From positions 1 through 35,421 of the forward strand of contig JAJQFG010000048.1 in assembly GCA_021201315.1 (NCBI GenBank): 35,421 nucleotides of DNA, read 5' to 3'. This DNA comes from Erysipelotrichaceae bacterium. GTDB lineage: Bacteria; Bacillota_I; Bacilli_A; Erysipelotrichales; Coprobacillaceae. Positions 1-35,421 of the stretch are shown one piece after another (positions within the stretch are counted from its first letter, which is position 1; every line of letters begins with the position of its first letter). The notes under the pieces are model-generated. The model was given only the letters and a program-made list of their open reading frames with translations, did no database searches and had not been told where the DNA came from. The position numbers were made by a program, and so were the translations under genes.

Positions 1-103
1 AGAATAGCAAATCATTTTAATTATTTAAATTGTCTACTTGACAAAATCACTTCACAATGGTCACTTTTATTATGATAAATTATTTGATCCTAAAAAACAT
101 TAA
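1..103. other. Non-coding left edge, probably inside the accessory element
   Basis: No reading frame is supported here. It lies downstream of the broken restriction-modification gene. The only notable item is a copy of CTTGACAAA at 37-45, the same 9-mer found twice near the guaA-proximal end of the element (7309 and 7330). No copy of the guaA 3' end is visible, so the far attachment site is not within the window. Confidence 0.4.
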
Positions 104-1051
104 TTAATTCATTTCTGTGGCAGTTTCATTAATAAATCTTATCTCTTCATCAGAAAATTTATACTTTTTAAAAAGTTGGGCGTCAATCTCATCAATACTT
201 TTGTTCCAATTAATTTTAGAATTATTTGAAAAATCTTGAACAGGAACATTAATCCATACTTTAGAATTCTTATTACCTTGTGTAACTTTCTTTGTACCAA
301 GCATAATTCTAGCAAATTTTGTCTTTATATATTTTAGTGCATTATTTGCTTCATCTTGATTTTTAAAATCACTAAAGCTTACAAAGGTTTCAGTTGCTCC
401 CAATAATGGTTCAGCAACGAAAGGTCCACTGATTACCTCGCCTAATTTGCCACTTCCATTAGAGCTAGGTAACATTAATTTATAAGAATAGAAATTTCGT
501 GGAGGATTTATGTATCTTTTATCAACATAAAGAATCACTCTTTGATTGTTCTTTCTTCCAACAATACGGATATATGTATTTTCATTACTTGGTTCTTCTT
601 CAAAAAATACTTCAGGAAACTTATCAAAACAAGATGATGATAAATAACGTGATGAGCCACCTGAAACTCTATTGGAAAATCCCTCGTTTTCTTCAAAAAA
701 TAATTTTGTATATTTATAACTTGTATTAGAATATATAATATCTGCAAAAGTTCGTTCATTAAATAATTTAACCTTTTTTATTATACTTCTAATAGTTTCA
801 TTAGGTGTAAAAGTTCCTATTATATCAAAATCTTGTGTTTTATCCCTATATGTTATAGCAACGCCACCTTTTATATCAACATTATCAAAAATATCCTTGG
901 AATTTTCAAAATATTTAATAACCTTAAAATGTTTATCATTTAACATTTTTTTATTCCATACAGAAGGAGTTTTTCCGGCGTCAAATAAAAATCTAGCTGG
1001 AGTTATTAAAGAAACCTTATCAGATATCTTCATTGATACATGATACATCAT
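104..1051 (-). pseudogene. 3' fragment of the helicase-methylase gene (C-terminal half of an Eco57I-like adenine methylase), out of frame
   Basis: This frame continues the large gene at 1020-4148 but is separated from it by a frameshift at about 1034-1048. Its start region resembles the interior of an N6-adenine methylase, the stretch after the NPPY motif: SLITPARFLFDAGKTPSVW, then a block ending IKGGVAI, typical of the Eco57I-like fold where the region past motif IV continues towards target recognition. The end is rich in charged residues and needs no further domain. The ATG codons at its 5' end arise by chance from the frame change and lack a ribosome site, so independent translation is doubtful. 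If one 7-bp repeat unit is removed, residue 7 onwards joins the upstream frame directly. Function (part of a restriction-modification enzyme) is inferred from family resemblance; the frame break is seen directly. Confidence 0.75.
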
Positions 1052-4000
1052 AAAAATGATGATAAATAGGTGGTTGCTCTCCTCTATTTTGAATATTTTC
1101 TTGATATGGTGGATTTCCTACTACAGCATCAAATTTCATTTTTTCACCTTCTTTATTCCAAGTTTTTGGATCCTTAATTTTCTTTACAACTACATCCTCA
1201 TATTCTTTGATTGCAGTAATAATATCTTCATAAGCTAAAACATTATAATTAGCTTCTTCATATCCATTTAAAGTTCTTTTAGTGATAGTCGATGCCATTT
1301 TGGTTTTACAAACAACGTATACATTATTTTTAATGGTCCTACGCCATAGTTTCTTTTCCATGGATTCATCCAACTTCTTCTCGTCACAATTAAGACATCT
1401 TTGCCTATATATTGAATAAGTAACATATAAAGGATACAAGCCTGATTTTGAATTTATTTCTAAAATTTTAGAATTTTCAGTTGCCAAAGTGTATCTTGTT
1501 ACTTCACCATGTGAAACAAAACGTGGTTGCACTAATTTACCTTCTGATTCATCAAATGTTTGATCATAAAAACACCAACCACCTAATGTATCGCTCATAT
1601 GCATGTTAACAACACGCCATGGAGTTAAAACTGTTTCTTTATCAGGATTCTTAAATGTAGCAAATAAACCAGCTATCTTTTGAACTCTTTCAGTTGGATT
1701 TAATTTGTCAGCACTTTTAGCAATATTTCTAATTTTTCTACCAGCTGCAATAAAGACATCAACATCATAATACTTCGAAAATTGTTTAAACTTTTCTTTA
1801 GTAACACCTTGAGGCATAAATTCATTCCATGATGCATCATCAACAAGGTCTAGGAAATTATCTAATGTTACATCTTTGTCAAATTCAATATCAGCACCAT
1901 AAATAAGCATTGGTATACGTATAGAAATACCTCTTAATATTTTAATAGCCTTTTTTTGTTCCTTCTTAGCAGCATTCAATTTCTCACGCGCTGCTTTTTC
2001 TTCTTCAGATAGTTCACGTTTCTTCTTATTTCTACTCTTTTCATAACGCTCCCACTCTTCATCAGTCAGCCCTTGATGATTAATATCAATAGATGTTGTC
2101 TTACCTTGAGCATTAGTAGTACCTATAATATCTCTTAAGTCATTAAATTCACTAATTTCAACTTCATTCAATCTTAAAAGATTATCATTATAAAGTTTCG
2201 TATCATCAAAACCATTTCTTACAACTTGATCAGCATGAGCCCTCTTAAGTTGTTGTAACATAGTATCAACACTATAAGCTTCCATATTAGATCCACTAAT
2301 ACCAATAACTGGACAAAAATTAAGGAATTCTCCCATTAAATATCTTCCAGTTGGATCGACAATACCTCTTCTCGTTGATAACTCGCTTGCTTGTGCAACC
2401 ATTTTTAAAGTCCTATCAGGAGCAAAATCAAATACATAACATTCATCCTTAACACGATTACCTAAAATAGCTGGTGTTTGAGCTCTAAATATGGTTTGTA
2501 AATAACTTGAGGCTGATACACTTGCTGAACCTGATAACATGAATATTGCTGTCCATGCTTTTATACTTACACCCGTAGTAAGCCTACCACAAGAAAGCGT
2601 AATTGTGTAGGTATCTTCTGGATGATTAGTAATGGCGTTTTCAACCATTTCTTTAGCATCTTGATATTGTTTTTCCTCAAAATCGTCACCCTCACCAGCA
2701 ACATTAACTATTTCAAATGCTCCAGAGCCAAATACAGGATGTTCATGTAACATTTTACTTAATGCTTTAGCTTCTTTAACACCTGGTATCATCCATAAAG
2801 AATGCCTAAAATATTTACGGTATTCTTCATTTGAGAATGGATAATTACTTTTTTCATCTTTTTTACATAACAAATCCAAAAAATGCTTAACATCATCTTT
2901 ATGAACAAAATCACCTATCGTTGCATTTTTAGGCATAACTCTCCTATCAACACTTACATCATCTGCCCAAACTCTAAAAAATTCCCTAAAATTAAAAGCC
3001 ATATCTTCAACATCATTGAAGCCTCTAATTTCTTCATCTAAATTATATGTGAAGATATTCATTTTTGGTAAATCCTCATAAGGATTTGGATCGCCATAAT
3101 GTTCTATATACCAATTAGCTTTTTCTCTTTGCTCCATTACATAATCCCATGTATATGTAGTATCTTCATCATAATCATCAAATAAATTAAATGGTGTTCC
3201 TGAAAGTTCCAAAAGTTTAGTTCGATTTTCATCTTTAATGATATGTTTCTTTACTTCTTCACCTAAAGATGTCTTTGTTCCCTCATGAGCTTCATCTATA
3301 ATAACAAGATCCCATTCAATATTAAAAACAATATCATTCTTATCAAAATTGCCACCAACGGCAGATGAACCTCTTAAATCTTGTATTGATGCAAAATAAA
3401 CATAATTAACGCCTTCTCTTTCGAGATTTTCAATTGAATCACCATGAGTAGATGATTTACTTCCATATTTGTAGTTTGAATCATCCTCATAAAATATCAT
3501 CTTGAAATCTTCAAACCAACCGTCATCAACAACGGGTCTATGTGTCATGATAATAGTCTTTTTAAAGCCCATTTCTTTAACAACTTGTAAAGCTGATACT
3601 GTTTTACCAAATCGCATTTTAGCATTCCATAACATACGATTTCTTTTCTTATCACGAAATTGTTTAATTGTTTTATTAACTGCATCTAGTTGATTAGGTC
3701 TTAAAATAACAGGACTCTTATCATATGTTATTTCTTTGTTAAATAAAGATGTTCTACCTTCTTTAACAGCCTTTATAGCATTTTGCACAGTGCTTAGATC
3801 GGTTTTAAACCATTCATTAGCATTCCTTGATTTTAATACTTTCTTAATGCCAGAGTTTGTTAATACCTTATGTACATCTGTATCTTTAAATGCAACATTA
3901 TTATTAGTTATAGCTAATTCAGTATGTAACAATTCATATTCAACTGCTGCTGTACGTGTATATTGATTTATTCTATCCTTTGCAGCCTCATTAAGATAAG

Positions 4001-4148
4001 CATGATTAGGAGTGATGATTGAAGGATCTTCATTAAACTTAACCGTCGCCATTCCAACTTTTAAGGCACCTTTATGATCATCATCATTAATCCTAAAAAC
4101 ATATATCAAAATATAAGACAATGTATTTTCAAATGTTTCCTTATTCAT
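1020..4148 (-). CDS. DEAD/DEAH helicase-methylase restriction-modification protein, truncated by frameshift
   Basis: This is a 1042-residue protein that should be about 1345. Residues 10-40 (LIYVFRI... HKGALKVGMATV) resemble a GIY-YIG/T5orf172-type nuclease domain; this is tentative. Residues 150-660 are a superfamily 2 helicase-type motor: Walker A AKMRFGKT at 176-183, DEAH at 285-288, and a SGTPFNL motif-III-like stretch. Just before the stop is NPPY (1012-1015), the catalytic motif IV of N6-adenine methylases, followed by QPPIYHHFYDVS, after which the frame is lost. The start has a GGGGAG ribosome site and overlaps the stop of the upstream methylase-like gene by 4 bases, implying coupled translation. 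The motor and possible nuclease remain, but most of the methylase C-terminal region is out of frame, so modification is probably off in this state. The restriction-modification assignment rests on motif recognition; target and class are unknown. Confidence 0.8.
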   Translation of the reverse strand: MNKETFENTLSYILIYVFRINDDDHKGALKVGMATVKFNEDPSIITPNHAYLNEAAKDRINQYTRTAAVEYELLHTELAITNNNVAFKDTDVHKVLTNSGIKKVLKSRNANEWFKTDLSTVQNAIKAVKEGRTSLFNKEITYDKSPVILRPNQLDAVNKTIKQFRDKKRNRMLWNAKMRFGKTVSALQVVKEMGFKKTIIMTHRPVVDDGWFEDFKMIFYEDDSNYKYGSKSSTHGDSIENLEREGVNYVYFASIQDLRGSSAVGGNFDKNDIVFNIEWDLVIIDEAHEGTKTSLGEEVKKHIIKDENRTKLLELSGTPFNLFDDYDEDTTYTWDYVMEQREKANWYIEHYGDPNPYEDLPKMNIFTYNLDEEIRGFNDVEDMAFNFREFFRVWADDVSVDRRVMPKNATIGDFVHKDDVKHFLDLLCKKDEKSNYPFSNEEYRKYFRHSLWMIPGVKEAKALSKMLHEHPVFGSGAFEIVNVAGEGDDFEEKQYQDAKEMVENAITNHPEDTYTITLSCGRLTTGVSIKAWTAIFMLSGSASVSASSYLQTIFRAQTPAILGNRVKDECYVFDFAPDRTLKMVAQASELSTRRGIVDPTGRYLMGEFLNFCPVIGISGSNMEAYSVDTMLQQLKRAHADQVVRNGFDDTKLYNDNLLRLNEVEISEFNDLRDIIGTTNAQGKTTSIDINHQGLTDEEWERYEKSRNKKKRELSEEEKAAREKLNAAKKEQKKAIKILRGISIRIPMLIYGADIEFDKDVTLDNFLDLVDDASWNEFMPQGVTKEKFKQFSKYYDVDVFIAAGRKIRNIAKSADKLNPTERVQKIAGLFATFKNPDKETVLTPWRVVNMHMSDTLGGWCFYDQTFDESEGKLVQPRFVSHGEVTRYTLATENSKILEINSKSGLYPLYVTYSIYRQRCLNCDEKKLDESMEKKLWRRTIKNNVYVVCKTKMASTITKRTLNGYEEANYNVLAYEDIITAIKEYEDVVVKKIKDPKTWNKEGEKMKFDAVVGNPPYQENIQNRGEQPPIYHHFYDVSCINEDI
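1034..1048. repeat. Two-copy 7-bp tandem duplication that causes the frameshift
   Basis: The plus strand reads GATACAT at 1035-1041 and again at 1042-1048, with one more matching base at 1034. On the coding (minus) strand this is ATGTATC twice. With both copies the upstream frame runs into TGA after ...DVSCINEDI. With one copy it reads Y-D-V-S-M-K-I-S-D-K and continues to the stop at 104. Seven bases is not a multiple of three, so gain or loss of a unit switches the frame. Confidence 0.9.
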
Positions 4149-5128
4149 ACTTTTCTCCCCCTTGTCGCTAAAGTCACAAATTTAACATTTTTATTCTTAT
4201 CCCAATCCTTGATTTTACAATATACACCATTATGCTTTGTTACAGCATTTCTTTTACATCCAATACATTCTTGCTTAGTAACAATCTCACCAAACAAAGT
4301 ATAATCAATAATATCCTCATTATGACAACTATATGGTATTACATATTTTAAACCATCCATTTGCCATAAATTCCATGATATAATTCTTGCAAAGTCATAT
4401 AATATTTCTTTATCTAAACTCTCACCAAACTTATAGTAATAATGTTCAATCACAGTTAACAATACATTTTCTCTAGCGATTAATAAACTATCTCCTTGAA
4501 ATTCATATCCATAAATGCTTTTTAAAGCCAATTGAGCCCATTCAATCCATTCTTCTTTATTATCAACATTTTCATTGATAATACGTAGTTTTCTATCTAA
4601 TAACCCAATTCTATCTTTAACTTCAATATAATTACCAGTAACCGTATCATAACGACTTGTAAGATAAGGTGCTTCACCACATGTTATTTCTAAGCGTATA
4701 TCCTTTACATAATCAGTCCATGTTTTGTTAGCCAATTTAGAAAAGTCAATCTTATTAGTTATTGTTTGCCAACCTTTATCAATAGATTTATTAAAAGGAG
4801 ATTCACCCTCAAACCATTGTTGATCAATTAGGTTATTTTGTTCATTACAAATCCAAGAAGGTGTAAATACTTCAGCATTATTTCTAATTCTTAAAATTTG
4901 TTCTTCTTTAGATTTAACTACACGAGGTTTTATAACATCATCATAGATATTAGCAACTAGGCCATAAAACATTTGTTCTTTAGGTTCAAATGCTTTACCT
5001 AAATGCTTATAATCATCAGTAGCCCAAATAATATTCTTGTTTGATGAATTATCCTTTAGTAAAATATTTATAAGTTCAGTACTCTTTTGTAAAATATTAT
5101 CCACATTATCACTGATAATTTTATCCAT
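4145..5128 (-). CDS. Restriction-modification methylase-like subunit (SAM-binding lobe)
   Basis: A 327-aa protein that I recognise as the type often labelled restriction endonuclease subunit M. Residues 82-95 contain NNAEVFTPSWICN, matching the EVFTP element at the N-terminus of many N6-adenine methylases. Residues 145-160 (RLEITCGEAPYLTSRY) look like motif I, the S-adenosylmethionine-binding region. LQGD-like FQGDSLLIA at 210-218 follows. No NPPY motif is present; that motif sits at the C-terminal end of the next gene, so the two polypeptides may jointly form the methylase. C-terminal cysteines (two CxxC-like pairs, CIGCK and the C near residue 300) are visible. The start has an AGGAGAGG ribosome site. 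It overlaps the downstream helicase gene by 4 bases, so the two form one operon transcribed away from the integrase. Confidence 0.72.
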   Translation of the reverse strand: MDKIISDNVDNILQKSTELINILLKDNSSNKNIIWATDDYKHLGKAFEPKEQMFYGLVANIYDDVIKPRVVKSKEEQILRIRNNAEVFTPSWICNEQNNLIDQQWFEGESPFNKSIDKGWQTITNKIDFSKLANKTWTDYVKDIRLEITCGEAPYLTSRYDTVTGNYIEVKDRIGLLDRKLRIINENVDNKEEWIEWAQLALKSIYGYEFQGDSLLIARENVLLTVIEHYYYKFGESLDKEILYDFARIISWNLWQMDGLKYVIPYSCHNEDIIDYTLFGEIVTKQECIGCKRNAVTKHNGVYCKIKDWDKNKNVKFVTLATRGRKV

Positions 5129-5160
5129 ATGACCTCTCCTATCTAGCCTAGCTAATCTAT

Positions 5161-5166
5161 ATTATA
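5161..5166 (-). promoter_or_regulatory. Candidate -10 box for the restriction-modification operon
   Basis: The minus strand reads TATAAT here, about 30 bases upstream of the methylase-like start and just after the terminator of the preceding gene. No good -35 is found (the expected position falls in the terminator T-run). A short dyad TAGC-CTA-GCTA lies between it and the ribosome site. Confidence 0.35.
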
Positions 5167-5183
5167 CTTAATTTGTAAAGATA

Positions 5184-5223
5184 AAAAAACACTTTCTTTA
5201 TGAAATTTCATAAGAAAGTGTTT
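5184..5223 (-). terminator. Intrinsic terminator between the DUF6809-like gene and the restriction-modification operon
   Basis: An 18-19 bp inverted repeat (arms AAACACTTTCTT and AAGAAAGTGTTT, extended by TATGAAA/TTTCATA with one bulged base) is followed on the minus strand by a run of seven T residues. Confidence 0.85.
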
Positions 5224-5261
5224 CTAGATCAATACTTTAATGTTTCTTTACAAAATTGTAA

Positions 5262-5492
5262 TTATTTCATAGAAGCTTCATTAAATAAATTAAATGCCTC
5301 TTTAAAACCTTCAACATAACCTTGCTTTTGTAAAGCAACACCATAAGCTAAAATTAAATCAAACAATCCTGAATCAATACCATGTTCTTCAAAAAAATCA
5401 TTAATTCGAGCTAAAACCTCATTAGCTTCTTGTGTTTGTCCACACTCTTCGCTCCATAAAAAATATAATTTTTCAATTACACTATTATTCAT
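5262..5492 (-). CDS. Small DUF6809-like protein
   Basis: A 76-aa protein beginning MNNSVIEKLYF. An in-frame ATG exists 18 bases upstream, but AAAGGAG at 5501-5507 sits between the two with an 8-base spacer to the ATG at 5492, so the shorter start is chosen. The pattern IEKLYF at the N-terminus, a charged helical middle and GYVEGFKEAFNLF near the C-terminus resembles DUF6809, a family of short helical proteins common on mobile elements and phages of Firmicutes; its function is not known. It stands between the mobilisation-like gene and a strong terminator. Confidence 0.55.
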   Translation of the reverse strand: MNNSVIEKLYFLWSEECGQTQEANEVLARINDFFEEHGIDSGLFDLILAYGVALQKQGYVEGFKEAFNLFNEASMK

Positions 5493-5556
5493 TTTTATTA
5501 CTCCTTTCATATTATAATAGTTTTAAACAATAACAACAATTCAACAATCCTGATGA

Positions 5557-5877
5557 TTATTTACTTAATCTTTCAAGGATACTAACTACATGTAACATCA
5601 TATCCAATAACTCATCATCAATCACAATACCCGAATCAATATATTCATGTAGTAATGCATTAAATGTATTAATCTCATCCCTTAAAGCCTTATATGTTCT
5701 TGTATTACCTGTAACAACAATTGTTTTATCTAAGCTTTTTTTGATCATATAATCTTGCTTTTGAAGTCCTGACAATTTAACAAGTTCATTTAGTTGATCA
5801 TGCTCTTCTGGTGACATTCTAAAAGCTGTCGTATAACAACGATGTCTTCGTTTGTTATCAAGGTTTTTGAGTGACAT
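5557..5877 (-). CDS. MobC-like relaxosome / plasmid mobilisation accessory protein
   Basis: A 106-aa basic-then-acidic protein. Residues 19-50 (FRMSPEEHDQLNELVKLSG then LQKQDYMIKK) match the ribbon-helix-helix type N-terminus of small mobilisation proteins found on integrative mobilisable elements, where they help a relaxase bind oriT; the NTRTYKALRDEINTF segment is also typical. The ATG at 5877 is chosen because AAGGAG at 5885-5890 precedes it by 7 bases; an in-frame ATG at 5895 lies upstream of that site. The ribosome site is inside the end of the integrase gene and the genes overlap by 20 bases, so translation is coupled. No relaxase is in the window, so it either lies elsewhere on the element or has been lost. 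Confidence 0.6.
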   Translation of the reverse strand: MSLKNLDNKRRHRCYTTAFRMSPEEHDQLNELVKLSGLQKQDYMIKKSLDKTIVVTGNTRTYKALRDEINTFNALLHEYIDSGIVIDDELLDMMLHVVSILERLSK

Positions 5878-6955
5878 GATGACTCTCCTTATCACAAGTA
5901 TTTAATGCATCAACAATTGCTTGTTGCTTAGTGTCAAATAAATGTGAATATTGATAAGTTATTTTCTCAGCACTATGCCCAACACGTTCACCAATTGCCA
6001 AAGGCGTAAATCCCATATTAATTAACAATGAAATGTGAGAATGTCTAAGTCCATGTATCTTAATATACTTAACACCAGATTTTTTGATAATTGCACGCCA
6101 ATGATTATCTAAAGTTGACTTATATATTGGAAAAATATAATCATTATCTTTAAGACCATACATTCTTGATAAATAATTTTGCAACTCATTTGATAATCTA
6201 TCTGGCATAGATACCTTACGTGGCTTACCACTTTTAGTCGAACCAACAACTTTGTTGCCCTCAGAATCAACAGTCCATGTTTTATTAACATAGATTATAT
6301 TATTATTGAAATCAATGTCATTCTTTATTAAACACAATGCTTCATTTACCCTTAAACCACACCAATACAATACCTCGAATACATGATAATCAATATCATA
6401 ATCCAACGCATATTCAGCAAATTGTAAGTATTCATCTAAAGTCCAATAATCATCAGACTTTAATATTTCTCTACCCATTGCACCTGCTTTACGAGCTGCA
6501 TTATAATTAAGATCATACTTATTAACTGCATAATTTAAGATTGCACTTAATTGATTATGAATGGTTTTTAGATAAACTGGTGAATATAATTTGCCAGTTT
6601 TTGTCGTTTTATTAGCAATAATGCTTTGCCATTCTAAAACCATAGGTGCATCTATACTATTCATTTTCTTGTCACCAAAATAAGGCATGATATGAGTTTG
6701 AACAATATTTTCTTTAGTACACCAAGTACTGCCTTTGACTTTTGGTTTGTAAGTTCTTCGATAAATAGCATAAAAGTCTTTAAAAGTCATTTCCATGTTG
6801 TAGGAATTGGAACGCTGATACTCAGCTTCCCAATTCTTAGCGTCCTTTTTCTTTTTAAAACCACGTTTTGTTTTTTTGTGTTCCTTACCTTCTAAATCTT
6901 TATAATATATTGACACAAAATATGTTCCACGTTTTTTATCCTTATACACAGGCAT
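5858..6955 (-). CDS. int: Tyrosine recombinase (phage/ICE-type integrase)
   Basis: A 365-aa integrase that recombines an attachment site with the chromosome. Residues 1-48 form the basic three-strand arm-binding domain (RGTYFVSIYYKD... RGFKKKKDAKNWE). Residues 55-150 are the SAM-like core-binding domain. Residues 170-350 are the catalytic domain with all expected residues: R202 (CGLRVNEAL), H301-x-x-R304 (HGLRHSHIS), H327 (VGHS) and the nucleophile Y336 (QYSHLF). Length and order are normal for Tn916-like/phage integrases. It follows the excisionase-like gene by 3 bases and overlaps the MobC-like gene. Transcription runs away from guaA. It appears intact, so the element may still be able to move. 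Confidence 0.93.
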   Translation of the reverse strand: MPVYKDKKRGTYFVSIYYKDLEGKEHKKTKRGFKKKKDAKNWEAEYQRSNSYNMEMTFKDFYAIYRRTYKPKVKGSTWCTKENIVQTHIMPYFGDKKMNSIDAPMVLEWQSIIANKTTKTGKLYSPVYLKTIHNQLSAILNYAVNKYDLNYNAARKAGAMGREILKSDDYWTLDEYLQFAEYALDYDIDYHVFEVLYWCGLRVNEALCLIKNDIDFNNNIIYVNKTWTVDSEGNKVVGSTKSGKPRKVSMPDRLSNELQNYLSRMYGLKDNDYIFPIYKSTLDNHWRAIIKKSGVKYIKIHGLRHSHISLLINMGFTPLAIGERVGHSAEKITYQYSHLFDTKQQAIVDALNTCDKESHHVTQKP

Positions 6956-6958
6956 TTT

Positions 6959-7147
6959 TTAAACCTCCTTTTTATGAGACTTATATATATGTTCCATAAA
7001 ATAATCACGATTAATACGACCTCTAATGATTATGTATCCTTCATCTTGTAGCTGATTATTTAAATCTTGAACAACTTTATACGCTTTAGCTTTAGAAACA
7101 TCAAGTATATCAGCAACTTCATCAACAGTAATAAATAGCTTTTCCAA
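6959..7147 (-). CDS. Excisionase-like helix-turn-helix protein
   Basis: A small protein of about 62 residues, EKLFITVDEVADILDVSKAKAY then a basic C-terminus GRINRDYF. The first 25 residues form a MerR/excisionase-type helix-turn-helix, as found in proteins encoded just before integrases in Firmicute elements; such proteins bend DNA and bias recombination to excision. The start is taken as TTG at 7147: GGAAAGG at 7158-7164 is then about 10 bases upstream, whereas a GTG at 7156 would touch the ribosome site. It ends 3 bases before the integrase. Confidence 0.65.
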   Translation of the reverse strand: MEKLFITVDEVADILDVSKAKAYKVVQDLNNQLQDEGYIIIRGRINRDYFMEHIYKSHKKEV

Positions 7148-7156
7148 AATTATCAC

Positions 7157-7448
7157 ACCTTTCCGATCTATTACGATAGTTATTCATTAAAGAAAACTCT
7201 TCAAGATCATTAATTGCGAAAAACTAGTTTAGTAATTTTTTTATATATTTTGTAGTTCTTTCACGATTTAAGTTTATTCTATTTTACTCAAAAAGTATAC
7301 GCCATAAACTTGACAAAAAAGCTATTTTTCTTGACAAATTACAAAAATATATAAAATATTCACTTTTTTAGGATAAATAATCATTTAATATAGAGTAATA
7401 CCAATATAGCAAACTGTGCCATAACTGTGTCACGAAACTTTTTCAACT
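7157..7448. other. Non-coding end of the element between xis and guaA
   Basis: About 290 very AT-rich bases with no supported gene. It holds two copies of CTTGACAAA 21 bp apart (7309, 7330) and a GC-richer patch at 7413-7433 with two related blocks (TGTGCCATAACTGTGTCACG). It should contain the xis-int promoter and the integrase arm-binding sites; no clear minus-strand -35/-10 pair was found. Confidence 0.45.
7309..7338 (+). repeat. Direct repeats CTTGACAAA, candidate integrase arm-type sites
   Basis: CTTGACAAA occurs at 7309-7317 and 7330-7338, exactly 21 bp (two helical turns) apart, with a third copy at 37-45 in the same orientation. Short direct repeats in helical phase near the element end are the usual form of tyrosine integrase arm sites. 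They also resemble -35 boxes, but no -10 at a good distance follows. Confidence 0.35.
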
Positions 7449-7479
7449 AAAAAAAGCACTGATTTAATCAGTGTTTTTT
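7449..7479. terminator. Intrinsic terminator after guaA
   Basis: Arms CACTGATT (7457-7464) and AATCAGTG (7466-7473) are flanked by an A-run on one side and T-run on the other, so it can work in both directions. It lies 13 bases past the guaA stop and would end the purA-guaA transcript. Confidence 0.88.
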
Positions 7480-7487
7480 GAATAGTT

Positions 7488-7512
7488 GGAATTATTCGAA
7501 TTCGATAGTTCC
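7488..7512. other. Candidate attachment site at the guaA 3' end
   Basis: The last codons of guaA and its stop form an imperfect dyad around a perfect 10-bp palindrome TCGAATTCGA (7496-7505). The guaA 3' end is an established integration site for tyrosine-integrase islands, and here an integrase module abuts it. The duplicate copy expected at the other end is outside the window, so the exact crossover is inferred. Confidence 0.45.
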
Positions 7513-9036
7513 AGGAGGTTTACTTGTAATATCATAGAATACTCTGTTAACCCCTCTGACTTCATTAATAATACGTGACATAACTTTATTAAGTACTTCA
7601 TAAGGTATTTGGGCTGCTTCAGCTGTCATAAAATCAATAGTATTGACTGCTCTTAAAGCAATAGCGTAATCATAAGTTCTTTCATCACCCATAACGCCTA
7701 CTGATTGCATATTAGTAAGCGCCGCAAAATATTGACCTATACTTCTATCTAAACCAGCATTCGCTATTTCTTCACGATAAATAGCATCAGCATCTTGCAC
7801 AATTCTTACCTTTTCTGCTGTAACTTCACCAATAATACGAATACCTAATCCAGGTCCTGGGAACGGTTGACGATAAACAAGATAATCTGGAATTCCTAAT
7901 TCCAACCCTACTTTTCTTACTTCATCTTTAAAAAGATCTCTTAAAGGTTCAATGATTTCCTTAAAATCCACATGATCTGGTAAACCACCAACATTATGAT
8001 GAGACTTAATGACTGCAGATTCGCCACCTAAACCACTTTCAACAACATCAGGATAAATGGTACCTTGAACTAAGAAATCAACAGCACCAATCTTTTTAGC
8101 TTCTTCTTCAAAAACTCTGATAAATTCTTCACCTATGATTTTTCTTTTCTTTTCAGGATCCGTCACACCTTTAAGTTTATCATAATATCTTTGTTGGGCA
8201 TTCACTCTTATAAAATTAAGTTCATAAGGTCCATCTTCACCAAAAACAGCTTCAACCTCATCACCTTCATTTTTTCTCAGTAAGCCATGATCAACAAACA
8301 CACAAGTCAATTGATTACCAATAGCTTTAGATAATAAGACAGCAGCTACTGATGAATCAACCCCACCAGACAAAGCACATAAAACCTTACCATTACCCAC
8401 TTTATTTCTAATATCTTGAATAGATTCTTCAACAAATGAATCCATGCGCCAATCACCATGACAATGACAAACATCCTTTACAAAGTTTTCAATCATCTTA
8501 GTTCCTTCCTGCGTATGTAATACTTCAGGATGAAATTGTATACCATATAGATTCTTTTCTTTATTTTCACAAGCAGCTACAGGACAATCTTTCGTAGTAG
8601 CCGTAATTCTAAATCCATCAGCAACTTTAGATATATAATCAAAATGGCTCATCCAACAAACACTTTCTTTTGCTACATTAGAAAATAACACAGAAGAATT
8701 ATCAACTGTTAATTGAGATTTTCCATATTCTCTTACACTTGCTCTTTCAACCTTACCACCTAATAAATGTTGCATCAGTTGTGCTCCATAACAAAGACCT
8801 AATACAGGAATATCTAATTCAAAGAGTTCTTTAGAATAAGTTGCACTATCTTTCTCATAACAGCTACTAGGTCCACCAGTTAAAATAATACCCATAGGAT
8901 TCATTTCTTTAATCTTTTCAATATCCGTCTTATAAGAATAAATCTCACAATAAACCTGGCATTCTCTGACTCTTCTAGCCACTAATTGATTATATTGACC
9001 ACCAAAATCTAAAACAATGACTAATTCACGTTTCAC
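7492..9036 (-). CDS. guaA: GMP synthase (glutamine-hydrolysing)
   Basis: This 514-aa cytosolic enzyme converts XMP, ATP and glutamine to GMP, the last step of guanine nucleotide synthesis. The N-terminal class I glutamine amidotransferase domain has its nucleophile C82 in GLCYGAQ and the His-Glu of FHPEVLHT near residue 168. The ATP-pyrophosphatase domain follows with the P-loop LSGGVDSS near 223, and the C-terminal dimerisation domain ends KPPGTIEFE, the usual GuaA ending. Start is GTG, supported by AGGAGG seven bases upstream. The gene lies 11 bases after purA, so the AMP and GMP branch enzymes are co-transcribed. Length is normal, and the intact C-terminus shows that the neighbouring element does not disrupt it. 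Confidence 0.98.
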
Positions 9037-9047
9037 AACCTCGCCTC

Positions 9048-10352
<1,305 letters not shown>

Positions 10353-10382
10353 TTAATTTTCATTGACGTTTCTACATTATTT

Positions 10383-10411
10383 ATTATATGATAAATACAG
10401 TTATAAGTAAA
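10383..10411 (-). promoter_or_regulatory. Promoter of purA-guaA
   Basis: Minus strand TTTACT (10406-10411), 17-base spacer, TATAAT (10383-10388), about 57 bases upstream of the purA start. The -10 is perfect, the -35 moderate. Confidence 0.55.
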
Positions 10412-10448
10412 ATTAATATTTTATAAATTTGATATAAGGAGACCTAAT

Positions 10449-11315
10449 ATGTCAATCAAACTAGAACAATACAAGATATTCAACGAAGCTGCCTCTACTT
10501 TATCATTTTCAAAAGCTGCTAAAAACCTCTATATTTCACAATCTGCTGTTTCTCAAACGATTCGTGTATTAGAAAATGAACTCAATACCCAATTATTTAT
10601 ACGTCAATCTAAAGGTGTTACTTTAACTAAAGAAGGAGAGGTATTGCATCAACAAATAGCGGTTGCTTTATCTTTAATCAATACTGCCGAAAATCAAATT
10701 AAAAACTATCAGGAATTGACTTATGGTCAATTAAGTATTGGTGCTGGTGATACAATTAGTGAAAACTATTTGATGGATTATCTTGTAAGATTTAAGAAAC
10801 TATATCCTCATGTGACTATTCAAATGGTTAATCGTACTAGTCATGAAATTATTGATTTACTAAAAAGTGGTCAAATCGAAATAGGATTTATCAATATGCC
10901 TATCTATGATGAAGCCATTACCATGAAAGAATGTTTACAAGTTCATGATATCTTTGTCTCTAAGCATCAAGATAATCATGTTTATTCTTTACAAGAGCTT
11001 GTTAAAGAACCATTGATATTATTAGAAAGATCTTCTAATTCAAGAAGATATGTTGATTCCTATTTTGCCTCACAAGGGATATTATTAAAAGCTGATATTG
11101 AACTTGGTTCATATGCACTATTACTAGAAGCAGCTAAAAATCAATTAGGTTTTGCATGTGTCATTAGAGAATTTTCTTTAAAAGGACTACATCAAAAAGA
11201 TATTTATGAAGTCAACCTAAAACAACCTATTCCCCAAAGAAGTATTGGTTATGCTTATTTATCTAGAAAAACATTGACGCCAGCAGCTTTAAAATTTATT
11301 GAATTGTTGAATTAA
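10449..11315 (+). CDS. LysR-family transcriptional regulator
   Basis: A 288-aa LysR-type protein. Residues 3-60 are the winged helix-turn-helix (FNEAASTLSFSKAAKNLY, then SQSAVSQTIRVLENEL, then RQSKGVTLTKEG). Residues 90-288 are the periplasmic-binding-like effector domain (GQLSIGAGDTISENYLMDYL...). AAGGAG seven bases before the ATG supports the start. It is divergent from purA across about 120 bases, so it may share a control region, but LysR proteins usually regulate a neighbouring or distant metabolic gene and nothing in the sequence identifies its effector. The gene ends in a bidirectional terminator shared with the toxin-antitoxin pair. Confidence 0.93.
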   Translation: MSIKLEQYKIFNEAASTLSFSKAAKNLYISQSAVSQTIRVLENELNTQLFIRQSKGVTLTKEGEVLHQQIAVALSLINTAENQIKNYQELTYGQLSIGAGDTISENYLMDYLVRFKKLYPHVTIQMVNRTSHEIIDLLKSGQIEIGFINMPIYDEAITMKECLQVHDIFVSKHQDNHVYSLQELVKEPLILLERSSNSRRYVDSYFASQGILLKADIELGSYALLLEAAKNQLGFACVIREFSLKGLHQKDIYEVNLKQPIPQRSIGYAYLSRKTLTPAALKFIELLN

Positions 11316-11343
11316 AAAAATCATGAATGAATCATGATTTTTT
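11314..11343. terminator. Bidirectional terminator between lysR and the AbiE-type operon
   Basis: AAATCATGA (11318-11326) and TCATGATTT (11332-11340) around a 5-base loop, with A and T runs on both sides. It serves the convergent LysR gene and toxin gene; the toxin stop codon lies inside it. Confidence 0.88.
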
Positions 11344-12178
11344 AAATCACTCGAATAAACATGTTAATTAGTGAATATACATCTTTTTTCAAATACAATG
11401 CATATTCTTCATCATCAATATCCATAAAATTAACAACATCTACAACACCTGCATGATTCATACTTGCAAACTTACCAGCTAATTTTTGTTTCATATCCAA
11501 TATAATCTGTCTATCACGAACAAAAGTGAATTCCTCAGCAAGCATTTTTACTCCTCCAGGATAATATTTAACTACAAAATAAATATCGTAGGCATCTTTT
11601 GGTTTACCTCTTCCTAATGCTGCAGTTTTCATTACTAAAAAGGGAACAACTGCAACTAAATTAACATTTGCTACATCGACAACACCATCTGATCTTTCAG
11701 CTTCAACTATTACTTTTTGAGGAGGAAACTCAAATGCAAAATTACCACCAGTTGCTTTAAGTGCTCTTACACCTTGTACATGCTGACTTCTTTTCTTTTG
11801 CGTTGTACCACCATAAATTCCAGCCAATATATCAACATCAACTGAAAATATTTCACCATTAATTTCTACATCTTTTACAAATGAGAAATATTTTTCTGGA
11901 TGTTCTACGTAACCATTTTTCAATAAAATTCTAGACATGGAAAGATAACCAGCATCCTGTAATGTAAGATGATTGATTAGTATATCTACATCAACACTGC
12001 CAATATGATTTTCTTGTGGAAACATCAATGTTGGTACCCATCCACCTACAATTCTAAAATCTTCCTCGTATTCACCAAACAAATTAACTAATTCAACCAA
12101 AACTCTATGTGCTGCTTCTTTCTGTCCTTCAGAATAAGAAATAACATTTTTTAAATCGCTATCATGTACTAAAGCCAT
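11342..12178 (-). CDS. AbiEii-type nucleotidyltransferase (toxin of a type IV toxin-antitoxin pair)
   Basis: A 278-aa protein with the DNA polymerase beta-like nucleotidyltransferase fold. RIVGGWVPTLM (residues 42-52) gives the Gly-Gly motif, and SVDVDI places the catalytic aspartates at D63 and D65. Further on, KTAALGRGKPKDAYDIYFV fits the KxxA...KDxxD signature of AbiEii/AbiGii toxins, which transfer nucleotides to cellular targets such as tRNA and stop growth or phage propagation. AAGGAG seven bases before the ATG supports the start. The gene overlaps the 3' end of the AbiEi-like gene by 17 bases, the usual antitoxin-first order. The active-site residues are all present, so it should be active. 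Substrate is not predictable from the sequence; an abortive-infection role is inference from the family. Confidence 0.8.
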   Translation of the reverse strand: MALVHDSDLKNVISYSEGQKEAAHRVLVELVNLFGEYEEDFRIVGGWVPTLMFPQENHIGSVDVDILINHLTLQDAGYLSMSRILLKNGYVEHPEKYFSFVKDVEINGEIFSVDVDILAGIYGGTTQKKRSQHVQGVRALKATGGNFAFEFPPQKVIVEAERSDGVVDVANVNLVAVVPFLVMKTAALGRGKPKDAYDIYFVVKYYPGGVKMLAEEFTFVRDRQIILDMKQKLAGKFASMNHAGVVDVVNFMDIDDEEYALYLKKDVYSLINMFIRVI

Positions 12179-13202
12179 TTAATATCTCCTTTTCTAAAAT
12201 GGCCTCTGCAAGAACTTCACATCTTCCATTAATATTTATACCATCTAAATACATTTGGACAGGTGAAACAACTTGGGAATTATCAATATATTGCCAATTC
12301 ATAAGAACACTTTCATCGTAAGGTACAATTAAAGTAATATTTGAACCAAAACTCGTTTTTTCACAATTTAAGTATGAAATAACTTTCTCTAAATCTAAAC
12401 TACTGACATAAACATGAACCTTATAATATCTCACAACTGGCTGATACCTAACACCTCCTGAATAACCAGTCAAATAATAATCCACTCCAATCTTATCTTT
12501 CATGTTTATAAGTTTGGTTTCAATATCAACAATATTATCCATAGAATAACACTCAATAATATCTGTGTTTTTTCCATAAACTTTAGCCCACTCTTCCAAA
12601 ACCTCTTTAGGTTTTGTCAATATCATACCTTCATCTGTTTGTTTCATTTGATCATTTTGAGCTAAAAAATTCTTCACTTTTGATACTTGACCAATACTAC
12701 ATCCAACATATTCTGATAATTCCTTCATCTTCCAGGGCCTGTTTATATCCTCAAATAATACACGTAATATTTTAGAAGATACAACTGAAGATCTTTCATA
12801 AATGGACTTAAGTCCTCTTTTAGACACATGATTGTTTTTATTGCCTTTAATATCTATATAAACAGAACCAAAATTCAATAAGCAATTACCTGCCCCATCC
12901 ATAAAACTTATACTATTATCTTTACAATAATGATAGGTTATATCACTTATATAAGAAGCATATATAAAAAGATATTTATCATTTAAAAGTGAATGATATT
13001 TTTCATAAGTATTTTTAACGATTGATGGATATCCATTGCTTAACATGATTAATCCAATATTCATAACTTCACCAGATTGCATATCTACAATAATATGCGC
13101 ATCAAATAATTCATCATCTTTATAACGACAATCCTTAACTATAGGTATTTCCTTTATAAATTGAATGATATGTTGTAATTGTGTTTGTTTTTGAAGTTTC
13201 AC
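12162..13202 (-). CDS. AbiEi-like antitoxin and transcriptional autoregulator
   Basis: About 346 residues. The N-terminal half (to about residue 150) resembles the restriction-like domain seen in some AbiEi relatives (SFMDGAGNCLLNFGSVYIDIKG). A winged helix-turn-helix follows (SSKILRVLFEDINRPWKMK, then ELSEYVGCSIGQVSKVKNFL). The C-terminal region completes an AbiEi-type architecture. In type IV systems the antitoxin counters the toxin without direct binding and represses its own operon. An ATG at 13265 opens the same frame, but a TTGACT-17-TATAAT promoter (13237-13265) puts the transcript start near 13230, so that ATG is not transcribed. GTG at 13202 with GGTGGTGAT just upstream is preferred; ATG at 13223 is an alternative. 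Confidence 0.72.
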   Translation of the reverse strand: MKLQKQTQLQHIIQFIKEIPIVKDCRYKDDELFDAHIIVDMQSGEVMNIGLIMLSNGYPSIVKNTYEKYHSLLNDKYLFIYASYISDITYHYCKDNSISFMDGAGNCLLNFGSVYIDIKGNKNNHVSKRGLKSIYERSSVVSSKILRVLFEDINRPWKMKELSEYVGCSIGQVSKVKNFLAQNDQMKQTDEGMILTKPKEVLEEWAKVYGKNTDIIECYSMDNIVDIETKLINMKDKIGVDYYLTGYSGGVRYQPVVRYYKVHVYVSSLDLEKVISYLNCEKTSFGSNITLIVPYDESVLMNWQYIDNSQVVSPVQMYLDGININGRCEVLAEAILEKEILNGFST

Positions 13203-13214
13203 TTTTATCACCAC

Positions 13215-13233
13215 TTTCACCATTTTGGTGAAA
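13215..13233. promoter_or_regulatory. Operator 1 of the AbiE-type operon
   Basis: Perfect dyad TTTCACCA-TTT-TGGTGAAA centred at 13224, covering the predicted transcription start. It has the same half-site as operator 2 and is the expected target of the AbiEi-like winged-helix protein. Confidence 0.75.
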
Positions 13234-13236
13234 TTA

Positions 13237-13265
13237 ATTATAACAGTGAAATTCATAAAAGTCAA
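13237..13265 (-). promoter_or_regulatory. Promoter of the AbiE-type operon
   Basis: Minus strand TTGACT (13260-13265), exactly 17 bases, TATAAT (13237-13242). It lies between two operators, a geometry suited to repression by looping or by two bound dimers. Confidence 0.85.
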
Positions 13266-13271
13266 TGTATA

Positions 13272-13328
13272 ATTTCACTCTTAATATTGGTTTCACCAAT
13301 TTGGTGAAACAACAATTAAGTGTGAAAT
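13272..13328. promoter_or_regulatory. Operator 2: nested 57-bp palindrome upstream of the AbiE-type promoter
   Basis: An inner dyad TTTCACCAA-T-TTGGTGAAA (13291-13309) sits inside outer arms at 13272-13285 and 13315-13328 that pair with one mismatch (ATTTCACTCTTAAT against ATTAAGTGTGAAAT). Both are centred on 13300, 76 bp from the centre of operator 1. All arms carry the TTTCAC half-site. Confidence 0.72.
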
Positions 13329-13355
13329 AAAAGGATTTAGAACCTCTCTAAATCC
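13328..13355 (-). terminator. Terminator of the siroheme operon, overlapping its last codons
   Basis: Arms GGATTTAG and CTAAATCC (13333-13340, 13348-13355) with a 7-base loop and a T-rich tail on the minus strand. The hairpin includes the final codons and stop of the last gene. Confidence 0.75.
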
Positions 13356-14440
13356 CATTTTTGTTTAAAATAATGAATTGCTTCTCTATTTTTTAATAAT
13401 ACTGGTTGTATTTCTATACCTTGAGGTATTTTTGTAAGAACATCCTGTTGATAATGTTTTCCTTCACTAAAAAGGAAAGGAATCAGTGAATGTATATCAG
13501 ATAAGTCAGTATCATCCAAATCCATAAATGAACAAGCATTTAATGAATAGGAAAATGGTATATGTTGACGTGGATGATAGATAAGTAATGTATGAACATC
13601 TACATGATATGTTTGTAGTAGTTTATCTAAATCATTTTGGCTTTGAATAATTGGTGAAGATAAATGTTTAAATTTTTCTGATAGTTTTTGATATAACAAG
13701 CCATCATATAAGACTAATGGATATATTGTATAATCAATTTTTAAAGCTTCTAGATAAGGATAAAGTAGGTTTAAGTCTTCATAAGTACCCTGAGCATTTT
13801 GGCAAATATAGTAGTCTTCAAATTCATCATATAAGATATCTAATTCTTTAGCAGCTGTTGGTACAAAGAGAATTGATTGTTTATCTCCTTCTATAGCTTT
13901 TAATAAGAATTCTATAGATTGTATTTTTAAATGACATGCTTGATTGAGTAATGATCTTTTATTAGATACATTTAATAAATAAGGTCTTAGTCTTCCTAAT
14001 AGTTCTATCTTATCATGATGCTTATGATCTATATTTTCTATTTCTTTTTCTAATACAAAGTTATAGCTTGGATATTGACCATTGGTACTATAACCAATCA
14101 ATAAAGTATCTGATTCATAGTTTTTCATCATTTTAGCATTGATATGAGCTTTGGTCATTGAACTAACTAAGATATTTCTATTTTGACAATCATGAACAAT
14201 TTGTTGATTCATTATTGGATCATTAGTAGCTGCTATGACATAAAATTGATGATCAAGATATGAAGAATTGTAAGAATCTTCAATATAATGAATATGATCA
14301 ATAGAATGATGAATGGTTTGAGATAAAACTGTAATATTGGCTTTTTCTTTGAGACATTCTTTTATTTTATGTTGAGCTGTTTGCCCATCACCAACAATTA
14401 AAACATTTTTATTTTCTAATATTAATCCAACACAAATCAT
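13337..14440 (-). CDS. Precorrin-2 dehydrogenase fused to a sirohydrochlorin chelatase-like domain
   Basis: A 367-aa protein for the last steps of siroheme synthesis. Residues 1-165 resemble the SirC/Met8p NAD-dependent dehydrogenase: a Rossmann start NVLIVGDGQTAQHKIK and the IAATNDPIMNQQIV block, whose Asp corresponds to the catalytic residue. The usual GGGxVA glycine motif is altered to GDGQTA. Residues 190-367 are less clear, but IPFLFSEGKHYQQDV near 325 matches the C-terminal half of CbiX/CbiK chelatases, with the metal-site His kept; the N-terminal chelatase His is not obvious. I infer a bifunctional enzyme inserting iron (or cobalt) into sirohydrochlorin. Its start overlaps the cobA-hemD stop by 4 bases and it is the last gene of the operon. 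Confidence 0.72.
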   Translation of the reverse strand: MICVGLILENKNVLIVGDGQTAQHKIKECLKEKANITVLSQTIHHSIDHIHYIEDSYNSSYLDHQFYVIAATNDPIMNQQIVHDCQNRNILVSSMTKAHINAKMMKNYESDTLLIGYSTNGQYPSYNFVLEKEIENIDHKHHDKIELLGRLRPYLLNVSNKRSLLNQACHLKIQSIEFLLKAIEGDKQSILFVPTAAKELDILYDEFEDYYICQNAQGTYEDLNLLYPYLEALKIDYTIYPLVLYDGLLYQKLSEKFKHLSSPIIQSQNDLDKLLQTYHVDVHTLLIYHPRQHIPFSYSLNACSFMDLDDTDLSDIHSLIPFLFSEGKHYQQDVLTKIPQGIEIQPVLLKNREAIHYFKQKWDLERF

Positions 14441-15855
14441 ATATTATTCTCCAAAGCTAATTGCACCATCAGTTTCTTATCTGGTTTAGAAGTTTCTAAG
14501 ATAGAAACACCAGGATAACACTTTTTAAGCATTTCTGTTGTTTTTGGTCCTATTGATATAGCCTTATCAAAGGTAATCGTTACTTTTGATAAACGTTTGA
14601 CAGAAGAAGCACAAGTAAAGAAAGCCATATTGTAGTGTCCCTTAATAGAAATATCAGTTTCAACGTTTTCATATGCATTGTAGTATGTATCATTATCATG
14701 GATTTTATGAATAGATTGGATATCTTTTAATTGTACGATAAGCAAATGATTATAGGATAATGATGGTAATTCTTTATTGAATTCATCACTATTACCTTTA
14801 GAAATATAGGATGCTTGAATACCATATTGTTTAAGTGCATCAGCTGTTTTACTTCCAATTACTATAAAATCTATGCCAAACAATTGTCTAATATCATCAT
14901 ATCGCTTAAAATATTGTTGCATAAATGCATGAACACCATTTTGACTTGTCATAATGATACCATCATATAAAGATAAATCAGGCAATGGATTATTCATATA
15001 TTGAATAAGACCAGTTGTGACTTCGGTAATATCTCCACCACTTTCATCTAATAATTGTTTAAGTGTATGGTCATTACCAACGGAAGTAACTAATATTTTT
15101 TGATGAAATAATGGTTTATTTTCATAGAAATCCAGCTTTTCTTTAAGATTAACAACCTTGCCTACTACAATGAGCATTGGTGCAGGAATAGGATTTTCAT
15201 TGAATTTATCTAGAATATTTTCTAGTGTACCAACTATGGTTTGTTGCGATGGTAAGGTGGCATTAGATATTAAAGCGACTGGTGTTTGATGATCTTTTTC
15301 AATTGCTAATAAACGTTTAATAATATATGGTAACTTAGCACGTCCCATCAAAAAGACATAGGTCATATCATCATTTAAATAGCGCATATAATCAATTGTT
15401 TCTTCACCATTGTTTTGCATGGATGGGGTGACAACCTGAAAACCTCTAGAAAGACCACGATGGGTTAAAGGAATACCCGCATAAGCAGGACCAGCCAAAG
15501 CTGAACTAACACCAGGAACGACTTCAAAATCTATACCTTCTTTTTGAAGTCGTAAACCTTCTTCGCCTCCTCTACCAAAAACATAAACATCTCCACCTTT
15601 TAAACGTACAATTGTTTCATATTGTTTACTACATTCAACAATCAAATCATTAATTTGATCTTGATCTAAATAATGGGTGCCAGCACGTTTTCCTGCAAAG
15701 ATTTTCATACAATCATCTTTACAATAATCCAATATATGATTATCAATTAAACTATCATAAATAATACAATCACAAGATTGTATTAAACGCATAGCTTTAA
15801 CTGTATATAAATCCAGTGTTCCAGGTCCACTACCTACCAAATATACTTTACTCAT
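14437..15855 (-). CDS. Bifunctional uroporphyrinogen-III C-methyltransferase / uroporphyrinogen-III synthase
   Basis: A 472-aa fusion of CobA and HemD. Residues 1-235 form the SAM-dependent methylase that turns uroporphyrinogen III into precorrin-2: VYLVGSGPGTLDLYTVKA, YDSLI, VRLKGGDVYVFGRGGEE, VVPGVSSALAGPAYAGIPLTHR (first half of each signature) and the FLMGRAKL segment. Residues 250-472 are the synthase that closes hydroxymethylbilane into uroporphyrinogen III; it is recognised by its two-lobed layout (ILVTSVGND..., DGIIMTSQNGVHAF, FFTCASSVKRL, ISIGPKTTEML). Such fusions are common in Firmicutes. It overlaps hemC by 8 bases and the next gene by 4 bases. With methylase and synthase in one chain, flux is directed to siroheme/corrinoids rather than haem. 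Confidence 0.93.
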   Translation of the reverse strand: MSKVYLVGSGPGTLDLYTVKAMRLIQSCDCIIYDSLIDNHILDYCKDDCMKIFAGKRAGTHYLDQDQINDLIVECSKQYETIVRLKGGDVYVFGRGGEEGLRLQKEGIDFEVVPGVSSALAGPAYAGIPLTHRGLSRGFQVVTPSMQNNGEETIDYMRYLNDDMTYVFLMGRAKLPYIIKRLLAIEKDHQTPVALISNATLPSQQTIVGTLENILDKFNENPIPAPMLIVVGKVVNLKEKLDFYENKPLFHQKILVTSVGNDHTLKQLLDESGGDITEVTTGLIQYMNNPLPDLSLYDGIIMTSQNGVHAFMQQYFKRYDDIRQLFGIDFIVIGSKTADALKQYGIQASYISKGNSDEFNKELPSLSYNHLLIVQLKDIQSIHKIHDNDTYYNAYENVETDISIKGHYNMAFFTCASSVKRLSKVTITFDKAISIGPKTTEMLKKCYPGVSILETSKPDKKLMVQLALENNI

Positions 15856-16738
15856 TTTCTAATTGCCCCTTCATTTTAAGTGCTAATTGTTGTATTTGAT
15901 CAAATGCGTTATCTTTATCAAATACGCATGTTTCTTTAATCAGTTTGCCTTCTTCATTTCCTAATAATGCATCAATGTGAATATTATCTTTATATACTTC
16001 TACATAAGCACCCACTGGAATATGGCAACTTCCATTGATTGTTTCTAAGAATGTACACTCTAACTTCATTTTATAAGTAGCATCTTTATCACTTATATTA
16101 TTAATCATATCATATAATATATCATTTTCTCTAACTTCAATTCCCAGCATTCCTTGGGCGCAGGCGGGAACAAAGATATGAGGATCTAAATACTCACTAA
16201 TCAAATCTTTTCTTTCAATTCTCTCAAGTCCTGCAGCTGCTAAAACTAGTCCATCATAATGATTGTCAACCATTTTTTGAATGCGGGTATGAATATTTCC
16301 TCTTATATCTACAATGTTTAAATCAGAACGTAACTTTAGTAATTGATATTTTCTTCTTTTACTACCAGTAGCAATGGTTGCACCTATTGGTAAATCATTT
16401 AGTGAATCGTAACCATTTAAAACCAAGCAATCACGACAATCTGCATTTTCTAAGGTATCTGTAAATACTAAGCCTTCAACACATTGAGAGGGCATATCTT
16501 TCATACTATGAACAGCGATATCTATTTCATGATTGAGTAATTGTTGTTCAATTTCTTTGACAAATAAGCCTTTATCTCCTATTTTTTCTAAGGATTGATT
16601 CAATATTTTATCACCCTTAGTATGAATTACTTTAATTTCATATTCATTTTCTGGATAATGTTGTTTTAATTTATTTAAAACCAATTGTGTTTGTATAAGT
16701 GCTAACTTTGATCCTCTTGAACCCAATACAATTTTCAT
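15848..16738 (-). CDS. hemC: Hydroxymethylbilane synthase (porphobilinogen deaminase)
   Basis: A 296-aa enzyme that links four porphobilinogen units into hydroxymethylbilane. Signatures: GSRGSKLALIQTQLV at the N-terminus, IAVHSMKDMP with catalytic D81, ATGSKRRKYQL (arginine/lysine pocket), and C238 in INGSCHIPVGAY, which attaches the dipyrromethane cofactor. Length is normal. Its start overlaps the hemL stop by 4 bases (ATGA type) and its end overlaps cobA-hemD by 8 bases. Its substrate must come from porphobilinogen synthase (HemB), which is not encoded in this window. Confidence 0.96.
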   Translation of the reverse strand: MKIVLGSRGSKLALIQTQLVLNKLKQHYPENEYEIKVIHTKGDKILNQSLEKIGDKGLFVKEIEQQLLNHEIDIAVHSMKDMPSQCVEGLVFTDTLENADCRDCLVLNGYDSLNDLPIGATIATGSKRRKYQLLKLRSDLNIVDIRGNIHTRIQKMVDNHYDGLVLAAAGLERIERKDLISEYLDPHIFVPACAQGMLGIEVRENDILYDMINNISDKDATYKMKLECTFLETINGSCHIPVGAYVEVYKDNIHIDALLGNEEGKLIKETCVFDKDNAFDQIQQLALKMKGQLENE

Positions 16739-18033
16739 AAAGCCTCCTCAATTTTCTCCATGGCCTTATCAAAAGCTTCAACTGTTTTATTAAAATCTTC
16801 CTGGTCATGAGCATTGGAAACAAACATGGCTTCAAATTGTGAAGGAGCTAATAATATGTTTTGATTTAACATAGCATTAAAATAAATCGCATATAAATCT
16901 ACATTACATTCTTTGACATCATCATAATTAGTTATATTTCCTTCTTTAAAGAATACTGTTAACAAGGAACCACATTGATGAATGGTACAAGGTACATGAT
17001 GTTTATCAATCGAAGTCTGCATAGCATTCTTCAATTTAACCGCATAATTTTCAATATTACTATAAACTTCCTGATGCTCTTTTAAATAACTTAATAACTT
17101 ATAACCTAGATGCATCGCTAAAGGATTACCAGATAATGTTCCTGCTTGATACACAGGGCCAACAGGAGATACATAATCCATAATTTCCTTTTTACCTGCA
17201 TAAGCACCTACTGGCATCCCCGCACCAATAATCTTACCAAAACAAGCCATATCAGGAATAACCCCATAGTAACCTGCAGCTCCATCTAATCCTATTCTAA
17301 AACCACTAATCACTTCATCAAAAATAAGCACAATACCTTCTTCATCACATATATTTCTAAGTTCTACTAAAAACTCCTTATTTGCAGGAATCAACCCCAT
17401 ATTAGCCGCAATTGGTTCAATAATAATCGCGGCAATTTCATTTTTATTATCACTCACAATCTTTTTAACAGAATCAATATCATTATAACGACAAACCAAC
17501 GTATTTTTGATTACATCATAAGGGACACCTGGTGATGTTGGTGTTTGAAAAGTCAAAGCACCACTACCAGCACTAACCAATAAACTATCATTATGGCCAT
17601 GATAATTTCCTTCAAATTTTACAATTTTATCTTTGCCTGTATAACCTCTAGCTACTCTTAAAGCAGACATAGTTGCTTCTGTCCCAGAATTCACCATTCT
17701 TACCTTATCAATACCTGGATATAATTCAATGATAAGTTTAGCCAACCTGATTTCTTTTTTAGTAGAAAAACCATAACTAATACCATCTTCAATAATATCT
17801 TGAACACCCTCATTTAAATAATCATTACTGTGACCTAAAATCATTGGTCCCCATGATCCTATATAATCAATATAGGTATTATCATCTTCATCTATAATCT
17901 TAGATCCTTTAGCACTTTTAATAAATAATGGTATTCTTCCAACAGATTTAAAAGCTCTTACAGGTGAATTGACTCCTCCAGGTATAACTTTACAAGCTGC
18001 TTGATATGCTTTATTTGATTCATCAAATTTCAT
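16735..18033 (-). CDS. hemL: Glutamate-1-semialdehyde 2,1-aminomutase
   Basis: A 432-aa PLP enzyme that forms 5-aminolevulinate from glutamate-1-semialdehyde, second step of the C5 pathway. VIPGGVNSPVRAF at residues 17-29 and GSWGPMILGH at 59-68 are family signatures, IFDEVISGFR carries the cofactor-contacting Asp, and K267 in FGKIIGAGMPVGAYAG is the Schiff-base lysine. It resembles the GabT/HemL fold-type I aminotransferases; the VNSPVR and GSWGP motifs separate it from other aminotransferases. It starts one base after hemA ends, in keeping with channelling of the unstable semialdehyde from HemA to HemL, and overlaps hemC by 4 bases. Confidence 0.96.
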   Translation of the reverse strand: MKFDESNKAYQAACKVIPGGVNSPVRAFKSVGRIPLFIKSAKGSKIIDEDDNTYIDYIGSWGPMILGHSNDYLNEGVQDIIEDGISYGFSTKKEIRLAKLIIELYPGIDKVRMVNSGTEATMSALRVARGYTGKDKIVKFEGNYHGHNDSLLVSAGSGALTFQTPTSPGVPYDVIKNTLVCRYNDIDSVKKIVSDNKNEIAAIIIEPIAANMGLIPANKEFLVELRNICDEEGIVLIFDEVISGFRIGLDGAAGYYGVIPDMACFGKIIGAGMPVGAYAGKKEIMDYVSPVGPVYQAGTLSGNPLAMHLGYKLLSYLKEHQEVYSNIENYAVKLKNAMQTSIDKHHVPCTIHQCGSLLTVFFKEGNITNYDDVKECNVDLYAIYFNAMLNQNILLAPSQFEAMFVSNAHDQEDFNKTVEAFDKAMEKIEEAL

Positions 18034-18034
18034 C

Positions 18035-19255
18035 TTATTTCTCCCCTTCTATTTGAAACAATGCATCTATGACTTGATTATAGAGATCTTGTTTATCTTC
18101 ATCTAAATGTTTTAAAACCTGTATCGGTTGTTTTAATAATCTCATATGCATGATATGCAAAGTTTTCTTTAATACATATTTTTCATGTTCATCTAGATTT
18201 AATTTTTTTTCTAAAATAGCATCTGTATCATCAATAACTTGTTGATAATATTGTTGTAGTAGCATCAATGATTCATCAACTTTTTCATTTTCAAACCAAT
18301 GATATAATTCTTCTAAATAATGTTCAATAGTAGCTTTAGAATCATTGATACATTGTTTTCTTTTTTCTTCATTTTCATGTGATACTTTTTTTAAATAACT
18401 CATATTCAACAAAAATACATGTTCATGATTTATTAATTTTTCATCAATATCATTCGGTAATGCTAAATCAATCATATATATATCATGATCAATATTGACT
18501 TTATCTTCTTCAATGACTAAATGTGGAGAAGATGTTGCACTAATAAGTACATCACAATGTTGTAAAATATCATATCTTTGATGATAATCTTTAATATCAA
18601 TAGAAGGATATTGTTGTTTTAATTTTTTTGCATGATCCACACTTCTATTACAAATAGTAATATTATTCATATTTTCATCAACAAGATAAGTTAATGCTAA
18701 TGTGGCCATTTTTCCACTACCAATAATAAGTGCATTTTTACCTTTTAAGGATATATGTTGACGTAACTCTTTAATAGCTATATAACTCAAAGATAAAGGA
18801 TGTTCACTAATATGAATATCTCTTTTAATTTCTTTAGCACAAGTAATTGCTTCTCTAAAAACCTTTGCCATTTCTTTTTTAAGACAGCCACATCTTTTAG
18901 AAAATTCCATAGCATCTACAACTTGTCCTAATATTTGATCCTCTCCTAATACCATAGAATGCAAACCACTAGTCACTTCAAACAAATATTCATACGCTTC
19001 ATTATCTTTTCTTATATGTAATGATATATCATTCATATAACTACTTAATATATCTAAAACCTGGTTAACATGCTCTGTTTCAGACATATAATATATTTCT
19101 TTACGATTACAAGTTGATAATATCACAGCTTGATTAATATTGATATCTTGTAATTTTAAATAGATTTCCATCATATTCGTATCAGATAGAAATATTTGAT
19201 TTAAATCATTCATGGATGTTTCTTCATAAGAAATACCCATCATTATAAAATTCAT
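18035..19255 (-). CDS. hemA: Glutamyl-tRNA reductase
   Basis: A 406-aa NADPH enzyme that reduces glutamyl-tRNA to glutamate-1-semialdehyde, the entry step of tetrapyrrole synthesis. With the start at 19255 the catalytic cysteine in ILSTCNRKE is C49, at the position expected for the family. GLHSMVLGEDQILGQV follows (tRNA/substrate domain), then a Rossmann domain (ALIIGSGKMATLAL) and a C-terminal helical dimerisation region. An in-frame ATG at 19300 exists, but a TGTTATAAT extended -10 lies inside that extension and GGTGAT precedes the ATG at 19255. It is the first gene of the operon, just downstream of the terminator of the tandem paralogue array. Confidence 0.95.
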   Translation of the reverse strand: MNFIMMGISYEETSMNDLNQIFLSDTNMMEIYLKLQDININQAVILSTCNRKEIYYMSETEHVNQVLDILSSYMNDISLHIRKDNEAYEYLFEVTSGLHSMVLGEDQILGQVVDAMEFSKRCGCLKKEMAKVFREAITCAKEIKRDIHISEHPLSLSYIAIKELRQHISLKGKNALIIGSGKMATLALTYLVDENMNNITICNRSVDHAKKLKQQYPSIDIKDYHQRYDILQHCDVLISATSSPHLVIEEDKVNIDHDIYMIDLALPNDIDEKLINHEHVFLLNMSYLKKVSHENEEKRKQCINDSKATIEHYLEELYHWFENEKVDESLMLLQQYYQQVIDDTDAILEKKLNLDEHEKYVLKKTLHIMHMRLLKQPIQVLKHLDEDKQDLYNQVIDALFQIEGEK

Positions 19256-19271
19256 TTTCATCACCGCAGCT

Positions 19272-19280
19272 ATTATAACA
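19272..19280 (-). promoter_or_regulatory. Extended -10 promoter of the hemA operon
   Basis: Minus strand TGTTATAAT, with the TATAAT at 19272-19277; no good -35 at 17 bases. It starts the hemA-hemL-hemC-cobA/hemD-sirC transcript immediately after the upstream terminator. Confidence 0.6.
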
Positions 19281-19301
19281 TTTATTTGCAGATGATTCAT
19301 T

Positions 19302-19325
19302 AAAAAGGAAGAATTTTATTCTTCC
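19302..19325 (-). terminator. Terminator of the tandem paralogue array
   Basis: Arms GGAAGAAT (19307-19314) and ATTCTTCC (19318-19325) with a 3-base loop and five T residues on the minus strand. The hairpin contains the last codons and the stop of the fourth paralogue. Confidence 0.85.
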
Positions 19326-20230
19326 TCATCATTATCTATAAAACTATAAAAATCTTCATGATCATCAAATTCATCATCATAATCAAAGTCATCATCATCT
19401 GGTGATTCATATGCTTCTTTTAAAATACGATAATCTGTTAATAACACATCATTACCTTCTGCTAAATCAAATTCTTCATCAAGTGGGAACATATCTTCTT
19501 CGAAACCTTGATCTTCTATACTTTCAAAGAATCCATCAGGATTATCATAATATAAATTCATAAATTCATGATCATCTTCCCAGATACCATAACCCTTACC
19601 TTCTAAAATGTGAGCATTATCCATTAAATAAATATTCTTATTTTTATTGACTGATAATACTGTTATTTTAAAGTTAAAACAATCTCCAAAATCATATAAA
19701 ACTTCTATTTTTGAATTTTTACGAAGATTACTATCAATAATAATAGAATCACTAGCACTCAAAATATCTTCTTCATAATCATCATCTTCCGTTGCTGGAC
19801 ACATAAATGTTTGATTCTTATATTTAACAGAATACAAATGATATCCTTCACAACGGAATGCAGCCATAACGATATAAGCTAAATCAGCAAACGTCATCAA
19901 ATAAGGGACTTCCATAATACGATAATATTCATCTTCTAAATCTTCTAATTCAACTCTAATAGTCAATGATTTTGTAGCTTCCTTAGCACTATGGGCAGTT
20001 TGTTTTAAGATTTCAACAGTACCTTCTTCAATTACTTCTTCATCATCCAAACCACCAATTAATACAACACCCATCAATTGATTAACTGTAGCATTTAAAA
20101 AATCATCCCAGTCTTCACTAGGTATAGATTTTTTTAGATTTCTTAATTGTTGTTTGATTTGTGGATTATCACTATTTAATAATTCTTCTTTACAGCGTTG
20201 AATACAATCATTAATATTTTGTAAGAACAT
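19316..20230 (-). CDS. pRiA4b ORF-3-like domain protein, paralogue 4 (acidic tail)
   Basis: A 304-aa protein, last of four tandem relatives. Residues 1-85 are a helical N-terminal region. Residues 88-215 carry the pRiA4b ORF-3-like/IS1096 TnpR-like domain: SLTIRVELEDLEDEYYRIM, VPYLMTFADLAYIV, GYHLYSVKY and IEVLYDFGDCFNFKITV. GKGYGIWEDDHEFMNLYY follows. The C-terminal 30 residues are almost all D and E. Its closest relative is its neighbour at 20296 (shared LEDLEDEYYRIMEVPY and NLRKNS). The function of this domain is not known; no catalytic motif is evident. It has its own extended -10 promoter in the 65-base gap before it and a terminator over its stop, so it may be expressed apart from the other three. 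Confidence 0.72.
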   Translation of the reverse strand: MFLQNINDCIQRCKEELLNSDNPQIKQQLRNLKKSIPSEDWDDFLNATVNQLMGVVLIGGLDDEEVIEEGTVEILKQTAHSAKEATKSLTIRVELEDLEDEYYRIMEVPYLMTFADLAYIVMAAFRCEGYHLYSVKYKNQTFMCPATEDDDYEEDILSASDSIIIDSNLRKNSKIEVLYDFGDCFNFKITVLSVNKNKNIYLMDNAHILEGKGYGIWEDDHEFMNLYYDNPDGFFESIEDQGFEEDMFPLDEEFDLAEGNDVLLTDYRILKEAYESPDDDDFDYDDEFDDHEDFYSFIDNDEEE

Positions 20231-20250
20231 AATTTCCTCCTTTTCTAAGT

Positions 20251-20259
20251 ATTATAGCA
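20251..20259 (-). promoter_or_regulatory. Extended -10 promoter before paralogue 4
   Basis: Minus strand TGCTATAAT (TATAAT at 20251-20256), about 20 bases before the gene start with its AAGGAGG site. A small dyad ATAGGTCTAT overlaps the upstream edge. Confidence 0.5.
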
Positions 20260-20295
20260 TAGACCTATGAAAATAGCTTATATTAATTATGAAAA

Positions 20296-21120
20296 TTATT
20301 CTTCATAAACAAATCTTAAGTGTCGATAATCTTTGATAAGATTACGATTAGCATTTTCTATATTAAATACTTCATCCAAATGAAAATCTTCAATATATTC
20401 TTCCTCTTCAAAGCCATTTTCTTCTATTCTTTTAATAAATCTTTCATGATCATTAAAATAATATTCCATCAAAGAATGTTCATCTTCCCAAATATTATAA
20501 CCTTTACCTTCAATAATATAAGCATCATCTACATTGAAAGGCATTTTATGTTTGTTTGTTTTTAAAACTGTCACTTCAAATAACCATTCATCACCAAAGT
20601 CATATTCAACTTCAATATGACTATTTTTACGTAAATTCAAATCTCCTATAAAGGTTTCAGAAGCATATAATTCCCCATAACTATCTAAATCACAAGTATA
20701 TCTTTGCTTCTTATGATTTACAGAAAACAGGTGAGAACCATCAGCTTTAAAACTTCCTAAAATAAAATAAGCGAAATCAGATAGAGTCAAATCATAAGGA
20801 ACTTCCATGATACGATAATATTCATCTTCTAAATATTCTAATTCAACCTTTATAGTAAGAGACTTGATTGATTCTTGTGCAGTTTCTAATATAAGTTGAA
20901 CAAGCTCCACAAGATGAGATTCTGAGATATCATCAATATCCATATTTTCATCATCGAGTCCCTCAACAGTTTGATCAATAGTGACAATCATAAATATTTC
21001 GAAATCATCTTTAGGGAATATTTTCTTTATTGCTTTTAATTTTTTGATAATTTCCGGATTATTACTATTGATAATTCTTTCTTTTAATTGACTTTTTTGA
21101 ACTTCTATACTTTGTGCCAT
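20296..21120 (-). CDS. pRiA4b ORF-3-like domain protein, paralogue 3
   Basis: A 274-aa acidic protein. Residues 1-85 are helical, starting with a charged stretch and a block (NSNNPEIIKKLKAIKKIFP) also found in two of its relatives. The pRiA4b ORF-3-like domain covers about 86-215: SLTIKVELEYLEDEYYRIM, VPYDLTLSDFAYFIL, DGSHLFSVNHKKQ and IEVEYDFGDEWLFEVTV. The C-terminal part has EGKGYNIWEDEHSLMEYYF. Most similar to the next gene (19316). It lies 9 bases after paralogue 2, in one operon. No enzymatic motif, signal peptide or membrane segment is seen; cytosolic location is inferred. The family occurs as passenger genes of IS1096-type elements and free-standing in many bacteria. Confidence 0.73.
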   Translation of the reverse strand: MAQSIEVQKSQLKERIINSNNPEIIKKLKAIKKIFPKDDFEIFMIVTIDQTVEGLDDENMDIDDISESHLVELVQLILETAQESIKSLTIKVELEYLEDEYYRIMEVPYDLTLSDFAYFILGSFKADGSHLFSVNHKKQRYTCDLDSYGELYASETFIGDLNLRKNSHIEVEYDFGDEWLFEVTVLKTNKHKMPFNVDDAYIIEGKGYNIWEDEHSLMEYYFNDHERFIKRIEENGFEEEEYIEDFHLDEVFNIENANRNLIKDYRHLRFVYEE

Positions 21121-21129
21121 AATTTCTCC

Positions 21130-21906
21130 TTACTGATACATATTTTTCATATGATGATAACTACTTATAAGATTCTTATTAGCCTCATTCAAATCAAATT
21201 CTTTAATCACAAAATCTTTTTCTTCCATATCATTATCTTTGATAACATCTAGAAATAATGGATAGCTTCTATAATATAAATGCATAAATGTTGCTTCATC
21301 TTCCCAGATACCATAACCTTTTCCTCTGATAATATAACTATCTTCTAAATCAAACTTATCATCATGATCATGTATTGATTGAATAGTCACCTTAAATTTC
21401 CATTCATCTCCATAATCATATTCAATATCTAATTGACTTTTTGGTTGTAGATTAAGCTGACTTAGATAAACATTTGAAGCCAGATATACTAAACTCCCAC
21501 CTCTATCTACAAATATTTCTTTTTTATATTTAACGGAAAACAAATGATATCCACTGGCTTTAAAAGTAGATAATACGAAATAAGCAAGATCAGCTAAAGT
21601 AATATCATAAGGTATTTCCATAATACGATAAAACTTTTTTCCTAAGCCAATAATATATGCCTTAATAATAACAGATTTATAAGCATCATGAGGTTTTCTT
21701 TCATTTATAATAATATTGTTAGTTTCAGGTATGGATTCATCTATAGCATCCAATAGTTTATAAATAAGCTTATAAGTTCGTTCATCAATATCATTATTTT
21801 CAACATATGATTTTAATTCATTAATAGTTTCATAAAGTGTTGAATGTTCACGATTTTGTAATTTTAATTCAATTTGTTGGATATAATCATATATTTCTTG
21901 TTTCAT
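21130..21906 (-). CDS. pRiA4b ORF-3-like domain protein, paralogue 2
   Basis: A 258-aa protein with the same plan: N-terminal helices (residues 1-70, here not closely matching the others), domain at about 75-200 with YIIGLGKKFYRIMEIPYDIT, LADLAYFVLSTFKASGYHLF and LDIEYDYGDEWKFKVTI, then IIRGKGYGIWEDEATFMHLYY. It pairs with the gene at 21913: both have the GLG spacing before Y-R-x-M-E-I-P-Y-D-I-T-L-A-D-L-A-Y and a DHD-[GD]-KF-[ND]-L-[ED]-D-S block. The gap to the upstream gene is 6 bases. Function unknown. Confidence 0.73.
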   Translation of the reverse strand: MKQEIYDYIQQIELKLQNREHSTLYETINELKSYVENNDIDERTYKLIYKLLDAIDESIPETNNIIINERKPHDAYKSVIIKAYIIGLGKKFYRIMEIPYDITLADLAYFVLSTFKASGYHLFSVKYKKEIFVDRGGSLVYLASNVYLSQLNLQPKSQLDIEYDYGDEWKFKVTIQSIHDHDDKFDLEDSYIIRGKGYGIWEDEATFMHLYYRSYPLFLDVIKDNDMEEKDFVIKEFDLNEANKNLISSYHHMKNMYQ

Positions 21907-21912
21907 TAAATA

Positions 21913-22722
21913 TCACCATTCACTATATATGGATTTAAAATACTCATAATCAGATAATAAATCATCATTTGCATCTTCTAAGTCAAATTCATCTGTCACA
22001 AAATCATCTTCACTCATACTAATATCATCAATATAATCTAAAAATGCATCATGTTTTTTATAATACAAATTCATCAAATAATGCTCATCTTCCCAGATGC
22101 CATAACCTTTACCTTTAATAATACGACTATCATCTAAATTAAACTTACCATCATGATCAAGAATTGATTTAACAGTCACTTTAAATAACCACTCATCACC
22201 AAAATCATATTCAATATCTATTTGATTATTAAATTGTAAATACAATTGTGTTAGATAAATTTCATCAGCTCTGTTTTCATTATAAAAACTATCCCTGCAA
22301 GAAAATCTATTCTTTCCATAATTCACGGAAAACAAATGAGACCCATCCGCTTTAAAACTTGATAAAACTAAATAAGCTAAATCAGCTAACGTTATATCAT
22401 AAGGTATTTCCATTTCGCGATACAACTGTCTACCCAAGCCTGCTAAAATAACTCTAATCACTACTGATTGTGTTGATACATTATATAATTGTGTCGCCAT
22501 TTTAATAACATTTAAAATATCATTATCTGTAATAGGTTCATCATAATCTTCTGATTCGAATAATTTCGTAAATTCATTAATAGCTGTAGTTATATAATAA
22601 TTCCATTCATCTTGAGGTATTTTTTCTTTTAAAATATTCAAATTATCTTGTATTTCCGAATTATCACTGTTCCATATTTTGTTTGTCATGTTTTGTTCAT
22701 AAATTTCTATTTTATCCATCAT
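21913..22722 (-). CDS. pRiA4b ORF-3-like domain protein, paralogue 1 (first of the array)
   Basis: A 269-aa acidic protein and the promoter-proximal member. It carries the N-terminal SDNSEIQDNLNILKEKIP block shared with paralogues 3 and 4, the domain core LYREMEIPYDITLADLAYLV, DGSHLFSVNYGKNRFSC and IDIEYDFGDEWLFKVTV, and IIKGKGYGIWEDEHYLMNLYY. The start is supported by AAGGAG and a TATAAT box 19 bases upstream. All four copies keep the YDFGDEW-like and GKGYGIWED segments, indicating selection on the fold rather than decay. What the proteins bind or do cannot be read from the sequence. Confidence 0.73.
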   Translation of the reverse strand: MMDKIEIYEQNMTNKIWNSDNSEIQDNLNILKEKIPQDEWNYYITTAINEFTKLFESEDYDEPITDNDILNVIKMATQLYNVSTQSVVIRVILAGLGRQLYREMEIPYDITLADLAYLVLSSFKADGSHLFSVNYGKNRFSCRDSFYNENRADEIYLTQLYLQFNNQIDIEYDFGDEWLFKVTVKSILDHDGKFNLDDSRIIKGKGYGIWEDEHYLMNLYYKKHDAFLDYIDDISMSEDDFVTDEFDLEDANDDLLSDYEYFKSIYSEW

Positions 22723-22740
22723 ATAAATCTCCTTTTTTCC

Positions 22741-22768
22741 ATTATATCATACTATTTAAAAATTGAAA
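22741..22768 (-). promoter_or_regulatory. Promoter of the four-paralogue operon
   Basis: Minus strand TTTCAA (22763-22768), 16 bases, TATAAT (22741-22746), close before the AAGGAG of paralogue 1. It is back-to-back with the plus-strand promoter at 22776. Confidence 0.55.
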
Positions 22769-22775
22769 TTTTTTC

Positions 22776-22804
22776 TTGCATCAAAATAAAAATTATGATA
22801 ATAA
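22776..22804 (+). promoter_or_regulatory. Promoter of the cytidylate kinase-like/MATE unit
   Basis: TTGCAT (22776-22781), 17 bases, TAATAA (22799-22804). It gives a transcript start near 22811 and thus an 80-base leader that includes the hairpin at 22818. Confidence 0.5.
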
Positions 22805-22817
22805 TAGGTAGCAATGA

Positions 22818-22864
22818 GTATCCAAGCAAGTGGTTGTAAGTCCGGTTGCTTAGGGTACTTTTTT
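22818..22864 (+). promoter_or_regulatory. Leader hairpin followed by a U-run: candidate attenuator or small riboswitch
   Basis: Arms GTATCC-AAGCAA (22818-22829) and TTGCTT-A-GGGTAC (22846-22858) pair with one bulged A and one G-U pair, closing a 16-base loop rich in G and C (GTGGTTGTAAGTCCGG), and are followed at once by six T. This is an intrinsic terminator placed between a promoter and a ribosome site 20 bases downstream, the layout of an attenuator. No known class (preQ1, guanidine, fluoride, yjdF) was recognised by eye. Confidence 0.55.
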
Positions 22865-22891
22865 GTTTGTAAGATTATTAAGGAGGTTTTT

Positions 22892-23494
22892 ATGAGTTAT
22901 AAAGTTATCACTATTGGACATCAATATGGGAGTGGTGCACGTGATATTGCTAAAGAATTAGCTAAACGTTTAAACTATTCTTATTATGACAGTGAAATTA
23001 CAACAAAAATGGCAGAACAAAGTGGATTTACAACAGAATTCGCTAACGAACATAGCGATAAGGGATCTCATACCAATATCGTTATGTTTACATTAAATAA
23101 CTGGGCTGGAGGAAGTATGTCAGCATCAGATCAGTTATTTATTAAGCAAAAAGAAATTATTAGTGATTTAATTAAAAAGGAAAATTGTGTTATTGTTGGG
23201 CATTGTGGTGATTATGTATTAAAGGATAATGATGATGCGTTTCATATTTCTATTAATAGTGATAGAGATGAACGTATTGATCGTATTCAAAATGTTTATA
23301 AGGAAAATATATCTATGGATGATTTAGTGGATATTGATAAGCGTAGAATGACTTATTATCGTTTTTATACAAATCGCAAGATCAATGATATATTAAATTA
23401 TGATTTGGCTATTAATCGTGCCCATTATACTAATGATGAATGTGTTGAATTACTTTTAACATTTATTAATCAATGGTTAAAGGAGGAAAAATAA
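22892..23494 (+). CDS. Cytidylate kinase-like family protein
   Basis: A 200-aa P-loop protein of the AAA_26/cytidylate kinase-like family. ITIGHQYGSGARDIAKELA (residues 6-24) is the nucleotide-binding loop in the family's GRxYGSGG form. NCVIVGHCGDYVL near residue 105 and a basic lid-like segment (DKRRMTYYRFYTNRKIND) follow. The true substrate of these proteins is unsettled; they are not the housekeeping Cmk. AAGGAGG at 22880-22886 selects the ATG at 22892 over an in-frame ATG at 22814, which would lie within the leader hairpin. It is separated by one base from the MATE gene, so kinase and efflux pump are co-expressed, a pairing often seen in gut Firmicutes. Confidence 0.83.
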   Translation: MSYKVITIGHQYGSGARDIAKELAKRLNYSYYDSEITTKMAEQSGFTTEFANEHSDKGSHTNIVMFTLNNWAGGSMSASDQLFIKQKEIISDLIKKENCVIVGHCGDYVLKDNDDAFHISINSDRDERIDRIQNVYKENISMDDLVDIDKRRMTYYRFYTNRKINDILNYDLAINRAHYTNDECVELLLTFINQWLKEEK

Positions 23495-23495
23495 G

Positions 23496-24905
23496 ATGAA
23501 TGAAGATATTTCTTTCTTAGGAACCGAAAAGGTTAGCAAGTTAATGGCTAAATATGCTATTCCATGTATTATTTCTTTATTGGTTGGAGCATTATATAAC
23601 ATTGTTGACCAGTTATTTATAGCGAATGCTTCTTACTTAGGTTCATATGGTAATGCTGCTAATACCGTGGTTTATCCATTAACGGTTGTAGCTTTAGCTG
23701 TTGCGGTTATGATTGGAGATGGATGTTGTAGTTATACGAGTATTTGTTTAGGTGCTAATGAAAAGGATAATGCTACTAAGGGTGTTGGTAATGCTATTTT
23801 ATCATTAGTTACAGCTAGTATTGTTATTACAGCTATTTATTTTATATTTCAGCATCAAATATTAATTTTATTTGGTGGTGGCGTTAATGAATTAACATAT
23901 CAAAATGCCAAAGAGTATTTTACATTTATTTCTATTGGTATTCCATTCTATATGTTGGGTCAAGGTTTAAACCCTATTATTAGATCTGATGGTTCACCAA
24001 ATAAGGCTATGGCATTTAGTTTATGTGGTGCTGCTGTGAATATTGTATTAGATCCTGTATTTATTTATGTTTTTAAATGGGGTATGATGGGTGCAGCTGT
24101 AGCCACTATTCTTGGACAGATTTTAACTTGTATTTTATCAGTATTATATATTAGAAAGATGAAATTAATTCATCTTACAAAAGAAAGTTTTTCTTTAAAT
24201 TTTAGAATCATTGGTAAAATGTTAAGTTTAGGTGTATGCAGTTTATTGTCACAAATTTCAATTGTGTTCTCTATGGCAGCTGTACAAAATATGTTGACAA
24301 AGTATGGAGCAATGGATCCTATATTTGGAATGGAAGAGTATGCTCAAATACCAATGGCCGTTGTAGGTATTGTTATGAAGTTCTATCAAATTGTTATTTC
24401 AATTGTTATTGGTTTATCAAGTGGTAATATTCCTGTTGTTGGTTATAACATTGGAGCTGGTAAAAATAGTCGTGCTAAAGAGATATTTAAGTTATTATTG
24501 ATTGGTGAAGCAATTGTTGGTTTAGTAGGTTTAGTTATCTTTGAAGTTTTCCCAAGTCAGCTTATTGGTTTGTTTGGAGCTTCTAATGAAAGTAGTTATT
24601 ATATGGAATTTGGTATTAAGACATTTAGAATCTATATGGCATTACTTCCATTGTCTACTGTTAATAAAGCTGTATTTATTTTCTTACAAGCAATTGGTAA
24701 AGCCTTTATGTCCACATTATTATCACTTATTCGTGAGATTGTATTTGGTGTTGGATTTGTTATTATTTTACCAATATTCTTTGGTTTAACAGGTGTCTTA
24801 TTATTTATGCCAGTAGCTGATTTATGTACGTTCCTTATTAGCTTGGTTGTGATTGTTCAAACATTTAAGGAATTAAGTACTGATAAGGCAATGGCAAACG
24901 TTTAG
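23496..24905 (+). CDS. MATE-family multidrug efflux transporter
   Basis: A 469-aa integral membrane protein with about twelve hydrophobic segments in two homologous halves (one beginning near LMAKYAIPCIISLLVGALY, the second near MLSLGVCSLLSQIS). LYNIVDQLFIA and NPIIRSDGSPNKAM are MATE/MepA-type signatures. Such pumps export cationic drugs or metabolites in exchange for Na+ or H+. It follows the kinase-like gene by one base with GGAGG upstream, and ends in a strong terminator. Its leader hairpin (22818) may sense the compound exported. The substrate cannot be predicted. Confidence 0.92.
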   Translation: MNEDISFLGTEKVSKLMAKYAIPCIISLLVGALYNIVDQLFIANASYLGSYGNAANTVVYPLTVVALAVAVMIGDGCCSYTSICLGANEKDNATKGVGNAILSLVTASIVITAIYFIFQHQILILFGGGVNELTYQNAKEYFTFISIGIPFYMLGQGLNPIIRSDGSPNKAMAFSLCGAAVNIVLDPVFIYVFKWGMMGAAVATILGQILTCILSVLYIRKMKLIHLTKESFSLNFRIIGKMLSLGVCSLLSQISIVFSMAAVQNMLTKYGAMDPIFGMEEYAQIPMAVVGIVMKFYQIVISIVIGLSSGNIPVVGYNIGAGKNSRAKEIFKLLLIGEAIVGLVGLVIFEVFPSQLIGLFGASNESSYYMEFGIKTFRIYMALLPLSTVNKAVFIFLQAIGKAFMSTLLSLIREIVFGVGFVIILPIFFGLTGVLLFMPVADLCTFLISLVVIVQTFKELSTDKAMANV

Positions 24906-24928
24906 GATTAGCAAAGCTAATCCTTTTT
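24905..24928 (+). terminator. Terminator of the kinase-like/MATE unit
   Basis: GGATTAGC-AAA-GCTAATCC (24905-24923) followed by five T. It begins at the MATE stop codon and overlaps the last codons of the convergent TetR gene. Confidence 0.92.
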
Positions 24929-25441
24929 ATTTACAAATACATCTTTTAAAATATCAGGCATAGATAACTCTGTTAAATATATTAGTTCTTTAGCTGATAG
25001 CATTTCATTTTTTCTAAATAAGCTAATAGCATAAGTTAAAGTCCCATGCAAATATATTTGTAAGACTTTATATTGCGTAATAGTAAGACTAGGCATATGT
25101 TTAGACATATATTGAATATATTTATGATACAACAATGTGATAAAGGTATCCTGACTATCCGTAATAATATTCATAAAATAAGTACGATTATTTTGACAAT
25201 AATCCGTGAATCTTTGTGCTGATTCATAATAAGTTATATTTTCATTAATAAACAATGGTGCTATTGTATGATAAAAATAATAAGTTAAAAGATCATATTT
25301 GTCATCAAAATAACGATAAAAAGTTGATCTACTAAGATTTGTATTTTCGATAATTTGTAGAGTTGTTATATCTTCAAATGAAGTTATTTCTAATAGTTGA
25401 TTTAAAGATTGAGAAAATGTATCTTGAGATGTTTGTTTCAT
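24917..25441 (-). CDS. TetR-family transcriptional regulator
   Basis: A 174-aa regulator. Residues 5-50 form the TetR helix-turn-helix (TTLQIIENTNLSRSTFYRYF, then DDKYDLLTYYF); the remaining helices are the ligand/dimer domain with little conservation. GGAGG precedes the ATG at 25441, so this start is used rather than one four codons upstream. It converges on the MATE gene and diverges from the alcohol dehydrogenase gene; either may be its target. A partial dyad at 25478 lies between its start and the dehydrogenase. Confidence 0.87.
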   Translation of the reverse strand: MKQTSQDTFSQSLNQLLEITSFEDITTLQIIENTNLSRSTFYRYFDDKYDLLTYYFYHTIAPLFINENITYYESAQRFTDYCQNNRTYFMNIITDSQDTFITLLYHKYIQYMSKHMPSLTITQYKVLQIYLHGTLTYAISLFRKNEMLSAKELIYLTELSMPDILKDVFVNKKD

Positions 25442-25477
25442 AAGTACCTCCATACATATATATTATCAAAAAATAAG

Positions 25478-25493
25478 ACATTTCTCAAAATGT
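25478..25493. promoter_or_regulatory. Candidate TetR operator
   Basis: ACATTT-CTCA-AAATGT, a 6-bp perfect dyad with matching outer bases (GACATTT/AAATGTG), 37 bases upstream of the TetR start in the divergent intergenic region. Confidence 0.35.
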
Positions 25494-25587
25494 GTTTCAT
25501 TATTTCCTATTATATGATTATTTTTGAATAATACTTCTTTTTAAATATTCATATTATGTTAAATTATTGACAAGGAGGAAAATTAAA

Positions 25588-26700
25588 ATGCAAGGAAATA
25601 TGAAATGTGGTATTTATTATGGTATTAAAGATGTGAGAATGGAAGAAAGACCAATTCCCCAAATTGGACCTACTGATATTCTTATTAAGAATTTAAGAGC
25701 TGGTATTTGTGGATCAGATACAGGTGCTTATTTGTATGGCGGTGCATCTACTGGTATTTTTAGCGGGCAACAGTTTGGTCATGAAATGGTTGGAAAAGTT
25801 GTTGAAAAAGGTGAAGAAGTAGCAAATGATATCCAAATAGGTGATATCGTAATGATTGAACCATTACATGCAAGTCGTGCAGGCACAATTAAAGCCGATA
25901 TGACAGGTGGCTTTAGTGAATATGTAAGAGTAGATGATGCAAAGAAAAATGTTAATGTTTATGTTTTGGATAAGGACATTGATTTAGATTCAGCTGCTAT
26001 TATTGAACCAGTTTCAGTTGGTACTCAAGGTGCTATTTGTACTAATCCAAAAATGGATGATAAGGTTGTAGTACTAGGTGCAGGAACGATTGGTTTATCA
26101 GCTGCTGCTGGATTGATTGCTAGAGGTATGAAGAATGTGGTAGTTGTTGATCAAGTAGACTGGCGTTTGGATAAAGCTAAAGAAATTGGAGCTATGACAA
26201 TTAATACATCTGTTGATAATTTAACAGAAAAATTATTAGAAATATTTGGTGAAGCTAAGCAAGGTACAAGTTTGGATCCACAATATTTAGAAGCAGAACT
26301 TATGCAACAAATTATTAAACTCACAAAAGAGTTGAATTTAGATTTAACAGCTAAAACTCCTGATATTGATTTAGTGGTTGATTGTGCAGGTGCATTACCA
26401 TTACTTCAACAAATGTTTAATTTAAGTAAGCATGGAACAAAGTATGTAATAGTTGCTGTTTATCATAATGAAATTGTTTTAAATCCTAATATCTTCATTA
26501 TGAATGAACCATTAATTGTTGGTTCACAAGCCTATAGTCATGAAACAATTTTAGAAGTCATTGATCATATCACAAATAAAAAGACACCTATTAATACAAT
26601 TATTACTAAGAAATTCAAACATGATGAATTCCCACAAGCTACGGAAGCAGCTTGTAATACTAAAGAAAATATCAAAGTTATTATTGATTATGAGTTATAA
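25588..26700 (+). CDS. Zinc-dependent alcohol/polyol dehydrogenase (MDR family)
   Basis: A 370-aa medium-chain dehydrogenase. Catalytic zinc ligands are visible: C41 in GICGSDTG, H65-E66 in FGHEMVGKV, and a later Glu in AAIIEPVSVG. The NAD-binding Rossmann motif VVVLGAGTIGLSAAAGL is followed by VVVVDQ, with the acidic residue that favours NAD over NADP. The four-cysteine structural zinc loop is missing: the region after IGDIVMIEPLHA contains no cysteine. Overall it resembles sorbitol/butanediol/threonine dehydrogenases; the substrate is unclear. AAGGAGG at 25572-25578 selects the ATG at 25588. It is divergent from the TetR gene and ends at a bidirectional terminator shared with rplT. Confidence 0.88.
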   Translation: MQGNMKCGIYYGIKDVRMEERPIPQIGPTDILIKNLRAGICGSDTGAYLYGGASTGIFSGQQFGHEMVGKVVEKGEEVANDIQIGDIVMIEPLHASRAGTIKADMTGGFSEYVRVDDAKKNVNVYVLDKDIDLDSAAIIEPVSVGTQGAICTNPKMDDKVVVLGAGTIGLSAAAGLIARGMKNVVVVDQVDWRLDKAKEIGAMTINTSVDNLTEKLLEIFGEAKQGTSLDPQYLEAELMQQIIKLTKELNLDLTAKTPDIDLVVDCAGALPLLQQMFNLSKHGTKYVIVAVYHNEIVLNPNIFIMNEPLIVGSQAYSHETILEVIDHITNKKTPINTIITKKFKHDEFPQATEAACNTKENIKVIIDYEL

Positions 26701-26727
26701 AAAAAAGATCGCTTAAAGCGATCTTTT
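26701..26727. terminator. Bidirectional terminator between the dehydrogenase and rplT
   Basis: AAAAGATCGC-TTAAA-GCGATCTTTT, with A and T runs on both sides; ends both the plus-strand dehydrogenase and the minus-strand infC operon. Confidence 0.92.
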
Positions 26728-26729
26728 AA

Positions 26730-27092
26730 TTATTCAGCTGCTAAAGCTTTCTTAGCTGTATCAACAATAGCTGTAAATCCTTCAGGATCAGCAATTGCGA
26801 TTTCTGATAACATTTTTCTATTAATATCAACATTAGCTAATTTTAAACCATGCATTAATTTAGAATATGAAATATCATTCATTCTAGCTGCTGCATTAAT
26901 ACGTGCAATCCATAATCTACGCATTTCACGTTTTAAGTTCTTTCTATCACGATATGCATATTTCATAGAATGCATAACTTGTTCATTTGCAGTTCTATAT
27001 AAAGCATGTTTTGAACCAAAATATCCTTTAGCTAACTTTAAGACTTTCTTTCTTCTACGTCTAGTTGTATATCCACCTTTAACTCTTGCCAT
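26730..27092 (-). CDS. rplT: 50S ribosomal protein L20
   Basis: A 120-aa basic ribosomal protein that binds 23S rRNA early in 50S assembly; in Bacillota it also represses its own operon by binding the infC leader. The N-terminal tail [32 protein letters not shown] and [19 protein letters not shown] are clear family signatures. GGAGG precedes the ATG. Third and last gene of infC-rpmI-rplT, 20 bases after rpmI. Confidence 0.98.
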
Positions 27093-27112
27093 ATTTCTTT
27101 CCTCCTACTCAA

Positions 27113-27304
27113 TTACCCAAGACGAGATTTAATTCTCTTCATATCTGATGGGCTTACTAAAGTTGCTTTTGCTAAGTGTTTCTTTTGTTTATGAGTCTTG
27201 TTGTGAGATAAATGTGAAACATACGCATGTCCACGTTTATATTTTCCGCTACCTGTTTTCTTTAAACGTTTTTTTAGACCACTATGGGTTTTCATTTTTG
27301 GCAT
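27113..27304 (-). CDS. rpmI: 50S ribosomal protein L35
   Basis: A 63-aa basic protein of the large subunit: [20 protein letters not shown] at the start, [14 protein letters not shown] in the middle. Length is normal. AGGAGG precedes the ATG by 8 bases. Middle gene of the operon, 13 bases after infC. Confidence 0.97.
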
Positions 27305-27317
27305 AAAATAATCCTCC

Positions 27318-27848
27318 TTATTTTTTCTTTGGCGCTAATATAGCCGTTAATGTTCGCCCTTCTAATTTTGCAGGCTTTTCAATAACACAGTAATCTGCGC
27401 ATTCAGCGACGAAATCATCTAGTATTTTTTGACCAATCTCAATATGGGATAGTTGTCTTCCTCTAAAACGAACAGCAATCTTAACCTTATCTCCTGCTTG
27501 TAACCATTTAATAGTTCTTTTTAGTTTGACATCTTTATCATGGACATCAATTTGTGGAGACAATTGTGTTTCTTTTAAAGCCACAACTTTAGAATTTTTC
27601 TTCATTTCTTTTTGTTTCTTTTGTTGTTCAAAACGATATTTACCATAATTAAGAATACGACAAACAGGTGGTTTCGCCTTTGGCGCCACACATAATAAAT
27701 CGAGATCGGCATTGTATGCTGCATTTAAAGCTGCATTACGTGACATAACTCCTAATTGGTTACCATCCTGATCAATAACCAAAACTTCTTTAAAACGAAT
27801 TTTTTCATTTACCATATCGTCACCTGACTGGTTGTTATACTTGCTAAT
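27318..27848 (-). CDS. infC: Translation initiation factor IF-3, with probable ATT start codon
   Basis: A 176-aa factor that binds the 30S subunit and checks start-codon pairing. N-domain ([20 protein letters not shown]), lysine-rich linker ([19 protein letters not shown]) and C-domain ([19 protein letters not shown]) are all present. The reading frame has no ATG at the right place: a GTG at 27857 lies on the AGGAGG itself (27857-27862). Two ATT codons at 27851 and 27848 are 5 and 8 bases downstream of it; the second gives (M)SKYNN, matching the MSK start of other IF-3 proteins. ATT/ATC starts are the known autoregulatory device of infC, since IF-3 discriminates against them. An ATG at the MVNEK position is a weaker alternative. 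Confidence 0.95.
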
Positions 27849-27862
27849 AATAGCCACCTCCT

Positions 27863-28007
27863 ATATAAATTCGTAGTACAAACAAAAAGTGAGCACATAA
27901 GCACCCACATATTGACATTAAGATATTTATCTTAGTGACATTTGCCCAGCATGACTAACGCTCGGGCGAGAAGCAGGTACTTCTTCTTTCCACTACTTTT
28001 TATTTCC
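27863..28007 (-). ncRNA. infC-rpmI-rplT leader (L20-type autoregulatory leader)
   Basis: A leader of about 145 bases with three hairpins on the minus strand: a GCCC...GGGC stem around 27943-27967, a 12-bp stem TGTCACTAAGAT/ATCTTAATGTCA (27913-27940), and GTGGGTGC-TTAT-GTGCTCAC (27889-27908) followed by TTTTTG, an intrinsic terminator. L20 binds such leaders in Bacillota and promotes termination. Position and layout fit; pseudoknots were not checked. Confidence 0.75.
27882..27908 (-). terminator. Attenuator hairpin in the infC leader
   Basis: An 8-bp stem using several G-U pairs with a 4-base loop, then a run of five T on the minus strand, about 30 bases before the infC ribosome site. Confidence 0.7.
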
Positions 28008-28013
28008 TTGTAT

Positions 28014-28042
28014 AGGATACACAAATTTTGGCTTACTGTCAA
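28014..28042 (-). promoter_or_regulatory. Promoter of infC-rpmI-rplT
   Basis: TTGACA (28037-28042), 17 bases, TATCCT (28014-28019) on the minus strand. The TGA stop codon of the upstream pseudouridine synthase gene is embedded in the TTGACA box. Confidence 0.8.
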
Positions 28043-28872
28043 CCTTTTTTCATCAGATTTTCAAAACTTTCTGGAATTTTAGAAATAAAATGCATTTGTT
28101 GATGCGTTATAGGATGCGTAAATCCAAATTCATGAGCATGTAATCCTAATCTTTTGATTGGATTAGTGGTAGATCCATATTTACTATCACCAATGATTGG
28201 ATGCTTTAGCGATGCCATATGAACTCTTATTTGGTTTTTTCTACCAGTATCTAAATAAATTTCTAATAAACTATATTGTTTGTTTTCTTGTATCACTTTG
28301 TAATGTGTAATAGCTTTTTTACCATTATGAGAAATACAAACAGTTTGATTTTTATTTTCCGATAACTTATTAATGATGGTATCTTGCTTCTTTACTAAAT
28401 GGCCTTCAATAATAGCTACATATCCTCTAACAGTAATATATTGATTCCAGTTATGAGTGAATAATTGATATAGTTCTTTACTTTTTGCAAACATAAGTAT
28501 TCCTGATGTATATTGATCAAGACGATGAACTAAATAGATATTTTCATGTTTATTTTTTAAATATTTTTTAACTATATTATAAGCTGTTTTTTGTTTTTCG
28601 TTATTAGTTTCTTCACTTAATAAGCCACATGGTTTATCAATCACAATTATATCTTTATCTTCATAAATAATATCAAATGGTAATGTATTTTTAGCAGTAT
28701 TGATTTCTACGATTTGACCTATCTTTAAAGGATATGAAACATGGGTCGTTATTATGCCATCAACTTTAATATTTTTATATTTTAAAAGATTTTTAACATC
28801 ATTTTTCTTTTTATGAGTTTTTTCAATTAAAAATGCCATTAAAGGCATTTCTTTGTCAACATTATAAATCAT
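28039..28872 (-). CDS. RluA-family pseudouridine synthase
   Basis: A 277-aa enzyme that isomerises uridine to pseudouridine in rRNA or tRNA. An S4-like RNA-binding region (residues 10-58, KNDVKNLLKYKNIKVDG) precedes the catalytic domain. The HRLD motif at 116-119 holds the catalytic D119 in VHRLDQYTSGILMFAK; KNQIRVHMASLKHPIIGDSK is the second RluA signature. RluC/RluD-type specificity is likely but not decidable. Its start lies inside the end of the glycerate kinase gene (11-base overlap), and no terminator follows before the infC promoter, so some read-through into infC is possible. Confidence 0.92.
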   Translation of the reverse strand: MIYNVDKEMPLMAFLIEKTHKKKNDVKNLLKYKNIKVDGIITTHVSYPLKIGQIVEINTAKNTLPFDIIYEDKDIIVIDKPCGLLSEETNNEKQKTAYNIVKKYLKNKHENIYLVHRLDQYTSGILMFAKSKELYQLFTHNWNQYITVRGYVAIIEGHLVKKQDTIINKLSENKNQTVCISHNGKKAITHYKVIQENKQYSLLEIYLDTGRKNQIRVHMASLKHPIIGDSKYGSTTNPIKRLGLHAHEFGFTHPITHQQMHFISKIPESFENLMKKG

Positions 28873-29983
28873 TAATCATATCCAGCATATGCGCAAATAC
28901 ACATTTTTGCATATTTTCCTCTCCAAGTTTTAATGCTAAAGATAATTCCATATCTTTAGGAGAAATAGCATAAACATTTTTAAAACCTAATGAATGTAAA
29001 ATATCCTCATCTTCTACTTTACCAGCAAAAGCAAAAACAGGTTTATGATATTTTTGCGCTATTTTTAATACACCATAAGGTGTCTTTCCATATTGTGTTT
29101 GCTTATCAATTTTACCTTCTCCAACAATTACAATATCTGCTTCTTTTATTGCTTCTGGTAAGTGAGAAACTTCGCTTACAACATCAAAACCAGGTTTTAA
29201 GCTTCCATGCATAAATGCTAAAATAGCATAACCCAAACCTCCTGCAGCACCACTACCTGCTACATGACGATAATCATTGCCTAATAATTTATCAGCAATT
29301 TGACTATATTTATGCATAGATTCATCAATAAGAGGTAAATCAGTCTGTTTCAAACCTTTTTGAGGACCATAAATATAACTAGCTCCTTGTAAGCCACACA
29401 AAGGATTCGTCACATCACAAACACCAATCATTTCAACACTATCTAATAATGAAATATGGACATTTTCAATTGTCTCAACTTCTAATAAGCCTTTCATTGT
29501 TGGTGTTACTAACTGCTTATTTTTATCAAGTATACTTACCCCTAATACTTCTAGCATACCTATACCACCATCATTAGTAGCACTGCCACCTAAACATATC
29601 ATTAATTTATGAGCATCATGTTCAATGGCTATTTTAATGAGTTCTCCTAAACCATAAGTTGAAGTCAAATAAGGATCTTTTTCCTCTTCACTAATTAACT
29701 CTAATCCACAGACTTTTGCACATTCAATAATCGCTGTATCATCAACATAACCAATAGGTGCTTTTATCATATTCAACAAAGGCCCATGAACTTCATAATA
29801 GTCAATTCTACCTTGCATTGCATTAACAAGTGTTTCCAAGGTGCCTTCACCACCATCAGCTAAAGGTTTCAAGACTGTTTCAATAGAACTATCATATTGC
29901 TTTATTCCTTTTTGCAATGCTAAAGCAGCTACATTTGCACTCATACTTTCTTTAAATGAATCAGGCGCAACAACAATTTTCAT
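28862..29983 (-). CDS. Glycerate kinase
   Basis: A 373-aa kinase of the GlxK/GarK family (phosphorylates glycerate to a phosphoglycerate). Signatures: MKIVVAPDSFKESMSA at the start, KPLADGGEGTLETL, LGGSATNDGGIGML and GSGAAGGLGYA, with VGEGKIDKQT in the C-terminal half. Length is normal. It overlaps the ATPase-like gene by 4 bases and the RluA gene by 11, so it is translated from a shared transcript; no other glycerate genes are nearby. Confidence 0.95.
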   Translation of the reverse strand: MKIVVAPDSFKESMSANVAALALQKGIKQYDSSIETVLKPLADGGEGTLETLVNAMQGRIDYYEVHGPLLNMIKAPIGYVDDTAIIECAKVCGLELISEEEKDPYLTSTYGLGELIKIAIEHDAHKLMICLGGSATNDGGIGMLEVLGVSILDKNKQLVTPTMKGLLEVETIENVHISLLDSVEMIGVCDVTNPLCGLQGASYIYGPQKGLKQTDLPLIDESMHKYSQIADKLLGNDYRHVAGSGAAGGLGYAILAFMHGSLKPGFDVVSEVSHLPEAIKEADIVIVGEGKIDKQTQYGKTPYGVLKIAQKYHKPVFAFAGKVEDEDILHSLGFKNVYAISPKDMELSLALKLGEENMQKCVFAHMLDMINDL

Positions 29984-32001
29984 TGAACTTCCTCCTTGTG
30001 TTTTCTTTGAGACTGATATGTTGAAAAGTAAAGTTCTACAATATCAACAGCTATTTCAATAATAACAACCAACCATAATGGTAAAGGTATAAAAGATAAA
30101 GCTAAAATAAAAATAAATAATTTCATGAAAATAGAAACAAAATTATTGATAAGGCCATGTGTACGTATTTTTCTAGCAATAACAAATGCCTCATAAACAC
30201 AATCAAGTGATGGATCAATTAAAACAATATCACTATTTTCTACAACTTTACTATCAGCCATTCCGCCTCTTGAAATACCTACATAGCTTTTTTGTAATAA
30301 TTCAATATCCTTAAAACTATCACCAATATAAACAACTGGTTCATTAGCTTGATCTAATACATTCATTTTTTCTTCTAAAGATAAATTATTATATATAGTA
30401 TATTGATCATCTTCTAAATCAACAGGTCCATCATTAAAAACAATAAATGCTTTTCCTAAATGAGACAATTTCTTAAATAAAGCTAATTCCTCTTCCGTAA
30501 TTTCCTCTCCATCAAAACGATCATAAATAATTGTTCTAGTAGCATTAATACAATCCAATCCCATTGAAGATTCAACCATAATGCCATCCACAAATGCACT
30601 AGCTAAACCATCTAAAACTACTAATGATGAAGAATATTCAGTCGCTAAACCACTAGAGATAATCAATAATATAGCACCAACATGGATATATTGAGAAAAC
30701 ATATCATAATCAATAACAGGTAAAACAACCCCAACAATGATAGCTATCAATGCCACTACTGGCGTATAATAACGTGAAAATAAAACTGTATATTTTTCAA
30801 CCTTAGATTCATAAAGTGAAGCAATAGAAGCAATATGCATCAAACGTGTTAAATTAGCACTCTCATAAGTTTTTGTAACTTTAATATAGATAGGATCCTC
30901 TCCTACATTAATATCTCCACTATTAACATTACTTCCTTTTTTCACAACTTCATGATCATAAGAACTCGTATTGGAATAAGTATCAATAATCGATAGTCCC
31001 TTTTCTACAACACCTGGAATAGGAATCACATCATTAGGCATAACTTTAATGACATCATCAATTTCAATATCATATAAAGAAACTCTTTTTTCATTATTTT
31101 TATCAAGTCTAACAATTGTTTCTGGACGTTTCAATGATTCAGCAATATCATTAATAGATTTTTGCATAACTCTAATTAAAACAGGCGTTTCTAGCTGATA
31201 TAAAATAACAGCTATACATGTTTCTATATATGCCCCACTAACAATACCTAAAACCATACCACACAAAACCAAAAACTCTTCATTAAAAATATTCTTTTGT
31301 TTAATATGATTCCATGCTTTTTCAATAACTGGTAAAGCAATCACCATAATAGAAACAAACCAGGCAATAGGTGTCAAAAACGTATCATCACGACTACTAA
31401 CAATACCTAAAGCAGCAAACACCAAGATAACACCTATTCTAATATAAGTATTTAAAAATCTTTGATTAAATACATCCTGTGAACGAATTGGTTTACGATG
31501 CTCTATAATTTCTACTGATGGATTAATACGTTTCATGATTTTTCTAATAATTGATAATGGATTTCTCTCCATAGAACTAACAATTAATAATCTATTTTGT
31601 GCGTTATACTTTGCATCATGAAAACGTTGACCTTTATTCAAACGATCCACTAATACATAAATATCATCTTCAGTAATAATATTTCTTATAATAAAATAAT
31701 ATTCTTTATCAATAGGTTTAGCAAAATCATATTGATAACTCTCACCATCAACAACTTCCTTAACAATAAAATTCTTGTTAATACCATGTATAACACCTTT
31801 TAAAGCATCTATATCTAAACAATAAAAAGAAATATTATCTTTACCAATCTTTATATGTGAAACTTGTTCTTTTTTATTCAATGCAATACTTAATTGATTT
31901 AATTCATCAACTGATTGAATATTAGAAACTTCAAATGTCTTCTTATTCAAACTACCCACCTCTTCTTTGTCATCATAACAAATTTTATTCATATTGTCCA
32001 T
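29980..32001 (-). CDS. Degenerate P-type (P1B-like) ATPase, probable non-catalytic membrane protein
   Basis: A 673-aa protein with the overall plan of a heavy-metal P-type ATPase: N-terminal ferredoxin-like region (residues 20-170), membrane segments near 185-270, an actuator-like domain (300-370), membrane segments near 410-460, a shortened phosphorylation/nucleotide domain (480-600) and two C-terminal membrane segments. The defining motifs are lost: DKTGT is DRFDG at 494-498 (the Asp remains), the TGE loop is replaced by SNTSSYDH (343-350), the CPC in the sixth segment is ISSGLATEYSS, and GDGxND is GDSFKD (560-565). ATP-driven transport is therefore unlikely; a regulatory or binding role is possible. 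An in-frame TTG at 31950 after AGAGGTGG may be the true start. It overlaps the small gene upstream and glycerate kinase downstream. Confidence 0.78.
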   Translation of the reverse strand: MDNMNKICYDDKEEVGSLNKKTFEVSNIQSVDELNQLSIALNKKEQVSHIKIGKDNISFYCLDIDALKGVIHGINKNFIVKEVVDGESYQYDFAKPIDKEYYFIIRNIITEDDIYVLVDRLNKGQRFHDAKYNAQNRLLIVSSMERNPLSIIRKIMKRINPSVEIIEHRKPIRSQDVFNQRFLNTYIRIGVILVFAALGIVSSRDDTFLTPIAWFVSIMVIALPVIEKAWNHIKQKNIFNEEFLVLCGMVLGIVSGAYIETCIAVILYQLETPVLIRVMQKSINDIAESLKRPETIVRLDKNNEKRVSLYDIEIDDVIKVMPNDVIPIPGVVEKGLSIIDTYSNTSSYDHEVVKKGSNVNSGDINVGEDPIYIKVTKTYESANLTRLMHIASIASLYESKVEKYTVLFSRYYTPVVALIAIIVGVVLPVIDYDMFSQYIHVGAILLIISSGLATEYSSSLVVLDGLASAFVDGIMVESSMGLDCINATRTIIYDRFDGEEITEEELALFKKLSHLGKAFIVFNDGPVDLEDDQYTIYNNLSLEEKMNVLDQANEPVVYIGDSFKDIELLQKSYVGISRGGMADSKVVENSDIVLIDPSLDCVYEAFVIARKIRTHGLINNFVSIFMKLFIFILALSFIPLPLWLVVIIEIAVDIVELYFSTYQSQRKHKEEVQ

Positions 32002-32218
32002 GATTTACAATTGTAAAATGTTCTTTAAACTCACTCTCACTACAACTTAATGCATATTCCTCACCATAAATTTTATAATAATTGGCCTCTTTATCACTCG
32101 TTCTAATCATACAAGGATAAACCTTTTTGTAGGCAAAAAGCACAATTTCTTCTTTACCTATAATCATTGTCATAGCCTCAATGCATCGACAATAACAACG
32201 TTTTCCAACATTTGCCAT
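31985..32218 (-). CDS. Small cysteine-containing protein of unknown function
   Basis: A 77-aa protein with AGGAGG nine bases before the ATG. I do not recognise it. It has C8-x-C10-x-C12 near the N-terminus and further cysteines at 36 and 59, otherwise no clear motif; no signal peptide or membrane segment. It overlaps the degenerate P-type ATPase gene by 17 bases and heads that operon. A metal- or redox-related role alongside the ATPase-like protein is a guess from context. Confidence 0.6.
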   Translation of the reverse strand: MANVGKRCYCRCIEAMTMIIGKEEIVLFAYKKVYPCMIRTSDKEANYYKIYGEEYALSCSESEFKEHFTIVNHGQYE

Positions 32219-32287
32219 TTACCTACACCTCCTATATTCTATTTTAACATCAATTATATAGCGAAACAATTCAAAAAAAATGATTGT

Positions 32288-32316
32288 ATAAAAAAAGCAA
32301 GCATATTAGCTTGCTT
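32288..32316 (-). terminator. Terminator of rpsD
   Basis: AAGCAAGC (32295-32302) and GCTTGCTT (32309-32316) with a 6-base loop and a run of seven T on the minus strand. Confidence 0.9.
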
Positions 32317-32323
32317 AGCACTA

Positions 32324-32929
32324 CTATCCTAATCTGTTATAATATTCAACGATAAGTGCTTCATTAATTTCCTGGTTCAATTCAGATCTTTCAGGTAATC
32401 TAATATATTTACCTTCCATTTTTTCACTATCAACTTCAACAAATCCTGGAACATGAGTTCTATCTGCTAAAGCATTCTTAATAACATCTAATGATTTAGA
32501 TCTTTCCTTAACAGAAACAACATCTCCAACTTTTACGTGAGCTGAAGGAATATCAGTTTTAACTCCATTTAATAAGATATGACCATGGTTAACTAATTGT
32601 CTTGCTTGTCTTCTTGTAGTAGCAAAACCTAATCTGTAAACAACATTGTCTAATCTTGATTCTAATAAACAGAAGAAGTTGTAACCAGTAACACCTTCCA
32701 TTTTACTAGCTCTTTTAAAAGTATTGTGGAATTGTTTTTCATTAACACCATACATATATCTTACTTTTTGCTTTTCAGCTAATTGTAATCCATATTCTGT
32801 TTGTTTTTTTCTCTTTTGACCATGCATACCTGGAGCATATGGTCTTTTTGCTAATTCCTTTCCTGTTTCTAATGTAGAAAAACCTAAACGTCTAGATTTT
32901 TTCCATTGTGGTCCAGTATAACGTGACAT
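32324..32929 (-). CDS. rpsD: 30S ribosomal protein S4
   Basis: A 201-aa primary 16S rRNA-binding protein that nucleates 30S assembly. Typical start [19 protein letters not shown], the S4 RNA-binding domain ([20 protein letters not shown]) and [20 protein letters not shown] at the end. It is a lone gene, as in other Bacillota, with AGGAGG before the ATG. A long leader and strong promoter upstream suggest feedback control by S4. The N-terminal region lacks a four-cysteine zinc site, so it is the zinc-free type. Confidence 0.98.
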
Positions 32930-33083
32930 CTTTTTTCCTCCTATTGTTTTATTTGCATAAAATAATAGTCATAATTCAATAAAGAAGTGTTTATGCTAAG
33001 TATTTCACCTGCAGCCCGACTACTCTACATCCTTCTGTCATAAACGCAAATCTCTATCTTAAAGCTGCTATCATTTATTGCAC
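32930..33083 (-). ncRNA. rpsD leader (candidate S4 autoregulatory RNA)
   Basis: About 150 transcribed bases before rpsD. GCAGC (from 33064-33068) can pair with GCTGC (33011-33015) to close a large domain that holds a GC-rich patch (GTCGGGCTGCAGG on the minus strand), unlike the AT-rich surroundings. S4 is known to bind such leaders in Firmicutes; the fold was not computed. Confidence 0.6.
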
Positions 33084-33089
33084 TCGTAT

Positions 33090-33117
33090 ATTATACCAAG
33101 ACTATTGTATTTGTCAA
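33090..33117 (-). promoter_or_regulatory. Promoter of rpsD
   Basis: TTGACA (33112-33117), 16 bases, TATAAT (33090-33095), both boxes perfect. Confidence 0.9.
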
Positions 33118-33133
33118 ACACTTTTTGTTGTTA

Positions 33134-33745
33134 CTAAGCATCTTTTTTATCAAAATAAGCATATCCTTCATGAGAACATATTTTTAATATGGATTGATTA
33201 CCATTATATAAACATAAATCTTCAAAAATACCACCATATATCTTATATGATGAAAATAATTTCTTCATTGTTGCTTTAATATCATCAAATGCTTCCATAG
33301 AAAATGTATATATTTCAAATACTGGTCCAGTTGTTACTGGAGAAATACGAGTAAGTTTTCTTTCGATTAAATATTCTTCTGGTATTTTTAAAGAAGATGG
33401 TTTCTTATTTTCGAATTCAATATATTGAATAGACTGATATGCTTCAATATCTTGATTTAATAATTCATCAAAATAACTTTTAGCATCATTATCATTTTTA
33501 AAATAAAATAATTTATTCAATTCATCATAATAACCATCAATATTATTTTCATAAGCATTTACTCTACGACGATGATCTTCCATAATGGCATCCATAAATT
33601 CTTTTTGCATCATATTATATTCATCTTCACTCATATAATCATCAAAGTACCTAGTTATAGAAAAACGATCACTTCGAGAAGCTGCATCCTGTAAAAGTTC
33701 TTCTAATTTCTTTTTCTTAAGATTTGTCTCAATTAATTGTTCCAT
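33134..33745 (-). CDS. Hypothetical protein, 203 aa
   Basis: I do not recognise this protein. The N-terminal 90 residues are strongly charged and helical (KKKKLEELLQDAASRSDRF, then FDDYMSEDEYNMMQKEFMDA, then a basic RRRVNAYE stretch). The C-terminal half is mixed alpha/beta, with PVTTGPVFEIYTFSMEAFDD and YKIYGGIFEDLCLYNG as its most distinctive stretches. There is no signal peptide or membrane segment. GGGGTGA lies just before the ATG. It has its own space (83 bases) after the GTPase gene and converges with nothing. Confidence 0.65.
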   Translation of the reverse strand: MEQLIETNLKKKKLEELLQDAASRSDRFSITRYFDDYMSEDEYNMMQKEFMDAIMEDHRRRVNAYENNIDGYYDELNKLFYFKNDNDAKSYFDELLNQDIEAYQSIQYIEFENKKPSSLKIPEEYLIERKLTRISPVTTGPVFEIYTFSMEAFDDIKATMKKLFSSYKIYGGIFEDLCLYNGNQSILKICSHEGYAYFDKKDA

Positions 33746-33828
33746 TTCTAATCACCCCATATATTTTACACATTATTAACATCATAAGATAGACTTTTTA
33801 ATAAAACGATAATTTAACATATTTTCGC

Positions 33829-34773
33829 TTAATGAACTGCTTTATGAGCAAAATAGGATTGAATATTTTGTTCATTTAGATGCTCACCAATTACAATGAT
33901 GATTTCTTGACCAACTGATATTTCATTGAATGTCATATTATGCTTTGTAGCATTAAGCTCATACCATTGATTTTCAATTTGTATAAAGCCCTTAATACGC
34001 ATAACTTCACCACAAGAAGTATCATGAAGTATTTTCATAGCGATGGATTGAATTTCATCTTTTGACATATGTACATGCATAAAATAAAGTGATTGAAAAG
34101 CATCATCATTTTGAAATCCAAACTTTAGATAATCTTCGGCTACATAGCCACACTCTAAAATATGTTGATAATCATCATCATTCAAATCATCCCATATACG
34201 TGTGATAACCTCGTCTTTAATCTGACGATGACATTTAACATCTATTAGTGCTTTGTTAATGTGTTGGATGGTTTCACTTATTCTCTCATTCGTAGTATCT
34301 TGAACGTGACTTAATATAACACAACCTGCATTGGCTACTTCGCTTGCTAAAATATAATTAGATTCTTTAGATAAATTATTTTCTAACAAAGCATCTACAA
34401 TCGCTATGACATTACCAATTTCATACCAATTATCTAGTGGTGATTCATATAAAACATCAAAAAATTCATCCACATCATAAATTCCTGAAGGTTCTATAAT
34501 AATACGATCATAACCAAGCATCCCCATGGCAATCAACTTAGTTTTAAAACGACGTCTATGACAATCCAAATCACATCCACCTGCAATCATTTCTAAACCG
34601 CATTTATCCCCTAATATATCATCCAGTAACATCATATCAACATTAACTGCTCCATAATCATTTTCAATAATTCCAATTTTCAAACCTTGATCAACTAAAT
34701 ATTGAGCATACTTTTTTATAAATGTCGTTTTTCCTGAACCTAAAAAACCTGTTATCAAATCTACCTTAATCAT
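33829..34773 (-). CDS. COG0523/CobW-type GTPase with altered metal motif
   Basis: A 314-aa G3E-family GTPase. Walker A GFLGSGKTT at residues 9-17, IEPSG (94-97 region) as the switch, and a C-terminal CobW_C-like domain (MRIKGFIQIENQWYEL). Family members usually carry a CxCC metal site after the second beta-strand; here the same place has GGCDLDCHRRR, so C67, C71 and H72 could form a different site. The G4 motif NKxD is replaced by SHVQD. Most relatives are metal chaperones or insertases (zinc, cobalt, nitrile hydratase); the partner is unknown. The start overlaps the kinase-like gene by 8 bases and GGAGG precedes it. Confidence 0.82.
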   Translation of the reverse strand: MIKVDLITGFLGSGKTTFIKKYAQYLVDQGLKIGIIENDYGAVNVDMMLLDDILGDKCGLEMIAGGCDLDCHRRRFKTKLIAMGMLGYDRIIIEPSGIYDVDEFFDVLYESPLDNWYEIGNVIAIVDALLENNLSKESNYILASEVANAGCVILSHVQDTTNERISETIQHINKALIDVKCHRQIKDEVITRIWDDLNDDDYQHILECGYVAEDYLKFGFQNDDAFQSLYFMHVHMSKDEIQSIAMKILHDTSCGEVMRIKGFIQIENQWYELNATKHNMTFNEISVGQEIIIVIGEHLNEQNIQSYFAHKAVH

Positions 34774-35302
34774 GAATATCCTCCTTTACTTGACTATTAA
34801 GTTCATTATTAATATCAAAAAAGATATTATGAAGAATTTGATCAACACTTTCATCTTCATATATCAATTTTTCTTCTATATTATATATATAATTATGCGG
34901 TTTAAACCATTTTTGAAGTTCTTTTCTGCCAAAATCACTATGACGAGAACGCATAGAATGTCTTCTTAATGTTTCTTCAAAAGATAATTCAAAATAATAA
35001 GCATAAATATGATCTTTATATAATTGAGCTATTCTTTGAAATAATGGTTCATACCATTCATTTCTTAAAATACCTTCAAGAATAACAACCTCATTATGCA
35101 TATATCCATATTCTACCAAATTAATTAGCATACCAACAGCAGGACAATCTTTTCCGTCTTTAACTCTTAATAATTGGCGACGAATAATATCCTGACAAAT
35201 AAGCATAGTATTACTACCATAATATTGTTGTAAAATACGACCAACGGTCGTTTTGCCACTTCCACTATTACCTCTAAGTATAATTATGATTGGTTTATCC
35301 AT
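34766..35302 (-). CDS. P-loop kinase (AAA_33 / zeta-toxin-like fold)
   Basis: A 178-aa small kinase. The Walker A motif ILRGNSGSGKTTVGRIL opens the protein, VVILEGILRNEWYEP serves as the second conserved block, and RRHSMRSRHSDFGRKELQKW looks like a basic lid. It resembles uncharacterised uridine-kinase-like/AAA_33 proteins; the substrate is unknown. The ATG at 35302 follows GGAG by 9 bases; an in-frame ATG seven codons earlier lies upstream of that site. It overlaps the CobW-type gene, so the two are one operon. Confidence 0.78.
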   Translation of the reverse strand: MDKPIIIILRGNSGSGKTTVGRILQQYYGSNTMLICQDIIRRQLLRVKDGKDCPAVGMLINLVEYGYMHNEVVILEGILRNEWYEPLFQRIAQLYKDHIYAYYFELSFEETLRRHSMRSRHSDFGRKELQKWFKPHNYIYNIEEKLIYEDESVDQILHNIFFDINNELNSQVKEDIHD

Positions 35303-35381
35303 ATATATCATCTCCAGTTGCAATATACATTATAACATATGATTTATTAAAAAAACATGGCAATTTGGGTAACCAAAATTT

Positions 35382-35421
35382 TTCCGGGTGCCGTAAATTT
35401 ATACTAATCTTTCCGGGAAAA
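35382..35421. repeat. GC-rich repeat at the right edge, possible end of another element
   Basis: After an AT-rich stretch with no gene (35303-35381) the sequence turns to TTTCCGGG...GTGCCG...TTTCCGGG, with the octamer TTTCCGGG twice within about 24 bases and CCGGGAAAA at the last bases. This composition is unlike the flanking intergenic DNA and could be the terminal repeat of an insertion sequence that continues outside the window. Confidence 0.3.

Follow-up and report, generated by a model that had tools for sequence, protein, structure and literature searches.

A seven-base tandem duplication splits a helicase-methylase restriction gene in an Erysipelotrichaceae bacterium and probably inactivates it

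A short perfect repeat that sits exactly where one reading frame gives way to another can be read either as a switch, by which a restriction gene is turned on and off, or as the scar of a mutation that broke it. This question is raised by one end of the window, by which we mean the whole 35,421-nucleotide stretch of an Erysipelotrichaceae contig analyzed here. The repeat lies at window positions 1034-1048, where the plus strand reads TGATACATGATACAT and the minus strand, which is the coding strand, carries two consecutive units of ATGTATC followed by a further A. The tract is 15 bp long, perfect and of period 7, amounting to 2.14 copies of the 7-mer, and the tandem duplication that the original prediction had placed at the meeting of two frames is indeed present there.

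The split gene and its setting

The features directly affected by the break are:

1034-1048, minus strand: 7-bp tandem duplication breaking the frame (ATGTATC at 1048-1042, ATGTATC at 1041-1035, A at 1034); homologues are without the extra unit
1020-4148, minus strand: upstream part of the broken gene, 1042 amino acids, with a T5orf172/GIY-YIG-like N-terminus, a ResIII (SF2) helicase and a methylase region up to NPPY
104-1051, minus strand: downstream part of the broken gene, 315 amino acids, with the end of the Eco57I methylase domain and the target-recognition/C-terminal region

The two open reading frames overlap by 32 bases around the tract. The upstream frame is out of register beyond S1036 and ends at a TGA at 1022-1020, after 1042 amino acids, and the downstream frame opens with an ATG at 1051 and continues for 315 amino acids through to position 104. 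Removal of one unit in silico gives a single open frame of 1345 amino acids, in agreement with the length of about 1345 codons that had been predicted, and the frame opens or breaks as one 7-bp unit is lost or gained. The domain matches within the gene are:

3765-3983, minus strand: T5orf172 (GIY-YIG-like nuclease) match (Pfam PF10544, 25.3 bits against a cut-off of 20)
3189-3704, minus strand: ResIII helicase domain (Pfam PF04851, E=1.6e-14)
1050-1328, minus strand: first part of the split Eco57I domain (Pfam profile positions 1-117 of 171)
1104-1115, minus strand: NPPY, catalytic motif IV of the N6-adenine methylase (residues 1012-1015), about 20 codons ahead of the duplication
887-1036, minus strand: second part of the split Eco57I domain (profile positions 120-171 of 171)

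Judged by these matches, the broken gene is a fusion of a T5orf172/GIY-YIG-like nuclease, a ResIII helicase and an N6-adenine methylase, and the source genome holds one copy of it. The Pfam Eco57I domain is divided between profile positions 117 and 120 across the junction of the two open reading frames; this division, the one-frame homologues described below and the joined frame bear out the claim that both reading frames belong to a single helicase-methylase gene. The PADLOC IIG profile matches chiefly the C-terminal part, which, from knowledge of the family, would serve in target recognition. Profile searches of solved structures returned no match.

The helicase-methylase does not stand alone. 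Its start is overlapped by 4 bp by an intact partner gene, and the same order of the two genes is seen in loci L002 and L003. The partner and the genes beyond it are:

4145-5128, minus strand: intact partner gene, 327 amino acids, methylase-like (PADLOC MTase_II PDLC03390, E=1.3e-116)
5557-5895, minus strand: NikA-like mobilization protein of the carrying element
5858-6955, minus strand: tyrosine integrase of the carrying element, adjoining guaA
7492-9036, minus strand: guaA, the neighbor of the integrase

By eye, methylase-like motifs can be picked out in both the partner (AEVFTP, EITCGEAPYL) and the helicase-methylase (TVLTP, ILEINSKSG, NPPYQ), with NPPY confined to the latter. The two proteins may form a methylase pair, possibly with one non-catalytic member. 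The integrase and the NikA-like gene (window 5557-7492) lie directly downstream of guaA, at its 3' end, and the restriction-modification (R-M) pair rides on a mobilizable integrative element that appears to use the guaA 3' end or terminator as its site; the opposite end of this element was not found. On the other side of the R-M pair, window positions 1-54 are found again at the ends of seven further contigs, with a different sequence following in each. They probably represent the end of a repeated element, probably an insertion element, which closes the contig about 50 bp past the stop of the restriction gene.

The extra unit in the light of homologous genes

The junction is crossed in a single alignment, and with no change of frame, by 119 homologous loci, and 84 of the 89 closer members possess a closed open reading frame (median 1330 codons). 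Homologues aligned across the junction read through it in one frame, and none has a conserved stop there. L027 (...QPPLYHLFYDAAMLISNRVTLITPARFLF...) and L048, which share the C-terminal type of the window gene, align gap-free to the one-unit frame (...QPPIYHHFYDVSMKISDKVSLITPARFLF...), and the spacing from YHxF to PAR is 15 residues in these same-type relatives and, for the window gene, in the one-unit frame alone. The 7-bp repeat is present at the equivalent site in 0 of the 89 homologues, where repeats of any kind are likewise absent except for a run of seven C in one metagenome bin (L080). Given the split Eco57I domain, the 119 loci that read through and the 15-residue spacing, the extra 7-bp unit is a derived insertion.

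Both halves of the gene appear otherwise undamaged, as had been proposed. Identity to L027 is 0.61 for the downstream half and 0.56 for the upstream half, and to L048 it is 0.58 and 0.56, respectively, so that conservation is no lower downstream of the break than upstream of it; compared with its same-type relatives, the downstream half changes least often at codon position 2. Relative to intact homologues the duplication is the single disrupting lesion, as expected of a recently inactivated gene or pseudogene, and because no second lesion is present in 4 kb the break is probably recent. The nearest homologue with a whole gene is only about 56-58% identical, and the direct one-unit ancestor is therefore unseen. 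No one-unit allele or near-identical DNA was found in plasmids, phages or viral contigs, the last searched by protein and with an exact 30-bp pattern beside the tract, and the three further genomes of the genus that were examined lack the gene. The family itself is large, with 543 candidate loci in one species-level collection, and it also occurs on plasmids of Enterococcus, Lactococcus, Lactobacillaceae and others.

It is very improbable that the true gene has one unit and that the second was introduced by sequencing or assembly. The assembly is a draft of 136 contigs and the site lies 1 kb from a contig end, but contig ends overlap by roughly 54 bp, far more than the 15 bp of the tract, so k-mers would span it. 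Short-read errors do not usually take the form of a clean 7-bp duplication in non-repetitive sequence.

A natural arrangement, in which the two open reading frames are separate by design or are joined by recoding, is a most unlikely account as well. Split architectures do exist in the family: in G013 (L004/L006), from the same bacterial family, the methylase/target-recognition part is a separate 342-amino-acid gene ahead of the helicase gene. The break in G013 precedes the NPPY motif, however, whereas that in the window follows it, and a stop or frame change is conserved at the site in no homologue. The ATG codons at 1051 and 1033 could permit reinitiation, which might yield the C-terminal part as a separate chain, though by eye the ATG at 1051 is without a preceding Shine-Dalgarno sequence. 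Recoding would need a +1 shift, and a prfB-like CUU-UGA site is absent. Both accounts, recoding by a programmed +1 frameshift and a natural division into two genes, were accordingly rejected, the recoding site not having been seen and the G013 split lying elsewhere.

Inactivation weighed against switching

We consider it likely that the window holds a two-gene, helicase-driven R-M system on an integrase element, and that a 7-bp tandem duplication recently knocked out the large subunit of this system, with rare reversion possible. We infer an origin by slippage, a loss of function, a recent date and rare reversibility. Strand slippage, or a comparable error of replication, would have duplicated seven bases, and the resulting +1 shift would bring translation to a stop 6 codons past the break. 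The truncated product is expected to retain the nuclease-like, helicase and NPPY parts and to lose the methylase end and the target-recognition region. Single-chain R-M enzymes are a basis for expecting restriction and modification to be lost simultaneously; since the break removes the target-recognition part from a shared methylase/nuclease chain, both activities would go together, self-cutting would be avoided and the loss would take a harmless route. Rare reversion is allowed for because the gene would be restored if one unit were deleted. The suggestion of a recent escape from a costly enzyme fits better than that of a reversible switch, though the word costly stays a supposition.

Phase variation, in which the 7-bp unit would be gained and lost by slippage often enough to turn the R-M enzyme on and off, we regard as unlikely. 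Several observations lend it plausibility. The tandem at the break is perfect, loss of one unit restores the frame and the two halves are intact. Campylobacter jejuni provides a precedent for a single-chain R-M enzyme, a G9 tract dividing cj0031/cj0032 (PMC4889913). Inversion appears to act as a switch for the two-gene family of the window in two mollicutes (below), and in L080 the C7 tract precedes the site equivalent to the window duplication by about 9 codons. Phase variation requires, however, spontaneous reversion and repeat numbers above those given by genome composition (review, PMC11868660), and the tract has just two copies and a length within the background. In a sample of 293 kb of the same genome (29% GC) we counted 13 period-7 tracts of at least 15 bp, the window's own included, a density of 4.4 per 100 kb; about 1.5 such tracts are expected when the window is modeled as a first-order Markov sequence. 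A two-copy 7-mer tandem is by itself ordinary in an AT-rich genome, and intact homologues also carry equally long two-copy 7-bp tandems that lie in frame and mark no switch. In addition, the repeat is kept in no homologue, and the second state was not found in the collections searched. It is on these grounds that the reversible on/off switch put forward in the original prediction was not upheld. Our literature search found no R-M gene described as switching through two copies of a 7-bp unit. A low-frequency version, that is, a minimal two-copy contingency locus of a helicase-driven R-M system in a commensal gut Firmicute, is similarly doubtful, and an evolved or frequent switch is unsupported.

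The position of the tract is informative in its own right. The chance of such a tract falling on the frame break is roughly 1 in 1000 (~4.4e-5 per base over some 20 bases); the coincidence of tract and break is thus unlikely to have arisen by chance, and the exact fit to the homologues adds weight. Since nothing shows flipping back and forth, an ordinary loss-of-function mutation is the most likely explanation.

Other broken members of the family point the same way. L080, from a Veillonellaceae metagenome bin, has a frameshift at its C7 run, around 9215-9230, where eight C would keep the frame; this is a possible homopolymer switch or assembly error. L026 has a frameshift about 45 codons downstream of the equivalent site, and L078 and L083 have in-frame stops. 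These scattered lesions suggest that loss is common in the family and favor ordinary, recurrent loss. We also considered the hinge from NPPY to PIYxxF as a lesion hotspot and rejected it, since two cases (the window and L080), one of them from a metagenome bin, are too few.

The wider family and known systems

The same two-gene system takes a different form in two mollicutes of one genus, G677 and G770 (about 58% protein identity; TGA = Trp in both):

L203 (G677:C2:1-9500), 2046-7004: inverted two-gene R-M locus
L230 (G770:C1:602500-611500), 1914-6911: inverted two-gene R-M locus

In G677 an inversion of about 1.8 kb breaks both the partner and the helicase-methylase. Its two ends fall within these genes, at the 10-bp arms of an inverted repeat (AATGGAAATT, L203:4762; AATTTCCATT, L203:6540), and turning the segment round in silico yields frames of 1344 and 309 codons. 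The locus of G770 is arranged likewise, and its two repeat arms have changed together, to AATGGATATT/AATATCCATT, so that the arms differ between the species and match within each; here the in silico flip again repairs both genes, which then run to 1345 and 320 codons. All four gene pieces change least often at codon position 2, and the segment has an identical orientation in both genomes. Pfam searches detected no serine recombinase in either mollicute genome, and in G677 no tyrosine recombinase scored above the cut-off. The matched arms and the pieces preserved across the divergence of G677 and G770 suggest continuing inversion rather than decay, and the mollicute cassette looks like an invertible on/off switch spanning both genes, which would make it a better switch candidate than the tract in the window.

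The observation that prompted this analysis is confirmed; inactivation by tandem duplication is well supported, and a reversible switch is possible but unsupported. If the tract marks only inactivation, this is one more R-M system lost with restriction and modification removed at once. If it were to revert often enough to be useful, repeat-number cut-offs would be overlooking a class of switches, the very short tandem duplications. The wider survey matters more, as it describes a two-gene family that is widespread, repeatedly broken by single lesions and invertible-looking in two mollicute species, and the mollicute inversion merits separate study.

Among characterized systems, the Type IIG enzyme Cj0031/Cj0032 of C. 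jejuni resembles the window gene in being a single-chain R-M enzyme in two open reading frames, with a change of repeat length inside the methylase. In Cj0031 restriction and modification switch together through a G9 homopolymer, and switching has been observed in vivo and in vitro (PMC4889913), whereas the window gene has two copies of a 7-mer together with a helicase and a partner gene. It has the nuclease and methylase in one chain (T5orf172-like and Eco57I) as in Type IIG, but its ResIII domain departs from a class that needs no ATP-driven helicase motor. In the Type ISP enzymes LlaGI and LlaBIII (PMC4872093, PMC4666363), a nuclease, an SF2 helicase-like motor, an N6-adenine methylase and target recognition follow in the same order; ResIII and Eco57I lie in one chain in L002 and in the joined window frame, which thus would unite motor, methylase and presumed target recognition as Type ISP does. 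The window protein differs at its N-terminus, where Pfam gives T5orf172 (GIY-YIG-like) and no Mrr-family nuclease, and in having a separate methylase-like partner of 312-327 amino acids. Plasmid-borne Eco57I-methylase/helicase genes of Enterococcus, Lactococcus and Lactobacillaceae belong to the same family, with 41-51% identity over 95-98% of the upstream part among the 31 best-placed records; they are annotated as one gene, and the matches reach query residues 1032-1036, which is where the window frame breaks. Finally, the frameshift scars of Mycobacterium tuberculosis (PMC8339072) are likewise cases of silencing by short frame-shifting indels that a second indel can restore, though restoration there is shown by population data and the window represents one genome.

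Follow-up and report, generated by a model that had tools for sequence, protein, structure and literature searches.

Four consecutive genes for pRiA4b ORF-3-like proteins occur in the genome of a gut Erysipelotrichaceae bacterium, and the question they raise is whether they constitute a dedicated system or only an amplified family. The stretch that was analyzed, here called the window, covers 35,421 nucleotides (GCA_021201315.1, JAJQFG010000048.1). An initial annotation described four intact tandem paralogues, three of them tightly spaced and the fourth with an acidic tail, with no transposase nearby, and proposed that they form an undescribed system with specialized partners. The description of the genes holds. 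The array nevertheless looks like an unexceptional tandem expansion, specific to one lineage, of a known but uncharacterized family, and no evidence was found for a new kind of system.

The reading frames of the four genes (copies a to d) are all open, co-oriented, and arranged head to tail, with intergenic gaps of 6, 9, and 65 bp for a–b, b–c, and c–d, respectively. The coordinates are presented in Table 1. Family membership was established with PF07929, against which the four proteins score 64.1–68.1 bits, relative to the Pfam gathering cut-off of 26.6 bits for the whole-protein score. A search of the whole genome places PF07929 at exactly these four positions. The upstream side of the array is occupied by a cytidylate-kinase-like gene in divergent orientation and by a MATE gene, and the downstream side by hemA, hemL, and hemC; rpsD is also within the window, ~10 kb from the array. 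No transposase or recombinase was found among the neighbors examined (cytidylate kinase-like, MATE, TetR, hemA, hemL, hemC, rplT, and infC).

Table 1. Features of the PRiA4_ORF3 array and its boundaries, in window coordinates
Feature	Position	Strand	Description
hemA	18035-19300		Gene following the array
Hairpin and U-run overlapping the end of copy d	19300..19328	minus	Probable intrinsic terminator at the array/hemA boundary
Copy d	19316-20230	minus	304 aa, one PRiA4_ORF3 domain, acidic C-terminal tail
65-bp gap before copy d	20231..20295	minus	TATGCTATAAT element and AAAAGGAGG ribosome-binding site
Copy c	20296-21120	minus	274 aa, one PRiA4_ORF3 domain (PF07929)
Copy b	21130-21906	minus	258 aa, one PRiA4_ORF3 domain (PF07929)
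Copy a	21913-22722	minus	269 aa, one PRiA4_ORF3 domain (PF07929)
Promoter-bearing region before copy a	22723..22813	minus	Extended -10 type element GTATGATATAATGG; the gene at 22814 points the other way

The relations among the four copies were examined by pairwise comparison and by phylogeny. Copies a and b are 49% identical and copies c and d 48%, and every other pair is 36–40% identical. The conserved core with divergent termini that had been noted earlier was confirmed, with identities of 41–63% for the core versus 12–35% for the N-terminus and 33–47% for the C-terminus. The same annotation had grouped the genes into two sister pairs. In a tree with close outgroups the pair (a,b) is supported at 94/91, and the best topology is (d,(c,(a,b))), with support of 79/79 for a+b+c. 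A c+d clade is absent from the best tree yet not rejected (AU p 0.19), so the phylogeny returns the first pair and not two clean pairs. The array copies and their orthologues together form one clade (100/100) with respect to the single-copy homologues of the related genera g2, g15, and g19, and the duplication is therefore placed after the split from these lineages.

The fate of the array within the genus was followed in a sample of four species that includes the window species (G000); the genomes of G022 and G023 are metagenome-assembled. The array occupies the same locus in all four species, and no further PRiA4 copies were found in the genus with a genus profile search. Copy a of G022 is intact and 77% identical to that of the window. 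It is followed by residues 2–59 of copy b joined out of frame to copy d from residue 206 onward; copy c is lost, and the b::d junction is a deletion scar, unless the two pieces were joined in the assembly, as is conceivable. Copy d is the only intact copy in G023 and is 88% identical to window d. Ahead of it, the sequence that precedes a continues directly into the 3′ end of c, and this junction with the remnant of c scores 139 versus a shuffle maximum of 74. One contig of G021 ends inside codon 46 of a, with the first 45 codons present, and another ends inside hemA. The orthologues of copy a in G022 and of copy d in G023 show that the duplication preceded the split of the species. The array is thus older than the species of the genus and has been eroded at least twice, with a different intact copy left each time. 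Two independent contractions with different survivors, seen in two metagenome-assembled draft genomes, suggest that the copies are redundant.

Copy number was surveyed in about 530 other genomes from overlapping samples of the family, the order, and the phylum. PF07929 is present in 25 of the 43 genomes of the family, in 82/245 genomes of the order sample, and in 31/295 of the phylum sample. Most of the positive genomes carry a single copy. Between two and five places were recorded in a few genomes, although some of these are pieces of one gene, and in a few relatives two copies are near each other. No other run of at least three adjacent PF07929 genes was found among the about 530 genomes examined. 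The family and the order thus largely display the single scattered copies that the initial annotation had itself listed as evidence against a conserved system, and with the sister species down to one intact copy the view of the array as such a system finds no support. In G018 (C104, 26892-77444) three PRiA4-domain places were detected within ~50 kb; these are non-adjacent, and one is truncated.

A single full-length homologue is found in g2, g15, and g19 within a tag–PRiA4–(esterase)–rpsD neighborhood. These proteins share with the array copies their length, the layout of N-terminal domain and core, and the GYGIWED motif, but they occur as one copy, are ~30% identical to the array copies, and have other neighbors. 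The position of the single homologue at the tag–rpsD locus points to a long-standing chromosomal gene and away from recent acquisition on a mobile element, although the g2 and g1 proteins are only ~30% identical. Between congeners, S4 (the rpsD product) is 98% identical and the PRiA4 protein only 54–69%. The neighborhood of tag (3-methyladenine glycosylase-like), PRiA4, putative esterase, and rpsD recurs in related genera (L096–L103), where species with 98% identity in the S4 gene have PRiA4 proteins of 54–67% identity. In g15, g19, and two g2 genomes the gene after the single copy encodes the esterase (PF00756), which was considered as an obligate partner; this was ruled out, as the closest homologue in the window genome is on another contig (C91).

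These comparisons bear on the proposal that the four copies are a specialized set, either a hetero-oligomer or combinatorial adaptors, with partners determined by the divergent helical ends. Such a set would fit the low identity of the N-termini relative to the core, as well as the acidic tail of copy d and the separate promoter-like element that precedes this gene. All four genes are intact in the window species, in which some division of labor is possible. However, two sister species each live with one intact copy, which differs between the two. The single-copy homologues also display fast-changing N-termini between species, and N-terminal divergence therefore needs no specialization. A specialized set is considered unlikely, although it retains some weight for the window species.

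The surviving orthologues are under purifying selection and are constrained yet quickly evolving. The dN/dS is 0.24 for copy a (G000–G022) and 0.10 for copy d (G000–G023), and the usable neighboring genes provide values of 0.07–0.18; those for the MATE gene and hemL of G023 could not be used, as their codon alignments are out of register after internal stops. Values among the paralogues (0.5–0.9) were left uninterpreted since the genome is AT-rich and synonymous sites seem to have reached saturation. The single-copy homologues within g2 and g19 have dN/dS values of 0.15–0.38 and are far less conserved than rpsD. Turnover of copy number together with the fast divergence between congeners, relative to S4, could also be the mark of an arms race and hence of an anti-phage or anti-plasmid defense array. 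This is very improbable, as dN/dS is well below 1, housekeeping genes flank the array on both sides in place of a defense island, and no viral relatives appeared when viral contigs were scanned with a 14-member alignment. The best PADLOC matches have E values of 0.0036–0.0071 (~14–15 bits), none of which is credible, and no credible match to the array proteins was obtained among the PHROGs phage families.

The signals for transcription were compared across the genus. A TATGATATAAT element is located upstream of copy a, and the same element is found in G021 and G022; of this region, the upstream part is retained in G023. The extended -10 of the TATGCTATAAT type before copy d is conserved upstream of d in G023. 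A separate promoter for the fourth gene had been claimed earlier, and it is this conservation that speaks for it; a generic promoter scan provided no excess of sites (30 observed vs 36 expected). The hairpin and U-run at the stop of copy d have a fold z of −3.9 in the window, and the hairpin recurs in G023 (z −3.0) and in G022 (z −5.1), where the sequence of the stem has changed. Judged from the retained hairpin and U-run and from the TATGCTATAAT element, the transcript of the array is probably separate from the hem operon, and a second transcription start is probably located before copy d.

The boundary with the hem genes is relevant to a possible haem link, in which the array would serve as an accessory to the hemA–hemL operon directly after it. 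The end of copy d and the earliest possible start of hemA are 16 bp apart, and the neighborhood is kept in G022 and G023. The idea was rejected, and is regarded as highly unlikely, because the conserved hairpin and U-run probably end the array transcript and because hemA of G023 is broken by stops beside a copy d that is intact and constrained. In addition, the single copy in g2 and in most other relatives checked is found in genomes without a hemA match. The hemA gene is intact in the window and in G022 but is interrupted in G021 and in G023 by several in-frame stops or shifts, and hemL and the MATE gene of G023 each have an internal stop. Possible explanations are decay of the haem/cobalamin branch in the sister species and errors in those assemblies.

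Open reading frames similar to pRiA4_Orf3 are passengers of ISAzba1-group transposons (PMC3942029). An origin of the array as remnants or passengers of such elements (ISAzba1 or IS1096 TnpR type), which the family name, the known passenger role, and distant homologues on plasmids would favor, is very unlikely, as the neighbors examined include no transposase or recombinase, the locus is the same in all four species of the genus, and the plasmid and phage relatives are only 20–32% identical.

The reading that we consider probable, though well short of certain, is a genus-restricted tandem expansion, subject to birth and death, of soluble acidic ubiquitin-like adaptors. A chromosomal PRiA4_ORF3 gene would have been duplicated in tandem before the species of the genus split, and unequal deletions would have removed copies in the sister species, with one intact copy kept in each. 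The protein would be a soluble acidic beta-grasp adaptor with a conserved face (R102, H129, Y172-D173-G175-D176, and W210-E211-D212 in copy a) that may bind a shared partner or ligand, and the variable helical ends would tune binding. The extra copies would be largely interchangeable and may serve mainly for dosage or mild diversification. The four-copy array and the single-copy sister species amount to a small natural experiment on copy substitution, and the window species offers a setting for testing dosage and partner choice.

The structure of copy a was predicted from an alignment of 26 sequences, and the model has a mean pLDDT of 93.8 and a pTM of 0.89. It consists of a helical N-terminal domain (residues 1–83), a ubiquitin-like core (about 85–212), and C-terminal helices (214–267). 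Within these limits the N-terminal helices span residues 2–83 and the mixed part of the core about 85–205. Structure prediction had been suggested as a check with the initial annotation, and for copy a it provided a confident model in which the helical N-terminal region is present. The fold of the core agrees with that of MM3350 (2i1s), a family member of known structure, with a Z of 16.6 over 165 residues and a Foldseek E of 4e-8. The next matches are SNAPC3 chains, with Z values of 6.2–7.9, followed by ubiquitin-fold domains of SUMO E1 and of ubiquitin-like proteins at Z 4–5.6. The N-terminal domain alone (model pLDDT 92.9) provided no fold match at E 0.001. Sigma-E region 2 was its top VIA match, at a Z of ~5 that is within noise for helical bundles, and was rejected. 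The numbers of acidic and basic residues are 55/23, 44/31, 61/29, and 77/23 for a, b, c, and d, respectively. The acidity of all four proteins, greatest in d, speaks against simple DNA binding.

The residues R102, H129, Y172, D173, G175, and D176 (copy a numbering) are invariant in the 26-member alignment, in which the core motif Y-D-[FY]-G-D accompanies the invariant R and H. In the array this motif region reads YDFGDEWxF or YDYGDEWxF for copies a to c and YDFGDCFNF for copy d, and the segment G-K-G-Y-x-I-W-E-D is found in all four. The array shares with the PF07929 family a score above the gathering cut-off, the YDFGD core, the invariant R, H, and Y-D-x-G-D, and the 2i1s fold. Canonical members, however, have YDFGDCWxH and (C)PPEDxGG in place of the array versions and GKGYGIWEDE. 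The motifs GDCWxH and PPEDxGG, which are typical of most members and not required by the Pfam model, are absent from the array copies. Relative to the canonical members, the array has lost the Cys/His pair and gained the helical N-terminal domain and four tandem copies.

The best match of the core outside the family is SNAPC3 (9fso_Z; rmsd 3.1 over 122 residues, Foldseek E 1.7e-3), at a Z of 7.9 that, being just under 8, may reflect a common arrangement. SNAPC3 is described as ubiquitin-like in its central domain, with C221/H313/C317/H319 forming a Zn finger (PMC9758055). In the chain sequence of this protein (SNAP50 of the human snRNA-activating complex), residues 311–319 read YCHQGDCEH, which resembles the canonical PRiA4 sequence YLYDFGDCWEH; by the aligned ranges, the latter strand is at about the same place as the SNAPC3 motif. 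The array copies differ from SNAPC3 in having no Cys/His pair. SNAPC3 was not found by sequence with the 26-member profile, which among PDB entries matched only 2i1s. On the basis of the modeled fold and of the GDC-x-H-like motif at a corresponding strand, the PRiA4_ORF3 core might be hypothesized to share a common origin with the ubiquitin-like, zinc-binding SNAPC3 core as its prokaryotic relative, the bacterial family members being interaction scaffolds and the array branch having lost the metal ligands to become pure protein-binding adaptors. This hypothesis is speculative and is held only tentatively.

The PRiA4_ORF3 proteins are widespread and uncharacterized in the searchable literature. 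In the literature searched they are mentioned by name only, apart from the passenger ORF of ISAzba1 transposons, and no partner, ligand, phenotype, or experiment was found for any of them. Fusion proteins of relatives combine this core with DUF6930, DUF6933, DUF7309, TPR, HEAT, or 3′–5′ exonuclease domains, and fusions to such diverse domains fit a portable interaction module. In genus g20 (L006–L010, L022, and L027) the fusions are ~500 aa in length, with an N-terminal PRiA4 domain and weak similarity to DUF6930, and the genes adjoin a eutH-like gene in most of those genomes.
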